A DNA stretch of 64,000 bases, from NCBI GenBank assembly GCA_019359125.1, contig JAHHHY010000012.1:1-64000 (forward strand), given 5' to 3'. The notes under the pieces are model-generated. The model was not told where the DNA came from, did not search any database, and saw only the letters and a list, made by a program, of their open reading frames with translations. A program made the position numbers and the translations under genes. The number at the start of each line of letters is the position of its first letter. Position 1 is the first letter of the stretch. This stretch comes from Pleurocapsa minor GSE-CHR-MK 17-07R. Lineage in GTDB: Bacteria; Chloroflexota; Anaerolineae; Aggregatilineales; Phototrophicaceae. Positions 1 to 64,000 of this stretch are shown here, piece after piece.

Positions 1-91
<91 letters not shown>

Positions 92-276
92 GACTTCTTA
101 GCGGTCTCTCGACTCGCTTTTGGGTTTTACTGTTTTTTACCTTACTGCTGGCATTTTGTTGCTGCGTAATTGCTTACGCTTCCATTTCCACTTTTCTGTT
201 GTTAAGGTGCCGCTGTCTTCGTCTTCTGACAGCAACGCGCCCCTTTGTTTCCGCAGTGGCGCGCCGTGTTATCTAG

Positions 277-304
277 ATTATCAGTACCCCGCCTCACCTG
301 TCAA
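277..304 (-). promoter_or_regulatory. rRNA promoter P2 (proximal)
   Basis: On the minus strand a perfect -35 TTGACA (299-304) lies 16 bases before GATAAT (277-282). A-rich tracts lie immediately upstream of the -35 (about 305-345), resembling an UP element. Transcription would start near 268, giving a leader of about 175 bases to the 16S gene. Confidence 0.75.
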
Positions 305-420
305 CCCTTTTTTTGGCTTTTTCTGCAGCTCTTTTTGAGAACTGCTGAAAAGGCGTGTTGAGGGAAAACATGTTCAGGTGCGTCTCTCATGGAGAGGTGC
401 TGAATCTCACAGCGGGCGGA

Positions 421-449
421 AGTATACGGGCCGCCCCGAAGCGTGTCAA
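421..449 (-). promoter_or_regulatory. rRNA promoter P1 (distal)
   Basis: On the minus strand TTGACA (444-449) and TATACT (421-426) are separated by exactly 17 bases, a near-consensus sigma-70 promoter. With the proximal promoter at 277-304 it forms the tandem arrangement typical of rRNA operons. Confidence 0.8.
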
Positions 450-553
450 CACCAGTTTTCAACATTCCTTCACCAGTTCTTCAAACTCACCTGCGATATT
501 TGGGAAATAGCCCATTTATCGCAATATAAATGCCCGTTTCAGGCCATTCCAGG

Positions 554-1720
554 CTAGAAGCCATCGGCAGCCAGCGCGCCGTCGGGCGGCACGGCAGCCC
601 CTTCAGACTCCAATACTTCCGGTGATGGCGGCGATTCGGACTGCCGAACGCTCTTGTCGCCCAGAACATCCTTAATGTAGACCTCCTGCACCAGCACCAT
701 CAGGATCGCTGTGATGGGCACAGACAGCATCAGCCCGAGGAAACCAAAGAACGCGCCGGAAATGATCTGCCCCAGCAGCACCAGCACCGCAGGCAGGCGA
801 ATGCTGCCAGCGATGAGCACGGGAATCAGAATCTGCGACTGCACGAACGAGACGCCATAGATCACCACGATGATCCACAGGATTTCCTGCGGCGTCTGAA
901 TGATGCCTACAGCCACCGACGGAATCAGCGTGATAATCGGGCCAAAGTTCGGAATGAACGAGAGCAATCCAGCCAGCACGCCCAGCGCCGCTGCCTGCTG
1001 AATGCCGATCAGCGCCAGACCGATCCAGGTGGCCACGCCCACAAAAATCATCGAAAACAGCGTCGCCTTCAGCCAGCCGCGCAGCGTCGTGCCCAGCCGC
1101 TCGATAATCTCCAGCGCCCGGCGCCGGTACACAATCGGAAACAGGCGCACTACCCCGTCCTGATGCCCTTTCGGATCGACCAGGATATACAGGCTGAGGA
1201 AGATCACAATCAACAGACTGAGCACGGTATCGGCCACGCCGCCCAGTAGCGGCAGCACCGATGAGCCAATCGCGCCGATCGAGCCAACGATCTGCTGGCC
1301 GAAAGTATCCAGCACCGCCTGAATATCGGCCGAGCTGACATTGGCCAGCACGGGAATCTGCTGCTGAATATCGCCATTGCTCCAGCGCTCCACCAGGGTC
1401 TGGATGCCCTGCGGAATAATCACTGTCGCCAGCAGATAAGACTGGCGAATCAGCTCCGGCAGCGTGAGCGCGCTCAGCACGATGGCGACGATCGTGAAGA
1501 AGACGACCGAGACGATCGTGGCGACCTTGCGGTGCATCCCGTGCCGCTCAAGAAATTTGACCGGCAGGCCGAGCACCACCACCAGGATTACAGACGCGAG
1601 GCCGAGCAGCAGAATGCCGCGAATCGTCCAGGCGATCACCAGGATGATGGCCGTAATCATCGCGACGAGAACCCATTTTGTGACCGATGCGTAGGTCACA
1701 TTACTTTGACGTTGCACCAT
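554..1720 (-). CDS. AI-2E family transporter (PerM/YdiK-like permease)
   Basis: A polytopic inner-membrane protein of 388 residues. It has the layout of the AI-2E/UPF0118 family: an N-terminal pair of helices (about residues 15-60), a longer hydrophilic stretch (about 130-175), then a dense block of helices to about residue 350 and a Ser/Pro/Ala-rich tail. The family was named for autoinducer-2 export, but members also act as ion antiporters or have unknown substrates, so the substrate is open. ATG at 1720 is chosen because a GTG at 1780 would add 20 polar residues before the first helix; neither has a clear ribosome-binding site. It is divergent from the oxidoreductase at 1923. Confidence 0.88.
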   Translation of the reverse strand: MVQRQSNVTYASVTKWVLVAMITAIILVIAWTIRGILLLGLASVILVVVLGLPVKFLERHGMHRKVATIVSVVFFTIVAIVLSALTLPELIRQSYLLATVIIPQGIQTLVERWSNGDIQQQIPVLANVSSADIQAVLDTFGQQIVGSIGAIGSSVLPLLGGVADTVLSLLIVIFLSLYILVDPKGHQDGVVRLFPIVYRRRALEIIERLGTTLRGWLKATLFSMIFVGVATWIGLALIGIQQAAALGVLAGLLSFIPNFGPIITLIPSVAVGIIQTPQEILWIIVVIYGVSFVQSQILIPVLIAGSIRLPAVLVLLGQIISGAFFGFLGLMLSVPITAILMVLVQEVYIKDVLGDKSVRQSESPPSPEVLESEGAAVPPDGALAADGF

Positions 1721-1807
1721 AGTGTGATTGGCGTCCTGCTCTTTACAAGGCAACCGATGACTTGCTGAATATTGAAACACACTTGCCGCACACGAGATAC
1801 GCGTATT

Positions 1808-1848
1808 CTGACAAGTTTTACAATCTATATTACTATAATGCGCATTAT
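1808..1848 (+). promoter_or_regulatory. Promoter with overlapping palindromic operator candidate
   Basis: CTGACA (1808-1813) and TACTAT (1831-1836) are 17 bases apart, a good sigma-70 promoter directed at the oxidoreductase gene. A perfect 14-base palindrome, ATAATGCGCATTAT (1835-1848), covers the end of the -10 box and the predicted start site, where a repressor would act. Its regulator is not identifiable here. Confidence 0.5.
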
Positions 1849-1922
1849 TCCCTGTTTCATGACGCCGTCTGCGTCGATTGCTATACTATTGACCTGATTT
1901 TCGTGGGGAAAGGCGTGGCCAC

Positions 1923-2945
1923 ATGAAATTTGACGTCACCATTTTGCCTCACCGGCTGAACGAAGCGCTGCCGCTGGCACAGGCCGTGGAAGACTACGGC
2001 TTCTCCGGCCTGTGGACGTCTGAGACGGCGCATAATCCATTCCTGCCGCTGACACTGGCCGCCAGCGCGACCAGCCGCATCGACCTGGGCACAGCCGTGG
2101 CAATCGCCTTCCCGCGCAGCCCGATGGTGACCGCACAGCTGGCCTGGGACCTGGCCGCGCAGTCAAACGGGCGCTTTATCCTGGGGCTGGGCACGCAGAT
2201 CAAGACGCACATCACAAAGCGTTTCAGCACCGACTGGACCGCGCCGGTGCCGCGCCTGCGCGAATATATCCTGTCGATGCGCGCCATCTGGGACACTTTT
2301 CAGACGGGTGCGCCGCTGCGCTTTCGCGGCGAACATTACCGCTTCACACTGATGACGCCGTTCTTCTCGCCCGGGCCTATCGAAACGCCGGATATTCCCG
2401 TATATATCGCGGGCGTAAACGAAGGGCTGTGCCGCCTGGCGGGCGAGATGTGCCAGGGCTTTCACGTGCATCCCTTCCATACGGTGCGCTACTTGCAGCA
2501 GCTCATCATCCCGAATATCAAGGCCGGCGCGGAAAAGTCCGGCCGCGCGGCGCAGGATATCGCGCTGAGCTGTGCCGTCTTCGTCGTGACAGGCAGGGAC
2601 GCCGCCGAAATGGAGCAGAACAAAGCCTTCGTGCGCGCGCAGGTGGCCTTTTACGCCAGCACGCCATCCTACAGCACGGTGATGGACATGCACGGATGGC
2701 ATGACCTGTATGAGCAGCTGAACGCGCTCTCGCGGCAGGGCGAATGGGCGAAAATGGGCGAACTGGTCAGCGATGACATGCTGCACGAATTCGCCGTCGT
2801 CGCCCCGTATGACGAGCTGGCCGATGCCGTGCGCGCGCGTTACGAAGGGCTGCTCCATCGCGTGGGCTACTACTTCCCGTTCGACCCGTCCGAGACAGAC
2901 CGGCAGATCGTGTGGCAGCAGGCGTCCCGCGTGTTTGGTGCATGA
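1923..2945 (+). CDS. LLM class F420-dependent oxidoreductase
   Basis: A 340-residue luciferase-like monooxygenase-fold (TIM barrel) protein, the usual length. The start MKFDVTILP, the segment GFSGLWTSE (about residues 28-36), GTAVAIAFPRSP (about 59-70) and FILGLGTQ (about 85-92) match F420-dependent members of the TIGR03617-like group. Members reduce or oxidise small organic substrates with cofactor F420 or flavin; substrate and cofactor here are inferred from the family only. ATG 1923 follows a weak ribosome-binding site. It is followed 73 bases later by the dipeptidase, possibly in the same transcript. Confidence 0.85.
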   Translation: MKFDVTILPHRLNEALPLAQAVEDYGFSGLWTSETAHNPFLPLTLAASATSRIDLGTAVAIAFPRSPMVTAQLAWDLAAQSNGRFILGLGTQIKTHITKRFSTDWTAPVPRLREYILSMRAIWDTFQTGAPLRFRGEHYRFTLMTPFFSPGPIETPDIPVYIAGVNEGLCRLAGEMCQGFHVHPFHTVRYLQQLIIPNIKAGAEKSGRAAQDIALSCAVFVVTGRDAAEMEQNKAFVRAQVAFYASTPSYSTVMDMHGWHDLYEQLNALSRQGEWAKMGELVSDDMLHEFAVVAPYDELADAVRARYEGLLHRVGYYFPFDPSETDRQIVWQQASRVFGA

Positions 2946-3018
2946 TGGTCTGTATGGCCGCCCGCGAAACCATTACAATGGATGCAAACTTCGTTCTTTC
3001 AGAAGGGACCCGTCAGCG

Positions 3019-4392
3019 ATGACCGTTGTGGATGCAGCACGCGCCTGGGCGCGCGAAAATGGCAGTACTTTTGAGAACCAGCTTTTTGACCTGTTGCGGA
3101 TTCCCAGCATCAGCGCGGAATCCCAGCACAAGGGCGATGTCCTGGCGGCCGCCGAGTGGATAGCCGCCAATCTGAAAGCCATAGGCGCGGAACACGTGCA
3201 GGTCATCGCCACCCCCGGACACCCGATTGTGTACGGCGACTGGCTGCATGCGCCGGGCGCAAAAACTGTGCTGATTTATGGGCACTATGACGTGCAGCCC
3301 GCGCAGATGAGCGATGGCTGGCACACCGATCCGTTTGAGCCGGTCGTCAAAGACAACATCGTCTATGCGCGCGGCTCCAGCGACGACAAAGGCCAGATGT
3401 TCATCCACATCAAGGCGCTGGAAGCGTATCTGAAGACCAATGGCGGCGCGCCGGTCAATGTCAAGTTCCTGCTGGAAGGCGAGGAAGAAATCAGCTCCAA
3501 GAACCTGATGGCCTTCCTGCAGGCGAATCAGGAGCTGCTGGCCGCCGATGTGTGCGTGATTTCAGACAGCGGTTCGTTTGCCATCGAAAGCCCGGCGATC
3601 GTGACCAGCGTGCGCGGCATCTCGTACATGGAGATTCACGTGCAGGGCCCCGCGACCGACCTGCACAGCGGCGGCTACGGCGGCATCGTGCACAACCCGG
3701 CGCTGGCGCTGGCGCAGATCATCGCGAAGATGCACAACGCCGACAACAGCGTGGCCGTCCCCGGCTTCTATGACGATGTGGTACAGCTCACGCCTGCCGA
3801 CCGTGACAACCTGATGAAGACCGACATCTCGGAAGCGGCGCTGAAAGGCGACACCCAGGTTCCGCAGTCGTGGGGCGAGGCCGGCTACACCCTGCGCGAA
3901 CGCCTCGGTGCGCGGCCGACGCTGGAGATCAACGGCATCCTGAGCGGCTGGACGGGTGAAGGCTCCAAGACCGTGCTGCCCGCCAAAGCGATGGCGAAAG
4001 TGAGCTGCCGACTGGTGGCCAATCAGCATCCGGAGCGCATCTATGAGCTGGTGCGCGATTACGTCGCCAGCATCACCCCGCCGACCGTCACCAGCCGCGT
4101 TGTGCTGCTGAACAAGGGCGAGCCCGCGCTGATCGACCCGAATATCCCGGAGATGCAGGCGGCTTTCCGCGCCTATGCGTCTGGCTGGGGCAGCGAGCCT
4201 GTGTTCCTGCGCGAGGGTGGCAGCATTCCGATTGTGGTGGATATCCAGCGCGTGCTGGGCATGCCGGTCATCATGATGGGCTACGGCCTGAACAACGACG
4301 GCGCGCACGGCCCGGATGAGCACTACTCGCTGGAGATGTTCCATCGCGGCATCCAGACGGCGATCTGCTTCCTGGGCGAAATGGCAACCTAG
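3019..4392 (+). CDS. M20 family dipeptidase (zinc metallopeptidase)
   Basis: A cytosolic metallodipeptidase of 457 residues, full length for the CNDP/M20 dipeptidase group. The metal ligands and catalytic acid are recognisable: GHYDVQP (about residues 91-97, His ligand and catalytic Asp), SSDDKG (about 124-129) and EGEEE (about 154-158). The lid domain follows and the catalytic fold resumes towards the C terminus (REGGSIP; final His in GAHGPDEH). Family members hydrolyse dipeptides and related amides. ATG 3019 is chosen because upstream in-frame sequence overlaps the previous gene in another frame and lacks family similarity. Confidence 0.93.
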   Translation: MTVVDAARAWARENGSTFENQLFDLLRIPSISAESQHKGDVLAAAEWIAANLKAIGAEHVQVIATPGHPIVYGDWLHAPGAKTVLIYGHYDVQPAQMSDGWHTDPFEPVVKDNIVYARGSSDDKGQMFIHIKALEAYLKTNGGAPVNVKFLLEGEEEISSKNLMAFLQANQELLAADVCVISDSGSFAIESPAIVTSVRGISYMEIHVQGPATDLHSGGYGGIVHNPALALAQIIAKMHNADNSVAVPGFYDDVVQLTPADRDNLMKTDISEAALKGDTQVPQSWGEAGYTLRERLGARPTLEINGILSGWTGEGSKTVLPAKAMAKVSCRLVANQHPERIYELVRDYVASITPPTVTSRVVLLNKGEPALIDPNIPEMQAAFRAYASGWGSEPVFLREGGSIPIVVDIQRVLGMPVIMMGYGLNNDGAHGPDEHYSLEMFHRGIQTAICFLGEMAT

Positions 4393-4407
4393 CGCCAACA
4401 CAAACAA

Positions 4408-4447
4408 AAACGGCCGGAGGAAGATTCCCCCGGCCGTTTGCTTTTTT
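4408..4447. terminator. Bidirectional rho-independent terminator
   Basis: A GC-rich hairpin with arms AAACGGCCGG and CCGGCCGTTT (4408-4417 and 4430-4439) is followed by a T-rich run on both strands. It separates the convergent dipeptidase and glycoside-hydrolase-like genes and can serve both. Confidence 0.85.
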
Positions 4448-4451
4448 CTGG

Positions 4452-5894
4452 CTAACGCGTCACCCACGCATCGACAAAGGCCTGCCACTCATCGTCGGTG
4501 GTCGTCCATTCTCCGTACAAAGCGAGTCCACGCAGGAATCCGGCATTGGCCGGGCCCACGTCAGCCAGGCCCTGCAAGACCCCATCGACGCCAGACAGCA
4601 CATTCTCGACATACGGGTCATGCTGCGGGGGCTCGGCATCATAGCTGGGCACGCCAATGACCAGTTCGGTCCCCTCGCCGATATCACTCAGCGCGGCGAT
4701 AAAGGTTGTGGCCTGGTGCGCCATCCACTGCTCATAGTCCAGCGGCGTATTCAGCCCGCTGTTGAAGGCCATCACCACCATTTCATTGACCAGCAGGGCG
4801 ACATTCTGCTTGTATCCGCGCTCCCACTGGGTATTGGGCGCAAACAGCGTCGAGACCGGCACACCCGATGCTGACGGCGTCCAGTCTGGCGGCACGCCCA
4901 GGCTCAGGCGCGTCTCGGTGCCCACCATCTGGCGCACATCGCGCAGCAGCGCGAGAAAATTATCGTCGTTATTGGCGACCGGCTGGGCATTGAGGAACAC
5001 CCCGTCAAACTCCAGTTCCGTCACCATGCGGCGGGCATATTCGGCCACCTGCTGGCGCACATTGAGCGAACCCAGGCGATAGCTGATGCCCAGCGCTTCA
5101 TCGGCCACCGGGATGCTGAGCCATGCATACAGATTGGCTTCCGGGTACTCGGCATGGAAAGCGGTCACAAATTCAGCCACGCGCCCCAGATTCCCGGTGC
5201 CAGACCAGGTATCGTTCGGCTGCAGGAAGCTGACCCACGCGTAAACCGTGCCAATCTGCGCCTGGCGCATGCGCGCAGCCAGGTTGCTGATCTGATCGGG
5301 GGTCGTGGGCTCGGTCGTCCATTCTGGCCCCAACCAGATCGCATTCGGCCTGGCCTCGACCGGATTATTGCGGATGCGCCCCAGAATCACGACGACCAGC
5401 ACGACCAGCACCAGCGCACCGCCCAGCACCAGCAGTGAGCGCCCGGACGACGGCAGGCGAATGCCCGACAGGTCGATGCTGGGCAAGGCGCGCGGCGCAC
5501 GCACCGTGCCACGGGTGTTTCCGCTCAGGCGGGCTGCCATCGGCACATTTTTACGGCGGGCCTGGCGTTCGCGGGCACGACCAGCGCGGGTATTGTCGCC
5601 CAGGTCAGTCGATTCACCGAGCATATCATCGGTGATGCGCGACGCCGTGGACACGCGGCCAATCGGCGGCTTGGCGACATAGGCAGACACCCCGGCGATC
5701 GCGGCGGCCAGCTCGGCATCGTCCAGATCCTCTTCGCCAGATTCCGGCTCATAGGCGCTGTCATCATCGCCATCGACGCTATCGTAGGCGTCCGCCTGCT
5801 GATCCGATTGCTCGTTTACAGGCAGGTCATCCCACAGGCCATCATCAGACGGATAATCGTCAAACGGGTCGTTGTTGTCGTTATCGCTCATCAT
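4452..5894 (-). CDS. Membrane-anchored glycoside-hydrolase-like protein
   Basis: 480 residues. The N-terminal 150 are very acidic then basic and probably disordered in the cytoplasm. One membrane helix follows (about 153-171), then an extracellular domain of about 300 residues. That domain has the alternating strand/helix texture of a TIM barrel: AIWLGPEW, VYAWVSF, LYAWLSIP, FDGVFLNAQP, LSLGVPPDW, VMAFNSG, LVIGVPSY, FLRGLALYGEW. It resembles GH18/COG1649-like sugar-binding barrels, but I cannot locate a certain catalytic acid, so function is open. Two adjacent ATGs (5894 and 5891) can start it. It ends the minus-strand operon that begins with mtaB or further upstream. Confidence 0.6.
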   Translation of the reverse strand: MMSDNDNNDPFDDYPSDDGLWDDLPVNEQSDQQADAYDSVDGDDDSAYEPESGEEDLDDAELAAAIAGVSAYVAKPPIGRVSTASRITDDMLGESTDLGDNTRAGRARERQARRKNVPMAARLSGNTRGTVRAPRALPSIDLSGIRLPSSGRSLLVLGGALVLVVLVVVILGRIRNNPVEARPNAIWLGPEWTTEPTTPDQISNLAARMRQAQIGTVYAWVSFLQPNDTWSGTGNLGRVAEFVTAFHAEYPEANLYAWLSIPVADEALGISYRLGSLNVRQQVAEYARRMVTELEFDGVFLNAQPVANNDDNFLALLRDVRQMVGTETRLSLGVPPDWTPSASGVPVSTLFAPNTQWERGYKQNVALLVNEMVVMAFNSGLNTPLDYEQWMAHQATTFIAALSDIGEGTELVIGVPSYDAEPPQHDPYVENVLSGVDGVLQGLADVGPANAGFLRGLALYGEWTTTDDEWQAFVDAWVTR

Positions 5895-5924
5895 TCGCTA
5901 CCTGACACATGGACCAATGAGACG

Positions 5925-6413
5925 TCACAGATTGCTGAGCACAATAGTAGCCACGATCAGCAAAAAGATCACGCTGCTCAGCAGGGTTGCCGTGCTGGCG
6001 ACATCCTTGCCAATCTTGGCCATCGGATGCGGATCGCTGGTGCCCAGGTTGATCGACGCCTCGATCGCGGTATTCAGGCATTCAGTCACCCACACCATGC
6101 CCAGCGCCAGCACCAGCATCATCCACTCGATGCGCTCAATCTGCAGCCATGCGCTCAATACGACGACGACCAGCGTGACCAGCGTCGCAAGCTGAATGCT
6201 CTGTTCGCGTTTCAGCAGATAAATCAGCCCGGCAACGGCATACTTCATGCTGGCCAGGCGATTTTTGTTCTTGACCGGGCTGTGGCCGTCTGGCTCCAGC
6301 TTGGACGTGCCCATGATGCCGAGGTCAATTTCTTCGCCCTCAGGCGTAATCAGCACGTTCTTGTCTTCTTTTTCCTCAGGCACGCCCGAGTCACCCGCCT
6401 GGCTATCCGCCAT
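5925..6413 (-). CDS. dgkA: Diacylglycerol/undecaprenol kinase family protein, copy 1
   Basis: 162 residues: an N-terminal polar extension of about 48, then a three-helix DgkA domain. The active-site signature is ECLNTAIEASIN (about residues 112-123), which keeps the Glu, Asn and Glu of the E..N...E motif, although the following Asp of many members is Asn. A downstream GKDVAS motif is also family-typical. In Gram-positive bacteria this family phosphorylates undecaprenol to recycle the cell-wall lipid carrier; in E. coli it phosphorylates diacylglycerol. ATG 6413 follows the ribosome-binding site AAGGAC. A second copy lies 17 bases upstream. Confidence 0.88.
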   Translation of the reverse strand: MADSQAGDSGVPEEKEDKNVLITPEGEEIDLGIMGTSKLEPDGHSPVKNKNRLASMKYAVAGLIYLLKREQSIQLATLVTLVVVVLSAWLQIERIEWMMLVLALGMVWVTECLNTAIEASINLGTSDPHPMAKIGKDVASTATLLSSVIFLLIVATIVLSNL

Positions 6414-6430
6414 AGTGTGTCCTTTTTCAA

Positions 6431-6874
6431 TTATCTGACGATTCCAAGCTTCATCAGCAGCGGCGGGCCCAGGATAAGCAGGCCGATCACGATCGATGCG
6501 ACGACGCCCAGCAGGACCGCGGCACTGGCCACGTCTTTACCCACCTGCGCCATCGGATGAAATTCTTTGGTGGAAAGATTGATGGCAGCTTCAACGGCCG
6601 CGTTGATGAACTCGGCCATCCACACTATCGTAATCGACAGGATGATAAGCGCCAGCTCCACAAAGCCTATCTGTAACCAGAGCGACAGACCCAGCACAGC
6701 GATGCTGGCCACTGCCTGAATCCGCGTGTTCTTCTGCCGACGCAGCATGTACAGCCAACCGGCTATGGCATACCCCAGGCTGTCGACACGGTTGCTGCTC
6801 ACTTTGTGGCTGTGCTCGTCCGGGTCGATCTCCATCGTCGCGGTCAGCGCACGCCACCAGGGGCGCTTAGTCAT
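6431..6874 (-). CDS. dgkA: Diacylglycerol/undecaprenol kinase family protein, copy 2
   Basis: 147 residues with the same three-helix DgkA plan as its neighbour. The catalytic signature is EFINAAVEAAIN (about residues 97-108), followed by GKDVASA. The ATG at 6874 sits inside the end of ybeY: ATGACTAA gives an 8-base overlap, indicating translational coupling. The position directly after ybeY matches dgkA of Bacillus. The two copies are clearly divergent, so this is an old duplication. They may differ in substrate (undecaprenol versus diacylglycerol), which the sequence cannot decide. Confidence 0.9.
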   Translation of the reverse strand: MTKRPWWRALTATMEIDPDEHSHKVSSNRVDSLGYAIAGWLYMLRRQKNTRIQAVASIAVLGLSLWLQIGFVELALIILSITIVWMAEFINAAVEAAINLSTKEFHPMAQVGKDVASAAVLLGVVASIVIGLLILGPPLLMKLGIVR

Positions 6875-7358
6875 GGTCTGCATTCTCCAGCGCGGGGACA
6901 ATTTCCGGCGAAATGCCCAGCAGCAGCAGCACACTTTCCTGCGCCGCCCACATGTCGCGTTTCGATGCCGGCCGGTCATGGTCATAACCAAGCAGATGCA
7001 GCGTGCCATGCACCACCAGCAGCGACAGGCTGTCGTGCAGGTCATGGCCCTCGCGCGCGGCCTGCGCCGACGCATAAGGCCAGGCAATAATCAGATCGCC
7101 CAGATAAGCGATTTCATCGTCTTCCGGCTGCAACGGCTCACCAGACGGGAACGACAGGATGTCGGTGGGTGCATCCACCTGGCGAAACTGCATATTCAGC
7201 CGATGCACCTCTTCGTCGGTGCTCAGCATCAGGCTGACCGCAGCGGGCACATCCGGCAGAAAGCGCTCGACTGTCAGCACGATGGCCTGGCGCAGGCGCG
7301 CCTCATCGGCGGCATAGCCCTGTTCATTCAGGATGTCGACCTCAATGGTCTGCGTCAT
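6867..7358 (-). CDS. ybeY: Endoribonuclease YbeY (rRNA maturation factor)
   Basis: 163 residues, the standard YbeY length. The diagnostic zinc site HGTLHLLGYDHD is present with His117, His121 and His127. YbeY is a single-strand-specific metal-dependent RNase needed for 16S rRNA 3' end maturation and ribosome quality control. The ATG at 7358 lies 17 bases inside the end of the upstream 7TM-HD gene, and its own end overlaps dgkA copy 2 by 8 bases, so the three are translationally coupled. This pgpH-ybeY-dgkA order is also found in Firmicutes. Confidence 0.96.
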   Translation of the reverse strand: MTQTIEVDILNEQGYAADEARLRQAIVLTVERFLPDVPAAVSLMLSTDEEVHRLNMQFRQVDAPTDILSFPSGEPLQPEDDEIAYLGDLIIAWPYASAQAAREGHDLHDSLSLLVVHGTLHLLGYDHDRPASKRDMWAAQESVLLLLGISPEIVPALENADHD

Positions 7359-9681
7359 TTTCGGACTCCACTGAAGCGGGCGCTGGCATTTCCACAACGT
7401 TCTGCACGACGGTCGAAGTGCGGCGCAGGCGCGGCACTTCTGGCAGCGGCGCATCATCGTCCGAAATCGCCACAGCATCCACCACATCGTCCGCTGCGGG
7501 CTTCAGCTTGCCAGTCGCCAGCTTGTCAGGCGTCCCGGCAGGGAGTACCGAGGGCGTTTCCTGTGTATGCAGGCGCGACAGCGCATTGGCCGGGTAATTG
7601 ATGCGCGGGTGGAATACCCCTTGAAGCATCTCGACAAACACGCTGCGGATCGTCTCGATATCGCGCAGGGTCAGGTTCGATTCGGCCAGCTGGCCATCCG
7701 CGATGCGGCTCTCCACCACCTCGCGCACGATGCTGGAAATTTCCTGCTTGTTGGCGGGCTTGCGTGCGCGCACCGTGCTTTCGCTGGTATCCGCCAGCAT
7801 CAGGATAGCGGTCTCCTTGCTTTGCGGGCGCGGGCCGGGATAGGTAAACAGGTCACGCTCGACCGTGCTGGCATCCGCCGCGGTTGTGATTGCCTTGTTC
7901 AGGAAATAGCCCACCTGCGTGGTGCCGTGATGCTCCCAGATAAAATCGCGCACGCGCACGGGCAGGCGATACTGCCGCGCCAGTCGGTCGCCATCTGGCA
8001 CATGCGCGATGATGATATCCGCGCTGCGATGCGGGTCATGCAGGCTGTCGTGCGGGTTATTGCCGTCCACCTGATTTTCGACAAAAAAGGCCGGATTGAG
8101 CATTTTTCCCACATCGTGATACAGGGCAGCGACGCGCACCAGCTCGGCATTGGCACCCACCGCGCTGGCAGCCTGCTCGGCCAGATTGGCGACCTGAAGC
8201 GAATGCTGATAGGTGCCGGGCGCCTCGCGCAGCAGGCGCTGAAGCAGGGGCTGATTCGGCTGGCTTAGCTCGACCAGCTTCAGGCTGGTGGGATAGTTAA
8301 ACAAGACCGTGACCAGATACAGCACACCCAGCGCAGCCGACGCCGAGACGACGCCGTTGAGCAGCGCGAAAAATATAAGCTGAATCGTCTGCGCGGCATC
8401 CACGCTCACCTGGCCCAGGCTGAAGCTGACCACCACCAGGATGTTCACCAGCGCGATCACCAGCCCGACATAGAAGTAACGGTTCAGCCGGTCGACATTC
8501 TTGAGCAGCAGCGCGCCGATGATTCCGCCAAACAGCGACACAGCGGCCACTTCCAGCGAGTTGTTGGCCACCAGGCCATACAGCATCGCATTCAGCCCGG
8601 CCGAGGCCAGCCCCAGCGGTGTGCTGACCAGGCCTGTGAGCACCAGCGGCACCACCGCGGCCGGATAAATCGTGATGGCAAATTCGGTGCCATTGAAAAC
8701 GACAAATCCCACAAAGCCCAGCAGATAGATGGCCTCAATTACCCACAATAACCCGCGCTTATCCAACAATCGTGTGTGAAAACGCTGGAAATAGAGCGTC
8801 GTCACCACGCCGGCCAGCAGCGCGCCCAGCAGCGCGCGTGCCGTAAGCTGCACCCGACGGTCGGTGGAAACCAGTAATCCCAGATTATCCAGCGCCTCGT
8901 AATCCAGCGCGCTCACGCTAGTGCCTGCGCGCATGACCACCTGGCCGCGCACAAAGCTGCGCGTTTCCGGCTCGACCGCATCGACTGCCGCCTGCCGGGC
9001 AGACTCTGTCGCCACTTCGTTCAACATGCGGTTGGGGCGCACCATGTCTTCCACCAGCGCGGTCACCACATTGGCATTGACCGGATTGAAGCGCACAGAT
9101 ACCTGCATGGCCAGGCCATCGATCACGCCCAGCAGGTCATTCTCGCGGATGCTCTCGCGCATCACGCGCTCCAGCACCGTGCTGGCCTCCGTGCTGATGG
9201 CCTGCCAAGTGGCATCGTCCACCGAGGCGATGGTATCGATGATCGGTTCGTCCAGCGTGAGCGAGGAAATCGCGCGCAGGTCACCCAGCCGCTGGGCTGG
9301 CGTGGCAAACCCGTCCGCCCGCACATCGGTGATGAAAGAGAGAATCTGCTGGAGCAGCTGAATCTGCTGGCGCGCCACATTCGGGTCTGGCGGGTCATAG
9401 ACCGGGAAGACCGCGTCAGCCGCATCTTCCTGGCGGATGCCGGTCAGGAGGTCGCTGGTGTAGGTGATGGTGAATGGCGCCAGCACATCGCGCGGGGCGA
9501 CGCCGCCCACCGTGACAGATTCCGTAATCCCCAGCCCCAGGCTGGCAAAGGCCAGCACCGCCCAGATGACCAGCACAAACACCAGCAGCGACAACCCGAC
9601 CATCAGCCGTTTCACACGCGCAGGGTCGCGCAGGAAGGAAGTGCCCAGGTTTTGCCTTAGCGAGCGCCAGCGGTCGATCAT
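7342..9681 (-). CDS. pgpH: 7TM receptor HD-domain phosphodiesterase (PgpH/YqfF-like)
   Basis: 779 residues. Order: one helix (about 27-48), an extracytoplasmic 7TMR-HDED sensor domain (about 50-285), seven membrane helices (about 285-465), then a cytoplasmic HD domain (about 485-640) and an unstructured tail. Metal-binding residues are visible: His493, the HD pair His522-Asp523 in YHDVGK, His551, His560 and His584/585. Characterised relatives (Listeria PgpH, Bacillus YqfF) hydrolyse cyclic di-AMP. The context next to ybeY and dgkA fits. No c-di-AMP synthase is visible in this window. c-di-AMP specificity is inferred from the family. Confidence 0.92.
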   Translation of the reverse strand: MIDRWRSLRQNLGTSFLRDPARVKRLMVGLSLLVFVLVIWAVLAFASLGLGITESVTVGGVAPRDVLAPFTITYTSDLLTGIRQEDAADAVFPVYDPPDPNVARQQIQLLQQILSFITDVRADGFATPAQRLGDLRAISSLTLDEPIIDTIASVDDATWQAISTEASTVLERVMRESIRENDLLGVIDGLAMQVSVRFNPVNANVVTALVEDMVRPNRMLNEVATESARQAAVDAVEPETRSFVRGQVVMRAGTSVSALDYEALDNLGLLVSTDRRVQLTARALLGALLAGVVTTLYFQRFHTRLLDKRGLLWVIEAIYLLGFVGFVVFNGTEFAITIYPAAVVPLVLTGLVSTPLGLASAGLNAMLYGLVANNSLEVAAVSLFGGIIGALLLKNVDRLNRYFYVGLVIALVNILVVVSFSLGQVSVDAAQTIQLIFFALLNGVVSASAALGVLYLVTVLFNYPTSLKLVELSQPNQPLLQRLLREAPGTYQHSLQVANLAEQAASAVGANAELVRVAALYHDVGKMLNPAFFVENQVDGNNPHDSLHDPHRSADIIIAHVPDGDRLARQYRLPVRVRDFIWEHHGTTQVGYFLNKAITTAADASTVERDLFTYPGPRPQSKETAILMLADTSESTVRARKPANKQEISSIVREVVESRIADGQLAESNLTLRDIETIRSVFVEMLQGVFHPRINYPANALSRLHTQETPSVLPAGTPDKLATGKLKPAADDVVDAVAISDDDAPLPEVPRLRRTSTVVQNVVEMPAPASVESENDADH

Positions 9682-9702
9682 CAGGGTATGCGCCGGACGG
9701 GG

Positions 9703-10152
9703 CTAGCCGCCCAGCACCGCCTTTACAACTTCATTGACGAGGCGGCCATCAGCGCGGCCCTTTACCTTCGGCATCAGCGCGGCCATCAGTTTGCCCATGT
9801 CTTTGGGCGACGCAGCGCCGGTCTCGGCCACGGCAGCGCGCACGACAACCTCAATTTCCTCGCGAGACATCTGCTGCGGCAGGAAGACTTCCAGCACCGC
9901 CAGCTGCGCGGCCTCGTCAGCTGCGATATCCTCGCGGCCAGCCTTGCGCGCTTCTTCCACCGACTCGCGGCGTTTTTTGATTTCCTTTTGCAGCACGGTC
10001 ATCGCATCTTCGGGCGACAGCGTGCGGCGCTCATCAATCTCGATCTGCTTGAACGCGCTCTGCGTCATGCGCAGCACATCGCGGCGCATCGCATCTTTAT
10101 TGACCATCGCCTGTTTCAGGGCATCCTGAATCAGCATCCTCACATCGTCCAT
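9703..10152 (-). CDS. yqeY: GatB/YqeY domain protein
   Basis: 149 residues, all-helical YqeY family, typical length. It aligns with the family along its length: an N-terminal helix with MRRDVLRMTQSAFKQIEID, a central Lys/Arg-rich IKKRRES segment, then FLPQQMSREEIE and a C-terminal MGKLMAALMPKVKGRADG motif. The domain is also found at the C terminus of GatB, where it binds tRNA; the stand-alone protein's role is not firmly known. The ATG at 10152 overlaps the mtaB stop by one base (TAATG). Confidence 0.95.
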   Translation of the reverse strand: MDDVRMLIQDALKQAMVNKDAMRRDVLRMTQSAFKQIEIDERRTLSPEDAMTVLQKEIKKRRESVEEARKAGREDIAADEAAQLAVLEVFLPQQMSREEIEVVVRAAVAETGAASPKDMGKLMAALMPKVKGRADGRLVNEVVKAVLGG

Positions 10153-11483
10153 TATGACTTGCTCCCTTCCAGTACAGGCATCGCGGGCAGCATGGCGTCC
10201 TCCATCAGCGGGACGGCCCCCATCGTGCGCGGACCAGCATCCCAGGTCGTCAGCCGCGCCGGGGTAATCAGGCCGGTCAGCGGGCGCGGATGCACTGCCG
10301 CAACGCGCAGATAATTCGCGGTGTATCCCACATTGTGGAAGCCAGCCTCGCTGGACCCAGCCACCTGTTCCCACAATACGCTCTGGATTGTACCCTGATA
10401 GCGCCCCGCATAGGAACTTTCCTGCACGGCCGTTAATGCATGCAGGACCGCGCTGCGAGACTTCTTGATGTCTTCCGCCACATGACCGCGCATGCGCGCC
10501 GCGGCTGTGCCCGGCCGACGGCTGTAGCGGAACACGTGCATACCGGCAAAGCCCATGCGCCCGATAAAGGCCAGGCTGTCTTCAAATTCGGCATCCGTCT
10601 CGCCCGGAAAGCCGACGATCACGTCAGTGGTGATGCACGGGTCGCCCAGCGTCCCGCGTGCGGCCTCGATCAGCGCGGAAAACTGCGCCTGGCTGGTGCG
10701 CCGGAGCATGCGCCGCAGCACCGTGTCGCTGCCGCTTTGCAGGGGCAGGTGCAGATGCGGGCACACGCGCGGGTTTTCCCACAGCCTGAAAAACCCCGGC
10801 GCGAGATCCCACGGCTCCAGCGACGACAGGCGAATACGCGGGATATCCGTGTCGGCCAGCAGCGCCCGCACCAGCGCGCTCAGGCCATCCTGGTCGCCCA
10901 GGTCATGGCCATAGCTGCCCAGATGCACGCCCGTCAGCACGATTTCCTGATAGCCCAGCGCATGCAGCGTGCGCGCCTCCGCGACGACTTCGGCGATTGT
11001 GCGGCTGCGCCCTGCCCCGCGCGCGATCGTCGTCACGCAGAACGTGCACGCGTTTTCGCAGCCATCCTGCACCTTCATAAAGGCACGCGTGCGCCCGACC
11101 CAGGCAGGGACATCGCGCTGAACCGGTTCCAGGTCGTACGGCTCCGTGGGCTGCCCGGTGACCTGCGACACCAGCGCGTCTTTGGCCTCGTTGCTCACAA
11201 TTCGGCTGACGCCTTCCAGCACCGTGATTTCAGAAGGTGCGATCTGTGAGTAGCAACCTGTCACGGTGATGCTAGCCTGCGGGCTGGCGCGGTGCATCTG
11301 GCGCACCAGCTTGCGGCTGCTGTGCGATGCATCGGCTGTGACCGCGCAGGTATTGACGATGATCTGGTCGGCCTGTGACGGCTCATCGACCACCTCATGC
11401 CCCTGCGCGATAAACTGGCGTGCCATCGCCTCGATTTCGCCCTGGTTCAGGCGGCAGCCCAGCGTGCGCAGATGAACCTTCAT
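10152..11483 (-). CDS. mtaB: tRNA t6A37 methylthiotransferase MtaB
   Basis: A radical-SAM methylthiotransferase of 443 residues that converts t6A to ms2t6A at position 37 of ANN-decoding tRNAs. It has an N-terminal UPF0004 domain with cluster cysteines Cys10, Cys46 and Cys77, a radical-SAM domain with CENACTFC (Cys142, Cys146, Cys149), and a C-terminal TRAM-like region. MtaB is favoured over MiaB by the MKVHLRTLGCRLNQ start and lack of an N-terminal extension. A strong ribosome-binding site GGAGG precedes ATG 11483. The gene overlaps the upstream gene by four bases (ATGA) and precedes yqeY, as in Bacillus. Confidence 0.95.
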   Translation of the reverse strand: MKVHLRTLGCRLNQGEIEAMARQFIAQGHEVVDEPSQADQIIVNTCAVTADASHSSRKLVRQMHRASPQASITVTGCYSQIAPSEITVLEGVSRIVSNEAKDALVSQVTGQPTEPYDLEPVQRDVPAWVGRTRAFMKVQDGCENACTFCVTTIARGAGRSRTIAEVVAEARTLHALGYQEIVLTGVHLGSYGHDLGDQDGLSALVRALLADTDIPRIRLSSLEPWDLAPGFFRLWENPRVCPHLHLPLQSGSDTVLRRMLRRTSQAQFSALIEAARGTLGDPCITTDVIVGFPGETDAEFEDSLAFIGRMGFAGMHVFRYSRRPGTAAARMRGHVAEDIKKSRSAVLHALTAVQESSYAGRYQGTIQSVLWEQVAGSSEAGFHNVGYTANYLRVAAVHPRPLTGLITPARLTTWDAGPRTMGAVPLMEDAMLPAMPVLEGSKS

Positions 11484-12247
11484 GCGCCCTCCGCGGGAGC
11501 CAGCAGCACGATATCCTGCATCTGCACGACAACCCCACCGCCACCGCTCTGGGTGGCCAGCGCGGCAGCCCCGACCTGCCCGGAAGCGATGCCACCCGCA
11601 GTCAGCGCGTCCAGCATCTGCCCCTGAATGCAGCTGTCCATGGCATAGGTGCTGATGCCCGCCGGATCATCGGGGATGCAGAGCTGCACCGGCTCGCCAT
11701 TGATGAAAAAGCGGAATGTGTCGCCCGTCGCCAGCACGCGCACGGTATTCACAGCGCCCAGCCCCTGCGCCACCAGCGGCGACGGTATCCAGTTGCTGAG
11801 CACGCTTTCCTGGCCATTCAGCGTGCGCGTCACGCGGTAGTAGCCGTCACTGCTGACGGTGAACAGGAAATAGCTGTCGTCTCCCGTGCGCGCATTGTCA
11901 TTGTCCTGCAAACGAAAAATCACGCCGAAGGCATTATCGAGCGGGCCTTCGATGGCGCTCAGCGTCGCGGTCAGGTCGAAATCGGCAAAGTGCGTGCTCT
12001 GCGTGGAAAACACACCGCTGCTCGCGGCATCGGCTTCCAGCACCAGCGCGCTGTCGGCCATGCGCGCAGACAGGCGGCCATCGTCAAACACAGACCAGCC
12101 GAGGCCCGAACCATCAAACCCGTCCGCCAGCAGCACCTCACCCGGCGCAGCGGTGGCGATAAAATGCCACGCCCCGATGGAGCGATTGACCAGCACCAGC
12201 CCCGCCGTCAGGCCAGCCAGCAGCACAGCCACAACCCATTTTTTCAC
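11480..12247 (-). CDS. Membrane-anchored protein with lectin-like (LamG/DUF1080-type) domain
   Basis: 255 residues: a single N-terminal helix (about 5-22) acting as signal anchor, then an extracytoplasmic beta-rich domain. The texture DGFDGSGLGWSVFDDG, FDLTATLSA, FGVIFRLQDNDN, YFLFTVSSDGYYRV and FRFFINGEPV is characteristic of concanavalin-like jelly-roll domains such as DUF1080. No catalytic residues can be assigned. The GTG at 12247 is preferred because GAGGA lies seven bases before it, whereas it abuts the alternative GTG at 12253. The stop overlaps the mtaB start by four bases, so they are co-transcribed. Confidence 0.6.
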   Translation of the reverse strand: MKKWVVAVLLAGLTAGLVLVNRSIGAWHFIATAAPGEVLLADGFDGSGLGWSVFDDGRLSARMADSALVLEADAASSGVFSTQSTHFADFDLTATLSAIEGPLDNAFGVIFRLQDNDNARTGDDSYFLFTVSSDGYYRVTRTLNGQESVLSNWIPSPLVAQGLGAVNTVRVLATGDTFRFFINGEPVQLCIPDDPAGISTYAMDSCIQGQMLDALTAGGIASGQVGAAALATQSGGGGVVVQMQDIVLLAPAEGA

Positions 12248-12319
12248 AAGCACGTCCTCAGATCATTGTCAGACGCATTTTAGCACGCTGGCCAGGCCGG
12301 GTAAACGCCAGCGGATGCT

Positions 12320-13180
12320 TCAGGCCGTATGGGCAGCCATATGCCGCGCCACCCGCCTCAGCGCAAACTGGCGTACCAGCGCCCACCAGCCCACATGCAC
12401 AGCGAACGGCAGCAGCCCCAGGACAGGCGGTATGAAACCCAGCGGCAGCGCGGCCAGCGCGACCAGCCACACGGCCAGCAGCGCGCCGCCCACCGCGAAA
12501 ATCCCCATGGTGCCACCCGCGTGCGCCTGCACCGCCATGCCCAGCGCGGTAAACGCGCGCAGCCGGATAATCGGCTCGACCAGCAGCAAAATGACCCCGC
12601 AGGCCCAGTAGCTGACAACCAGCACAAACAGCAGCGCACTGTCCAGCGCCGAGAGCGCCACGCCAAACCCGACGATGCACAGCGTGACGCGCACGCCCAT
12701 GATCCATGAGAATAAGCGCCATGTGCGTACCTGCGCGGCCGCATGCCATGCCCGCACCAGGTCAGAGCGCTCCACATGCGTGAGCAGGATCAGCTCGACG
12801 GCAGGATCGCCCGATCGCATGTGATAATTTTCGTAGCCGAACAACGCAGCGCGCACATCCATGAACAACGTCAGCAGCACATTGACCAGAAAGATGAATA
12901 ACCAGACGACGATCAGCGGTGCCAGCGCGTCCTCAGATCCTATCAGAAAGCTGGATGCGACATTGGAAAGATACAGCAGCGCAGCGGCAAGCAGCGAGAC
13001 CGCGCAGCCTGCGGCCAGTCCGAGTCGTGTTGTGCGGCCAATCTGGCCCGGAGAGCTGGCCCACGACAGCCCGCGCATATGCAGCCAGAAAATCGGCGCG
13101 GCGCTGTTAAGGCCCCTCAGCGGGTGGTATTTCAGTATCTGGCGCAGCAGTGGATTCGGCCTGCGGAGCTGCTTCCCCAT
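12320..13180 (-). CDS. Integral membrane protein, unknown function
   Basis: 286 residues with about six membrane helices (around 50-72, 85-105, 155-178, 180-200, 222-245, 248-270) and short loops. I do not recognise the family; the arrangement loosely recalls the membrane part of ABC-2-type exporters. ATG 13180 is preceded by GGAGG with a six-base spacer, so this start is well supported even though it lies 74 bases inside the end of the upstream TPR gene in another frame. The overlap suggests coupled expression. Confidence 0.6.
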   Translation of the reverse strand: MGKQLRRPNPLLRQILKYHPLRGLNSAAPIFWLHMRGLSWASSPGQIGRTTRLGLAAGCAVSLLAAALLYLSNVASSFLIGSEDALAPLIVVWLFIFLVNVLLTLFMDVRAALFGYENYHMRSGDPAVELILLTHVERSDLVRAWHAAAQVRTWRLFSWIMGVRVTLCIVGFGVALSALDSALLFVLVVSYWACGVILLLVEPIIRLRAFTALGMAVQAHAGGTMGIFAVGGALLAVWLVALAALPLGFIPPVLGLLPFAVHVGWWALVRQFALRRVARHMAAHTA

Positions 13181-14201
13181 CAATTGCCTCCAGAATCTCC
13201 GTCGTTTGCGTGTTCAGGGCTTCCAGCAGAGCGACATACGTCAGGTCGCCGCCGGATGCCTGCACTGCGCGGGTCAGCCACAATTCAGCCAGGTTCAGGT
13301 TCCCGGCCAGCCGATAGCCGGTGCCCAGCTCCGCCATCAGTGCCGGGCTGGCCGGATCGAGCGCGACGGCCGCAGCCAGCGCCTCGATGCTTTGGGCGTC
13401 ATCGCCACGTGCCCGAAAATGCAGGCCTTCCACCAGCCGCACCTGCGGGTCATTGGGCGCCAGCGCCACCGCCTGCCCCACCAGCGCATCGCCATTCTCG
13501 CCGGTCTGGTCCAGCGTGACGCCCAGATAGGCCAGCGCCAGCGGGCGCTCTTCGCGTGCCACTACCTGCTCAAACGCGAGACGTGCCAGCGGCCACTGCT
13601 CAAACCTGGCAAACACCAGCCCGACGCGCAGCAGTTGGTCGGTCTGCACATCGGCGCTCAAAATGACCGTGCGCAGGGCATCGGCCACATCGCGATAGTC
13701 GCCCGTTTGCATCGCCCGGGCCAGCGGATCAAGCGCCGCAGCGGGATCAGTGGCCGCCAGAATCTGGCCAATCGCGAAATACGCGCTGTCGGGCGCATCC
13801 GGCAGCGTCAACCGCGCGCGCCATGCCGTCAGCACCAGGTCCCAGTCCCCGATATCCCAGGCGGCCAGCGCCACATCTTCCACCAGCGCGGCATCCGTGA
13901 TGGTCGCCATGGCAGCCGCCCAGTACGGCAGCGCGCGCGCTGTATTGCCCGCTTCTTTCCACAAGTCCCCGGCCAGATGCTGGCGTTCGGGCGTCCAGCC
14001 ATCGGCGGCAGCCTGCGCCAGCACCTGCGACAGCGCCTGAACAGGCCGACCACTCTGGCGCTGTGGCAGCACGAACACAGGCGATTCCGCAGGGGCAGGC
14101 GCGAAGGGGCGAATCACCAGTGCGGTGACCACCAGATAAATGAGAACCGCCGCGAGGGCGCAGATGCTCCACAGGCGGCGGCGATAATGACGTAGATTCA
14201 T
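13107..14201 (-). CDS. Membrane-anchored TPR-repeat protein
   Basis: 364 residues: a short cytoplasmic start, one membrane helix (about 13-33), then tandem tetratricopeptide-like helical pairs to about residue 340, for example LPYWAAAMATITDAALVEDVALAAWDIGDWD, LAYLGVTLDQTGENGDALVGQAVALAPNDPQ in pattern, and ALDPASPALMAELGTGYRLAGN. TPR arrays mediate protein-protein contacts, here outside the membrane by the predicted topology; the partner is unknown. Co-oriented with the membrane protein that overlaps its 3' end and with the response regulator 15 bases upstream. Confidence 0.7.
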   Translation of the reverse strand: MNLRHYRRRLWSICALAAVLIYLVVTALVIRPFAPAPAESPVFVLPQRQSGRPVQALSQVLAQAAADGWTPERQHLAGDLWKEAGNTARALPYWAAAMATITDAALVEDVALAAWDIGDWDLVLTAWRARLTLPDAPDSAYFAIGQILAATDPAAALDPLARAMQTGDYRDVADALRTVILSADVQTDQLLRVGLVFARFEQWPLARLAFEQVVAREERPLALAYLGVTLDQTGENGDALVGQAVALAPNDPQVRLVEGLHFRARGDDAQSIEALAAAVALDPASPALMAELGTGYRLAGNLNLAELWLTRAVQASGGDLTYVALLEALNTQTTEILEAIDGEAAPQAESTAAPDTEIPPAEGP

Positions 14202-14216
14202 GAAGGCATTTCAGTT

Positions 14217-14909
14217 TCAGTGCGGGACGTTCAGTGCGCTCTTGACGACCTGCTGAATTTCATCCGGGCGCAGCGGCTTGATGAGATAATTGTGCACGCC
14301 CTGCAGCTTGCCCACCAGGCGATTTGCGGGATCGCCGTAGGCGGTAATCACGATGACGATGGGCGACTTGCCCTCGCCAGACCGCGCGCGTTCCTTGATG
14401 TGCTCCAGCACCTTCCAGCCGGTCATATCCGGCAGGTGAATATCCAGCAGCACGATATCCGGCATCGCTTCGGCCATCTTCTGTACTGCATGTTCGCCCC
14501 GGTTGGCCACCACGACATCGATATTGATGCGTCGCAGCGTTGCCTCCACCATATCGGCAAGCTCCGGGGTGTCTTCCACTACAAGTGCGGTTGGGCGCTG
14601 GCCGCCCGGTCTCTCCTCTGGCATTCTCACTGGCCTTGTCTCTGCCGTAGTCCGACTGGCATCCTGTTGTTCATCAGGGCTGGTGCCGTCAGTTCTGAGC
14701 GTGACAGCAGCGATCATACCCGTCTCGGCATGGGGTGGCCGGGCGCTCTGGTCTGCCTCCACCGACAACGTGGCAGCAGCATACTCACCGGCAGCACGAA
14801 CCGCACTGTCGTTAAATGCCTCGCGTGCGTCCTGCTCATGCGAGACCCGCTGTTCATCTGCCTCATAGCTCACGCAGGAATTCCCGCGCGAAACCGGCTG
14901 CTTGGCCAT
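14217..14909 (-). CDS. Response regulator with N-terminal extension (single receiver domain)
   Basis: 230 residues. The last 120 form a CheY-like receiver domain: acidic pair in VVEDTPE (about 110-116), phosphoacceptor Asp in LLDIHLPDM (about 154-162), switch Thr in VITAYGD, and conserved Lys in LIKPLRP. There is no output domain, so it may act by protein interaction. The first 105 residues are low-complexity and polar. An internal start near MPEERPGG (about residue 95) would give a plain single-domain regulator and cannot be excluded. No cognate kinase is adjacent. Confidence 0.82.
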   Translation of the reverse strand: MAKQPVSRGNSCVSYEADEQRVSHEQDAREAFNDSAVRAAGEYAAATLSVEADQSARPPHAETGMIAAVTLRTDGTSPDEQQDASRTTAETRPVRMPEERPGGQRPTALVVEDTPELADMVEATLRRINIDVVVANRGEHAVQKMAEAMPDIVLLDIHLPDMTGWKVLEHIKERARSGEGKSPIVIVITAYGDPANRLVGKLQGVHNYLIKPLRPDEIQQVVKSALNVPH

Positions 14910-15030
14910 GCGAAACTACTTTCTGAAAAACATACAGTTTCAAGCGGAGTATAACACACACATCTCCATAGTTTGTCGAGAAATTTACGAATTTTGTGCT
15001 AAAAAGTCATAAATCTATACACTTTGAGTT

Positions 15031-15843
15031 ATGACACCAGAAACCGATGCTGTGACGTTCACTTTCATTCGCTCCATTCGCCTGCTGCACAGCGGAGATG
15101 CCGCCCTGCTCGGGCTCGACGACGCCAGGCGGCTGTACACCGAAGAATACTTTGGCGAGGATGGCCTGCTGGCCCAGGCGGCCTGGTCGGACACAGGCGA
15201 ACTACTGCGCTGCGTGGACGAGTCGCAGGCCGATGGACAGCCGATTCAGGCGCTGGATCTGCCGGATGGCCCGCTACTGAAGCCCGGGCGCGGCTGGAAT
15301 ACCGTCCGCCTGAACCACGCCGGGGCGCGCCATCGCGGCCTGCGCGAGACCGACCGCATCGCCGACACCACGCTCAGCCTGAGCGTGCCCGAAAAGATGC
15401 TGCTGGCCGCCTATATCCCGCAGGCCGCCTCCCCCATGAGCCTGATTGGCATCGCGGAAAGCTATGTCATGAGCGAGGCACAGCTCACGCGGACGGTGTA
15501 TCTGGTCTGCCGACGCCTGCGCATCGCCTATGCCCTGGCGAGTCGGGTGATGGCAGACGATGGCCTGCCCTGCGATTATGAGACCGCCGTGCTGCACGTG
15601 GTGCATCTGGTCGATCTGGCCGACGACAAGCCGGTTCCCGCCGAAGACTGGTTCGGGCTGCTGCCTGCGCCGACGCTGTATCGTCCCACAGAGTGCATCT
15701 TCGACCGCGAACGTGGTGAGCTGTGGATTGCTGAAAGCGGAGACGGGACGCGCCCGGCACAGGCGCATCTGTATCGGATCGACGGGCTGCCGCGTCCGCT
15801 GTCGCACGAGGAAGCACTTTTCGATAAACTGTATCGAAGCTGA
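15031..15843 (+). CDS. Hypothetical protein
   Basis: 270 residues, soluble, no signal peptide or membrane helix. I do not recognise it. Visible features are a central helical stretch (about 125-185: EKMLLAAYIP, SLIGIAESYVMSEAQLTRTVYLVCRRLRIAYALA) and a C-terminal part with strands that could be a small beta domain (FDRERGELWIAESGDG, HLYRIDGLPRPL). A TATACA box at 15016-15021 lies only nine bases before ATG 15031, so the transcript may be leaderless or nearly so. Divergent from the response regulator gene. Confidence 0.6.
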   Translation: MTPETDAVTFTFIRSIRLLHSGDAALLGLDDARRLYTEEYFGEDGLLAQAAWSDTGELLRCVDESQADGQPIQALDLPDGPLLKPGRGWNTVRLNHAGARHRGLRETDRIADTTLSLSVPEKMLLAAYIPQAASPMSLIGIAESYVMSEAQLTRTVYLVCRRLRIAYALASRVMADDGLPCDYETAVLHVVHLVDLADDKPVPAEDWFGLLPAPTLYRPTECIFDRERGELWIAESGDGTRPAQAHLYRIDGLPRPLSHEEALFDKLYRS

Positions 15844-15856
15844 CCCGCAGAGCTTT

Positions 15857-17059
15857 ATGGAACTTACAGGGATGACACTCTTCAGACGAGGGCATGCGCT
15901 GGCGTGCCTGGGAACCCTTCTCGTATGTGCTGTCGTGGCGCTGCTGCTGGGCCAGCGGGCGCTCGGCCAATCGCCTGCCATACCCGTGGAGAATTGCCCG
16001 TCTGTGGGCATCGCGCCGCAGGTACGCGGATTTCAGCCGGGCGGGCTGATCCTGACCTCGTTTGACCGGACAGCGATCTGGGTCTATGACATCGACAGCG
16101 GCCGCCGCTATCCCCTGCCGGAGACGCGGCCATGCAGCGGCAACTGCCGCCTGTCGCCCGATGCGCGCTCGATCACCTACTTCAATGAAGCCACCAACGC
16201 CATCAACCGCATGCGCCTGAATGGCACCGAACGTTCGCTGGTATCAGCCTACGCCAGCGACGCCCAGTGGTGGAGCGCAGACCAGTTCCTGATCTGGACG
16301 CCGGGACATCAGGCCTATCTGCTGAATCCAGCGAGCGGCGAACGCGAACCGCTGGCCTCAGACGGCATCCAGTCGGTATCGGCTGGGGCGCGCTGGGGGC
16401 TGCGCACGTTCCCGATGGGCGACTTTTTTGCGCGGGCGCTGGTCGATGTCAGCTACTCGGCGGAGATTCCCGTGTCTGAGCGCCCAGCCATTCAACTGGG
16501 CGAGGACCGCACCTATTTCAATGCGTCGAGCTGGTCGCCAGACGGAAGCCAGTTTGCCTTCGTCAGCCGCGTTATGGATGCGGGTGGTGACCTGGCCGGC
16601 AGCGAGTTATACATGCTCATGCCGGGGCGCAGCTCGATTCAGCAGGTGACTGAGCTGGCCGACAGCTACGGACGCGCCCGCATCAACGGACTGTCGGCCG
16701 GGGAATTAAGCTGGTCTCCGGACGGGACAAAAATCGCCTTCTGGGTGGTGCCAATGGGCTCGGACGACCCGACGACCGACCTGGGGCTGGCAACCATACA
16801 CGTGGCCGATCTGGTCAGCGGGGCAGTGACCGCCTACTGCGGGTTTTCCACCAGCGAGCACACGCCCAATCCACCGCGCCTGCGCTGGTCGCCGGACGGT
16901 ACCCATCTGGCCTTTGCTGGCAATGTGGAGGGCGACGAACGCGGCTATCTGCTGGTCGCGCTCGATCTGGCCAGCGGCCGCTATGCCGAGCTGAGCGAAG
17001 GCATTTACCCCGCGCTGGGGTCGCCGGAAGTGGTGGCCTGGGGTCTGCCGCCCGGATGA
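15857..17059 (+). CDS. Secreted TolB-like WD40/PD40 beta-propeller protein
   Basis: 400 residues with an N-terminal signal peptide or anchor (about 9-36). The mature part has repeated propeller motifs of the PD40 type: LSPDARSITYF, SSWSPDGSQFAF, LSWSPDGTKIAF and LRWSPDGTHLAF. Such propellers are usually binding scaffolds in the periplasm or on the surface. ATG 15857 is chosen because it gives a good signal peptide; a second in-frame ATG at 15872 is also possible. It begins 13 bases after the preceding hypothetical gene, so they are probably co-transcribed. Confidence 0.75.
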   Translation: MELTGMTLFRRGHALACLGTLLVCAVVALLLGQRALGQSPAIPVENCPSVGIAPQVRGFQPGGLILTSFDRTAIWVYDIDSGRRYPLPETRPCSGNCRLSPDARSITYFNEATNAINRMRLNGTERSLVSAYASDAQWWSADQFLIWTPGHQAYLLNPASGEREPLASDGIQSVSAGARWGLRTFPMGDFFARALVDVSYSAEIPVSERPAIQLGEDRTYFNASSWSPDGSQFAFVSRVMDAGGDLAGSELYMLMPGRSSIQQVTELADSYGRARINGLSAGELSWSPDGTKIAFWVVPMGSDDPTTDLGLATIHVADLVSGAVTAYCGFSTSEHTPNPPRLRWSPDGTHLAFAGNVEGDERGYLLVALDLASGRYAELSEGIYPALGSPEVVAWGLPPG

Positions 17060-17149
17060 GAGAAGACTTAAGTCCAGTAAGGGCACTGGTGCTGGATTCG
17101 TCCAGTCGTTACGCCGTATAATGACTGATAACCGAGTCTGGAGTGTAAT

Positions 17150-18124
17150 GTGACCGATATCATCAATCCGGCCAGCATCCTGTCGACTGAAAATGCCGAT
17201 GCAGGCTGGCAGCCCGACCCGGCGCACCCGCGCCGTCGTCCGCCGTGGATCAAGGTGCGCGCGCCACACGGCGAAGTGTTTGAAAATCTGCAATCGCTGA
17301 TGCGCAGCAAACAACTGCACACGGTATGTGAAGAAGCGCAGTGCCCCAATATCGGGGAGTGCTGGGGCCGCGGCACCGCGACCTTCCTGATGATGGGCGA
17401 CACCTGCACGCGCTCGTGCGGCTTCTGCGACATCAAGACCGGCCGCCCGTCCCCGCTGGACTGGGCCGAGCCGAATCGCGTGGCCGAGGCCGTGCGCGCC
17501 ATGAACCTGCGCCACGTGGTCATCACCAGCGTCAACCGTGACGAGCGTGCTGACGGCGGCGCGCCGATTTTCGCCATGGTCATCCGCCGCATCCGCCAGC
17601 TTCAGCCGGGGTGCAGCATCGAAGTGCTCATCCCCGACTTCAAGGGCAATGAAGCTGCGCTGCGCATCGTCATGGATGCCCAGCCGGAAATCCTGAACCA
17701 CAATGTGGAAACGGTGCCGCGCCTGTTCAAGAAGGTGCAGCCGCAGGACCACTACGAATGGGCACTGGCGACGCTGGGCAATGCCAAGAAGATGGACCCG
17801 CTGGTGCTGACCAAGTCCGGCATCATGCTGGGCCTGGGCGAAACGTTCGACGAAGTCGTGGAAGTCATGCGTGACCTGGCGTCGTGCGGCGTAGATATCC
17901 TCACGCTGGGGCAGTACCTGCAACCGAGCAAGAGCCATCTGGCCATCGACCGCTATTACACGCCGCACGAGTTTGACCGGCTGAAGGAAATCGGCATGGA
18001 GCTGGGCTTCAAGTGGGTGGAGGCCGGCCCGCTGGTGCGCAGCAGCTACAAGGCAGACCAGCAGGTGCGCGAGCTGTCGAAGCTGAATTACATCCGCGTG
18101 CACGAGGCGCAGCCCGCCGAGTAA
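17150..18124 (+). CDS. lipA: Lipoyl synthase
   Basis: A 324-residue radical-SAM enzyme that inserts two sulfurs into the octanoyl chain on lipoyl domains, making the cofactor of 2-oxoacid dehydrogenases and the glycine cleavage system. Both clusters are visible: the auxiliary CX4CX5C cluster (Cys60, Cys65, Cys71 in [12 protein letters not shown]) and the radical-SAM CX3CX2C (Cys86, Cys90, Cys93 in CTRSCGFC). The C-terminal RSSYKA motif is also present. Start is GTG 17150 behind GGAG; the overlapping ATG at 17148 is out of frame. A TATAAT box at 17117-17122 probably drives it. No lipB is adjacent. Confidence 0.97.
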
Positions 18125-18155
18125 GCGCGCAGTACACCTCACATCAAAGGCAAAC

Positions 18156-18186
18156 AAAAAGGCGGATCGCGATGATCCGCCTTTTT
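18156..18186. terminator. Bidirectional rho-independent terminator
   Basis: Perfect 13-base arms AAAAAGGCGGATC (18156-18168) and GATCCGCCTTTTT (18174-18186) with a five-base loop, giving T runs on both strands between the convergent lipA and DnaB-like genes. Confidence 0.92.
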
Positions 18187-18211
18187 CATACCTGTTCAGG
18201 AAGTAGCCTGA

Positions 18212-19441
18212 CTAGCTTTCCAGCACCTTGTCATCGATGAGCTGCTGCTGCACCTTCTGCCCACGCGGGTCAAAGGTGAAGTGCTGGCCGTGGAGCTGGA
18301 ATTCCATGTCCTGCATCGCGCGCCCGGCGCGGTTCTTCTCGATCGTCCACACCACCCAGTCGCGGAACTGCTTGGCCGTGTACGGGTTGAAGCTGACGTG
18401 ATCCTTGGACATGATCTGATATTTGTTGTTCATGATGATGGCGATATCGCTCTCATAGTCGAGGGCGCTGCTGCCGCGCAGATGGAACAGGTGGATGCGC
18501 TTGCTCTTTAGGCCTTCGCGGTCGGCGGCCACAATCGACCAGACCGGCACATCGAGCGACATGGCGATATCTTTCAATCCCTCGACGATGATTGTAACTT
18601 TGTCATTTTCATCGCGCGGACGCTCTGGATATACCGCGATTTTCTGCAGGTAGTCGATGAAGACGGTGACATTGCCGCCGGTGGCATCGCACAGGCGGGC
18701 CGTCATTTCCTTGATGGCGCGCAGCGTCGTCACCGCCGGGCTGGCCTTCACCAGAATCATGCGGTCGCTGTAGCGGGCCAGGCGCGCCAGACCGGGCGCT
18801 GTCTTCGGGTTGTCGCGCAGGATGCTGTTGAGCGAAGTGCCGCCGCCCTCGCGCATGAAGTCTTTAGCGCGGTTGGCCACGATGATCTGATACAGGTCGC
18901 GCAGCTTGATGCCACGGCTCAGATCAATCTCCGGCGGGTTCACGCTTTCCATGCACATCAGGCGGTGCAGCAGGTGTGTTTCAGGATGTTCGTAAGACAG
19001 ATAAAACACATACTGATCCGGGCGCATGGCGATGTTGCGCGCCACCTGGAGGGTGGCAATCGTCTTGCCGATACCCTGCGGGCCGCCCAGCAGCACCAGC
19101 TCGGTTTTGCGCAGGCCGCCGCCGATGAAGCCATCCAGCGGGTCAAACCCGGTGGGCAGCGGCACATAGTCGATCAGGTCCCCGCGCACCACGCGGTCAT
19201 TGGCTTCTGCCAGCACCTGCGTGAGCGTGCGTGGCAAATGCGCCCCGCCGCGATTGCTGGCGGCAGACGGATTTCCCGCTTGTCGCGGGGTCACCGGCGC
19301 CGATGGCGCCCGTGGGGCTATCGGTGCGGCGGGCGCCGATGGTGCAGCAGCACTCGGGGCAGCGACCGGCTTTTCTTCCGGCTGACCGGAGTTGTCTGAA
19401 TCAGAGAGATCATCAGTAAAGCGTCGGGTAGACATAAACAT
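18212..19441 (-). CDS. DnaB-like RecA-fold ATPase, stand-alone
   Basis: 409 residues. The first 75 are an Ala/Pro-rich linker-like region, followed by a DnaB_C/RecA-type ATPase core. Walker A is GGPQGIGKT (about 129-137); a Walker B-like strand is VTVFIDYL (about 246-253); LRGSSALDYESDIAIIM is the DnaB-type SxxLxxxAD-like segment. The N-terminal primase-interaction domain of true DnaB is missing, so this is not the replicative helicase in its usual form. It may be an accessory or regulatory ATPase acting on DNA. ATG 19441 follows AAGG. It is divergent from the sigma factor gene. Confidence 0.8.
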   Translation of the reverse strand: MFMSTRRFTDDLSDSDNSGQPEEKPVAAPSAAAPSAPAAPIAPRAPSAPVTPRQAGNPSAASNRGGAHLPRTLTQVLAEANDRVVRGDLIDYVPLPTGFDPLDGFIGGGLRKTELVLLGGPQGIGKTIATLQVARNIAMRPDQYVFYLSYEHPETHLLHRLMCMESVNPPEIDLSRGIKLRDLYQIIVANRAKDFMREGGGTSLNSILRDNPKTAPGLARLARYSDRMILVKASPAVTTLRAIKEMTARLCDATGGNVTVFIDYLQKIAVYPERPRDENDKVTIIVEGLKDIAMSLDVPVWSIVAADREGLKSKRIHLFHLRGSSALDYESDIAIIMNNKYQIMSKDHVSFNPYTAKQFRDWVVWTIEKNRAGRAMQDMEFQLHGQHFTFDPRGQKVQQQLIDDKVLES

Positions 19442-19743
19442 CCAGCCTTGGAGATGAGATAAAACTACTATATACGGAAGCCGCCTTTAGCGCAATCAAC
19501 CTGCCATCTTAATACTCACGCCGAAATGCGCTTTTTAAGATTTCATTCACATCCTTCAGACATGACTTCATAATCTTCTAAGCTAGACAGCGCGTTACAT
19601 ATCTAGCAACCTGTGGTACCGTAATTCACATCGATACATGTCTGTGCTACAATGACAATGTTAAGGGTTTTGGTCAAGTTTGAAATTCTGATCAAGACAG
19701 AGCAAGTGCCATTCCTTAATTACATATAGGGAAGAGGACGGTC
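19442..19743. other. Intergenic region between DnaB-like gene and sigma factor
   Basis: This 302-base stretch is AT-rich relative to the genes around it. It contains the sigma-factor promoter (19625-19653), an 84-base leader and, towards 19442, presumably the promoter of the minus-strand ATPase gene. I see no coding sequence or stable RNA in it. Confidence 0.6.
19625..19653 (+). promoter_or_regulatory. Promoter of the sigma factor gene
   Basis: TTCACA (19625-19630) and TACAAT (19648-19653) are spaced by 17 bases, each one mismatch from consensus. Transcription would start near 19660, about 84 bases before the GTG start. Confidence 0.7.
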
Positions 19744-20925
19744 GTGTTGCAAGAACTCCTTCTCAGAGCCGACCAGCGCGGTTTCGTAACATTCGAAGAT
19801 GTGCTGGAGTCGCTCGATTTCTCAAGCGAAGAATTTGTCAGCATTGAAAGCATTTTCCTGGAACTGGACAAGTTAGGGATAGAAATCCGCAAGGAAGGTG
19901 ACAGCAGCGACCACGTTTATATGGTCGAAGACGCCGAGCCGGACTTTGACCCTGAAGAAATTCTGCGCGATGCCACGATCACTGAAATCGGGGATATCAG
20001 CGCTGTGTCCGCCGACGATCCGGTTGGCCTGTATTTCCGCCAGATGGCGCAGGAACCCCTCCTCACAGCACTTGAAGAAATTGAACTGGCCAAACGCATC
20101 GAAATGGGCAAACATGCCCGTGAGACCCTCAAGCTGATGCGCGCCCGCGGCCAATACAGCGAAGCATGGAATCTGCATCTCGAAAAAATGGTCCACGACG
20201 GACAGGCCGCCCGCGAACATCTGGGCCGCGCCAACACGCGCCTCGTGGTCAGCATTGCCAAGCGCTATATGGGCCAGGGCCTGCCCTTCCCCGACCTGAT
20301 TCAGGAAGGCAATGTCGGCCTGATGCGCGCGGTGGACAAATATGACTACAAACGCGGCAACCGCTTCAGCACGTATGCCACCTGGTGGATTCGCCAGGCC
20401 ATCACCCGTGCCCTGGCGCAAAAGACGCGCACGATCCGCATCCCCCTGCACATGACCGAGCGTATCCGCCAGATGTACCGCACGGCCCAGCAGCTTGAAC
20501 AGTCGATGGGCCGGCGTCCATCGCCGGAAGAAATTGCCGCCGAGATGGATATTCCGGCCGAGGCCATTCGCTCGATGATGGATGCCAGCCAGCATGCCAT
20601 CGCGCTGGAGCGCCCCGTGGGCGATGACGGCGACAGCGAATTTGGCGATTTCATCGAGGACCAGGATTCGCCCAGCCCGGTGGAAAGCGCCACCCAGCAT
20701 CTGCTTCAGGAAACCATCGAAGACGTGCTGAGCGAGCTGACCCCGCGCCAGAGCCACATCCTGCGCCTGCGTTTCGGCCTGGGCGGTGGTGAGCCGCACA
20801 CGCTGGAAGAAATTGCCAACAAGTTTGGCCTCAGCCGCGAGCGCATCCGCCAGCTTGAAAAAGAAGCCCTGCGCCGCCTGCGCCACCCGCGCCTGGCCCA
20901 TAACCTGCGCGATTATCTGGGCTAG
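19744..20925 (+). CDS. rpoD: RNA polymerase primary-type sigma-70 factor (RpoD/SigA-like)
   Basis: 393 residues with the complete set of primary sigma regions. Region 1.1-like helices occupy about 1-75. Region 1.2 contains DPVGLYFRQMAQEPLLT. Region 2 contains LRLVVSIA-like NTRLVVSIAKRYMG, FPDLIQEGNVGLMRAVDKYDYKRGNRFSTYATWWIRQAI in pattern, for -10 binding. Region 3 is IRIPLHMTE onward. Region 4 has LTPRQSHILRLRFGL and the -35-binding helix SRERIRQLEKEALRRLR. All core residues look intact, so it is a housekeeping or group 2 factor; consensus -10/-35 elements in this window fit. Start GTG 19744 follows GGAAGAGG. Confidence 0.94.
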   Translation: MLQELLLRADQRGFVTFEDVLESLDFSSEEFVSIESIFLELDKLGIEIRKEGDSSDHVYMVEDAEPDFDPEEILRDATITEIGDISAVSADDPVGLYFRQMAQEPLLTALEEIELAKRIEMGKHARETLKLMRARGQYSEAWNLHLEKMVHDGQAAREHLGRANTRLVVSIAKRYMGQGLPFPDLIQEGNVGLMRAVDKYDYKRGNRFSTYATWWIRQAITRALAQKTRTIRIPLHMTERIRQMYRTAQQLEQSMGRRPSPEEIAAEMDIPAEAIRSMMDASQHAIALERPVGDDGDSEFGDFIEDQDSPSPVESATQHLLQETIEDVLSELTPRQSHILRLRFGLGGGEPHTLEEIANKFGLSRERIRQLEKEALRRLRHPRLAHNLRDYLG

Positions 20926-20956
20926 TACCCAAACTCATTCAACCGCACTATGATTG

Positions 20957-20992
20957 ATGCCGGACGGGGTTCTCCTCGCCCGGCATTTTTTT
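20957..20992 (+). terminator. Rho-independent terminator after sigma factor
   Basis: Arms ATGCCGG (20957-20963) and CCGGCAT (20980-20986) with further partial pairing, followed by seven T residues. It ends the sigma factor transcript just before the mannosyltransferase gene. Confidence 0.8.
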
Positions 20993-21008
20993 CACCGGAG
21001 CTGTCCGC

Positions 21009-22283
21009 ATGACTGCCGCTGTCCAACACATAGATGTTGTCCCCGCGCCATCGGCCGCCTCACGCTGGATGTCCGGCTGGCGTGGCGCGCTGGCCTGGGG
21101 CGTGGGCATCGCCCTGCTGCACCGCATCGTGCTGATGATCTGGCTGCCAGTCGCCTGGGGCATCCTGGGTGGTAACCTGAATGACGGCAATCCAGACTTT
21201 CACACCGCGCGCGCCGACATCCCCATACTTACTGAACCGGCGCAACAGCGCATCTTTGGCGTGTGGCGACGCTGGGACGCGGTGCATTATCTCGACCTGG
21301 CGACCAACGGCTATCGCCCTGAAAACGCTGGCAGCACGGTGTTTGGTTATGTCACCCCGGCGGGCATCGCGGCCATTAACGTCATCATCGGCGATATCGA
21401 CGTCGCAGCGGCTGTTTTCGAGACGATCATGTTTGCCGCTGCGCTGGTACTGCTGATTCGCTTCTGCGAGGTTTATTTCAATGACGCCGCGCTGGGCCGA
21501 TGGTCGGCCATCATCACGGCGCTGCTGCCGCTGTCATTCTTCTTTGCCGCCCCGATGAGCGAAGCGCCCTTCCTGTGTTTTTCGATCGCGGCGCTGTATG
21601 CCGGGGCACGCGGGCGCTGGCTGGCGGCCGGCATACTTGGCCTGCTGGCCACGCTGACCCGGTCGCAGGGCGTGCTGCTGGCCGCGCCGCTGGGCCTGAT
21701 GCTGCTGCAAGCCGCCCTGCGCGAGAGCACGTCAAGGCGCGGCCAACTCATCCATGTCATCCGCGGTGGACTGCCGCTGCTGCTGCTGCCCGCCGCGTAC
21801 TTTGCGTTCGACCTCACCAGGCAGCGCCTGCTCGGCCTGCCCTCGCTGTCCGACACCTATGCGACCTATTCGTACATCTTTTTCACCAACCCGCTGGAAG
21901 GCATGATCATCAACTTCCGCTGGTTTGTGGAGCGTCCCGCACAGGCCTTCACGAATATTGATCTTCTGATCCTGGTGGCGGCTCTGGTGCTGGCAGTCGC
22001 TGCAACCATATGGCGGGTCCACCGCCGGCTGGCATTGCAGGCTTACACGTGGATATCGCTGGCGCTGTTCTTCTCCAAAAGCAATTACGAGTTTGGCACG
22101 CAGATTGTGTATTACTCGCAGAGCACCGGCCGCTACACCATGATCCTGTTTCCGCTGGCGATTGCGCTGGCCGACATGCTGCGCCGCGCCCACGGCGTCG
22201 TCCGACTGCTGGCACTGGCCGGCATGACACTGCTGCTGCTGCTGTTATCCGCGCTGTACACGCTGGCGCTGGCCGGGCCCTGA
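21009..22283 (+). CDS. PIG-V-like polytopic mannosyltransferase
   Basis: 424 residues with about ten membrane helices. The luminal-type first loop carries WRRWDAVHYLDLATNGY (about 90-106). This WD..HY...A..GY signature is typical of the PIG-V (GPI mannosyltransferase 2) family of GT-C enzymes, whose bacterial members probably use polyprenyl-phosphate-mannose to glycosylate lipids or proteins outside the membrane. The acceptor is unknown. ATG 21009 follows GGAG. The gene sits alone between the sigma factor terminator and the ilvE promoter. GT-C fold is well supported; mannose specificity is inference. Confidence 0.8.
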   Translation: MTAAVQHIDVVPAPSAASRWMSGWRGALAWGVGIALLHRIVLMIWLPVAWGILGGNLNDGNPDFHTARADIPILTEPAQQRIFGVWRRWDAVHYLDLATNGYRPENAGSTVFGYVTPAGIAAINVIIGDIDVAAAVFETIMFAAALVLLIRFCEVYFNDAALGRWSAIITALLPLSFFFAAPMSEAPFLCFSIAALYAGARGRWLAAGILGLLATLTRSQGVLLAAPLGLMLLQAALRESTSRRGQLIHVIRGGLPLLLLPAAYFAFDLTRQRLLGLPSLSDTYATYSYIFFTNPLEGMIINFRWFVERPAQAFTNIDLLILVAALVLAVAATIWRVHRRLALQAYTWISLALFFSKSNYEFGTQIVYYSQSTGRYTMILFPLAIALADMLRRAHGVVRLLALAGMTLLLLLLSALYTLALAGP

Positions 22284-22296
22284 CCCACGGACTTTG

Positions 22297-22326
22297 TTGC
22301 CGCGCCTTCGCCTGACGCCGTATACT
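22297..22326 (+). promoter_or_regulatory. Promoter of ilvE
   Basis: TTGCCG (22297-22302) and TATACT (22321-22326) are separated by 18 bases. A short leader of about 27 bases with GAGGAG leads to the GTG start of ilvE. Confidence 0.6.
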
Positions 22327-22359
22327 CGTGCGGTATTGGACATCTGAGGAGCTTTCGCT

Positions 22360-23310
22360 GTGGCAGACGGACTGGATAAGCCAAAATTCGCATTCTTTCG
22401 GGGACAGATCGTGCCCTTTGAGCAGGCCACCGTCAGCGTGATGACGCACGCGCTGAACTATGGCACGGCGGTCTTTGGCGGGCTGCGCGCCTACTGGAAC
22501 GCCGACGAAGAGCAGTTGTTCATCTTCAGGCCGCAGAGCCATTTCCAGCGCCTGCTCCAGTCGGCCGCGCTGATGCGCATCCACCTGCCCTACACGGCTG
22601 ATGACCTGACCGACATCCTGGCCGATCTGCTGCGGCACGAAGGCTTCCGCGAAAACTGCTATGCCCGTCCGCTGGCCTATAAGGCGGGCGAGCTGATCAA
22701 TGTGCGCCTGCACAATATCCCCGACGAGTTCACGCTGTTTGCGGTGCCGTTTGGCGCGTATATCGCCAATGAAGATGGCGCGCATGTGTGCTTCTCGGCA
22801 TGGCGGCGCGTGGATGACAATGCGATTCCAGCGCGCGGGAAAGTGGCCGGGGCCTATGCCAATTCCGCGCTCATCAAGTCGGATGCGCTGCTGGGCGGCT
22901 ATGACGAGGCGCTCGTGCTGAATCAGGAAGGCCACGTGACCGAGGCCAGTGCGGCCAACGTGTTCATCGTGCGCAAGGGCGTCGTCTATACCCCGCCGCC
23001 GCAGGCCGACGTACTGGAAGGCATCGTGCGCGGCACGCTCATCCAGCTGATGCGCGATGACCTGCATCTGGAAGTCATCGAGCGCGACATCGACCGCACC
23101 GAATGCTATGTCGCCGACGAAATCCTCCTGTGCGGCACAGGCGTGCAGGTGGCGGCTGTCACCCAGATCGAGCATCGCCCGGTGGGGACCGGCCGCATGG
23201 GGTCGATCACGCGCAGCGTGCGCGACCTGTTCTTTGACGTGGTGGCCGGGCGCGTGGAGAAGTATCGCGACTGGCTGACGCCCGTGTATATGCCCGAATC
23301 TGTGCGCTGA
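22360..23310 (+). CDS. ilvE: Branched-chain amino acid aminotransferase
   Basis: A 316-residue fold-type IV PLP enzyme that transfers the amino group between glutamate and leucine, isoleucine or valine. IlvE-type features are HALNYGTAVFGGLRAY near the N terminus (about 30-45), the PLP lysine Lys161 in KVAGAYANS, EASAANVFIV (about 194-203) and the C-terminal GTGVQVAAVTQI phosphate-binding segment. GTG 22360 follows GAGGAG at the ideal distance. A second, more divergent class IV aminotransferase lies at 35693. Confidence 0.93.
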   Translation: MADGLDKPKFAFFRGQIVPFEQATVSVMTHALNYGTAVFGGLRAYWNADEEQLFIFRPQSHFQRLLQSAALMRIHLPYTADDLTDILADLLRHEGFRENCYARPLAYKAGELINVRLHNIPDEFTLFAVPFGAYIANEDGAHVCFSAWRRVDDNAIPARGKVAGAYANSALIKSDALLGGYDEALVLNQEGHVTEASAANVFIVRKGVVYTPPPQADVLEGIVRGTLIQLMRDDLHLEVIERDIDRTECYVADEILLCGTGVQVAAVTQIEHRPVGTGRMGSITRSVRDLFFDVVAGRVEKYRDWLTPVYMPESVR

Positions 23311-23386
23311 GAGAGCGTCTGCAACATTCCCGGCAAAAGCACGTACAATGTACCAGGTTCACCAATCGATTATCTGAGGCCCATAC

Positions 23387-24091
23387 ATGAATTCGCCACA
23401 GCAGAGTGTCATTTTCGCGCGCGATATCACGCGCTCACTTCCCATGGGAAAAACCGTCGTCCACGCCCTGCGCGGCGTCAATATGCAGGTCAACAAGGGC
23501 GAGATGGTCGGCATCATCGGTCCTTCTGGCAGCGGCAAGAGCACGCTGCTGGGCATCATCGGCGGGCTGGACAAGCCCACCAGCGGCCAGATTTCCATCG
23601 ACGGCGTCGATATCTCGAAGATGAATGAAGACCAGCTCACCGAGATTCGCAATGAGAAGATCGGCTTCATCTTCCAGTTCTTCAATCTGATTCCCACGCT
23701 GACGGCGCAGGAAAATGTCGCCCTGCCGATCCAGTTTGCGCGCCATCGCCAGTTCAGCCCGGACAAGCGCGCCAAAGACCTGCTGAAGCTGCTGGGCCTG
23801 GGCGACCGCACGCACCATCGCCCGTCAGAGCTGTCCGGCGGACAGCAGCAGCGCGTCGCCATCGCCCGCGCCCTGGCCAATAATCCGCCGCTGCTGCTGT
23901 GCGACGAGCCTACCGGCAACCTTGATTCGGAATCCGGCGAGCTGGTGATGAAGACGCTGCACGACATCCGCCGCGAATATGGCACCACCATCGTCATCGT
24001 CACCCATGATGCCAAGCTGGCGGGCCAGGCCGACCGCGTGCTGACGCTGATTGATGGGCAAATTAACGAAAACACCATGGTTCCCGCATGA
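23387..24091 (+). CDS. ABC transporter ATP-binding protein (LolD/MacB type)
   Basis: A 234-residue ATPase with all motifs: Walker [10 protein letters not shown] (Lys51), Q-loop in [18 protein letters not shown], signature [15 protein letters not shown], Walker [13 protein letters not shown] and the switch His in VTHD. The [11 protein letters not shown] segment and GNLDSE are typical of the LolD/MacB/FtsE group, which works with FtsX-like permeases in extrusion of lipoproteins or peptides. No permease lies next to it, so it must pair with one encoded elsewhere or act in another complex. Confidence 0.92.
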
Positions 24092-24135
24092 CATGCCGGT
24101 GGTAAAATAAAGGCATCAACGAGGGGAGCATAGTG

Positions 24136-24699
24136 ATGACCGCAGCAGCAGTATTTCCGGTGGAAGTGGCCGGCGTAAAGCGTGACCTGCGCCTGTTTAC
24201 CATCAAGCCGGGCGTGCAGATTGCCATTCTGAATATTCTGGGCGACACAGAATTTGTGCAGGCGACAGGCAAGGCGCTGGCCGAAAAGCTGAAAAGCCAT
24301 GCCTTCGACATCATCGTGACTGCCGAGGCCAAAGCGATTCCAATCGCCCACGCCGTCGCCGTCGAGATGAACAACGCGCCCTATGTGGTGCTGCGCAAGA
24401 CATATAAGCCGTACATGGGCGAGGCGCTGCGCTCCGAGACGTTGTCGATCACCACTGGCGAGCCGCAGACGCTGTTTCTGGATCAGAAAGACCGTGAGCT
24501 GATTGCCGGAAAGCGGGTGTGCATCCTGGACGACGTGATTTCTACCGGCAGCACGCTGCAGGGCATGCGCCTGATTCTGGACAAGGCCGGCGCGATCGTC
24601 ACGGTGGAAGCGGCTATCTTCACCGAAGGTGACCGCGCAAAGTGGACCAATGTGGTCGCGCTGGGCCACCTGCCTGTTTTCATCGACGGCAAAGCCTAA
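24136..24699 (+). CDS. Phosphoribosyltransferase family protein (Apt/Xpt-like)
   Basis: 187 residues, type I PRTase fold. The PRPP-binding motif [15 protein letters not shown] is at about 125-139. An upstream [17 protein letters not shown] segment gives the conserved loop that contacts pyrophosphate, and [13 protein letters not shown] follows. The size and loop resemble adenine and xanthine phosphoribosyltransferases of purine salvage; the base cannot be fixed by eye. ATG 24136 is preferred over the adjacent GTG 24133 because GGGGAG is better spaced. It is probably a single-gene unit ending at the terminator at 24720. Confidence 0.85.
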
Positions 24700-24719
24700 G
24701 CGTCACAGCCCAAGGCATG

Positions 24720-24753
24720 AAAAAGAGCGACGCCTGATGAGGTCGCTCTTTTT
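24720..24753. terminator. Bidirectional rho-independent terminator
   Basis: Twelve-base perfect arms AAAAAGAGCGAC (24720-24731) and GTCGCTCTTTTT (24742-24753) with T runs on both strands, between the convergent phosphoribosyltransferase and methyltransferase genes. Confidence 0.92.
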
Positions 24754-24756
24754 GTT

Positions 24757-25488
24757 TTACTGCATCTTTTCGATTACCAGCAGATGCGATAAGCCGTAGG
24801 TGTCCAGCAGGGTGCCTTCCAGCCTGTACAGCGCATCGCGCATGATTTTTGCCGGGCGGCCCAGCCGGGCGATGATGTTGTCGTAGCCGCCGTAAATGCG
24901 CTCGTGGTGCATCAGCCTGCCCGGCGTGCCCTCAAACAGGGCCAGCAGCGACCGGCGGGTGTAGGCGCGCACATGCGGGGCCAGTTTATCGCGGTAGCGC
25001 GTCGGCAGATAGTTGATCAGCGGCGTATTGCCGAAGTGGTATTCGCCTTTCCAGTAATGCCCGTGGGTTTCAAACGGATACCAGCGGTTAGGCACAAACA
25101 CGACAATGCGCCCGCCCGGTTTCAGCACGCGCACCATTTCGTGGGCCGCAGCGCGGTCATCATTCACGTGTTCCAGTACCTCGTGCGAGATGATCGTGTC
25201 AAACTCACCCGTGCGATAGGGCAGGTGCTCAGCCGCCGCCACAATCGCGTTCGGCACTTCCTCACGCGCTTCCAGCGAGCGTTCCAGCTCGATGTCGAAA
25301 CAGTCGACATGCGGGGTATAGCGGCGGCGAATCTGCGAGGCATACATGCCCACGCCACCGCCGGCCTCCAGCACGCGCGCCCCTTCAAGGCGGGCATAGC
25401 GTGCGATCATTTGCAGGCGGCGTTCCTGCCCGGCGCGCCAGACATAGCTGGGTTCGCCGCGCAGAGCCGCAAGAGAAGAATGGGTCAC
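24757..25488 (-). CDS. Class I SAM-dependent methyltransferase
   Basis: 243 residues with a Rossmann methyltransferase core. Motif I is VLEAGGGVGMYA (about 39-50), motif II acidic residue in CFDIELE, motif IV in FDTIISHEVLEHV (about 96-108) and post-motif LKPGGRIVVFVPN. The HEVLEHV segment places it among Methyltransf_11-type enzymes acting on small molecules or glycans; substrate unknown. GTG 25488, five bases after the kinase stop and behind AGGTGG, is the likely start; a TTG at 25524 inside the kinase gene would add 12 polar residues. Probably co-transcribed with the histidine kinase. Confidence 0.85.
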   Translation of the reverse strand: MTHSSLAALRGEPSYVWRAGQERRLQMIARYARLEGARVLEAGGGVGMYASQIRRRYTPHVDCFDIELERSLEAREEVPNAIVAAAEHLPYRTGEFDTIISHEVLEHVNDDRAAAHEMVRVLKPGGRIVVFVPNRWYPFETHGHYWKGEYHFGNTPLINYLPTRYRDKLAPHVRAYTRRSLLALFEGTPGRLMHHERIYGGYDNIIARLGRPAKIMRDALYRLEGTLLDTYGLSHLLVIEKMQ

Positions 25489-25492
25489 TTGG

Positions 25493-27061
25493 TTACCACC
25501 TGCGCTGCTGTTGTTCGCTGCCAATTCGATTCACGCGCTCCGAGGCGGCCAGCGCCAGGCGCGTGGTGCCACGCGGCACCGCCAGATAGCCGGTCGATTC
25601 GCCGGGCACGCCGCGCTTCGGGATATATACCGTGATGATCGTACCGGTGCCGGGCTTGCTTTCTACCTTGAGCACGCCGTCGATCAGCTCGGCGCGCTCG
25701 CGCATGTTGACCATGCCCAGGCTGCCGCGATTCTCATAGCCCTCGCTGACGCCGGCCATATCGAAGCCTTTGCCGTTGTCGATAATCTGCACCACCACGT
25801 AATCACCCTGCGGGAAGACCTGGATGCGGATGAGCGAGGCCTGCGCGTGTTTGCGCGCATTGTTAATGGCCTCTTCCACAATGTAGAAAATTACGCCCTG
25901 CTGGTGATGGTCGATAATCAGCTCGACATCCGGATGCACGGTGACATTCACGTTCTGGTTGTAGGTCTCCACCATCTTTTCGGCCAGCTGATTCAGCGCG
26001 ACAGTGATGCCGTGGGTTTCCAGCACCAGCGGCCGCAGCGTAAACAGCATATTGCGGATTTCCTTGGTCGTCTTGCGCGCCAGGTCTTCCACTTTGCGCA
26101 GCTCGTCCGGCACCATCTGCGGTGACTTCTGATACAGCTTGATGATGTAAGACATGCGCATGGCAATCGCGGCGATGGTCTGCGTGGGGCCGTCGTGCAG
26201 GTCGCGGGCCAGCTTCTTGCGCGCGTCTTCTTCGACCTCTACGATTTTGTCGCGTTCGTCGCGCAGATGCTGATAGAGCAGCGAATTCTGCAGCGCGATC
26301 GTCGCCTGAATACCAACAGTCGTCAGCAGGTCGGCCTGATCGGCACTGAACGCGTTGGGCTTCTCGCTGGCATACAGCAGCACGCCAAAATTGTCGAAGC
26401 CGGCGCGCAGCGGGATGCACAGCAGCGATTTGCAGTGCTGAAAACCAATCACGTATTGCAGCTCAGGGTCGCGGCGCGGATTTTCCCCGATGACCGGCTC
26501 GGCGGCTTGCAGAGCTTTCCCCAGCAGGCCGTCTTTGCCCGGCAGTGTGACGCTGTCATCAGAGCGCGTCAGCCTGCGCGACGACACCACATGCAGCAGG
26601 TTGTCATCGGCCTGAAACAGCAGCACAGCCGACGGCATCGAGCGATTCTCGATATCTTCGGCGCTGCGCAGCGCCAGCCGACCCGCTTCAAGCGCCGCAT
26701 CCAGGATGCGTTCATATTTGAGGGTATTGCCCATCAGGAAAGACAGCTCATACAGGCTGCGACTGCGCTCCTGCGTGGCGCGGAAATCTGCGCGGCGGGC
26801 CCGCTCGGCCTTGTTCACCTGCGCCTGCAGGCTGGTGACCTTGCGCGCCAGGCCAAACGCCGCTGCGGCTGTCAGCAGGCCGCCTGCCCCGGCGACCAGC
26901 ACAGGCACATTGTCGGCAGGATTGGTGCGGCGCAGCAGCATGACAACGCCCACTGCCAGCGCCACCAGCCCAATCAGCAGCAGGGCCACCCACACCATCG
27001 AAGGGAGGGTGATGCCGCTGCGTTGTTCGTCACGCTTTGTGGTCATCGAAGGCCTGACCAT
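25493..27061 (-). CDS. Sensor histidine kinase, GAF + HisKA_3 (NarL/LiaS class)
   Basis: 522 residues: two membrane helices (about 22-44 and 52-72), a coiled coil (about 75-105), a GAF domain (about 110-262), a HisKA_3 dimerisation helix with phosphorylated His289 in RDLHDGPTQ, and a HATPase domain (about 375-500) with the N box in EEAINNARKHAQ and G box in IDNGKGFDM. HisKA_3 kinases normally partner LuxR/NarL-type response regulators; none is adjacent. Its sensory input is likely intracellular through the GAF domain. ATG 27061 is chosen; ATG 27046 is also possible. Confidence 0.92.
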   Translation of the reverse strand: MVRPSMTTKRDEQRSGITLPSMVWVALLLIGLVALAVGVVMLLRRTNPADNVPVLVAGAGGLLTAAAAFGLARKVTSLQAQVNKAERARRADFRATQERSRSLYELSFLMGNTLKYERILDAALEAGRLALRSAEDIENRSMPSAVLLFQADDNLLHVVSSRRLTRSDDSVTLPGKDGLLGKALQAAEPVIGENPRRDPELQYVIGFQHCKSLLCIPLRAGFDNFGVLLYASEKPNAFSADQADLLTTVGIQATIALQNSLLYQHLRDERDKIVEVEEDARKKLARDLHDGPTQTIAAIAMRMSYIIKLYQKSPQMVPDELRKVEDLARKTTKEIRNMLFTLRPLVLETHGITVALNQLAEKMVETYNQNVNVTVHPDVELIIDHHQQGVIFYIVEEAINNARKHAQASLIRIQVFPQGDYVVVQIIDNGKGFDMAGVSEGYENRGSLGMVNMRERAELIDGVLKVESKPGTGTIITVYIPKRGVPGESTGYLAVPRGTTRLALAASERVNRIGSEQQQRRW

Positions 27062-27159
27062 TTCCAGGAACAAAAGTGCGTTCGCTTACGCGATAAATTG
27101 TAAAGGCAAACCGGGGCATTTGCATCATAAAGGCTCGGTGTTACAGGGAAAGCCCGCAG

Positions 27160-27195
27160 AAAACAAAAGAGCGAAGCCAAACGACTTCGCTCTTT
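27160..27195 (-). terminator. Terminator of tRNA-Val
   Basis: On the minus strand AAAGAGCGAAG (27195-27185) pairs perfectly with CTTCGCTCTTT (27176-27166), followed by TTGTTTTC, immediately downstream of the tRNA. Confidence 0.88.
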
Positions 27196-27196
27196 G

Positions 27197-27270
<74 letters not shown>

Positions 27271-27278
27271 GTGTTGGC

Positions 27279-27306
27279 TTTTCACCACATTACGGTAAAG
27301 TATACT
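27279..27306 (+). promoter_or_regulatory. Promoter towards the phosphodiester glycosidase gene
   Basis: TTTTCA (27279-27284), a 16-base spacer and TATACT (27301-27306). Its -10 box overlaps the -10 of the divergent tRNA promoter within the palindrome AGTATACT. Confidence 0.5.
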
Positions 27307-27326
27307 GAAATTTGTCCGCTGTTCAA
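27299..27326 (-). promoter_or_regulatory. Promoter of tRNA-Val
   Basis: On the minus strand TTGAAC (27321-27326) and TATACT (27299-27304) are 16 bases apart, both near consensus. The start would be near 27292, about 22 bases before the tRNA. Confidence 0.72.
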
Positions 27327-27335
27327 GGGTGATTC

Positions 27336-28184
27336 GTGCATTTCTTACGCCATTTCAGCGTCCTGCGGTTGCGCGCCCTGCGCCGCCGCCTCACCTTGTC
27401 GTCACTGCTCACCACCCTCTCGCTGCTGACCGGCTGCCTTGCCTCAACGCCAGGCGGCCAGATCGCGCCAGCACCCACCACCGCGCCAAGCGCCAGCGAA
27501 CCGGCGGGCGGCTGGACGCAGATCGCCAATGGTGCCGAAATCCGCACGCTCAACCCGGGCGGGCGCTACCCGTTCACCCAGTTTACCGTGCTCAGGCTGG
27601 ACCCGGCGCGGGTGACCTTCCGGGCGCATTATCGCCCCGGTGAGCCACTCACCCTGGCGGGCTGGCGCGCCGCCCTGCCCGACGCGGCCGGCTTCATCAA
27701 TGCCAATTTCTTTGACCCGCAGAATAACGCTGTCGGCCTGATCACGACCGATGGCGCGCAGTTTGGCCAGAGTTACTTCGGCCGCGGCGGCATGTTCCAG
27801 GTGCAGAATGGCACCCCGCGTGTGCGGTCGCTGATTACCGAGCCGTATCAGGGCGAATTACTGGAACAGGCCGTGCAGGCCTTCCCCATGCTGGTGACGG
27901 CAGGCGTCCCGAATTACGAACGCACCAATGGCGATCGCGCTTCCCGGCGCACCATCGTCGCGCAGGACACTGACGGGCGCATCCTGCTCATCGTCACTAA
28001 TTCGCTGTTTGGCATGACGCTGGCCGATCTGAGCCAGTATCTGGCCGACAGCGGCCTGTCGATCCAGAACGCGCTCAATCTCGATGGCGGCGGCAGCACG
28101 ATGTTCGCGCTAAACGGCGGAGAATCCATTACAATTCCGTCATTCGATCCAGTCCCCGCGGTACTGGCATTTTATCTTTCATGA
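27336..28184 (+). CDS. Phosphodiester glycosidase (NAGPA-domain) lipoprotein
   Basis: 282 residues. The N terminus is a lipoprotein signal: basic stretch, hydrophobic core, then lipobox LTGC (Cys about residue 34). After a Pro/Ala-rich linker the rest is a NAGPA domain (phosphodiester alpha-GlcNAcase-like), shown by GFINANFFDP, FGRGGMFQV and the diagnostic LNLDGGGSTMFAL (about 247-259). Such enzymes cleave sugar-phosphodiester bonds, for example in wall or exopolysaccharides. GTG 27336 follows AAGGGTG. The next gene, the FAD subunit, begins 10 bases after the stop. Confidence 0.88.
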   Translation: MHFLRHFSVLRLRALRRRLTLSSLLTTLSLLTGCLASTPGGQIAPAPTTAPSASEPAGGWTQIANGAEIRTLNPGGRYPFTQFTVLRLDPARVTFRAHYRPGEPLTLAGWRAALPDAAGFINANFFDPQNNAVGLITTDGAQFGQSYFGRGGMFQVQNGTPRVRSLITEPYQGELLEQAVQAFPMLVTAGVPNYERTNGDRASRRTIVAQDTDGRILLIVTNSLFGMTLADLSQYLADSGLSIQNALNLDGGGSTMFALNGGESITIPSFDPVPAVLAFYLS

Positions 28185-28194
28185 GGCATCGCTG

Positions 28195-29040
28195 ATGGCG
28201 ACATTACAGTATTTCAGACCGAAGTCCCTGCCGGAGATCACGTCGCTCTGGGCAGATTATCCGGATGCGCTGCTGCTGTCAGGCGGCGCGCTGACGCTCA
28301 ACGCGCTCGATGTCCCGGCGTCGGTGGTGGTGGATGTGCAGGAGGTGCCCGGCCTGAAACGCGTCGAGCCACACGACAGCGGCCTGACAGTGGGCGGCGC
28401 GGTCACGCTGGCGCGCCTGCTGGAGCAGCCCAGCGTGCCGAATGCCTTTCATCATGCCCTGGCACGTGCCCTGTCGCCCAATGTGCTGAATAACACCAGC
28501 GTGATGGAAAGCCTGTCTAATCGCAATCATCCGCTGCTGGCGGAATGGCTGACCGTGCTGGCCGCGCACGATGTGGGCATTGAGGTGTTTTTCCCGGCCA
28601 CCGGCGCGCAGGTGATGACCAATTTCGAGACCCTGCTCGATGATCCCGCTTTCGGGGACGCGGTCGCCATCAGCCTGTTTATCCCGCATCTAGGCGCACG
28701 CCAGGCATTGGCCACGGCGCATGTGGCGCGCACGCCCGCAGACCGCGCCATCGTGTGTGCTGCTGCATTTGCTGAAATTGACGCCAGCGGCATGGTCACA
28801 GCCGCCTTTGTCGCGCTGGCAGGTGCATCAGCGCACCCGGTGCTGGCGCTGGAGCTGGATGGGCTGATCGGCGGGCCGCTGAACAGCGAGACGATCGCGG
28901 CGGCCAGCGCGGGCATCAGCGGCCACACCGACCCGCCTGACGATTATCTGGGCAGCGCCGAATACCGCGCGCACATGGCGCAGGTGTGCACGGCGCGCGC
29001 GCTGCGCGACATCATGCATGCGCTGGCACATCGTTCGTAA
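28195..29040 (+). CDS. FAD-binding subunit homologue of molybdenum hydroxylases, degenerate FAD motifs
   Basis: 281 residues with the full length and both subdomains of the CoxM/XdhB family. The start LQYFRPKSLPE and C-terminal SAEYRAHMAQVCTARAL are clear family matches. However, the FAD-binding loops are altered: the usual AGGT/H-D/S loop reads SGGALTLN (about residues 30-37), and the usual T-I-G-G-N loop reads SVMES (about 102-106), with no Gly-Gly-Asn. FAD binding is therefore doubtful. GAGG precedes ATG 28195, ten bases after the glycosidase gene. It is co-transcribed with the fused FeS/Mo gene, consistent with one complex. Confidence 0.85.
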   Translation: MATLQYFRPKSLPEITSLWADYPDALLLSGGALTLNALDVPASVVVDVQEVPGLKRVEPHDSGLTVGGAVTLARLLEQPSVPNAFHHALARALSPNVLNNTSVMESLSNRNHPLLAEWLTVLAAHDVGIEVFFPATGAQVMTNFETLLDDPAFGDAVAISLFIPHLGARQALATAHVARTPADRAIVCAAAFAEIDASGMVTAAFVALAGASAHPVLALELDGLIGGPLNSETIAAASAGISGHTDPPDDYLGSAEYRAHMAQVCTARALRDIMHALAHRS

Positions 29041-29071
29041 CCCACAGGGTGAGCAGACAAGAGAAACCAAC

Positions 29072-32011
29072 ATGAACCTATCGATGACCCTGAACGGTGA
29101 AGTTCGCGACATTCAGATTCAGCCACACGAACGCCTGCTGCGCGTGCTGCGTCGGCTGGGCCTGTGGAGCGTAAAATTTGGCGACGAGCACGGCCTGACC
29201 GGCAGCGACACCGTGCTGCTGGACGGCGAGCCGGTCAACGCGCAAACGATTCTGGCAGCACAGGTGCACGGCCGCGCTGTGACGACGCTGGAAGGCGTGG
29301 GCACCTCGCGCAACCTGCACGTGCTGCAGGACGTCTTCATCGAGACCGGCGCGATTCAGTCCGGCTACACCACGCCCGCGCAGATTCTGGTCGCCTATGC
29401 GCTGCTGCAAAAGAATCCGAATCCCAGCGAGGCCGAGATTCGCGCCGCGCTGAATGGCGTGATCGACCGCGAGACGGCCTATGTCAAGCCGGTGCAAGCG
29501 ATCCTGCGCGCGGCGGCCATCCTGCGCGGTGAAGATGTCCCCCCGTTTGAGCCGCTGGAGCGCGCGATTCCGGCACCGCCCGGCCTGTTCTCGATGCCAG
29601 TTGATCCGCCCGACATGGGCCCGGACGACGGCGGCAGTGCCACCCAAACCCGCATCCGCACCTTCCCGGCCGTGGTCGTCACCCCGCCGGAGCTCAAGCC
29701 GCTGAAAACCATCGGCAAGTCTGAGCCGAAGGTGGACGCCGTCAAGCTGGCCGCCGGAAAGCCCGTCTATACCGATGACATGGAGATGCCGGGCATGCTG
29801 CATGCCGCCCTGCTGACCAGCCCGCACGCCCATGCGCGCATCGTGCATATCGACGCCAGCAAGGCACGTGCGCTGCCCGGCGTGCATGCCGTGCTCACGC
29901 ATGAAGACGTCCCGCGCGTGTATTACGCCAGCGGCGGCCAAAGCTACCCCAATCCGAAGCCGTACGATCAGGTCAGCCTGGACACGAAAGTGCGCCATGT
30001 GGGCGACCGCGTGGCCGTGGTCGCTGCCGAGACGCCGGAAATCGCGCGCGAGGCGCTGAAGCTGATTGAAGTCGAGTATGAAGTGCTTCCCGCGGTGTTT
30101 GACCCACTGGAAGCGATGGCCGATGGCGCGCCCATCGTCCACGACGACGAAAATGTGGTTGGCATCCATGACCGCCAGCGCAATATCGTGCATCACATCC
30201 ATGCCGAAGCTGGAGACGCTCAGGCGCAGTGGGCCAAAGCCGATCACATCTTCGAGGGCGAGTATCGCGTGCATCAGGTGCAGCAGGCCAGCATCGAGCC
30301 GCACGAGGTCATCACCTTCTGGGACGAGGACGACCGCCTGGTCATCCGCACCAGCACGCAGGTGCCGTTCCACGTGCGCCGCATGGTCGCCCCGCTGCTC
30401 GGCCTGCCGGTGAAGAAGATACGTGTCATCAAGCCGCGCATCGGCGGCGGCTTTGGCGGCAAACAGGAAATGCTGATCGAAGACCTGTGCGGACACCTCA
30501 CCATCGCGACTGGCCGCCCGGTGCGCTTTGAATTCCCGCGTGAGCTGGAATTTACCTCAGCGCGCAGCCGCCACCCGCAGATCCTGCGCTTCAAGACGGG
30601 CGTCACGGCCAATGGCCAGATGGTCGCGTGCGAGCTGTATATCATCGGCAATACGGGCGCCTATGGCACGCACGGCCTGACCGTGCAGATGGTGTCCGGC
30701 TTCCGCGGGCTGACGACCTATAACACCCCTTACAGCAAGTTCACCTGCGACGTGGTGTACACGAATATCCCCACGCCGGGCGCCTATCGCGGCTATGGCG
30801 CTCCGCAAAGCCTGTTCGCGCTGGAGCTGCACGTCGAGGAAATCGCGCTGGCACTGGGCATGGACCCGGTCGAATTCAAGCGCAAAAACTGGATCAAGCA
30901 GGGCGACGCGCTCATTATGGCCGTCGCGCTGGGCGAAGGCCGCGAGGGCAAGCCGCAGGTCGTCACCACGACCGCGCTGGAAGAATGCGTCGATATCGGC
31001 GTGCGCGCCACCGGCTGGTATGACAAGCGCGGCAAAAATCGCTCGGTCGAGGGCCAGCCGCATCTGAAGCGCGGCATCGGCATGGCGCTGGCCATGCACG
31101 GCAGCGGCATCGCCGGGCTGGACATGGGCGCGGCCAGCATCAAGCTGAACGACGATGGTTCGTTTAACCTGTTGTTCGGCGCGACCGACCTGGGCACCGG
31201 CGCGGATACCGTGCTGGCGCAGATCGCCGCCGAGACGCTGGGCGTGCCCGTGAACGATGTCATCGTGTACGCCAGCGACACCGACTTCACGCCGTTCGAC
31301 ACCGGCGCATATGCCAGCAGCACGACGTACGTCAGCGGTGGCGCTGTGCTGAAGGCTGCCGAGGATATCCGCGCGCAGATTCTGGCGCACGCCGCGAAGC
31401 ATCTGCTGGAGTGTTCGCCCGATGACCTGGATATCGAAGACCGCAAGGTCGTGCACCGCGACGGCCGTCATGTCGCGCTCGAAACTGTCGCGCTGCACAG
31501 CCTGCACCAGGCCGACCAGAAGCAGATCATGGCCACCGCCAGCCATGTCAGCGATATCAGCCCGGCACCGTTTGCGGCCCAGTTTGCCGAGGTCATCGTC
31601 GATACCGAGACCGGCCAGGTGACCGTGGAAAAGCTGTTTTTCGCGGTCGACTGCGGCGTGGCCATCAACCCGATCACGGCCAGCGGCCAGGTGGAAGGCG
31701 GCATGCTGCAGGCGCTGGGCTATGCCCACTGCGAGGAAATGGTCTACGACGAGAAAGGCCAATCGCTGGCGACCGACTTCGCGACGTATCATGTGTATCG
31801 CGCCGACGAAACGCCGCAGATGGACGTCGTGTTCGTCGAGACGTATGAACCGTCCGGCCCATACGGCGCCAAGGCTGTCGCTGAAATCCCCAAAGATGGC
31901 GTCGCCCCGGCGGTGGCCAGCGCTATTTTCGACGCGGTCGGCGTGCGCCTGCGCGAACTGCCCTTGACGCCGGAAAAAGTGTGGCGCGCGCTGAATGCCC
32001 CGCTGAACTGA
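29072..32011 (+). CDS. Fused [2Fe-2S]-like/molybdopterin hydroxylase (xanthine dehydrogenase family) lacking all cluster cysteines
   Basis: 979 residues, the architecture of XdhD-type fusions. Residues 1-150 align with the two-cluster ferredoxin subunit, but the eight cysteine positions are Asp38, Thr43, Asp46, Gln58, Ser97, Thr100, Asp132 and Glu134, inside otherwise conserved text (TVLLDGEPVN, ETGAIQSGYTTP, EAEIRAAL.G). Residues about 225-979 are a complete molybdopterin domain with RIGGGFGGK, GAYRGYGAPQS and the catalytic base Glu938 in AKAVAE. Family members hydroxylate purines, aldehydes or N-heterocycles using water. Start ATG 29072 is chosen; an in-frame ATG at 29018 would overlap the FAD gene. 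Electron exit is unexplained without clusters. Confidence 0.9.
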   Translation: MNLSMTLNGEVRDIQIQPHERLLRVLRRLGLWSVKFGDEHGLTGSDTVLLDGEPVNAQTILAAQVHGRAVTTLEGVGTSRNLHVLQDVFIETGAIQSGYTTPAQILVAYALLQKNPNPSEAEIRAALNGVIDRETAYVKPVQAILRAAAILRGEDVPPFEPLERAIPAPPGLFSMPVDPPDMGPDDGGSATQTRIRTFPAVVVTPPELKPLKTIGKSEPKVDAVKLAAGKPVYTDDMEMPGMLHAALLTSPHAHARIVHIDASKARALPGVHAVLTHEDVPRVYYASGGQSYPNPKPYDQVSLDTKVRHVGDRVAVVAAETPEIAREALKLIEVEYEVLPAVFDPLEAMADGAPIVHDDENVVGIHDRQRNIVHHIHAEAGDAQAQWAKADHIFEGEYRVHQVQQASIEPHEVITFWDEDDRLVIRTSTQVPFHVRRMVAPLLGLPVKKIRVIKPRIGGGFGGKQEMLIEDLCGHLTIATGRPVRFEFPRELEFTSARSRHPQILRFKTGVTANGQMVACELYIIGNTGAYGTHGLTVQMVSGFRGLTTYNTPYSKFTCDVVYTNIPTPGAYRGYGAPQSLFALELHVEEIALALGMDPVEFKRKNWIKQGDALIMAVALGEGREGKPQVVTTTALEECVDIGVRATGWYDKRGKNRSVEGQPHLKRGIGMALAMHGSGIAGLDMGAASIKLNDDGSFNLLFGATDLGTGADTVLAQIAAETLGVPVNDVIVYASDTDFTPFDTGAYASSTTYVSGGAVLKAAEDIRAQILAHAAKHLLECSPDDLDIEDRKVVHRDGRHVALETVALHSLHQADQKQIMATASHVSDISPAPFAAQFAEVIVDTETGQVTVEKLFFAVDCGVAINPITASGQVEGGMLQALGYAHCEEMVYDEKGQSLATDFATYHVYRADETPQMDVVFVETYEPSGPYGAKAVAEIPKDGVAPAVASAIFDAVGVRLRELPLTPEKVWRALNAPLN

Positions 32012-32034
32012 CGCGTCAGGTTGTCAGAATACAA

Positions 32035-32069
32035 AACGCCCCGAAACGTGTGTTCCGAGGCGTTGTCCT
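32035..32069. terminator. Bidirectional terminator between Mo-hydroxylase and flavoprotein genes
   Basis: An imperfect hairpin, AACGCCCCGAA (32035-32045) with TTCCGAGGCGTT (32053-32064), followed by T-rich sequence on both strands between convergent genes. Confidence 0.65.
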
Positions 32070-32084
32070 TTGTCTGGGCCAGGC

Positions 32085-33836
32085 TTATTCCAGCAGGCGG
32101 CCGTTCAGGGCGAGCTGCGGATCTTCCTCCACCCACTCCTGCAGCTCAGCCGGGATTTCCGGCACCGGCACCGACGACAACGTCTGATTGCCGTTTTCGT
32201 CCATGCGGATGCGGAAGTTCACCATCAGGTCGGGCGACAGGTCGGGATAATCGTAGCGCTGCTGCGCGCCACGGCTCTCGCGGCGTTCAATCGCGCTGCG
32301 GATGGTGGCCTCGGCACTGGCAATCGAGGCGCGCAGGTCCAGCGCCAGCGCCAGGTCCTGCCAGCCCTCCGACGACGGGCGCACATCGACGGTCTTGGCC
32401 GCTTCGCGCAGCTCCGCCAGGCGGGCGAGCCCCTGCTTCAGGCGGTCTTCATCGCGCACCACGCCGCAGTTTTCCCACATGGTATTGCGCACGGCGCGCT
32501 GCAGCGGGCGGGCCAGTTCGCCACCCTCGCGGATCATGCCGCTCAGGTCATCGTTGGCACGGCGGATGACATCCTTCGAGCGAATCTGCACGTCGATGCC
32601 ATTGGAGTACGCGGCCGCGTTTTCGCCAGCGCGGCGGCCAAACACCAGCGTCTCCACCAGCGAGTTTCCGCCCAGGCGATTGGCACCATGCAGGCCGGCA
32701 GACACCTCGCCCGCGGCAAACAGCCCGCGCACGGCCGTCTCGGTCGTCTCCGGGTCGACCACCACGCCGCCCATCGAATAATGCGCGGTCGGCGCCACTT
32801 CCATCGGCTTCTGCGAGATGTCCAGCATCTGTGATTCCATGAACTGGCGATACATGCGCGGCAGCTTCTTCAGGATGTAGTCCTTCGGGCGATGGCTGAT
32901 GTCCAGGTAGACAGCGCCATTGGCCGTGCCGCGGCCCTCGATGATCTCGGTATAGTTCGCCAGCGCGACGCGGTCGCGGGTGCTCAGTTCCTTGCGCGCA
33001 GGGTCATACTTCTCCATGTAGCGTTCGCCCAGCGAGTTACGCAGGATCCCGCCTTCCCCGCGCACGGCCTCGGTCACCAGCGTGCCGGCCATATCTTCAG
33101 GGGCGACCATGCCGGTTGGATGGAACTGCACCAGCTCCATGTCGGCCAGCTCCAGGCCAGCCTGCAGCGCCAGATACATGCCATCGCCGGTATTCTCGTC
33201 ACGGCGCGACGAGCTGCGCCGCCACAGGCGCGTGTGTCCGCCCGCGGCCAGGATCACGGCATCGGCCAGATACACGGTGCGCTCGCCGGTATGAATGTCG
33301 AACGCCAGCGCGCCGAAGCATGCGCCGTCGTGCACCAGCAGCTGCGTAACATACTTGTTTTCATGCACGGGCAGCTTCAGTTCTTCGGCCTTGTCTGCCA
33401 GCGTGTGCAGGATGGCGCGACCGGTATAGTCGCCCGCGTAGCAGGTACGGCGATATTTGTGCGCGCCAAAGAAGCGCTGGTCCAGGCGGCCATCCGGCAG
33501 GCGGGCGAAGTCGCAGCCCCAGTCGGCCAGCTCCAGCACCGCCGAGCCTGCCTCGCGCGCCATGATTTCCACCATCGCCGCATTGTTCAGCAGGTAGCCA
33601 TCGCGGAATGTGTCGGCAAAGTGCTGCTGCCACGAATCCTCCGGGTCCACCGTGCCCAGCGCGGCGTTGATGCCGCCAGCGGCCAGCACGGTATGCGCGT
33701 CTTTGCGCAGGCGCTTGCCCAGCACAACGACCTCGCAGCCCGCCTGATACGCCGAAATAGCCGCGCGATAACCCGCGCCACCAGACCCGATCACAAGTAC
33801 ATTACATACATTGGTACGATAATCACTCATGGCCAT
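32085..33836 (-). CDS. sdhA: Succinate dehydrogenase/fumarate reductase-type flavoprotein
   Basis: 583 residues, normal SdhA/FrdA length. The FAD Rossmann motif is GSGGAG (18-23). His48 in AHTVLAAGG matches the histidine that carries covalent FAD, which argues against L-aspartate oxidase. The substrate segments FHPTGM, TEAVRGEGGIL and catalytic Arg in STRDRVA are present, as is the C-terminal AGEVSAGLHGANRLGGNSL. It interconverts succinate and fumarate as the catalytic subunit of a membrane complex. The iron-sulfur and membrane-anchor subunits are not adjacent. ATG 33836 or 33830 may be the start. Confidence 0.9.
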   Translation of the reverse strand: MAMSDYRTNVCNVLVIGSGGAGYRAAISAYQAGCEVVVLGKRLRKDAHTVLAAGGINAALGTVDPEDSWQQHFADTFRDGYLLNNAAMVEIMAREAGSAVLELADWGCDFARLPDGRLDQRFFGAHKYRRTCYAGDYTGRAILHTLADKAEELKLPVHENKYVTQLLVHDGACFGALAFDIHTGERTVYLADAVILAAGGHTRLWRRSSSRRDENTGDGMYLALQAGLELADMELVQFHPTGMVAPEDMAGTLVTEAVRGEGGILRNSLGERYMEKYDPARKELSTRDRVALANYTEIIEGRGTANGAVYLDISHRPKDYILKKLPRMYRQFMESQMLDISQKPMEVAPTAHYSMGGVVVDPETTETAVRGLFAAGEVSAGLHGANRLGGNSLVETLVFGRRAGENAAAYSNGIDVQIRSKDVIRRANDDLSGMIREGGELARPLQRAVRNTMWENCGVVRDEDRLKQGLARLAELREAAKTVDVRPSSEGWQDLALALDLRASIASAEATIRSAIERRESRGAQQRYDYPDLSPDLMVNFRIRMDENGNQTLSSVPVPEIPAELQEWVEEDPQLALNGRLLE

Positions 33837-33940
33837 TTTGGGACTCTCAATACTCCGTTAAATCCATTGTGAATATTGGAGCAATCTCACATTAAATGCC
33901 GATGAGGGGCGATTGAGAAATCCGGCACAAGGCGCAAATC

Positions 33941-33969
33941 AAAACGCGGATGCGGCCCATCCGCGTTTT
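33941..33969 (-). terminator. Terminator of aspartokinase gene
   Basis: Perfect 12-base arms AAAACGCGGATG (33941-33952) and CATCCGCGTTTT (33958-33969), giving a T run on the minus strand, 34 bases after the lysC stop. Confidence 0.9.
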
Positions 33970-34002
33970 GCAACATGCCTATTCTGAGGGAAACAGATGC
34001 GA

Positions 34003-35418
34003 TCAGGCGCTGACAGCTTCCAGCGCCAGGTCATGCAGCGTGACGACTGCCGATTTCAGATTGTCTTCGCTGACCACAAACGAAATACTGCATTCGCTGG
34101 CACCCTGCGCGATGGCGATCACATTGACCAGATTATCACCCATCGCCGTGAACACGCGGCCGGAGACGCCCGGCGTGCCGCGCATGCCCGCGCCGACGAC
34201 CGTCACCACGGCGACATCGCCCAACACATCGACACCATCCACGTCACCGCGCGCGATTTCCGCGGCTAGCTCAGTCTCGATGGCGTGTTTGGCCTCATTC
34301 GCCTTGTCATCCAGCACCACGAAGCAGAAATTCTGCTCGCTGGAGGCCTGCGAAATCATGAGGATGTTCGCGCCCGCCTGCGCCGTGGACAGGAACGTGC
34401 GCCCTGCGATGCCGGGCACGCCCATCATGCCCTTGCCGCTCACCGTCAGCAGCGAGACCTTGCGGATGGCGGTCACGGCCTTGATGACGGTCGCGCTCGG
34501 CTCTGGGTCGCGGCCGATCAGGGTACCGGGGTGGCGCGGATTGAACGTGTTGCGCACGCGCAGCGGCGTACCCAGGTTCAGGATCGGCTGCACCGTCTTC
34601 GGATGCAGCACTTTCGCGCCGTAGAACGCCAGCTCGCCCACTTCCTGATAGCTGATATACGGCAGCACCTGCGCGCGCTTGTCCACGCGCGGGTCGGTCG
34701 TCATCACGCCATCGACATCCGTCCAGATGATCAGTTCGTCACTGCCGGTATAGGCCGCGAAAATCGCGCCGCTGTAGTCGCTGCCGCCGCGCCCCAGCGT
34801 GGTCACATGGCCCTGGCGCGTCCCGCCGATGAAGCCGGTCACGACCGGCACGACGCCTTCCTCCAGCACCGGCAGCAGACGCTCGCGAATGCGCTGTTCG
34901 GTCTCGGCCCACAGCACCGACGCGCCGCCAAAGCGGTCATCGGTCACGATCAGGTTGGTCGCGTCGAAGGCCTGCGCATTGACGCCATTGGCGCGCAGGG
35001 CGGCGGCGATCACGCGGGCGGACATGCGCTCGCCAAAGCTGACCACCGCGTCGGAGATGCGGCTGGTGGCCTCGCCCAGGATATTGACCGCCTGGCACAG
35101 CTCGGTGTGCTGCGCCAGAATCGCGTGCACATCCTGCACGGTGCGTTCGCGGTCTTTACCAGGCGGCGTAAACAGGTTGACGATTTCTTCGTGGCGGTCA
35201 CGCAGTTTCTGCGCCGTGGACAGATACGCCCATTTGTTGCCGGCTGCGGCCTCGTTAACCGACGTGATCAGGGCATCCGTCGCGCCGCTCATGGCACTGA
35301 CCACGACGACGACCTTGTCGCCGCGCTGCGCGCTCTCGCTCACGATAGTGACCACGTTCTGAATCGCTTCCGGGCTGCCCACCGATGTCCCGCCAAATTT
35401 CATCGTAATCGTTGCCAT
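34003..35418 (-). CDS. lysC: Aspartate kinase (monofunctional, two ACT domains)
   Basis: 471 residues. It phosphorylates aspartate, the first step to lysine, threonine, methionine and isoleucine. The kinase start KFGGTSVG (about 6-13), SFGERMSA and the segment LGRGGSDYSG identify the catalytic domain (about 1-310). Two ACT domains follow (about 320-390 and 395-470), the usual sites for feedback by end products. ATG 35418 is the family start; upstream in-frame sequence is the regulatory leader. Expression is very likely attenuated: a Thr/Met-rich leader peptide and a terminator lie between the promoter and this start. No other amino-acid gene follows in the transcript. Confidence 0.95.
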   Translation of the reverse strand: MATITMKFGGTSVGSPEAIQNVVTIVSESAQRGDKVVVVVSAMSGATDALITSVNEAAAGNKWAYLSTAQKLRDRHEEIVNLFTPPGKDRERTVQDVHAILAQHTELCQAVNILGEATSRISDAVVSFGERMSARVIAAALRANGVNAQAFDATNLIVTDDRFGGASVLWAETEQRIRERLLPVLEEGVVPVVTGFIGGTRQGHVTTLGRGGSDYSGAIFAAYTGSDELIIWTDVDGVMTTDPRVDKRAQVLPYISYQEVGELAFYGAKVLHPKTVQPILNLGTPLRVRNTFNPRHPGTLIGRDPEPSATVIKAVTAIRKVSLLTVSGKGMMGVPGIAGRTFLSTAQAGANILMISQASSEQNFCFVVLDDKANEAKHAIETELAAEIARGDVDGVDVLGDVAVVTVVGAGMRGTPGVSGRVFTAMGDNLVNVIAIAQGASECSISFVVSEDNLKSAVVTLHDLALEAVSA

Positions 35419-35447
35419 GATCCCGACCGTCTCCCTGAAAAACACAC

Positions 35448-35478
35448 AAAAAAGCGCGTGGGGGTTTTCCCACGCGCT
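35448..35478 (-). terminator. Attenuator terminator in the lysC leader
   Basis: On the minus strand AGCGCGTGGG (35478-35469) pairs perfectly with CCCACGCGCT (35462-35453) and is followed by TTTTTT. It lies between the leader peptide stop and the lysC ATG, with 29 bases left to the start codon. Its position in the transcript, ahead of the gene it could switch off, marks it as an attenuator rather than an upstream gene's terminator. A competing five-base pairing of CACGC (35501-35497) with GCGTG (35475-35471) is possible. Confidence 0.85.
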
Positions 35479-35508
35479 CATTTCCTTCTGGTTAATGCGT
35501 GCGTCGTA

Positions 35509-35580
35509 CTACCCCTGCGTCCCGTGACGTAAAGTCATAGTCATCATAGTGGTAGTCATCATCGAAACAAACGTATGCAC
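35509..35580 (-). CDS. Thr/Met-rich leader peptide of aspartokinase attenuator
   Basis: A 23-codon frame on the minus strand from GTG 35580 to TAG 35509, encoding (V/M)HTFVS then MMTTTMMTMT and a tail LRHGTQG. It has seven Thr and five internal Met codons. AAGGA lies about nine bases before the GTG; an in-frame ATG at 35562 would give a 17-codon version. Threonine and methionine are end products of the pathway opened by aspartokinase. Stalling at these codons when charged tRNA-Thr or tRNA-Met is scarce would be expected to prevent terminator formation at 35448-35478. Four Thr codons are ACT, which looks uncommon in the surrounding GC-rich genes. Confidence 0.8.
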   Translation of the reverse strand: MHTFVSMMTTTMMTMTLRHGTQG

Positions 35581-35610
35581 GGTGATTTGTCCTTGTCGCA
35601 CAGCAAGATT

Positions 35611-35639
35611 AGAGTATCGCGAAGGAAGCAACCTGTCAA
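35611..35639 (-). promoter_or_regulatory. Promoter of lysC leader
   Basis: On the minus strand TTGACA (35634-35639) is followed after exactly 17 bases by TACTCT (35611-35616). Transcription near 35604 gives a leader of about 185 bases containing the leader peptide and terminator. Confidence 0.75.
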
Positions 35640-35692
35640 GCATCTCAACCGCCATAATCAGGGGCAATTTTCAGCACTGGAGCGATACCCTT

Positions 35693-36520
35693 ATGCCCTG
35701 CTTCATCAGACGACTGACTTCCTCCGGCCTGCATGCGGTCGATTACAGCGCCGACTCGCTGGCCGATGCCGAGCGCCACGAGCCGCATGGCGTGTATACC
35801 ATCACCAATACGTTCCATGCCACGCGCGTGCTCAAGCTGGATGCGCACCTGGACCGCATGGAAAATTCAGCGCGGCTGTCGGGTATGCCGCTCACGCTGG
35901 ACCGGCCCCGGATGCGCGCCGCCCTGCGCGAGATGATTCTGGCGTCTGGCTATGGCGATGTGCGCTTTCGCATCACCGTGCCGCGTGATGAGCCGGAAAC
36001 CGCCATCCTGTCGCTGGAGCCTTTCAAGCCGCTGTCCCCGGAGACGTACGCCAATGGCGTGCGCGTGATGACCGTGCAGGGGACGCAGCGCGACAACCCC
36101 GGCGCCAAGACGACCGAGTGGGCGCATGACCGCAAGGCCATTGAGGCATCATTTCCGCCGGGTGTGTTCACCGGGCTACTGGTCAGCGCAGACGGCGACA
36201 TCCTGGAAGGGATGAGCAGCAACTTTTACGCCATCAAATCGGGGATGCTGCGCACGGCGGTCGAGGGTGTGCTGCCCGGCATCAGCCAGCAGATCGTGCT
36301 GGAGGTGGCCCCGTCGGTGCTGCCCGTACAGACGACGCCCATCCATCTGGACGACCTGCCCCACATCAGCGAGGCCTTCATCACCAGCGCCAGCCGGGGC
36401 ATCGTGCCGGTCATCGCCATCGACGATATCGTTTTGGGCGAAGGCACGCCGGGCCCGCTGACAGGGCAATTACGCGCCGCCTACAAGGCCTGGATGGACA
36501 CGAATATGCAGGAACTTTAG
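35693..36520 (+). CDS. Class IV PLP aminotransferase (IlvE/ADC-lyase family)
   Basis: 275 residues, fold-type IV. Recognisable parts are HGVYTITNTFHATRVLKLDAHLDRM (N-terminal domain, about 31-55, in pattern), the probable PLP lysine Lys139 in GAKTTEW, ILEGMSSNFYAI (about 182-193) and SEAFITSASRGIVPV. It is shorter and more divergent than the ilvE at 22360 and could be an aminodeoxychorismate lyase or D-amino acid or branched-chain transaminase. ATG 35693 follows GGAGCG. The last 114 bases are repeated at 37788-37901 beyond the inserted HEPN-like gene, so this gene's end may have been rebuilt at integration. Confidence 0.88.
   Translation: MPCFIRRLTSSGLHAVDYSADSLADAERHEPHGVYTITNTFHATRVLKLDAHLDRMENSARLSGMPLTLDRPRMRAALREMILASGYGDVRFRITVPRDEPETAILSLEPFKPLSPETYANGVRVMTVQGTQRDNPGAKTTEWAHDRKAIEASFPPGVFTGLLVSADGDILEGMSSNFYAIKSGMLRTAVEGVLPGISQQIVLEVAPSVLPVQTTPIHLDDLPHISEAFITSASRGIVPVIAIDDIVLGEGTPGPLTGQLRAAYKAWMDTNMQEL
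36407..36520 (+). repeat. Left copy of 114-bp imperfect direct repeat (aminotransferase 3' end)
   Basis: The last 38 codons of the aminotransferase gene, from CCGGTCATCGCC to the TAG stop. They match 37788-37901 at 102 of 114 positions without gaps. Eight of the 12 differences are synonymous, three fall in two amino-acid-changing codons and one changes the stop from TAG to TAA. The pair flanks an AT-rich gene. Confidence 0.95.
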
Positions 36521-36593
36521 GAGACTTACCAGAGAATCAAATTGAGACTACTGCTAACATACTTGGTATAAGTGTACTAACGCTTGTTTGAAA

Positions 36594-36609
36594 GTTCGTG
36601 ATCGCGAAC
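36594..36609. promoter_or_regulatory. Near-palindrome upstream of HEPN-like gene (operator candidate)
   Basis: GTTCGTGATCGCGAAC is a 16-base palindrome with one mismatched pair, centred on GATC and ending 19 bases before the ATG at 36629. A TATAAG box lies upstream at about 36565. It could be an operator for control of the gene. Confidence 0.4.
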
Positions 36610-36628
36610 AACTGATGGAGAATCCCCC

Positions 36629-37783
36629 ATGATTGAAATGTCTGACGATCAAAAACGCGAGTTTTTTGAAGGCTTTCATAAACAGTGGATTGAACCTGAA
36701 ATTAAGAGGCGATTTGAAGAGTCAGGAATTCCAGATTCTTTCAAACTTCGAGAATGCCTAATTACTTTTCCAAAAAATAAGTTGCCACAAATTCATTTCA
36801 ATGATGAATTTGGGTGGCATGTTGAACCAGTAACTTCTTCAGACGAAACAAGACTTCCAGATCTTGTTGTAGGTGAACCTGTGCACCTTCATCAAATTGT
36901 TGGCATCAACAGTGTTTTACCTCCAACCGTTGATGGTGAACGGGTTGCTTTCATCTTCCTGTTCTGGAACGGATTTGATTATAGTCTATTTATTGATTTT
37001 AACCCTAATCAATTGGACTTTGATGCTCTTGACGATAGGTTTGCTTTCAGAGGAGAAATCATTGCTCAACACCTACAAAATGCATTGACAGATAAAGTAG
37101 TCCAATGGGCAAAGAAGCATGAAGTCGCAATTCATCAAATAGGGTTATGGATAGCAACATCTTTGCTTCCATATCCTTTGTCCAAAATTGTGGAGCGAGT
37201 CAGCGCTGGTGACATAGAAGGAGCTCGAAGACCTTTGATTGATTTTTGTACTCCAGATTTCATTTACAACAAGTTGGTCAAGACATGGTCTCCTATCAAT
37301 GCATTTCATATTCGGGAAAAATTATTTGAAGAAGCATTTGAAGCACATAGGCTCGGTCTATTTCATTTGAGTATTTCAGCAATGATAGGTCCTGTTGAAG
37401 GAGTAATTGTCGACTGGCTACACGAAATAATGCCACCAGATAACGTACCATGGAGGACGCCATCTCGTCTCAGACAGCTTGATAGCAATTTACAGCAAAT
37501 CCCACAATTACATTATGCCTTTCGTGAAGCATTGAATGCAACCATTGGTTTTTTACAGAACGACGGAAATTCCGCTGGGCCGTTTCAGCTCTTTAACGAC
37601 TGGCTCATGGATGTTGACCCTAACTTTCCTCCAAGACATATGATTTCTCATGGAAGATACGCATCCGAGATTTATACTGAAGAAAATTCCATCAAGCTTT
37701 TTCTCCTTCTTGATACCCTATGCCAATTCATGATGTTTTATGAAGTAAGGGTGTTGGGCAGGAACCTTGGTCAAAACGGGTAA
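36629..37783 (+). CDS. AT-rich foreign gene, putative HEPN-domain protein
   Basis: 384 residues, about 40% GC against about 61% around it, with codon use unlike all neighbours: clear signs of transfer. The C-terminal part is helical. It includes FHLSISAMIGPVEGVIVDWL (about 240-259), then Arg336-His-Met-Ile-Ser-His341-Gly, an R-X4-H-G motif of the kind found in HEPN ribonucleases, followed by a hydrophobic helix KLFLLLDTLCQFMMFYE. The first 200 residues are unrecognised. HEPN proteins are common in toxin-antitoxin and antiphage systems, so a defence role is plausible but inferred. GGAG precedes ATG 36629. No integrase or partner gene is present. Confidence 0.7.
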   Translation: MIEMSDDQKREFFEGFHKQWIEPEIKRRFEESGIPDSFKLRECLITFPKNKLPQIHFNDEFGWHVEPVTSSDETRLPDLVVGEPVHLHQIVGINSVLPPTVDGERVAFIFLFWNGFDYSLFIDFNPNQLDFDALDDRFAFRGEIIAQHLQNALTDKVVQWAKKHEVAIHQIGLWIATSLLPYPLSKIVERVSAGDIEGARRPLIDFCTPDFIYNKLVKTWSPINAFHIREKLFEEAFEAHRLGLFHLSISAMIGPVEGVIVDWLHEIMPPDNVPWRTPSRLRQLDSNLQQIPQLHYAFREALNATIGFLQNDGNSAGPFQLFNDWLMDVDPNFPPRHMISHGRYASEIYTEENSIKLFLLLDTLCQFMMFYEVRVLGRNLGQNG

Positions 37784-37787
37784 TTTT

Positions 37788-37901
37788 CCGGTCATCGCCA
37801 TCGACGACATAGTTTTGGGCGAAGGCGCGCCCGGCCCGCTGAAGGGGCAGTTACGCGCTGCCTATAAAGCCTGGATGGACACGAATATGCAGGAGCTTTA
37901 A
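37788..37901 (+). pseudogene. Orphan 3' end of the class IV aminotransferase gene (right repeat copy)
   Basis: A 38-codon in-frame remnant encoding PVIAIDDIVLGEG...WMDTNMQEL and a TAA stop, with no start of its own. It is 89% identical to 36407-36520. Its TAA (37899-37901) overlaps the stop of the convergent RraA-like gene, as expected if this is the original chromosomal end of the aminotransferase gene. The body of that gene now ends at the left copy, 1.27 kb away. Confidence 0.9.
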
Positions 37902-38524
37902 GACTTAAAGCCTTTGGACGACAGGATCTGATCGATGCGCGACTTATGGTCCGCTTCCCACTGCGCCAGCGTGATTTCAGCATCACGCACCAAACGCGCC
38001 TGGGATTTCATGAGAACATCGTCCGCCAGAGCAGCAGGCACGACCACCACGCCGTTTTCATCAGCGACGACGATATCACCGGGGGAGACGCGCACGCCAC
38101 CGCATGAGACGGGCTGATTGAGCAGGTCGAGGGCAGACTTGCCGCCGGGAATGGGCACGACGCCGCGAGCAAAGACCGCAAATGCCAGGTCGCGAATTTC
38201 GGGCAAATCGCGGATGACGCCATCGATCACGAAGCCGACGATGCCATGCGCTTGGGCGACAGCACACACGTTGCCGCCCGCCACCGCATAGTCGCAGTCT
38301 GCCGATTCGACCACGATCACCGATCCGCGTGGGGCGCGGTAAATGGCGGCGTGCAGCATCAGATTGTCGCCGGGGCCGCAGCGCACCGTATAGGCCGGGC
38401 CTGCCAGCCGGGGCATGCCCGACCACAGCGGACGAATCTCGTGCGTCATCACCTGGGCGCGATTCGGCATCACATCGCACAGCGTGGTCGTGGGAATCTG
38501 CTGAAAGTCGGTTGCATTACCCAT
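37898..38524 (-). CDS. RraA-like / 4-hydroxy-4-methyl-2-oxoglutarate aldolase family protein
   Basis: 208 residues with the RraA/HMG-aldolase fold. The signature GGNVCAVAQAHGIVGFVIDGVIRD (about 83-106, in pattern) contains the Asp and Arg used by the metal-dependent aldolases. Downstream, VSPGDIVVADENGVVVVP is equally typical. Such proteins are either pyruvate-dependent class II aldolases or RNase E regulators; since RraA's target is restricted to proteobacteria, aldolase-like function is more likely. ATG 38524 overlaps the upstream TfoX-like gene by eight bases (ATGGGTAA); ATG 38545 is an alternative. Confidence 0.85.
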   Translation of the reverse strand: MGNATDFQQIPTTTLCDVMPNRAQVMTHEIRPLWSGMPRLAGPAYTVRCGPGDNLMLHAAIYRAPRGSVIVVESADCDYAVAGGNVCAVAQAHGIVGFVIDGVIRDLPEIRDLAFAVFARGVVPIPGGKSALDLLNQPVSCGGVRVSPGDIVVADENGVVVVPAALADDVLMKSQARLVRDAEITLAQWEADHKSRIDQILSSKGFKS

Positions 38525-38807
38525 GGGTGGGTGACTTTGCCCCATTCAGGCAGCGTTCCGCCTGCTCGCGCAGGGATTGTTTGATTTCATCCGGCAGATG
38601 CAGCCAGTGGATGCGCATCAGCGCCGCCTCCATGCCATACAAGGCATTCAGCGAGACCTGGCGCGGGAATGCACGCTTCAGGCGGCAGTAGGCTTCCACT
38701 GCGCCGACCTGCCCCAGCGTCTCCAGGTCGGGGATACCCACCTGCGCCAGCAGCGCGGCCGTCTTTGGCCCCAGATTCATGCCTGAGGCCGTCGGACTAG
38801 TCGTCAT
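38517..38807 (-). CDS. TfoX C-terminal domain protein
   Basis: 96 residues consisting of a TfoX_C helical domain: MNLGPKTAALLAQVGIPDLETLGQVGAVEAYCRLK in pattern, then VSLNALYGMEAALMRIHWLHLP. In competence regulators this domain is C-terminal to a TfoX_N domain; alone it is a small helix-hairpin-helix-like module of unknown role. ATG 38807 overlaps the methyltransferase stop by 11 bases, indicating coupling; an internal ATG at about 38780 would remove a short non-conserved lead. Confidence 0.85.
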   Translation of the reverse strand: MTTSPTASGMNLGPKTAALLAQVGIPDLETLGQVGAVEAYCRLKRAFPRQVSLNALYGMEAALMRIHWLHLPDEIKQSLREQAERCLNGAKSPTHG

Positions 38808-39702
38808 TGTCGGCCGTGGCTTTGAAGTCATAAATGCCATCGCGCACCGCCCAGCGGTGACCGTCTTTGCGGCACACCATCTCGTTGCCGGCGCGCTCCA
38901 GGTCGCCGCCGCATTCCGGGCAGGCGAAGATTGCGCTCAGTCCCAGATTGTTCACACTGGTGCCGATCGTGCCGGAGCGCGTGAAAATGCTGGGCGCAGC
39001 CAGCCAGCCGGTTTTTTGCAGCAGGCTGTCCAGCTTCACCAGCAGATTGACGCTGACGGATTTTTTCAGCAGGCCTAACCGGAAGAACGACACCGGGATA
39101 CGCTGCTGCACGGTGAATCCGGCAGCCTGCAATTCCTGGCGGATGTATTCCGGGTGAAAGTCAAAATTCAGCTCAACAAATTCGACCGGCTCAAACGCGT
39201 TCGGGTCCCAGGTCTGTTTGCGCAGCGCGTAACGCAGCATGGCCTTCAGATTGCGCTTGTTGGCGTGTTCCAGGATGAACGTGCTGTTGGGCGCCAGCAC
39301 CCGGCGAATCTGCGCCAGCACCGTGCGCACGCTGGCCATGTGATGTATCACGCGCACCATCGTCGCCGCATCAAACACGCCAGGGCGAAACGGCAGCTTG
39401 TACGCGTCAGCGGCCACGTAGATATAGCGCGGGTCGCGGCCCAGCGTCTCCTGCGCATACTGCAACTGCGACAGCGAGTAGTCCAGCACGACGACCTGCT
39501 CAAAATTCTTGTATTCGTTGGTCAGTCGGCCAAAACCAGCGCCAATTTCCAGCAGGCGCTTGCCCTTGGCGGGCAGCAGCTTCTGCAGCGCGATACGCTC
39601 GACGCGGTCCTCGTAATTGCGGCCGCGGTTCTCCCAAAATTCAGTACGATAATTTGAACCCTCGTAGTCGCAGATGCGAGGGCGCGGTTCTGGCTTGGTC
39701 AT
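38797..39702 (-). CDS. SAM-dependent methyltransferase with C-terminal Trm112-like zinc ribbon
   Basis: 301 residues. The Rossmann core has motif I LLEIGAGFGRL (about 52-62), acidic VVLDYS and motif IV in FDAATMVRVIHHM. After a helical middle, residues about 265-297 form a small domain, CPECGG...MVCRKDGHRW..RDGIYDF, closely resembling Trm112/UPF0434 zinc ribbons. Trm112 normally acts in trans as a methyltransferase activator, so this looks like a built-in activator. ATG 39702 starts the conserved part; upstream in-frame codons cover a terminator and are unlikely to be translated. Substrate unknown. Confidence 0.82.
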   Translation of the reverse strand: MTKPEPRPRICDYEGSNYRTEFWENRGRNYEDRVERIALQKLLPAKGKRLLEIGAGFGRLTNEYKNFEQVVVLDYSLSQLQYAQETLGRDPRYIYVAADAYKLPFRPGVFDAATMVRVIHHMASVRTVLAQIRRVLAPNSTFILEHANKRNLKAMLRYALRKQTWDPNAFEPVEFVELNFDFHPEYIRQELQAAGFTVQQRIPVSFFRLGLLKKSVSVNLLVKLDSLLQKTGWLAAPSIFTRSGTIGTSVNNLGLSAIFACPECGGDLERAGNEMVCRKDGHRWAVRDGIYDFKATADNDD

Positions 39703-39744
39703 GCGCTTGTCCAACGTGGATTCTCTTGTGTAATGCCATGACGA

Positions 39745-39771
39745 GAAGAAAACAGGGGACAACTCCCCTGT
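39745..39771 (-). terminator. Terminator of the gene at 39825-40781
   Basis: On the minus strand ACAGGGGA (39771-39764) pairs with TCCCCTGT (39759-39752), loop of four, followed by TTTTCTTCTC. Confidence 0.75.
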
Positions 39772-39824
39772 CTTCAGACCCATATTGTAATGCAGCTTGC
39801 GCCCCGCTGACAACCACCGCCGAA

Positions 39825-40781
39825 TCATCCGCCGCCGTCTGGCAGCACCATCGCGGTGGGCAGCATGTCTGGCGAGGTATTGGCGGCGCTGAACTGGTCC
39901 TGCTGTGCCTGCGCATAACTGCCGTCATAGGTGTAAGCGGGCACACCATAGGCCGACATATTGGCCTGCGCCTGCGCATTCACCTGCGCCGGGCTGCCGT
40001 TTGCCTCGGAATACAACTCCGGCCGAATCTGCTCGTCCAGCGCGGGGATGCCACCCAGCGGCACCATGCCCGTCACCAGCGGCTGATTGGTGATCGGCAC
40101 AGGCTGCGTATTCAGCGTATAACCCACGCCGGCCGTCTCGCTGTAGCCCGGCCACGGGTCGACGCTGTAGGCATTTTCAGCCAGCAGGTCCGGCCCCTGC
40201 CCCGACATCGCGGCGCTGGCCATATCGACGGCGCTGGCAAAGTCATTCGGCAGGTTGTACAGCGCGCGCACAAGCGGCTCAAAGGTCAGTCGCAGGTTGT
40301 TGATCGGGTCATGGAGCTGCGTCTCGCTGATGGGGATCACCGCCCGCACATCCAGCGCGATATCCAGCATCTCGTCCACCGGCACGTTCAGGTCCAGCGC
40401 GACCGGCAGTTCCAGGCCCACCGGCAGCGTCAGGTTGACCGTCGCGCTCAGGTTACCGCCACCGCCCGGCAGCGTGATATCCGCCTGCACAAACAGCGCC
40501 ACATTATCCGTCAGCGTGACGATGGTGTCGGTTTGCAGCGGGATATTCAGGCGCACCGGGATGCTGTCGCGCACCGGAATCGTCCAATCGATCGTGCTCT
40601 CATCCAGGCCGACGAAGCTGCTGTGCAGGCCGGCCACCAGCGGCGTCACCAGGCTGTTCTTGATCTCGAAGATCGTCAGGGCCAGCACGACGACCACCAG
40701 CACCAGGATCAGGTTGACGATGAACGAAAAGATGATGAAGAAGTTCTTCAGCACAGACCCGATGGCCCTGGCAGCTTTCAT
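39825..40781 (-). CDS. Hypothetical single-pass membrane protein
   Basis: 318 residues. One strong membrane helix (about 12-34) is followed by an extracytoplasmic domain. The first part (about 60-180) is beta-rich and regular, with runs such as IPVRLNIPLQTDTIVTLTDN, ITLPGGGGNLSATVNLTLPVGLELPVAL in pattern. The rest is Ala/Gln/Tyr/Pro-rich and probably disordered, ending in Gly-Gly-Gly. I do not recognise a family. ATG 40781 is supported by GGGAGGGG eight bases upstream. Confidence 0.6.
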   Translation of the reverse strand: MKAARAIGSVLKNFFIIFSFIVNLILVLVVVVLALTIFEIKNSLVTPLVAGLHSSFVGLDESTIDWTIPVRDSIPVRLNIPLQTDTIVTLTDNVALFVQADITLPGGGGNLSATVNLTLPVGLELPVALDLNVPVDEMLDIALDVRAVIPISETQLHDPINNLRLTFEPLVRALYNLPNDFASAVDMASAAMSGQGPDLLAENAYSVDPWPGYSETAGVGYTLNTQPVPITNQPLVTGMVPLGGIPALDEQIRPELYSEANGSPAQVNAQAQANMSAYGVPAYTYDGSYAQAQQDQFSAANTSPDMLPTAMVLPDGGG

Positions 40782-40858
40782 AGCCCCTCCCAACCTGCGC
40801 GCACTAACCGAATACAAACACTATACACGAGGTGGGCCACACGCGCCGTAAAGACGTG

Positions 40859-41191
40859 TCAGTCCTCGCGATCCGAAGGGGGCAGGATGACCAGCATCTC
40901 ATCTTCGGCCTGTACTGGGCGACCAAGCAGCTGCTGCGCGCCCAGCACGATGACCAGCCACACGAAAGGCAGCACCAGCAGCCCAAGCGACAGGCCGGTA
41001 TCCTGGTTGAAATGGGCGAACCATGACCCGAGCACGCTGGCCCCGATTACAACCGGCACGCTGTAGAGCAGCCAGCGCAGGAAACGCCCGGCATAGCGCC
41101 GATTGGCAAGCGCATACACGGCCGAGTAAATCCCCAGCAGGCCCATGCCGCCGGTGCAGACGGTCAGCAGAATCGAATACAGGATATTCAT
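40859..41191 (-). CDS. Small membrane protein, unknown
   Basis: 110 residues with three predicted membrane helices (about 3-25, 37-58, 66-86) and a short acidic cytoplasmic tail. No family recognised. ATG 41191 is chosen because the hydrophobic helix begins right after it. It lies 77 bases upstream of the single-pass membrane protein gene in the same orientation and may be co-transcribed with it. Confidence 0.55.
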   Translation of the reverse strand: MNILYSILLTVCTGGMGLLGIYSAVYALANRRYAGRFLRWLLYSVPVVIGASVLGSWFAHFNQDTGLSLGLLVLPFVWLVIVLGAQQLLGRPVQAEDEMLVILPPSDRED

Positions 41192-41269
41192 GGGTGTCAC
41201 AACCTTACCTTGCACAGCATCAGGCCACGATTGTGCGCCCCGGGGCAGGAATCGTCAAGGCGGCGCGGC

Positions 41270-41316
41270 GCTAATAAAAAGGGGACAGGCCGCATCATCA
41301 GGCGCGGCCTGTCCCC
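41270..41316 (-). terminator. Terminator of metK
   Basis: Perfect 13-base arms GGGGACAGGCCGC (41281-41293) and GCGGCCTGTCCCC (41304-41316); on the minus strand the hairpin is followed by TTTTTATTAG. It lies 33 bases after the metK stop. Confidence 0.93.
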
Positions 41317-41349
41317 TCCCTCGTTTGTCGTGTTATGAATCAGCGCGGC

Positions 41350-42585
41350 TTACAGGCCGGCTTCGCGGCGCAGCGTCTCCGCCTTGTCGGTGCGCTCCCA
41401 CGGCACATCGATGTCCGTGCGGCCAAAATGACCGTAGGCGGCCACCTGGCGGTAGATCGGGCGGCGCAGGTTCAGGTCGCGGATGATCGCGGCCGGGCGC
41501 ATGTCAAAATACTTGTGGATGAGCGCCTCGATCGTCTCGTCGCTGACCACGCCGGTGCCGAAGGTCTCCACGGCCAGCGAGGTCGGGCGGGCGACGCCAA
41601 TGGCATAGCTCACCTGAAGCTCGAAGCGCGTCGCCAGGCCAGCCGCCACCACATTCTTGGCCACATAACGGGCCATGTACGCGGCGCTGCGGTCCACCTT
41701 GGTCGGGTCCTTGCCGCTGAACGCGCCACCGCCGTGGCGGGCCACGCCGCCGTAGCTGTCGACGATGATCTTGCGGCCGGTCAGGCCTGCGTCGCCCATC
41801 GGGCCACCGGTCACAAAGCGGCCGGTCGGGTTGACGAAGATGCGGGTGTTTTCATCCAGCAGGTGCGCGGGCACAATCGGCTTGATAACGTTGTTGATGA
41901 CCGTCTCGCGGATGACATCATTGGTCACTTCGGGCGCGTGCTGCGTGCTGATGACGATCGTGTCGACGCGCTTCGGCTTGCCGTAGGCGTATTCCACGGT
42001 CACCTGGCTCTTGGCGTCCGGGCGCAGCCAGGTGATTTCGCCCAGCTTGCGCTGTTCGGCCAGACGGCGCACCAGCTGGTGCGACAGCGAAATCGTCAGC
42101 GGCATCAGTTCCGGGGTTTCGTCGCAGGCAAAGCCGATCATCATGCCCTGGTCGCCAGCGCCAGTAGCCTCGATTTCGGCCTCGCTCATCTGGCCTTCCT
42201 TGGCTTCCAGCGCGCGGTCCACGCCCAGCGCGATATCCGGCGACTGTTCCTTGATCGACACCATCACGCCGCAGGTGTCGGCGTCAAAGCCATACTTGCC
42301 GCGCGTGTAGCCGATGCTGCGCACGGTGTCGCGCACAATCGTGTCGATATCGACATAGGCGGTGGTGGTCACCTCGCCAAAGACAAACACCACGCCGGTG
42401 GTCGTCGCGCTTTCGCAGGCGACACGGGCATTGGCATCCTGCGACAGGATGGCGTCCAGCACCGCATCCGAGACCTGATCGCACAGCTTGTCCGGGTGGC
42501 CTTCAGAGACCGACTCCGACGTGAAGAAATAGCGCGGTGAAGTCATGAAGGTAGAAGATGTCTTGCCGACCGTATGTTCAGCCAT
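41350..42585 (-). CDS. metK: S-adenosylmethionine synthetase
   Basis: 411 residues. It makes SAM from methionine and ATP. All three domains are present: [13 protein letters not shown] at the start of domain 1, [12 protein letters not shown] (about 147-158) and the P-loop-like [19 protein letters not shown] (about 280-300, in pattern). A short extension of about 16 residues precedes the usual start, so ATG 42546 is an alternative, but AGGGAGC before ATG 42585 favours the longer form. Expression is controlled by a SAM-I riboswitch and terminator in the leader, closing a feedback loop on its own product. Confidence 0.97.
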
Positions 42586-42635
42586 GAACGTGCTCCCTAT
42601 CCTTGAAGAATTACAGGAACTGATGCGAGAGCGGG

Positions 42636-42673
42636 GAAAACAAACGCCCCGTCCAGGGTGATGGGCGGGGCGC
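42636..42673 (-). terminator. Expression-platform terminator of the SAM-I riboswitch
   Basis: On the minus strand CGCCCCG (42672-42666) pairs with CGGGGCG (42651-42645), followed by TTTGTTTTCC. It lies between the riboswitch aptamer and the metK start codon. Confidence 0.85.
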
Positions 42674-42708
42674 AGCATGATGGACAACCGATTCAGCCAG
42701 GCGACCTC

Positions 42709-42816
42709 GCTCATCTCTCAGAGGAATCAGCCTCTGCCGGAGTTGGCACCTTCCCGACGCTTCGGGGGTTGCCGCGACGTCAAAGGGCACGTTCCCTCGG
42801 TCGCTCTCGATGAGTG
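42709..42816 (-). promoter_or_regulatory. SAM-I (S-box) riboswitch upstream of metK
   Basis: The minus strand shows the S-box core in order: P1 strand CTCATC (42814-42809), AGAGCGACCGAGGGA, CGTGCCCTTTGA, CGGCAACC, GGTGCCAACTCC, CAG, then TGAGAGATGAG closing P1 with GATGAG (42715-42710). These match the conserved P2 kink-turn, P3 and J3/4 elements. Binding SAM should stabilise P1 and favour the downstream terminator at 42636-42673, switching metK off when SAM is plentiful. Confidence 0.95.
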
Positions 42817-42828
42817 AATTATTCTCAC

Positions 42829-42857
42829 ACTATAGCACACGGGCCGAAACATGAAAA
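42829..42857 (-). promoter_or_regulatory. Promoter of metK
   Basis: On the minus strand TTTTCA (42852-42857) and TATAGT (42829-42834) are 17 bases apart, with the start near 42822, just before the riboswitch. The -35 overlaps the folE terminator. Confidence 0.6.
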
Positions 42858-42893
42858 GGGCGCGGCGATGCGGATACACCGTCACGCCCTTTC
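42854..42893 (-). terminator. Terminator of folE
   Basis: On the minus strand AAAGGGCG (42892-42885) pairs with CGCCCTTT (42862-42855), with inner GGTG/CATC pairing and a following T run, 14 bases after the folE stop. Confidence 0.8.
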
Positions 42894-42906
42894 AGGGGAG
42901 ATGAAG

Positions 42907-43596
42907 CTAGATATTGCTGGCGCGACCCACGTGGCTGAGGAACTCGGTGCGGGTGGTATTTTCCTTGAACGCGCCCAGCATCGCGCTGGTGGTCATGCTG
43001 CTGTCGGCCTTCTTCACGCCGCGCATCATCGAGCACATATGCACGCCTTCCACCACGACGGCCACGCCCTGCGGCTGCAACACTTCGTTGATGAAATCGG
43101 CGATCTGGCGCGTCATACGCTCCTGCACCTGCAGGCGCTTGGCGAACATATCCACGATGCGCGGAATCTTGCTCAGCCCGACGACCTTGCCGTTGGGGAT
43201 ATAGGCGACGTGCACATGGCCGTAGAACGGCAGCATGTGATGCTCGCACAGGCTGTAGAACTCGATATTCTTGACGATGACCATATCGTTGTAATCGACT
43301 TCAAACAGCGCCTCATTGATGAGCTTGGCGGGATCGGTGCGATAGCCGCTCAGCAGCTCATCGTACATTTTGGCCACGCGATGCGGGGTCTTCTGCAGGC
43401 CCTCACGGGTGGGGTCTTCGCCCACGGCCTGCAGCACGCCCACCATGGCGCTTTCGATGACGTTATGCTCCACCGGCGAAAAGTCCAGTTCAAAGGCGCG
43501 CCGGAAATCTTCCGAGACCAACTTCATGTTCATCTCAGTCAGCGTGTCGTCTGTTTCAAACTCGACACCTTGCACCTTGCTGAAAAACTTGTCCAT
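42907..43596 (-). CDS. folE: GTP cyclohydrolase I
   Basis: 229 residues. It converts GTP to 7,8-dihydroneopterin triphosphate, the first step to folate or tetrahydropterins. The zinc ligands are Cys117 and His120 in [10 protein letters not shown] and Cys188 in HMCSMMRG. Further family motifs are [39 protein letters not shown] in pattern and the C-terminal TRTEFLSH. An N-terminal extension of about 40 residues precedes the conserved core, as in many bacterial enzymes. Monocistronic by its terminator. Confidence 0.97.
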
Positions 43597-43799
43597 GCGG
43601 ATTACCCTTTATCTACCGAAATGCTGACCTGAGAAAACGTATACGGCTCAGAATAGGCCTGACAAATAAACATTACGTTAAATAGGCCGATAGACTCATG
43701 ACACCCTAAGGTGGGCACCCGTAGCAAAATCGCCCTGCGCCGAATCCGCGCGATAAGGTAGAATGACCACGTTTTGCACTGTCACAGTCTGGAGGGCAG

Positions 43800-44456
43800 A
43801 TGAGCCTGTACGAATATGGACGTATCATCCTGCGGCGCGGATGGATTGTGCTGCTGCTGGCCGTGCTGGCCGCCGCAAGTGCCTTTATCCTCAGCCGCCA
43901 GATTACGCCCACCTATCGCGCTTCACAGGTCATCCTGATTCAGCCTGCGCGCAACGACCTCGGCCTGACGGAAGCCACCACCCGCCTGATGAACTCGTAT
44001 CAGGTGTACCTGAACAGCTCGCGCATCGCCCAGCAGGTCATCGACGGCCTGCAGCTTGACATGACGCCCGGCGATCTGCTGGGAAATGTCACCATCCAGT
44101 CCAACCGCGACAATCTGACCGTGCAGATCGATGTTGATCTGGAAGACTGTGCGATTGCCAGCCGCGTCGCCAGCGCCTGGGGCGATCAACTGGTCATCTA
44201 CCGCAATACGCAGAATCAGACCGTCCGCATCGAAGACCGCATCGACGCCATTTCCGCCGACAACCCGAGGTGCCCCACCAGCATCACCCCCAATGTCACC
44301 ATTAACGCGGTGGCCGGTGGCCTGCTGGGCGGGCTGATCGGCGTCGTGCTGGTGTTCGTGCTGGAATACCTGGAAAGCAGCGTGGTGCGCCGCCGCGACG
44401 ACCTGGAACGCACTGTCGATCTGCCCGTGCTGGCGACTATCCCGCATCACGAGTGA
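43800..44456 (+). CDS. Wzz/YveK-type polysaccharide chain-length determinant
   Basis: 218 residues with the Wzz topology: N-terminal membrane helix (about 14-32), a periplasmic or external domain, and a C-terminal helix (about 167-190) with a short cytoplasmic tail. Features include LRRGWIVLLLAVLAA and the post-helix stretch LEYLESSVVRRRDDLERTVDLPVLATIP, typical of polysaccharide co-polymerases that partner BY-kinases. It starts the polysaccharide cluster; GGAGGG precedes ATG 43800. The partner ATPase gene follows after nine bases. Confidence 0.88.
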   Translation: MSLYEYGRIILRRGWIVLLLAVLAAASAFILSRQITPTYRASQVILIQPARNDLGLTEATTRLMNSYQVYLNSSRIAQQVIDGLQLDMTPGDLLGNVTIQSNRDNLTVQIDVDLEDCAIASRVASAWGDQLVIYRNTQNQTVRIEDRIDAISADNPRCPTSITPNVTINAVAGGLLGGLIGVVLVFVLEYLESSVVRRRDDLERTVDLPVLATIPHHE

Positions 44457-44465
44457 GGAAACCGC

Positions 44466-45113
44466 ATGACAACCGTTAAGCTCATCACCCTGACAGAGCC
44501 GCGCTCGGCCGCGGCTGAGGGATATCGCACCCTGCGCACCAACCTGATTTTTTCGGGCGTGGAGCGTTCGCTGGCCACGCTGGTCATCACCTCCCCCAGC
44601 AGTGTGGAAAACAAAAGTCAGGTGCTGGCCAATCTGGCCGTCACCTTCGCCCAGGCGGGCAACAAGACGATCATCGTCGACGCTGACCTGCGCACGCCGA
44701 CCCAGCACACCATCTGGGGCGTCAGCAATGCCCGCGGCCTGACCACCATGATGCTGGAGCCAGAGGCGCTGGCGATGCCGCCGCTGGTGGATACCGGCGT
44801 AGAAAACCTGAGCCTGCTGCCCAGCGGCACGCTGCCGCCGGTCCCGGCCGACCTGTTCAGCAGCCAGCGCATGAGTGAAGTGCTGGGCGTTTTAAAAGCG
44901 CGCGCCAATTATGTGCTGTTTGAGGCGCCGCCCGTGCTGACCGCAACTGACGCCGCGCTGCTGGCCGCCCGTCTGGATGGCACCCTGCTGGTCGTCAAAA
45001 CCGGCGGCACCCGGCGCGATCATTTGGCGCGTGCGCGTGAAGAACTCAAGCGCGTCAATGCACGCGTGCTGGGCGCAGTCCTGACAGACGCCGCCCGCGA
45101 CAGCGTGTCGTAA
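44466..45113 (+). CDS. BY-kinase/CpsD-like ATPase with degenerate P-loop
   Basis: 215 residues, clearly from the CpsD/CapB/MinD-like family: the lead EGYRTLRTNLIFS (about 18-30), Walker A' IIVDADLRTP (about 69-78) and LSLLPSGTLPPVPADLFSS are typical. The P-loop, normally S-x-x-P-G-E-G-K-S/T-T, reads SPSSVENKSQ (43-52): the glycine before Lys50 is Asn and the Ser/Thr pair is Ser-Gln. Walker B reads VLFEAPP instead of I-D-T-P-P. The C-terminal tyrosine cluster of BY-kinases is missing. It is probably inactive as a kinase and may serve as a structural partner of the Wzz-like protein. Confidence 0.85.
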   Translation: MTTVKLITLTEPRSAAAEGYRTLRTNLIFSGVERSLATLVITSPSSVENKSQVLANLAVTFAQAGNKTIIVDADLRTPTQHTIWGVSNARGLTTMMLEPEALAMPPLVDTGVENLSLLPSGTLPPVPADLFSSQRMSEVLGVLKARANYVLFEAPPVLTATDAALLAARLDGTLLVVKTGGTRRDHLARAREELKRVNARVLGAVLTDAARDSVS

Positions 45114-45137
45114 CACGAATTCAGGGGGAAACATACG

Positions 45138-46208
45138 ATGAAGGGTCTGATCCTGAGCGGCGGTAAAGGCACTCGCCTGTATCCGCTGACGTACACCCGC
45201 GCCAAACAGCTCATCCCGGTGGCCAACAAGCCGGTGCTGTTCCGCGTGATCGAGGCGATCCGCGACGCTGGCGTGACCGAAATCGGCATCGTCGTCGGGC
45301 ACAACGGCGCCGAAATCGAGGAAGCCGCGGGCGATGGCTCGCGCTGGGGCGTGAAGCTGACGTACATCCCGCAGGAAAGCCCGGATGGCCTGGCCCACGC
45401 GGTAAAAATCTCGCAGGACTTCCTGAAAGACGACCCATTCGTGATGTTCCTGGGCGACAATGTCATCCAGGGTGGCATCAGCACGCTCATCCGCGATTTT
45501 GCCAATCATGCCTGGAACAGCCAGATCGTGCTGAAGGAAGTGGCCGACCCACGCGCCTTTGGCGTGGCAGAGCTGGCCCCCGACGGCACTATCAAGACGC
45601 TGATCGAGAAGCCCGAACACCCGCCCAGCAACCTGGCGCTGGTGGGCATCTACATGTTCGACAGCAACATCTTCAAAGCCGTGCACGCCATCCGGCCGTC
45701 GAAGCGCGGCGAGCTGGAAATTACCGATGCGATTCGCTGGCTGGCCGAAAATGGCTATGTCGTGCAGCCGCATGTGCATAAAGGCTGGTGGATCGACACC
45801 GGCAAGCCGATCGACATGCTGGAGGCCAATGCCAGCGTGCTGGACGAGCTGGTGCCGGAAATCGCGGCCTCGGCGGAAATCAGCGGTTCCGACATCGACA
45901 AGCGCGTGACCGTGCAGGACGGCGCACGCATCATCAACAGCGTCATTCATGGCCCCACGATCATCGGCGAAGGCTGCGTGATCGAGAACAGCTACATCGG
46001 CCCGTACACCAGCATTTACCACCACACGAACGTGCGTAACTGCGAAATCCAGCGCAGCATTGTGCTGGAGCACAGCGATATCTCAGACCTGCCGTCCCGG
46101 CTGTATGGCAGCCTGATCGGCCGCAAAGTCTCGCTGACGCGGCGCGATCTCAAGCCGCAGGCGCTGACCATGAATCTGGGCGATCACAGCAGCGTGCAGC
46201 TCGTCTAA
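45138..46208 (+). CDS. rmlA: Glucose-1-phosphate thymidylyltransferase, long form
   Basis: 356 residues. It makes dTDP-glucose from glucose-1-phosphate and dTTP. The nucleotidyltransferase domain starts GLILSGGKGTRLYPLT (3-18) with VANKPVLF, the metal Asp in FLGDNV (about 102-107) and EKPEHPPSNLALVGIY (about 157-172). A left-handed beta-helix of about 90 residues follows, as in the TIGR01208 long form seen in archaea and actinobacteria. It begins the dTDP-rhamnose route with rmlB and rmlD downstream. GGGGGAAA precedes ATG. Confidence 0.93.
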   Translation: MKGLILSGGKGTRLYPLTYTRAKQLIPVANKPVLFRVIEAIRDAGVTEIGIVVGHNGAEIEEAAGDGSRWGVKLTYIPQESPDGLAHAVKISQDFLKDDPFVMFLGDNVIQGGISTLIRDFANHAWNSQIVLKEVADPRAFGVAELAPDGTIKTLIEKPEHPPSNLALVGIYMFDSNIFKAVHAIRPSKRGELEITDAIRWLAENGYVVQPHVHKGWWIDTGKPIDMLEANASVLDELVPEIAASAEISGSDIDKRVTVQDGARIINSVIHGPTIIGEGCVIENSYIGPYTSIYHHTNVRNCEIQRSIVLEHSDISDLPSRLYGSLIGRKVSLTRRDLKPQALTMNLGDHSSVQLV

Positions 46209-46240
46209 TCTGTCTGCAAAGCTCACTCACGAGGGAATTC

Positions 46241-47188
46241 ATGACCGACACCAACAAGAAGAAAATCAAGGCCATCGTGAGCGATATCGATGGCACCCTG
46301 CTCACCAGCAAGCATGAGCTGAGCAAGCGCAATGAAAGCGCGCTGCGCGCCGCCGCGCTGGAAGGCGTCAAGGTCATCCTGGCGACGGGCAAGACGCGTA
46401 ATTCCGCCATCCACCTGATTGAAAAACTGAAGCTGGAAACCTACAGCATCTTCCTGCAGGGCACGATCATCTATGACCCTGCCGGCAAAGTCGTCATTCA
46501 GCACACGCTGGAGCCAGACCTGCTGCGCCGCGCCATCACCTATATGGAAGACCGCGGCTTCGACCTGATTATGTACAGCGGCATGCGCCTGCTCACGCGG
46601 GCGGTCACCGACGGCATCGTCGATGCGACAAAACGCTATCACGAGCCGGTTCCGGAGGCAGTGGGCAGCCTGGTTAATTATGTGGCCGACATGCCCGTCA
46701 ACAAACTGATTGCCATCGGCCAGCCGTCCGCGATCACTGCGCTGCGCTGGCAGCTGCGCCAGATTCTGCGCGGCGAGGCCGAGGTCGTGCAGGCTGGCCT
46801 GGCGACCATGCTGGAAATCGTGCCCAATGGCAGCGGCAAAGGCCCTGCCCTGGCCGAACTGCTGAAGAAGCTGGACATCAAGGCCGACGAAGTCATGGCG
46901 CTGGGAGATGCCGAAAACGATATCGGCATGATTCGCATGGCGGGGATTGGCGTGGCGATGGGCAATGCCTCGGCGGACGTCAAGCAGGCCGCCGATCACA
47001 TCACCGGAACGAACGACGAACACGGCGTCGCCCAGGCGGTCGAAAAGTTCGTGCTGCCGATTGGTGAGCCGAAGCCGGAAGCGTCGTCTGACAAGGCGGA
47101 CAAGCCTGCCACAACCGATGCGCCTGCCGAAGCAGCAGCACCCGCAGCGACTCCGGCCGCAGCAGCCGACGCGGAGAAAAAGCCATGA
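46241..47188 (+). CDS. HAD superfamily hydrolase, Cof type
   Basis: 315 residues. Motif I is SDIDGTLL with Asp15 and Asp17; motif II is ILATGKTR; the cap domain occupies about 80-190; motif III Lys and motif IV GDAENDIGM (about 225-233) complete a Cof/C2B-type sugar phosphatase. The last 40 residues are Ala/Pro-rich and low in complexity. Location between rmlA and rmlB, overlapping the rmlB start by four bases (ATGA), suggests dephosphorylation of a sugar-phosphate or undecaprenyl-linked intermediate in the cluster, but that is inference. Confidence 0.9.
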   Translation: MTDTNKKKIKAIVSDIDGTLLTSKHELSKRNESALRAAALEGVKVILATGKTRNSAIHLIEKLKLETYSIFLQGTIIYDPAGKVVIQHTLEPDLLRRAITYMEDRGFDLIMYSGMRLLTRAVTDGIVDATKRYHEPVPEAVGSLVNYVADMPVNKLIAIGQPSAITALRWQLRQILRGEAEVVQAGLATMLEIVPNGSGKGPALAELLKKLDIKADEVMALGDAENDIGMIRMAGIGVAMGNASADVKQAADHITGTNDEHGVAQAVEKFVLPIGEPKPEASSDKADKPATTDAPAEAAAPAATPAAAADAEKKP

Positions 47189-48216
47189 AGAATATTCTCG
47201 TCACGGGTGCCGCCGGGTTCATCGGCAGCGCCTTTGCGCGTTACATGGTCGGCAAATATCCCGACTACAACATCATCGTGTATGACAAGCTGACGTATGC
47301 CGGCAATCTGGATAACCTGCTGCCGATTTCCGACGAGGAAAACTATCGCTTCGAGCGCGGCGATATCGCCGACCGGGCGGTATTACAGCAGGCGCTGGAG
47401 ACGCACCAGATTGATACGATCGTCAATTTTGCCGCCGAAAGCCATGTCGACCGCTCGATTTTGCAGGCCGACGCCTTCATCCACACCGATGTGGTGGGCG
47501 TGTTCATCCTGCTGGACGAAGCCAAGAAGCACGGCATCGGCCGCTTCCTGCATGTCAGCACCGACGAGGTGTATGGCGACATTGAGGATGGTCACTTCTC
47601 GGTCGAGACCGACACCTTTGCGCCCAACAGCCCGTATGCGGCCAGCAAGGCAGGCGGCGAGATGATGGTGCGCGCCTATCACATCACGCATGGCATGGAC
47701 ACCGTCATCACGCGCGGCAGCAACACCTTCGGGCCGTATCAGTACCCGGAAAAGCTGCTGCCCTTTTTCATCACCGAGGCCATCGAGGATAAGCCGCTGC
47801 CCGTGTATGGCGACGGATTACAGGTGCGCGACTGGCTGTTTGTGGAAGACCATGTGACGGGCATCGACACCGCCCTGCACCACGGCAAATCCGGCGAAGC
47901 TTATAACATCGCCGGTGAGGACAACCGCACCAATATCGAGGTCACGCGCGCGCTGCTGGGCCATCTGGGCAAGCCGGACAGCCTGATCAAGCACGTGCCC
48001 GACCGCGAAGGCCACGACCGCCGCTATGCGATGGATTGCACCAAACTGCGCGGCCTGGGCTGGCAGCGGGCGCACAATTTCGAGTCTGGCGTGAAGCTGA
48101 CCGTGGACTGGTACCGTGACAACGCGTGGTGGTGGCAGAAGATCAAGACCGGCGAGTATCTGGAATTCTATAAGCGGCAGTATGCTGCGCGCCTGGCCTC
48201 AGCAGACAACGAATAA
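47185..48216 (+). CDS. rmlB: dTDP-glucose 4,6-dehydratase
   Basis: A 343-residue SDR-extended enzyme that makes dTDP-4-keto-6-deoxyglucose. The NAD motif is GAAGFIGS (7-14). The active-site region VSTDEVYGDI (about 124-133) contains the Thr-Asp-Glu triad of RmlB, and YAASKAGGE supplies Tyr and Lys (about 151-159). FGPYQYPEKLLP is also diagnostic. It overlaps the HAD gene by four bases, so the two are translationally coupled. Confidence 0.95.
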   Translation: MKNILVTGAAGFIGSAFARYMVGKYPDYNIIVYDKLTYAGNLDNLLPISDEENYRFERGDIADRAVLQQALETHQIDTIVNFAAESHVDRSILQADAFIHTDVVGVFILLDEAKKHGIGRFLHVSTDEVYGDIEDGHFSVETDTFAPNSPYAASKAGGEMMVRAYHITHGMDTVITRGSNTFGPYQYPEKLLPFFITEAIEDKPLPVYGDGLQVRDWLFVEDHVTGIDTALHHGKSGEAYNIAGEDNRTNIEVTRALLGHLGKPDSLIKHVPDREGHDRRYAMDCTKLRGLGWQRAHNFESGVKLTVDWYRDNAWWWQKIKTGEYLEFYKRQYAARLASADNE

Positions 48217-48222
48217 GGCGCG

Positions 48223-48594
48223 ATGCCGCACGGGTATGAGTATCGGCTGGCGGAGAGCGACCGGCGCACCATGAAGGAAGAACTGCGCGCCGTGCTGCGC
48301 GAGCTGGCCGCGAACCGCGACATTGCCACGTATACGCAGGTGGCATCGCGGCTGACGACGGCCCGCATCCATCCGGGCTCATACATCTTTTCGCATCTGC
48401 TGCGCGAGGTGTGCGGAGAGGAGCTCGCCGCCGGTAACGGCATGTTGTGCGCGCTGGTGGTGTCAAAGTCAAAAGGTATCCCCGGCGCGGGCTATTTCAC
48501 CGGAACGGCCGGAGAAGGCCGCGAGACAGCCGACCTGGTCGCGCTGTGGCAGCAGGATGTGCAGGCAGTATTCGAACTCTGGAGCAAACGCTGA
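48223..48594 (+). CDS. Conserved hypothetical protein in the rml cluster
   Basis: 123 residues, soluble, no signal. I do not recognise it with certainty. The pattern ATYTQVASRL (about 34-43), then FSHLLREVCGEE and GMLCALVVSKSKGIPGAGYF (about 74-93, in pattern) suggests a small winged-helix-like module with a conserved Pro-Gly turn. It lies six bases after rmlB and its stop directly abuts the rmlD ATG, so it is part of the operon. Role in sugar synthesis is not evident. Confidence 0.65.
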   Translation: MPHGYEYRLAESDRRTMKEELRAVLRELAANRDIATYTQVASRLTTARIHPGSYIFSHLLREVCGEELAAGNGMLCALVVSKSKGIPGAGYFTGTAGEGRETADLVALWQQDVQAVFELWSKR

Positions 48595-49449
48595 ATGCGT
48601 ATCCTGATCATTGGGGCGGAAGGCAGGCTGGGGAGCGCCATCAGCAGGCACGCGCAGGCCGCCGGACACGACGTGGTCGAAAGCACCATGGCGCTGCTGG
48701 ATATCACCGACTTCCCCGCTGTGAGCGCCCGCTTCGCTGACGTGCGCCCGGAACTGGTGGTGCATGCCGCCGCCTGGACAGATGTCGATGGCTGTGCCCG
48801 TGACCCCGAAAAGGCGCTCGTCAACAATGGGATCGCATCCGGCGGTGTGGCGATGGCCGCGAGGCAGGTAGCTGCACCTGTCGTATATGTCAGCACCAAC
48901 GAAGTCTTCAGCGGCGCGCATGACCGCGCGTATCGCGAAGACGATGCGCCCCAGCCGGCCAACCCGTATGGCTACAGCAAGTGGGTGGGCGAAGTGGCCG
49001 TGCGCCACGCCAATCCAGGGCACTATATCGTGCGCACAAGCTGGCTGTTTGCCCACGGCGGCCGCAACTTTGTGCAGGCGATCCTGCGCGCGGCCGATGA
49101 AGGCCGTCCGCTGCGCGTGGTGCAGGATGAAGTCGGCAACCCGACCTACACCGAAGACGTGGCTGAAGCTGTGATGCGCCTGTGCGGAACCGGCGCGTTT
49201 GGCGTGTATCATCTGGTGAACGAGGGCGCCGTCAGCCGTTACGACTTTGCGCGTGAAGTGCTGCGTTTGTCCGGCAGGAGCCATGTGCCGATTGAGCCGA
49301 TCATGATGTCCGAGTGGCAGCGCGCCAGCACCCCGCCGCGCTATTCCCCGCTGGAGAATCACAACGGGGCAAAGCTGGGCATCACGCTGCGCGCATGGCA
49401 GGACGCCTGCGCTGACTTTATGGCACGCGAAGGGCTGCTGTCGTCGTGA
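48595..49449 (+). CDS. rmlD: dTDP-4-dehydrorhamnose reductase
   Basis: 284 residues. The last enzyme of dTDP-L-rhamnose synthesis. The nucleotide motif is GAEGRLGSA (6-14). VSTNEVFSG and YGYSKWVGE (about 122-130) give the SDR Thr, Tyr and Lys; IVRTSWLF is typical of RfbD. It starts immediately after the preceding stop and overlaps the next glycosyltransferase by four bases (GTGA). The 3,5-epimerase gene rmlC, needed between rmlB and rmlD, is not in this cluster. Confidence 0.93.
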   Translation: MRILIIGAEGRLGSAISRHAQAAGHDVVESTMALLDITDFPAVSARFADVRPELVVHAAAWTDVDGCARDPEKALVNNGIASGGVAMAARQVAAPVVYVSTNEVFSGAHDRAYREDDAPQPANPYGYSKWVGEVAVRHANPGHYIVRTSWLFAHGGRNFVQAILRAADEGRPLRVVQDEVGNPTYTEDVAEAVMRLCGTGAFGVYHLVNEGAVSRYDFAREVLRLSGRSHVPIEPIMMSEWQRASTPPRYSPLENHNGAKLGITLRAWQDACADFMAREGLLSS

Positions 49450-50435
49450 ATCAGCCAGCACAGCCCGGACTGCTGAGCATCGTCATCCCCAACTGGAACG
49501 GCATCCGTTTTCTGGCGGTGTGTTTCGCGTCGCTGAAAGCGCAAACGTATCCGCATATCGAAGTGATCGTGGTGGATAATGCCTCGTCCGACGGCTCACA
49601 GGCGCTGATTGAGTCTGACTACCCGTGGGTGACGCTGATCGCCCTGCCGGAGAATCGCGGCTTCACCGGCGCGTGCAATGCAGGTATGGCGCAGGCCCGC
49701 GGCGAATTCATCTGCCTGCTGAACAACGATACAGAGGTCGAGCCGAGCTGGGCCGGGGCGGTCGTCGATGCCTTCGCCAGACATCCTGGCGTGGGCAGCG
49801 TGGCCAGCAAAATGCTGCTGTTCGACAAGCGCACGCACCTGCACACCGCCGGAGATTTCTTCACGGTGGATGGCCGCGCCGGGAATCGCGGCGTGTGGCA
49901 GGAAGATGTCGGCCAGTTTGACGAGGAAGCCTATGTGTTCAGCGCGTGCGGCGGCAGCAGCACCTACCGGCGCGCCATGCTCGATGAAATTGGCCTGCTG
50001 GACGACGATTTTTTCTTCCTGATGGAGGATGTCGACCTGGGCTGGCGCGCCCAGCTGGCGGGATGGCGCTGTCTTTACACGCCCTATGCGGTCGTTTATC
50101 ATCATCTGTCAGCGACAGGCGGCGGCGTCACGGCCAGCTATTACGACGGGCGCAACACGCTCATCCTGCTGGCCAAAAATTACCCGTCCGAGCTGTGGCG
50201 TAAATATCGCGGGCCAATTCTGCGCCGCCAGTGGAAGATGGCCCGCGAGGCATTGGGCGCGTGGCGCGGCGAAGCGGCCCGTGCGCGATTGAGGGGCATG
50301 CTGGCAGGCCTGCTGGCCCTACCTGGGCAGATGGGCAAACGCCGCGTGATTCAGAAAAACAGGCGTATTTCTTTGGCGACATTAGAAGCCGTGTTGACGC
50401 ATTCCGACGCTGAATCAGCGCCGAAAGCGACGTAA
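49446..50435 (+). CDS. Family 2 glycosyltransferase (rhamnosyltransferase-like)
   Basis: 329 residues. GT-A core with SIVIPNWNG (11-19), VVDNASSDGS (about 40-49), NNDTEVEPSW (DXD region, about 97-106) and FLMEDVDLGWRA (about 194-205), the ED catalytic base motif of GT2 enzymes. The C-terminal helices are amphipathic and basic, suggesting membrane association. The combination is common in WbbL/rhamnosyltransferase-like enzymes, and dTDP-rhamnose made by this cluster is the likely donor (inference). GTG 49446 overlaps the rmlD stop. Confidence 0.9.
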   Translation: MNQPAQPGLLSIVIPNWNGIRFLAVCFASLKAQTYPHIEVIVVDNASSDGSQALIESDYPWVTLIALPENRGFTGACNAGMAQARGEFICLLNNDTEVEPSWAGAVVDAFARHPGVGSVASKMLLFDKRTHLHTAGDFFTVDGRAGNRGVWQEDVGQFDEEAYVFSACGGSSTYRRAMLDEIGLLDDDFFFLMEDVDLGWRAQLAGWRCLYTPYAVVYHHLSATGGGVTASYYDGRNTLILLAKNYPSELWRKYRGPILRRQWKMAREALGAWRGEAARARLRGMLAGLLALPGQMGKRRVIQKNRRISLATLEAVLTHSDAESAPKAT

Positions 50436-50436
50436 T

Positions 50437-51267
50437 ATGAGCGAATCACACGGCAGCATGCCGCATCAGGCGCAGGCTGCGGCAGGAGCAGAAAAGTTGA
50501 CTTTGGAACCCAATACGACAGCCACACCCACTTTGTCGATCATCATTCCGGCGCTCAACGAAGAACTCCGCCTGCCACCCAGCCTGGAAAAAATTACGGC
50601 CTTTATGGCCACCCAGGCGATCAGCTATGAAGTGATCGTGGTCGACAACGGCAGCAAAGACCGCACCGCTGAGGTCGTCATCGCCTTCGCGCAGACGCAC
50701 CCGAATGTGCGCCTGATGCAGCTCAAGGAACGCGGCAAGGGCCGGGCTGTCAAAGCCGGGATGCTGGCCGCGAAGGGCGATTTCCGTTTCATCTGCGACA
50801 CTGACCTGTCGATGCCGATTGAAGAAATCGTCAAGTTTCTGCCGCCGCAGGTGCACGGCTATGATGTGATCATCGCCACGCGTGAGGGCAAAGAGGCGCA
50901 GCGCATCAATGAGCCCGCCTATCGCCACCTGATGGGCCGCGTGAACAACATCATCATCAAGATCATGGCCATCCGCAAATTTGAAGACACGCAGTGCGGA
51001 TTCAAGATGTTCACCCGTGCCGCGGCTGAAGACCTGTTCAGCGTGCAGCTGATGAATGGCATCGGCTTTGACGTAGAAATCCTGTTCATCGCCATCAAGC
51101 GCGGCTACAAAATCCGCGAAGTGCCGATCATCTGGTACTTTGACCCGGACAGCCGCATGCGCCTGGTGCAGGATTCGCTCAATATGCTGCGCGAAATCTG
51201 GCAGATCCGCCAGAACTGGAACAAAGGCCTGTATGCCCGCACCAGCCCCCAAAACAGCACCCCTTGA
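50437..51267 (+). CDS. Polyprenyl-phosphate sugar synthase-like GT2 (ALG5/DPM family)
   Basis: 276 residues. After a 30-residue polar lead the domain reads LSIIIPALNEELRLP (about 33-47), VIVVDNGSKDRTAEVV, RGKGRAVKAGMLAAKG and the DTDLSMPIEE nucleotide-metal motif (about 120-130). GFKMF follows, then MNGIGFDVEILFIA. This is the dolichyl-phosphate glucose/mannose synthase subfamily, which charges polyprenyl-phosphate with a sugar at the inner face of the membrane. It could supply the PIG-V-like enzyme at 21009 or this cluster. It begins one base after the previous stop and overlaps rnhB by 35 bases. Confidence 0.9.
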   Translation: MSESHGSMPHQAQAAAGAEKLTLEPNTTATPTLSIIIPALNEELRLPPSLEKITAFMATQAISYEVIVVDNGSKDRTAEVVIAFAQTHPNVRLMQLKERGKGRAVKAGMLAAKGDFRFICDTDLSMPIEEIVKFLPPQVHGYDVIIATREGKEAQRINEPAYRHLMGRVNNIIIKIMAIRKFEDTQCGFKMFTRAAAEDLFSVQLMNGIGFDVEILFIAIKRGYKIREVPIIWYFDPDSRMRLVQDSLNMLREIWQIRQNWNKGLYARTSPQNSTP

Positions 51268-51892
51268 CCTGGAGCGCGCGTTGTGGTCGGCAGGACACAG
51301 CGCGGTCTATGGCATCGATGAGGCAGGACGCGGCGCCTGGGCCGGGCCGGTGGTGGCCGCCTGCGTGTGCCTGCCCCCTGGCGAGCCAGACGCACTGTAC
51401 GCTGCCCTCGTCGGCGTGAACGACAGCAAGCAGGTGGACAGCATCACGCGCACGCGGCTGGCGCTGGTCGTGCGTGAGCATGCGCTGTGCTGGGGCGTCG
51501 GCGCAGCCAGCAGCGCAGAAATTGACCAGTTTGGCATCGTCCCCGCCAACCAGCAGGCCATGCACCGCGCTTATCTGGCCGCCCGTGCGCGCCATCCTGC
51601 GGGCGCATGCCAGCATCTGCTGCTCGACCATGTGCGCTGGGCCTGGGACAACACCCCCTTCACCTCGATGACAAAAGGCGACGCGCGTTCGCTCAGCATC
51701 GCGGCGGCCAGCATTCTGGCCAAAGTCCATCGTGATGACCTGATGATCGCCTTCGAGAGTCAGTATCCCGGCTATGGATTTGCCAGCCACAAGGGCTATG
51801 GCACCGCCGCGCATCAGGACGCCATCACGCGCCTGGGCCCCTGCCCGATCCACCGCATGACCTTCGCGCCGCTGCGGCCGCATTTACTATGA
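51233..51892 (+). CDS. rnhB: Ribonuclease HII
   Basis: 219 residues. It removes ribonucleotides from DNA-RNA hybrids. The first acidic pair is Asp29-Glu30 in YGIDEAGRGAWAGP; the third acid is in LLLDHVRW, and KGDARSLSIAAASILAKVHRD and YGFASHKGYGTAAH are hallmark RNase HII segments. ATG 51233 lies within the previous glycosyltransferase gene in another frame; AAAGG precedes it. A DNA-maintenance gene inside a polysaccharide operon is unusual and is probably coupled translationally to its neighbour. Confidence 0.95.
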   Translation: MPAPAPKTAPLDLERALWSAGHSAVYGIDEAGRGAWAGPVVAACVCLPPGEPDALYAALVGVNDSKQVDSITRTRLALVVREHALCWGVGAASSAEIDQFGIVPANQQAMHRAYLAARARHPAGACQHLLLDHVRWAWDNTPFTSMTKGDARSLSIAAASILAKVHRDDLMIAFESQYPGYGFASHKGYGTAAHQDAITRLGPCPIHRMTFAPLRPHLL

Positions 51893-51905
51893 GAAAAGAG
51901 CCTCG

Positions 51906-53021
51906 ATGAAGCTTGCCCTCGTCCATGACTGGCTGAACCAGCGCGGCGGCGCAGAGGATGTGCTGGAGGTGCTGGTGGGCATGTATCCCGACAGCCCGGT
52001 CTACACCAGCATTTACGCGCCCGACATCATGCCGCCAGCGTATAGGCAGTGGGATATCCGCACGCTGTGGATCGACAAACTTCCCGCCATTCACACCCAT
52101 CATCAGCCCTACCTGCCGGCCTATCCTGCCGCCTGGGGCGGGCTGGACCTGAGCGACTATCAGGTCGTGCTGAGCAACAAAAGCGGCTTCTGCCACGGCT
52201 TCCGACACAACTCCGACACGCTGCACATCTGTTACTGCCTGGCGCCGACGCGCTATGTGTGGGGCCTGGACGCCTACGTGCAGCGCGAAGGCATCGGCAG
52301 CATTGGTGCGCTGGCCCTGAAGCCGATCATCGCCGCGCTCAAGCGCTGGGATTACGCGGCGGCGCAGCGCGTGAATGCCTTTATCGCCATCTCCACCGAG
52401 ATTCAGGCGCGCATCAGGCAGTACTACGACCGTGACAGCGTCATCATCTATCCCCCGGTGGACACGGCGCGCTTTGTCCCGCACGAGGCGCACGACGACT
52501 ACTATTTGGTCGTCTCGCGGCTGATTCCCTACAAGCGCATCGACCTGGCGGTGCAGGCCTGCACGCGGCTGGGCCTGCCACTGAAGGTGGGCGGCAAGGG
52601 GCGCGACATGGACCGCCTGCGCGAGATGGCCGGCCCGACGGTCGAGTTTCTGGGCTATGTGCCCGATGAGGCCCTGTCCGGCCTGATGGCGCGCTGCAAA
52701 GCCTTTCTGTTCCCCGGCCTGGAAGACTTCGGCATCACCCCCGTGCAGGCGCAGGCAGCAGGTCGGCCGGTCATCGCCTATGGCGGCGGTGGCGCGCTGG
52801 ACACCGTGCTGCCCGGCAGGACAGGCGAACTGTTCAGCGAGATGACGGTCGACAGCCTGTGCGCCGCATTATCGGCCTTTGAAGCGGAGCACTATGCGCC
52901 GTCAGCACTGAGGGAACACGCGCTGAAATTCGACAATGCCGTGTTCACGCAGCAGATGGACGCATTCGTCACTGGGACTTATGAGGCATTTCGCGCCCGG
53001 CGCGGGGCGTCTGCGCTATAA
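51906..53021 (+). CDS. Family 4 glycosyltransferase (WbaZ/mannosyltransferase-like)
   Basis: 371 residues, GT-B fold. N-terminal LALVHDWLNQRGGAEDVLE (3-21) with the Gly-Gly turn and CYCLAPTRYVWG (about 112-123), then the nucleotide-sugar part with VVSRLIPYKRIDLAV (about 203-217), GYVPDEAL and the GLEDFGITPVQAQAAGRPVIAYGGGG donor site (about 275-300) including the E-x7-E-like motif. This group often uses GDP-mannose. Start ATG 51906, 13 bases after rnhB. Confidence 0.9.
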   Translation: MKLALVHDWLNQRGGAEDVLEVLVGMYPDSPVYTSIYAPDIMPPAYRQWDIRTLWIDKLPAIHTHHQPYLPAYPAAWGGLDLSDYQVVLSNKSGFCHGFRHNSDTLHICYCLAPTRYVWGLDAYVQREGIGSIGALALKPIIAALKRWDYAAAQRVNAFIAISTEIQARIRQYYDRDSVIIYPPVDTARFVPHEAHDDYYLVVSRLIPYKRIDLAVQACTRLGLPLKVGGKGRDMDRLREMAGPTVEFLGYVPDEALSGLMARCKAFLFPGLEDFGITPVQAQAAGRPVIAYGGGGALDTVLPGRTGELFSEMTVDSLCAALSAFEAEHYAPSALREHALKFDNAVFTQQMDAFVTGTYEAFRARRGASAL

Positions 53022-53051
53022 TGGCCGAAACTGCCAGTTCGGAGAGACTGC

Positions 53052-53729
53052 ATGGAACTGTTTGAAATTGCGCGCGCGCTGCTGCGCCGCTGGTGGCTGA
53101 TCGCGATTCCGCTGGCCGCTGGTCTCGTCGTCGCCGCGCCGGATGTGCTCAACCGTACCGCGACCGCTGGCGGCTACAGCGCCAATATCAACTACACCGC
53201 TTTTCAGGACCCGGAAGCTATCCCCCGTGCTGACGGCGATTATCAGGACCTGTGGCTGTCCAGCGAACTGCTGGTGAACGCGCTGACCGACTGGGTGCGT
53301 GGCAGCGTGTTCAGGGACGAAGTGACGCAGGCGCTGGCCGAACAGGGCGTGACCATCGAGCCCGGTGCGCTGGGCATCGCCGCGGACAATGAGCGCAGCG
53401 TCGGCCAGATTTTCCTCAGCTACCCGGATGCCGACGGCCTGGGGGCCATCATGGACGCCGCGACCGCGGTGCTGGGCGCGATGAACGCGGACTACTTTCC
53501 GCAGTTGGGCGATGTCGATGCGTCGGTGCGCGTGCTGCACCGGACGGGTCCGGACGCCGCGCCGCCCTCCCTGCCCAATCGCTTTGCGCCGCTGATCAAA
53601 GTCGCAATTGGGCTGGGCGCGGGCATCGCGCTGGCGGCGCTGGCCCATTATCTCGACCCGATGGTGCGCCGCCGTGAAGACGTGGAGGCAGCCGGACTCA
53701 CGGTGCTGGCCTCCGTGCCGCGCCACTGA
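53052..53729 (+). CDS. Second Wzz-like membrane protein
   Basis: 225 residues with the co-polymerase topology: N-terminal helix (about 15-34) after LLRRWWLIAIPLA, an outer domain, and a C-terminal helix (about 182-200) followed by LDPMVRRREDVEAAGLTVLASVPRH. The tail is like that of the protein at 43800, and the outer domain is clearly different. Two such proteins at the two ends of the cluster may set different chain lengths or form mixed rings. ATG 53052 follows GGAGAGA. Confidence 0.75.
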   Translation: MELFEIARALLRRWWLIAIPLAAGLVVAAPDVLNRTATAGGYSANINYTAFQDPEAIPRADGDYQDLWLSSELLVNALTDWVRGSVFRDEVTQALAEQGVTIEPGALGIAADNERSVGQIFLSYPDADGLGAIMDAATAVLGAMNADYFPQLGDVDASVRVLHRTGPDAAPPSLPNRFAPLIKVAIGLGAGIALAALAHYLDPMVRRREDVEAAGLTVLASVPRH

Positions 53730-53750
53730 TCCGCCTGAGGACTCCAGCCC

Positions 53751-55766
53751 ATGCGCCACATGCTCCTGCGCTTGCTCATCGTCGTGCTGTGCATCGGGAC
53801 GGGCAGCGCCAGCGCGTCCGCCCCGGTGGACCAGGTTGTCACCTGGCCGGAAGCAAATCTGGCCTTCGCGCTCTCGCCAGACTGGGATGTGCAGATCGCC
53901 CCGTTTGAATCCGGCTCGGCGCTGATCGCGCGGGCGGAGAATGCGCTGTTTGCGGCGCTGGTCCTGCCCAACAGCGCCCCGTATACGCAGGAATCACACG
54001 CTGTTTTTGAGCAGTTTTACACCGGATTCCTGGCCGATGGTCTGGGCGCGTATCGCATCGAGCCAGCCAGCGTGTTTGGCGACCTGGGCGTACGCATCAA
54101 TGCGGGCGGCGCGTACAGCGGACAGTCCGTGACCGGCGTGTATGGCCGTCTGCCCGATCATCGCATCCTGTATGCCATCGGCACCGAACGCGAATTCACA
54201 CGCGTGCTGTCGTCCATCGCGCTGTCGGCAAATGACCTGCCCCAGTTTCCCGCGCTGGCCGTGCAGAGCGTCTTCAGCACGGAGGCGCTGCCGCCGCCAG
54301 TCGTCGAGAGCACGGATGGCTCGATCAATCCGCCGGTCGTGCATGGCGTCGCCTTTGCGGGCGATATGCCAGTCGCCAGCATCACGCCGTGGGGGCTGCT
54401 TCGCTTCGCTGACGGGCTGTCCGCGCCGCAGATTACGACGCTGCCGCGCGTGGGCATGCATGACCTGGTGGTGCTGCCGGACGGCAACACGGCTATCGGG
54501 GATACCGGCTGCCGCTGCCTGTTTCTGATCGACCCGGACGGGACCGCGGGCGCTTCATTCGGCACGTTCGCGGCCAATGCCCCCTTCTCGCTGACGAGCC
54601 GCGCCAATGGCGACATCATCAGCGCCGATGGCAGCGCCGACGGCGGATTCATGGCGGTCGAACATGCCTTGCAGGACGACGGCACGTACAAGCCCACCAC
54701 CAGCACGCTGAATTTCAACGCGGCCAATGCCCCGCATCTGATTCCGCTGGGCGATGACCTGTATGTGCTGGAGACGCTTCAGTCGCTGCTGGATGGCGAG
54801 GTTCACACGGGCTTGTCGCAGGTGCTGCCGGGCGAGACACCGCGCTTCATCGGCTGGCTGCCGTTTGCAGTGGGCGAAATTGCCGACATCGCGCCCGCCG
54901 ACGACACCCACTTCATCGCCGGGCTGTATGACGGGCGCGTGTATCGCGTCGGCCTGGACCTGGTGACGACCGAGATTGCCCAGGTGCCGGGCGGCCTGAC
55001 CTCGGTCGCGTGGAATGAGGAAACGTCGCAATTACTGGCAGGTACGGCTGAAGGGACGCTCGTGCTATTGGGCATCAGCCCCAGCCTGGACCGCATCGGC
55101 GGGGCGGACATCGCAGAAAACGAAGTCGTCATTGGCACGTTGTCCGAGCTGACGCCCGTCCAGACGTGGTCCATGGCTGGCGCGGCGGGCGATATCATCA
55201 CGCTGTCGGCGGTCGATCTGCAGCGGCGCGATTTTCTCGATCCCGCGCTGACGCTGATTGCCCCGTCTGGCGCAGTCGTCGCGGAAAACGATGACCAGCA
55301 GGGGCTGGATCTGTGGAGCGCGCTGGACGCGCAGTTACGCACCGTCGTACTGCCGGAAGACGGGCTGTACAGCGTGCAGGTGTCGCGCATTGGCGGGGAT
55401 GGGCAGTTTGCACTGGGGCTGACGCACGAGCGCCGGTTCGCGCTGGAACCGCAGGCCGCCGTCACGCTGACGGGGACGCTGAGCGACGCCATCCCGGTGC
55501 AGCGCTGGGCCTTTCAGGGCGCGGCTGACCAGGTGGTCACTTTCACCATGACCGCCCAGAATGGCGATCTCGACCCAGCCCTCGAACTGCTGCTGGAAGA
55601 CGGCCGTTCGCTGGCCTATAACGACGACGGCGCAGACCCTGCGCTGGGGCTGAACGCGCAGATTTTCCGCGTCACCCTGCCCCGCGACGGTGTGTATATT
55701 CTGGAGGCGTCGCGCTTTGATTACCTGGGCGCGGGCGACTACCAGATTATCGCCTTCACGGGCTAG
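53751..55766 (+). CDS. Large secreted protein with beta-propeller region and two PPC-like domains
   Basis: 671 residues. Signal peptide at about 1-25. An N-terminal alpha/beta region (about 30-165) precedes a repetitive beta region (about 190-450, with units such as LVVLPDGNTAIGDTGCRCLFLIDPDG) resembling NHL/SMP-30 propellers. Two tandem domains follow (about 460-560 and 570-670) with the bacterial pre-peptidase C-terminal (PPC) pattern: TPVQTWSMAGAAGDIITLSA, DPALTLIAPSG, LPEDGLYSVQVSR and the matching second set. Probably a surface or exported binding protein; no catalytic motif seen. Confidence 0.75.
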   Translation: MRHMLLRLLIVVLCIGTGSASASAPVDQVVTWPEANLAFALSPDWDVQIAPFESGSALIARAENALFAALVLPNSAPYTQESHAVFEQFYTGFLADGLGAYRIEPASVFGDLGVRINAGGAYSGQSVTGVYGRLPDHRILYAIGTEREFTRVLSSIALSANDLPQFPALAVQSVFSTEALPPPVVESTDGSINPPVVHGVAFAGDMPVASITPWGLLRFADGLSAPQITTLPRVGMHDLVVLPDGNTAIGDTGCRCLFLIDPDGTAGASFGTFAANAPFSLTSRANGDIISADGSADGGFMAVEHALQDDGTYKPTTSTLNFNAANAPHLIPLGDDLYVLETLQSLLDGEVHTGLSQVLPGETPRFIGWLPFAVGEIADIAPADDTHFIAGLYDGRVYRVGLDLVTTEIAQVPGGLTSVAWNEETSQLLAGTAEGTLVLLGISPSLDRIGGADIAENEVVIGTLSELTPVQTWSMAGAAGDIITLSAVDLQRRDFLDPALTLIAPSGAVVAENDDQQGLDLWSALDAQLRTVVLPEDGLYSVQVSRIGGDGQFALGLTHERRFALEPQAAVTLTGTLSDAIPVQRWAFQGAADQVVTFTMTAQNGDLDPALELLLEDGRSLAYNDDGADPALGLNAQIFRVTLPRDGVYILEASRFDYLGAGDYQIIAFTG

Positions 55767-56055
55767 GCGGCGATTGTTCGAGCGCGGCCGCCTTGCGCGC
55801 TTCGGCGCGGCTGAAGTAGTTGGCCACCACAATCACGATCACGCTGAAGCTGCCGCCGACCAGCAGGCCGACGAAGATAGCCTGCGGCAGACTGCCACCG
55901 GTGGTCAGGCCGACCAGGAACATGGCGATCACGCAGGCGCTGATCATCAGCACCGCCAGCAGCGGCAGGCCCGCCAGCCGCCGCCGAATAGCGACGTAGC
56001 CGCCCAGCAGCACCAGCGCAAACACGATAAAAAACAGAATCGGCAGTGGGTTCAT
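55756..56055 (-). CDS. Small membrane protein, unknown
   Basis: 99 residues with three membrane helices (about 5-23, 31-50, 57-80) and a polar C terminus. No family recognised. GAGG precedes ATG 56055. Its 3' end overlaps that of the convergent secreted protein gene by 11 bases. It follows the cyclase gene in the same direction. Confidence 0.6.
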   Translation of the reverse strand: MNPLPILFFIVFALVLLGGYVAIRRRLAGLPLLAVLMISACVIAMFLVGLTTGGSLPQAIFVGLLVGGSFSVIVIVVANYFSRAEARKAAALEQSPPSP

Positions 56056-56081
56056 GGTGAAACCTCGTCTTCAGGCATGAT

Positions 56082-56714
56082 TTAAGTGTGAAGGGGTCGC
56101 AGAATCGCACGCACAGGCGATGCGCACGCAGGGCTCAGCTTTAAGGGCAGCGCGATCAGCTCGTAATCGCCATCGGGCACACCCTCAAAGCACAGGTATT
56201 CCAGGTTGCGCAGGCCGTGCCGATAGAGCGCGTGATGGCCATCCAGCGTCTTGCTGTCCTGCGCATCCACCGACGGCGAATCCAGCCCGATCAGCACGAT
56301 GCCTTTCGCGGCGGCCTGCTCGATCAGCGCCACGCCAGGATAGGGAAATTCAGGCGGCCATAAACCGGCGCGAGTGGACAGGCTGGCGACGCTGTGAATC
56401 AGCAGGCGTTCCGCGCCATCCAGCGCACCCGGCGGCAAATCATCGACCGTCAGCGGGCCGGATGTGCGCGTCACCGTGACCAGCCGGGCGCGGCCGATAT
56501 ACGGGTCGAGCGCGAGCGCGGCCGGATACGGCCCGTCGGCCTCGTAATGAAACGGGGCATCGGCATGCGCGCCGGTGTGCGGGCTGAGCGTGAGCGTCAT
56601 CAGATTGATGGACGTCTGCGGCCCAAGACCCACGACCAGCTCGGCCGTATAGGGATGGTCGCCCGGCCACACGGCCAGCGCAGGAGTCACCACAGGCGTG
56701 ATATCGTAGATCAA
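56082..56714 (-). CDS. Cyclase family protein (kynurenine formamidase-like)
   Basis: 210 residues, the normal KynB/cyclase length. The metal site HTGAHADAPFHY (about 50-61) is the H-x-G-T-H-x-D-x-P-x-H motif with Ala in place of Thr; a second conserved segment is GLDSPSVDAQDS (about 140-151). Members hydrolyse N-formylkynurenine, isatin or cyclic amides; the substrate is open. No ATG exists near the conserved start: TTG 56714, giving (M)IYDITPVV and preceded by GAGGA, is the likely start. Confidence 0.85.
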   Translation of the reverse strand: MIYDITPVVTPALAVWPGDHPYTAELVVGLGPQTSINLMTLTLSPHTGAHADAPFHYEADGPYPAALALDPYIGRARLVTVTRTSGPLTVDDLPPGALDGAERLLIHSVASLSTRAGLWPPEFPYPGVALIEQAAAKGIVLIGLDSPSVDAQDSKTLDGHHALYRHGLRNLEYLCFEGVPDGDYELIALPLKLSPACASPVRAILRPLHT

Positions 56715-56821
56715 AGCATCGTCCTCGCAGATCCTGCGCACAGTACGCCTAGAGTGTAACAGAAACAACCCCGCCACGATGGTATAATTTCGGCTGATAG
56801 TGTGAACGTTTATCCCTGGAG

Positions 56822-57355
56822 ATGAAGCGCGTGCGTGTCGTGTACTACACCGAGAAAACTGTCGCCCAGGGGATAGCCGCCGTAAATGAGCGCCTGCATG
56901 CACGCGGGACGCGCAACACGCTGGACGGCTGGACCGAAAAGAACGGGACCTTTGCGCTGAGCGTGACCACCCCGGTGCGCGGGAAATTCAGCCGCACCTC
57001 GCACCTCAGCGGCAAACTAACGCGTGAAGGCGGCGTGACCGTGTGTGTCGTCGAGACGCCCAGCGGCGTGAATCCACGCGGGCGCATCCTCGTGTTTGTG
57101 CTGCTGGGCATCGTGGCCGTGCTGCTGACGATCGCGGGAAGCCCGCTGCTGGCGGCGGCCATCGTGCCGCTGGGCGCGCTGCTGTATCTGCCGATGAAGG
57201 GCGATTTTGAGAACAGCGCCGTGCTGCTGGCCGAAGTGCAGCGCACGCTGAAAGCCAAAACCACCCCGCCGAAGCCAGCCGCGAAAGCCCCCGGAAAGCC
57301 CGCAGCGCGCCCGTCCGCGGCCAGCAAAGCGCCCAAAAGCATGTTTGACGAGTAG
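56822..57355 (+). CDS. Hypothetical protein with two central membrane helices
   Basis: 177 residues: a soluble N-terminal domain (about 1-82), two membrane helices (about 89-106 and 108-124), a short loop and a Lys/Ala/Pro-rich tail. No family recognised. GGAG ends one base before ATG 56822, which is too close; GTG 56831 (fourth codon) is better spaced and may be the real start. Divergent from the cyclase; the enoyl-CoA hydratase follows after 21 bases. Confidence 0.6.
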   Translation: MKRVRVVYYTEKTVAQGIAAVNERLHARGTRNTLDGWTEKNGTFALSVTTPVRGKFSRTSHLSGKLTREGGVTVCVVETPSGVNPRGRILVFVLLGIVAVLLTIAGSPLLAAAIVPLGALLYLPMKGDFENSAVLLAEVQRTLKAKTTPPKPAAKAPGKPAARPSAASKAPKSMFDE

Positions 57356-57376
57356 CGCCACACGAGGAGCCTGACC

Positions 57377-58156
57377 ATGAGCATGCTGCTGAATGAGCGA
57401 ATAGGTGCCGTCACCCGCCTGACAATCAACCGGCCAGAGGTGAAAAACGCGCTCAACGAGACCGTCATGCACGCCCTGCGCGAGGCCCTGACCGCCGCGC
57501 ACGACGATGGCACGCGCTGCGTGGTGCTCACCGGCGCGGGTGGCAGCTTCTCCAGCGGCGCCGACCTGAAAGAGGCTGTCCGCACCAGTATCGGGCCGGA
57601 GGAGTCGTTTCGCCTGCTGACGGAGGTCTACGCGCCGACACTGAAGGCGATTCGCGCCTGCCCGTGGCCGGTCATCGCGGCTGTGGATGGCTTTGCCGGA
57701 GGGCTGGGCTGCGATATGGCGCTGGCCTGCGACATGCGGCTGGTCAGCAGACGTGCCGTATTTGCCGAATTATTCATCCGCGTCGGGCTGATTCCGGATG
57801 GCGGCGGCACCTGGTTGCTGCCCAGGCTGGTGGGCGCTGGCCGCGCGTTCGAGATGATGGTTACAGGGCGCAATGTGGACGCCGAGGAAGCCGCCGCCAT
57901 CGGCCTGGCGAATCATGTCTATGATGAGGCTGTCTTTGAGGAAGAGGTCATGCGGTTGGCCGAGAGCATTAGCCGACAGTCGCCGGAGGCGCTGCGCCGG
58001 GGCAAAGCCGCCATGCTGGCCGCGCTCGACAGCAGCTACGAGGCGTCGTTGGCGCGTGAGGCCGAACATCAGCGGGCGATCCTGTCCAGCGAAGACGGAC
58101 AGGAAGGATTTCGCGCCTTCGTAGAAAAACGACCGCCCGTCTGGACGGGTCGCTAG
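57377..58156 (+). CDS. Enoyl-CoA hydratase/isomerase family protein
   Basis: 259 residues, crotonase fold. It carries NRPEVKNALNE, the oxyanion-hole segment GAGGSFSSGADLKE (about 54-67), AAVDGFAGGLGCDMALACDMR (about 99-119) with the second glycine of the hole, and Glu-containing RVGLIPDGGGTWLLPRLVG (about 135-153), where hydratases carry a catalytic Glu and this protein has Asp-Gly-Gly-Gly. Substrate is probably a fatty-acyl-CoA but cannot be fixed. It converges on the phosphatase gene with a four-base overlap. Confidence 0.92.
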   Translation: MSMLLNERIGAVTRLTINRPEVKNALNETVMHALREALTAAHDDGTRCVVLTGAGGSFSSGADLKEAVRTSIGPEESFRLLTEVYAPTLKAIRACPWPVIAAVDGFAGGLGCDMALACDMRLVSRRAVFAELFIRVGLIPDGGGTWLLPRLVGAGRAFEMMVTGRNVDAEEAAAIGLANHVYDEAVFEEEVMRLAESISRQSPEALRRGKAAMLAALDSSYEASLAREAEHQRAILSSEDGQEGFRAFVEKRPPVWTGR

Positions 58157-58626
58157 CGGCTGTTGTCGTTCAGCAGGTAGGCCAGCAGCGCATCGCTGCC
58201 CGCCGACACCAGCTCATAAACAAGCGGGTATCCGCCGTTGTAGTACGGATCGGGCACATCATCGCGCGAAACTGTCCCCTGCGCACGCGCATAGGTGAGG
58301 AACAAATCGACTTTTGCGCGCGGATTATTGTGCAGGCGGCGCAGATTATTCAGGTTGTCGTGATCCATCGCCAGCACATAATCAAATGTGTCCAGGTCCT
58401 CACGCGTGACCTGGCGGGCGCGGCCCTCATAGGCGATGCCATGCGAGGCCAGCATCGCCCGCGTTTCGGGATGGGCCTTCTCGCCGGTATGCCAGTTGCC
58501 CGTCCCGGCCGAATCAATCTCGAAGCTGTCCGCCAGCCCGGCTTTGTTCACACGGTCCTGAAATACGCCTTCCGCCATCGGCGACCGGCAGATATTGCCC
58601 GCGCACACAAACAGCACTTTGGGCAT
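58153..58626 (-). CDS. Low-molecular-weight protein-tyrosine phosphatase
   Basis: 157 residues. The P-loop CAGNICRSP gives catalytic Cys8 and Arg14, and the general acid Asp lies in VPDPYYNGG (about 124-132). The segment SAGTGNWH is also typical. In bacteria such enzymes usually reverse BY-kinase phosphorylation in capsule synthesis; here the nearest BY-kinase-like protein (44466) has a broken P-loop, so another target is likely. It starts three bases after the bactofilin stop and is co-transcribed with it. Confidence 0.95.
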   Translation of the reverse strand: MPKVLFVCAGNICRSPMAEGVFQDRVNKAGLADSFEIDSAGTGNWHTGEKAHPETRAMLASHGIAYEGRARQVTREDLDTFDYVLAMDHDNLNNLRRLHNNPRAKVDLFLTYARAQGTVSRDDVPDPYYNGGYPLVYELVSAGSDALLAYLLNDNSR

Positions 58627-58629
58627 GGC

Positions 58630-59283
58630 TCAGGCGTTCCCATCCGGCGCATCTGCTGACGGGGCCGGGTCTGAGGCAGGCGTCGCTTCTGGCGCGCCTT
58701 CAGCCTGCGGCGCAGCATCTTCAGCCGGGGCGACCGAACCAGCTTCGGGAGCGACTTCAGCATCCAGCGCGGCGATGACGCGTTCTTCACCCTGCACGAC
58801 CTCAGCGGGCGGCGCATCGACAGCCAGCGCAGGCTGCTCAAAGGTCGGCTGCGGTGCAGTATCGCTCGTCATCGTGATCTTGCCGTCGATAAACGCGCCT
58901 TCCTCGGTGGTCAGCGCCTGGGCGCGAATATCGCCCCAGATGCGGCCGGTGCGCAGCAGCTGCACCTTCTTGCCGCTCACGTTGCCGCGCACTGCCCCGG
59001 CAATCGAAATATTCTTGGCATTGATATCCGCGTTGATGCGTGCCGTCTCGCCCACCAGCACATTGCCGGTAATTTCCAGCGTGCCGGTAAACGTGCCATC
59101 CAGGCGCACATTGGCATTGCTGCGCAGCGTGCCTTCCAGCGTGCTGTTTGCGCCCAGCACCGTCTCAAATCCGACCGGCGCGGGAAGCTGCACGGGCGGC
59201 TGCGGCATATCCACGCGCGGTGACAGGGGCTCGCTTGCAAGCCGTGGCGAATCAGTCTGTCGACTTTTCCCAAAGAAAGACAT
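58630..59283 (-). CDS. Bactofilin family polymer-forming protein
   Basis: 217 residues. After a polar lead, the core (about 40-145) is a regular beta-helix with the bactofilin register: TLEGTLRSNANVRLDGTFTGTLEITGNVLVGE in pattern, ADINAKNISIAGAVRGNVSGKKVQLLRTGRIWGDI. The C-terminal 70 residues are acidic, Ala/Pro/Glu-rich and disordered. Bactofilins assemble into filaments without nucleotide and position cell-wall or motility proteins. ATG 59283 (MSFFGKS) starts the conserved text. Confidence 0.92.
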   Translation of the reverse strand: MSFFGKSRQTDSPRLASEPLSPRVDMPQPPVQLPAPVGFETVLGANSTLEGTLRSNANVRLDGTFTGTLEITGNVLVGETARINADINAKNISIAGAVRGNVSGKKVQLLRTGRIWGDIRAQALTTEEGAFIDGKITMTSDTAPQPTFEQPALAVDAPPAEVVQGEERVIAALDAEVAPEAGSVAPAEDAAPQAEGAPEATPASDPAPSADAPDGNA

Positions 59284-59475
59284 GAATGCGTCCCTCCGCA
59301 CGTTAACCCTACGATTCCCGTACATAGTACCAGATAACGGGCCAGTTCACGAGGAAGTGTATCGCACTTAAGCAAAATCGTAAGTCCATGCAGGCCACAG
59401 GCCAACTTGGTCTGCATTGAGTTTTATTGAGGGAAACTGTAGAGTGTATAAGACTTTCCTACCTGTGAAGACAAC

Positions 59476-60729
59476 ATGAGCCTGAACGCGTCAATTTCCC
59501 GCTACGAAGAGGCGAACTTTCGCCATCTGGTCGTTGACATTGCCTGGTTTGGTTTCGCGCTGGCGGCCAACTCGCGCTTTCTGAGCGTGTATGCCATCCG
59601 CCTGGGGGCCACCCCCGCTGAACAAAGCCTGATCAGCGCGCTGCCGTCGCTCATCCTGTTGTTTTCGTCGATGCTGGGCAGCTGGTGGCTCAGCCGCCAC
59701 ACCGACACGGTGCGGGCGCTGCGTATTCCTGGCATTGGCATGCGTTTCATGTTCCTGCTGCCGCTGTTCGCGCCGCTGTTTCCGACCTGGTTTCAGCCCT
59801 GGTGGGTGATATTGTCGGTGACATTGCCGGCCATACCGCAGGGCATCGCCTCGGTGGTCTTCATCAATCTGATGCGCGAGGCTGTGTCTGAGGGGCAGAT
59901 GGGCAAGCTGCTGGGGCTGCGCTCGATGTGGCTGAACATCACCCTGGGCATCGGCGCGGTCGCTTTTGGCCTGTGGCTGGAAAACGCGCCTTTCCCGTTC
60001 AACTATCAGTCGATGTTTTTCGTCGCTTTCCTGGCCTCGATGATGAGCTTCCGCCATATTGACCTGATCCGGATGGTGAACGAGACCACCGTGGTCAAGC
60101 CACCCGCGATTCCGTGGACAACCGTGTGGCGGTCGCGCGGCTTCCGCCAGGTGGCGCTGATCACCGCCCTCAGCCACATGTCGTTCACGCTGCTGATCGC
60201 CATCATCCCGCTGTATCTGGTGCGTGAGCGTGGCGCGACCGAAGGCTTCATGGCTATTTTCGGCCTGGTGGAGCTGGGCAGCGGCGCGATTGTCTCGATG
60301 TTTGCCGTGAAGCTGGCGCGTCGCATGGGCAACCGTGCCATGACCGCCATGATGCTGTTCGGCACCTCGCTGGCGGCGGTCATTCTGGCGGTATCGCCAT
60401 CGCTGCCGTTCACCCTGGTGGCCGCGGCGCTGACAGGTGGCTGCTGGATGTCTGTGGCGCTGATCGGGCTGTTTGGCTTCTTCACCGAGAACACGCCCAA
60501 TGAGAATTCGACCGCGTATTCCACGGGCTACCAGCAGGTGATCGGCCTGTCGGCGTTCGTGGGGCCGATGATCGGCACGTTTCTGCTCGATGCCGGACTG
60601 ACCCTGACGGGTGTCATCATCGTGGGCGCGGTGATGCGCGGCGTGGCGGCTGTCATGACAGAATTCCCCGTCCTGACCGGCGCCGCTGCGCGCAAGCAGG
60701 AATCGCTGGCGCAGGGCGTTACGCCCTGA
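59476..60729 (+). CDS. Major facilitator superfamily transporter
   Basis: 417 residues with twelve predicted membrane helices in two halves and a central loop (about 195-215). No substrate-specific motif is recognised. It begins MSLNASISRYEEANFRHLVVD, and a basic loop WWLSRHTDTVRALR stands at the position of the MFS loop 2-3 signature. Likely a drug or metabolite exporter by general class. Single gene ending at the terminator at 60751. Confidence 0.85.
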   Translation: MSLNASISRYEEANFRHLVVDIAWFGFALAANSRFLSVYAIRLGATPAEQSLISALPSLILLFSSMLGSWWLSRHTDTVRALRIPGIGMRFMFLLPLFAPLFPTWFQPWWVILSVTLPAIPQGIASVVFINLMREAVSEGQMGKLLGLRSMWLNITLGIGAVAFGLWLENAPFPFNYQSMFFVAFLASMMSFRHIDLIRMVNETTVVKPPAIPWTTVWRSRGFRQVALITALSHMSFTLLIAIIPLYLVRERGATEGFMAIFGLVELGSGAIVSMFAVKLARRMGNRAMTAMMLFGTSLAAVILAVSPSLPFTLVAAALTGGCWMSVALIGLFGFFTENTPNENSTAYSTGYQQVIGLSAFVGPMIGTFLLDAGLTLTGVIIVGAVMRGVAAVMTEFPVLTGAAARKQESLAQGVTP

Positions 60730-60750
60730 TCCTAAAGCCAGAAAACCAAG

Positions 60751-60786
60751 AAACCCGCGCTGTCAGGCTGACGCGCGGGTTTTATT
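60751..60786 (+). terminator. Terminator of MFS gene (may serve both strands)
   Basis: Arms AAACCCGCGC (60751-60760) and GCGCGGGTTT (60773-60782) followed by TATTTT, between convergent genes. The minus strand also reads into a short T run. Confidence 0.85.
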
Positions 60787-60790
60787 TTGG

Positions 60791-61534
60791 CTACAGGTTT
60801 GGCGTATCGGTCATCGGGGGTTCTTCGGTTGGCCGCGCTGTTGGCGGGGCTTCCGAAGTGGGCGTGCGCGTACGGGTGGCCGTGGGGGTGTCGGTCGGCG
60901 TAAGCGTGGCATTGGGGTCCGGCGGCAGCGTCGGCCGGAAATCCGGCAGGGGCGTATCGGTCGCCGTGGGCGTCGCTGTGGGTGGCTGATTGACATCGGT
61001 GGGCGCTGGCGTCACCGTGGGCAGCGGCGACGGCGTGCGCGACGGGGTGAGCGTCGGATTGACGGCGTCGATCACCTGCTCGTTCATGTAGGCTTCCTCG
61101 ATGCGCCGCGTTACCGGATTGCGGTCGATCAGATACCATTCCGGATTGACCTCGGCACGCCCCAGCACGCACACAATTTCGCCCTGCGACAGGCCGGTCA
61201 GCACAGCGCCAGCCGAAGACGGCGCATCGCGCACGATGCCATTGGGCACGATCACGCGAAAGTCGATGCAGGCAGGAATCGGCGTAAAGGTGGGAGCCAG
61301 CTCATTGGCAAGCGGCTGTGTGGCCATGCGGGTGACGCGCACGGCCGTGGCTGACTGGATGATCTGCGCCTGCGCGGTCGCTTCGTCCACACCCAGGCCG
61401 CCGGTGCGCACAAAGTCCTGGAAACCGCGGAACAGGTAGACCCCGCCAAACACGATCGCCGCGATCACCAGAAACAGAAACCACGCTGGCGGGCCATCGC
61501 CACCACGCCGGGCATACCGCTCGCCACCTCTCAC
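60791..61534 (-). CDS. Membrane-anchored SH3-like protein with Thr/Pro-rich stalk
   Basis: 247 residues: short basic lead, one membrane helix (about 17-36), a region with strands FRVIVPNGIVRDAPSSAGAVLTGLSQGEIVCVLGRAEVNPEWYLI in pattern (about 92-138) that matches bacterial SH3 (SH3b) domains, and a 90-residue tail of Thr-Pro repeats (TPT, TDTP). Such low-complexity tails are common on Chloroflexota surface proteins. The SH3b domain may bind peptidoglycan or peptides. GTG 61534 is the start. Confidence 0.75.
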   Translation of the reverse strand: MRGGERYARRGGDGPPAWFLFLVIAAIVFGGVYLFRGFQDFVRTGGLGVDEATAQAQIIQSATAVRVTRMATQPLANELAPTFTPIPACIDFRVIVPNGIVRDAPSSAGAVLTGLSQGEIVCVLGRAEVNPEWYLIDRNPVTRRIEEAYMNEQVIDAVNPTLTPSRTPSPLPTVTPAPTDVNQPPTATPTATDTPLPDFRPTLPPDPNATLTPTDTPTATRTRTPTSEAPPTARPTEEPPMTDTPNL

Positions 61535-61549
61535 AGGGATCCAATCCGT

Positions 61550-61930
61550 CTAGGCCAGCAAAGACTTGACACGTTCCACCAGGCGCGGCCAGCCGCTCAT
61601 TTTAGGCAGGAAATCTGTCGCACCCGCATCGAGGGCCTTTTGCCGTTCCACATCAGACTCAGATCCGGTCTGAATGATGAACGGAATGTGCGCCGTGGCC
61701 GGATTTTGACGGATGCCCGCACACACCTGATATCCGCTCATCGCGCCCATGTTGACATCACACACGATAACATCCGGCAGGCGCGCCTGCGCCATCTCCA
61801 GCGCCGTGGTGCCGTTTCGTGCAATCAGCACCTCAAAGCCATTTCGTTTAAAGACGGTATGCAGCAGTTCGCTGTTCATCTCGTCATCTTCCACAATCAG
61901 CACTGTGGGTCCTGAATCACTCACAAGCAT
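61550..61930 (-). CDS. Response regulator, single receiver domain
   Basis: 126 residues, a complete CheY-like receiver: acidic triad VEDDE (about 14-18), phosphoacceptor Asp in VIVCDVNMG (about 53-61), Thr-Gly in QTGSES and conserved Lys in FLPKMS. No output domain. ATG 61930 is chosen because conserved text begins soon after; GTG-type or upstream ATG 61945 would add only a few residues. It precedes the SH3-like protein gene by 16 bases in the same direction, so they are probably co-transcribed. Confidence 0.88.
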   Translation of the reverse strand: MLVSDSGPTVLIVEDDEMNSELLHTVFKRNGFEVLIARNGTTALEMAQARLPDVIVCDVNMGAMSGYQVCAGIRQNPATAHIPFIIQTGSESDVERQKALDAGATDFLPKMSGWPRLVERVKSLLA

Positions 61931-62108
61931 CCCCCTGAAACGCATTTCGGTAGTTACACGAGCGGCTTCCACGAATGTCGTCATTGTAAAGCACACGCCG
62001 CCCTCTTGGCTACAGGTTGGACACCAGCGTCAGCCTGCCGTACAATGTTCACCCGCCGCGTCGGGCAGCCGACAGCCCTTTCGCCTGCATAATAAGGCCC
62101 TGTCCTCC

Positions 62109-62918
62109 ATGAGACAACTCGCGTCCGGCACGTTCGTCACCCTGTTCAGCCTGTTCGCGGGACTGGCGGTGCTGTATCTGGGCGTGCCGGTGCTGGTGGT
62201 GGTGATTCGCGCTGTGGCGGCACAGGGCTGGCAGGCCGCGCCGGATGGACGCATCGCGTCGGCCGTGGGACTGTCAATATTCACCACGCTTGTCAGCACC
62301 GCGATCACGATTCTGGTGGGCACGCCGCTGGCCTATCTGCTGGCGACGCGCCGCTTCCGGGGCAAACGCCTGATTCAGACACTGGTGGAGCTGCCGATTG
62401 TGCTGCCGCCAGCGGTGGCCGGCATCGCCCTGCTGATCACATTTGGCAGGCGCGGGCTGCTGGGCCCGCTGCTGGGCGAGCTGGGCATCAGCATCCCCTT
62501 CACCACGGCGGCGGTCGTGTTTGCGCAGATTTTTGTATCCGCGCCGCTGTATATCCGCGCTGCCGTAATCGGCTTCCAGGGCGTGCCCAATGTGCTGTGG
62601 CAGGCCGCCACGGTGGACGGCGCCAGCGAATCGGTGATTTTCCGGAAGATTGCCCTGCCCCTGGCCGCGCGCGGGATGGTGTCGGGCGCGATCAGCAGCT
62701 GGGCCCGCGCGATGGGCGAATTTGGCGCGACGATCTTCTTCGCGGGCAGCCTGGCAGGCACCACGCAGACCATGCCGCTGCTCATCTATGGCGTGTTCGA
62801 ACGCGACATCGACGCCGCACTGTGGACGTCGGTCATCCTGATCGCGCTGTCGGTGGCGGCACTGCTGCTGGCGCAGCTGGCCCAGCCCGACAAACCCAGC
62901 GGCGCAGAAGGCGACTAA
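62109..62918 (+). CDS. modB: Molybdate/sulfate-type ABC transporter permease
   Basis: 269 residues, about six membrane helices. The EAA loop is AATVDGASESVIFRKIALPLAARG (about 177-200, in pattern) with ATVDGAS, and VELPIVLPPAVAGIALL (about 95-111) and ARAMGEFGATIFFAGSLAG are characteristic of ModB and CysT/CysW. Molybdate is favoured over sulfate by the segment GRRGLLGPLLGELGI and length, but not proven. No substrate-binding or ATPase gene lies beside it within the window. It could feed the molybdenum hydroxylase at 29072. Confidence 0.85.
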   Translation: MRQLASGTFVTLFSLFAGLAVLYLGVPVLVVVIRAVAAQGWQAAPDGRIASAVGLSIFTTLVSTAITILVGTPLAYLLATRRFRGKRLIQTLVELPIVLPPAVAGIALLITFGRRGLLGPLLGELGISIPFTTAAVVFAQIFVSAPLYIRAAVIGFQGVPNVLWQAATVDGASESVIFRKIALPLAARGMVSGAISSWARAMGEFGATIFFAGSLAGTTQTMPLLIYGVFERDIDAALWTSVILIALSVAALLLAQLAQPDKPSGAEGD

Positions 62919-62927
62919 TGCACACAA

Positions 62928-62965
62928 AACAGCCCGCCGGTGAGCATATTCACGGGCGGGCTGTT
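62928..62965. terminator. Bidirectional terminator between modB and icd
   Basis: Arms AACAGCCCGCC (62928-62938) and GGCGGGCTGTT (62955-62965). The minus strand continues TTTTGTG, so it serves icd best, with weaker T content on the plus strand. Confidence 0.85.
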
Positions 62966-62992
62966 CTAATTCAAACTTCCAGGTGCAGCGAA

Positions 62993-64000
62993 CTACATAT
63001 TACCGATGATGGCCGTGGCGAATTCGCTCGTCTTCACTTCCTTCGCGCCGTCCATCTGGCGGGCGAAGTCGTAGGTGACGATCTTTTCGTCGAGGGTCTT
63101 TTCGTAAGCCGAGGTGATCAGATCGGCGGCTTCCGTCCAGCCCATGTATTCCAGCATCATCACGCCGCTGAACAGCAGCGAACCAGGGTTCACCTTGTCC
63201 AGATTGGAATACTTCGGGGCGGTGCCGTGGGTGGCCTCAAACAGCGCCACACCATCGCCAATATTGGCGCCTGGGGCGATGCCCACGCCGCCCACTTCGG
63301 CGGCAATCGCGTCGCTCAGGTAGTCACCGTTCAGGTTCGGGGTGGCCAGCACGTCAAACTCGCTGGGGCGCAGCAGCATCTTCTGGAAGCTGATGTCCGC
63401 GATCACGTCCTGGATGAGGATCTTGCCCGCGGGCACCTTGCCGCCGTGGTTCTTCTCGACTTCGGCCCACGAGATAGTCTCGTTCGGGAATTCCTCGGCC
63501 GCGACTTCGTAGCCCCACTTCATGAACGCGCCTTCGGTGAACTTCTGGATGTTGCCCTTGTGCACCAGCGTCACGCTCTTGCGCTTGCGGTCGATGGCAT
63601 AGCGGATGGCCGAGCGCACCAGGCGCTTGCTGCCAAACGCGCTGATCGGCTTGATGCCGATGCCCGCGCCCTCAAAGAAAGTCGCGCCCATTTCCTCGCG
63701 CAGGAACTTTGCAACCTTTTCGTTTTCCGGCGTACCGGCTTCATACTCGATGCCCGCATACACGTCTTCGGTGTTCTCGCGGAAAATCACCACATCGACT
63801 TCTTCAGGGTGCTTCACAGGGCTGGGCACGCCGCGATACCAGCGCACCGGGCGCACGCAGGCATACAGGTCCAGCACCTGGCGCAGGGTCACATTCAGGC
63901 TGCGGAAGCCTTCACCGACCGGGGTGGTCAGCGGGCCCTTGATGCCGACGAAGAAATCGCGCAGGGCGGTGAACGTCTCTTCCGGCATGGACGTGCCGTA
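62993..64000 (-). CDS. icd: NADP-dependent isocitrate dehydrogenase (N-terminal part cut by window edge)
   Basis: 335 residues are visible; the gene runs off the right edge and about 80-100 N-terminal residues are missing. It oxidatively decarboxylates isocitrate to 2-oxoglutarate in the TCA cycle. Motifs are [17 protein letters not shown] (substrate loop with the regulatory Ser), [32 protein letters not shown], the catalytic Lys/Asp region DVIADISFQ and ATHGTAPKY for coenzyme. The SPVKHPE and [11 protein letters not shown] text resembles E. coli Icd rather than isopropylmalate dehydrogenase. Confidence 0.95.

Follow-up and report, generated by a model that had tools for sequence, protein, structure and literature searches.

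An AT-rich gene between two diverged copies of an aminotransferase gene end: a candidate scar of single-gene acquisition

The aminotransferase locus and its two tails

The window, that is, the whole stretch of 64,000 nt that was analysed, carries an intact class IV aminotransferase gene, a single AT-rich gene (the cargo) and a second copy of the aminotransferase gene end, followed by three genes on the other strand.

35693–36520, plus strand: class IV aminotransferase, the target gene, intact (Pfam PF01063, Aminotran_4, E 2.8e-35)
36407–36528, plus strand: repeat copy 1, the functional aminotransferase 3' end (coding to 36520) and about 8 nt beyond it
36521–36628, plus strand: 108-nt spacer from the aminotransferase stop to the cargo gene, its first few nt belonging to the repeat
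36629–37783, plus strand: cargo gene, an AT-rich ORF of 384 aa and of no known family, with a HEPN-like R-x4-H near the C-terminus
37784–37787, no strand: 4-nt junction between the cargo stop and the orphan tail, putatively the non-homologous join
37788–37907, plus strand: repeat copy 2, the orphan aminotransferase 3' end, coding-like to 37901
37898–38545, minus strand: RraA-like gene (PF03737, E 2.4e-45), its stop codon overlapping the orphan tail
38517–38840, minus strand: TfoX_C-domain gene (PF04994, E 2e-19)
38797–39828, minus strand: methyltransferase gene, a syntenic anchor found near the aminotransferase in relatives

The aminotransferase gene is complete to 36520, and its last 38 codons (36407–36520, stop included) are repeated at 37788–37901, as the original prediction had stated. 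The ungapped direct repeat (36407–36522 and 37788–37903) is 90% identical, and the gapped version (36407–36528 and 37788–37907; 122 columns, 89.3% identity) continues 6–8 nt beyond the stop codon. It is the sole same-strand repeat at E <= 1e-4 in the window, and across all 23 contigs of the genome (4.85 Mb) the 114-base sequence matches exactly these two sites. Upstream of the orphan tail its reading frame stays open for just 13 codons, up to a stop at 37746 that falls within the cargo gene, in another frame. That one AT-rich gene of 384 residues lies between the copies was likewise confirmed: the cargo, which begins 108 nt past the aminotransferase stop and ends 4 nt short of the second tail, is the sole sizeable gene there, and its GC content (39.7%) is lower than that of the aminotransferase gene (64.3%) and of the window (61.7%). 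No promoter-like site was found in the 108-nt spacer, promoter and terminator scans giving nothing above shuffled sequences. A near-perfect 16-nt palindrome, GTTCGTGATCGCGAAC (window 36594–36609), lies just upstream of the cargo and is a possible operator.

An aminotransferase match is present in all 61 genomes searched (this one and 60 relatives), and only in this genome does a second tail adjoin the gene, the other secondary hits being read as paralogues or pieces at contig ends. The methyltransferase lies within 1.5 kb of the aminotransferase in 16 of 29 relatives' loci (10 of 13 within the genus), and in the ORFs listed for relatives it is convergent and close behind it. No TfoX_C ORF occurs between these two genes in relatives, and RraA has no match in the 29 loci (up to 1.5 kb on each side), the best match to the RraA-like gene within the genus being 39% identical. 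By comparison with the relatives in which the methyltransferase neighbours the aminotransferase, the cargo, the second tail, the RraA-like gene and the TfoX_C gene are all extra here. Aminotransferase identity is about 63% in the nearest genomes, and among them neither a species-level relative with an empty site nor a donor was found; the 29 relatives' loci hold no alternative cargo.

The inserted gene and its relatives

The cargo is without a match in Pfam, PADLOC, NCBIfam and PHROGs, has no relatives in plasmids, phages or viral contigs, and gave no significant hit among PDB sequences (best E 0.67). Relatives along most of its length were seen in two genomes. One of these, an Anaerolineae metagenome-assembled genome (G035; JALHNB010000009.1), is the only one of the 60 relatives with a cargo match, at 54% identity. 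Its AT-rich gene lies between Hen1 and Pnkp, sharing 8 nt with the end of the former and 4 nt with the start of the latter, and no direct repeat flanks it. No donor in which the first tail is followed by the cargo turned up in the genomes searched, and Hen1 has no match in the genome of the window. At nine other loci where Hen1 and Pnkp are both visible the two are tightly joined, with no gene between them, while genome G023 carries two other genes there, one for a 699-aa protein without a Pfam match and one with an HNH domain (L086:3634-6521). The extra genes inside the Hen1-Pnkp RNA-repair operon of G035 (L035:6001-7170) and G023 are possibly nuclease genes.

The second relative (G348, L047:6020-8615) is located in an AT-rich island and is split by a stretch with a 456-aa ORF, presumably transposase-like. 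Wider searches gave cargo matches in 4 of 396 and 5 of 400 genomes; besides G348 these were weak (E 1e-4 to 0.01). Four of the weak matches (L038, L039, L040, L046) looked like chance similarity to unrelated enzymes and were set aside, and L045 was also left out of use, while L049, L050 and L043 were used for the motif alignment and L044 for the N-terminal half.

In the alignment of six sequences, three distant relatives among them, the invariant positions include R336, H337, H341, G342, N353 and D362. R336 and H341 resemble the conserved R-x4-H motif of HEPN ribonucleases (R-x4-6-H in general). The weakly similar N-terminal half of L044 (E about 0.001) comes from a protein that carries a Pfam HEPN domain; the cargo itself has no Pfam HEPN match, and its AlphaFold models are of low confidence (mean pLDDT 36.5 and 39.6). 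The motif is suggestive: a defence ribonuclease of the HEPN type is one possibility for the cargo.

Divergence of the tails and similar brackets elsewhere

The two tails differ at 11 codons, of which nine changes are synonymous (the stop codon included) and two alter the amino acid. Random substitution of the same number of bases gave a mean of 8.1 non-synonymous codons, and two or fewer in none of 2000 simulations. Divergence so dominated by synonymous changes implies that most of it arose while both tails ended working genes, in separate lineages, before they met; it speaks against duplication at insertion, since a tail copied at that moment and functionless thereafter should not diverge in this way. 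These data support the view that the tails are orthologous gene ends from two lineages, one of them a replacement end from another lineage. Copy 2 is probably the displaced native end. In the orphan tail alone, lysine replaces a threonine that all of the 29 aligned relatives have, which fits a displaced end that selection no longer maintains, and the orphan tail overlaps the stop codon of the RraA-like gene, as a native gene end might. The earlier proposal that a foreign gene was inserted and supplied a replacement end agrees with this divergence, with the RraA-like neighbour and with the lost residue.

Similar arrangements were sought in 1.664 Mb (34%) of the same genome as direct repeats of 45–400 nt, at least 75% identical, with copies spaced 400–6500 bp apart in the final scan. 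Pairs were classified by hand, unblinded, from ORFs and six-frame translations, and the controls were small; an automatic gene-end classifier was set aside, as it chose the wrong frame for the window repeat and missed the pair at C5:110807. Of 35 pairs, 21 with no further copy in the sample, six were read as brackets around inserted genes, namely the window pair and five more.

C5:110807/114395, 75 nt: amidohydrolase gene end around a 1131-aa ORF
C1:9923/11649, 92 nt: 610-aa gene end around an opposite-strand gene of 485 aa
C5:243153/244444, 64 nt: SCO1-like gene end around a WD40-like gene
C19:76581/77227, 121 nt: apparently non-coding flank of a gene taken to be GNAT-like, around a 127-aa AT-rich ORF
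C15:44467/47868, 91 nt: upstream flank of a gene taken to be ABC-ATPase-like, around several ORFs

The remaining pairs were paralogous, domain or dispersed repeats, or stayed unclassified (e.g., C3:19215, C6:10205, C5:230590). Three repeats were searched genome-wide (those of the window, C19:76581 and C1:9923), and each has exactly two copies in the whole genome. Directly behind the second tail of the C1 bracket is an AT-rich gene with an FRG domain (L087:11781-12890; Pfam E 9e-15). Elsewhere in the genome, an array of WD40-like secreted-protein genes (G000:C15:35533-52304, the area of L151, L152 and L153) has starts and ends that are about 90% alike and middles that differ.

In 400 kb of a genome of the same genus (G012), two of 12 pairs are close analogues.

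G012, 275 columns: ribonucleotide reductase gene end around a 97-aa ORF
G012, 113 columns: formate-THF ligase gene end around one 417-aa SLFN_AlbA_2 gene of 45% GC

The same genome has two adjacent small genes (G012:C2:54065-54759, L173) with differing bodies and nearly identical last 43–44 codons, which suggests an exchange of ends between paralogues. Among six pairs in 400 kb of a genome of the same family (G362), none is a clear bracket and one is ambiguous: the pair at 355902 and 360115 was considered as a 5'-end bracket and left uncounted, as the start of the intact copy is frameshifted and a 54%-identical gene pair flanks the region. In 250 kb of E. coli K-12 neither of the two pairs is a bracket, both lying inside one annotated gene (aceF, yeeJ).

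Across the brackets of this genome and G012, cargo is unrelated between loci and repeats range from 64 to 275 nt; one insert is on the opposite strand, two brackets consist of gene flanks, and in two brackets other than that of the window the frame of the inserted gene continues into the orphan tail. Among the changed codons of the six coding brackets taken together (four here, two in G012), 29 are synonymous and 11 non-synonymous, where neutral change would give 31.5 non-synonymous on average. The synonymous excess reaches P < 0.03 in five of the six, and is modest for the formate-THF ligase bracket (4 synonymous, 4 non-synonymous, P 0.028); the SCO1-like bracket alone shows no excess (0 synonymous, 1 non-synonymous, P 0.52). 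For the ribonucleotide reductase bracket the count covers the 87 nt up to the first gap, the orphan copy being frameshifted beyond it.

Origin of the arrangement and comparison with known systems

The favoured reading, to which a probability of about 0.5 is given, is that the locus records the horizontal gain of a single gene, as a scar formed by one homologous crossover in the aminotransferase gene and one non-homologous join with DNA from a related organism. A short fragment from a related donor (about 10% divergent here) would have carried the aminotransferase 3' end and then the cargo gene. It may have circularised and then integrated through a single crossover within the short homologous tail; alternatively, one end may have recombined and the other been joined illegitimately, as in homology-facilitated illegitimate recombination. 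Either route would leave the aminotransferase gene whole, with the new gene and the displaced 3' end behind it. For this event we infer the donor, how its DNA entered, by which of the two routes it recombined and which tail is native. Single crossovers in E. coli between the chromosome and circular incoming molecules gave partial duplications of 109–950 bp (PMC3240628), and three competent species are reported to show homology-facilitated illegitimate recombination (PMC3240628; PMC2884548). Natural competence of the host is possible on the evidence of its gene content, a ComEC match being present in the genome but also in 10 of 14 control genomes. Because the inserted frames of two brackets run into the orphan tail, the right boundary looks like a random fragment end.

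A specific element is expected to show constant ends, an enzyme of its own and related cargo. The original prediction had favoured a minimal mobile cassette or a remnant. A self-moving cassette would account for the replacement-end layout and for one AT-rich gene 4 nt from the presumed junction, and so would what is left of an integrative element whose attachment site was the aminotransferase 3' end and whose integrase has been lost. Possible enzymes are also encoded in the genome: Phage_integrase has two matches, one of them below the family cut-off, and resolvase has three, all outside the window, and one integrase is on the same contig (C19:146986-147531). Against this, no recombinase lies between the copies and the window has no integrase or resolvase match (PF00589, PF00239), and the other brackets here and in G012 vary in cargo and repeat length and in part use flanks instead of gene ends. 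The nearest cargo relative, without flanking repeats, also counts against the cargo protein as the moving unit, by the refuting condition that the original prediction itself had set. As cargo is unrelated between loci, repeats differ in length, some brackets use flanks and the copies enclose no recombinase, a self-moving cassette is no longer the leading reading; the locus is probably not one, and cassette and remnant together are held to be improbable. An uncharacterised, dedicated insertion process that makes the duplication of roughly 100 bp itself, as proposed for restriction-modification genes, is unlikely too. It fits the geometry, a long and variable target duplication of the order of 100 bp (PMC3874152), recurring in the genus, but its tails would start identical and the orphan would drift neutrally, whereas the differences observed are mostly synonymous and the cargo is unrelated between loci.

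Ordinary duplication, in which a second aminotransferase copy (a paralogue or an acquired whole gene) was later truncated by insertion of the cargo, would likewise yield tails that diverged under selection, and tandem paralogues do exist in these genomes (e.g., G012:C2:276044). That just the last 38 codons are left, that similar tail-only remnants stand behind unrelated genes and that a second adjacent tail is seen in none of the 60 relatives make this history as improbable as a cassette or remnant. An assembly artefact joining the sequences of two co-occurring strains is very improbable: diverged duplicate gene ends are what mixed strains might produce, and one nearest relative is a metagenome-assembled genome, but the cargo end and the orphan tail have no long common sequence to make an assembler jump, and similar brackets are found in another genome (G012). 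A diversity-generating retroelement has a 90–140-nt copy of a gene 3' end near an accessory gene, a superficially similar geometry in which copy 1 would be the variable repeat and copy 2 the template. This explanation was ruled out, the differences being mostly at third positions, of several kinds and not confined to template adenines, and the only sizeable ORF between the copies having no reverse-transcriptase match.

If the locus is indeed the scar of a one-gene acquisition, its interest lies in the record that it keeps, as for most single genes gained by bacteria nothing in the genome shows how they came in. Where paired tails diverged under selection before being brought together, they would identify homologous DNA of a related species as what the gene came in with, would mark the displaced native end and could be found by automated searches. 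Should the pattern hold genome-wide, the older proposal of insertion with long target duplication becomes testable, with an explanation on offer that needs no mobile element. A broader and more speculative proposal, rather unlikely at present, is that the genus has an active, possibly dedicated gene-capture route by which single accessory genes, some of them defence-like, are repeatedly added behind housekeeping genes, each time importing the gene end of a congeneric donor and leaving the old end as a datable scar; were this so, paired tails would record donor distance and insertion order for each acquisition. The footprint itself is already known, as it matches insertion with long target duplication. 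What is new here is the evidence for an imported tail, a cargo that is not a restriction gene, and the repeated occurrence of such brackets in two genomes of the same genus. No literature on such scars in the Anaerolineae was found, which is weak evidence of absence.

Several known systems resemble the locus in part. The C-terminal half of the cargo has an R-x4-H motif like that of HEPN ribonucleases; the cargo differs in having no Pfam, NCBIfam, PADLOC or PHROGs match. Integrative elements may use a gene 3' end as attachment site, and they likewise leave an intact gene with a replacement end and the displaced end downstream; here, unlike in such elements, no integrase lies between the copies, one gene is carried and repeat length varies by locus. 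Minimal mobile elements of Neisseria are single-gene acquisitions without mobility genes, and one gene would likewise have been gained here, with the differences that alternative cargo is absent from the 29 relatives' loci and that a duplicated gene end remains. For transposed genes of Arabidopsis, moved genes are described between direct repeats that match the target site, together with a circle-and-recombine model (PMC2869330). Target-matching direct repeats stand on both sides here as well, but those genes are eukaryotic and moved within one genome. Homology-facilitated illegitimate or single-crossover integration combines, as proposed here, one homologous and one non-homologous step; that work concerns experiments and models, whereas the present case is a natural scar in a host of putative competence. 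Insertion with long target duplication was reportedly set out by Nobusato, Uchiyama, Ohashi and Kobayashi in 2000. Three further reports describe it (PMC3874152, PMC1643837, PMC3031569), for restriction-modification genes of Helicobacter pylori (PMC3874152, PMC1643837). As in that process, the insert has on either side a long, variable direct repeat of the target, about 100 bp in order of magnitude, and is not tied to a known element. It departs from it in a cargo of no known family that is not a restriction-modification gene (usual there, not strictly required), and in copies that differ mostly at synonymous sites, for which ordinary recombination with DNA of a related organism is argued as the cause.
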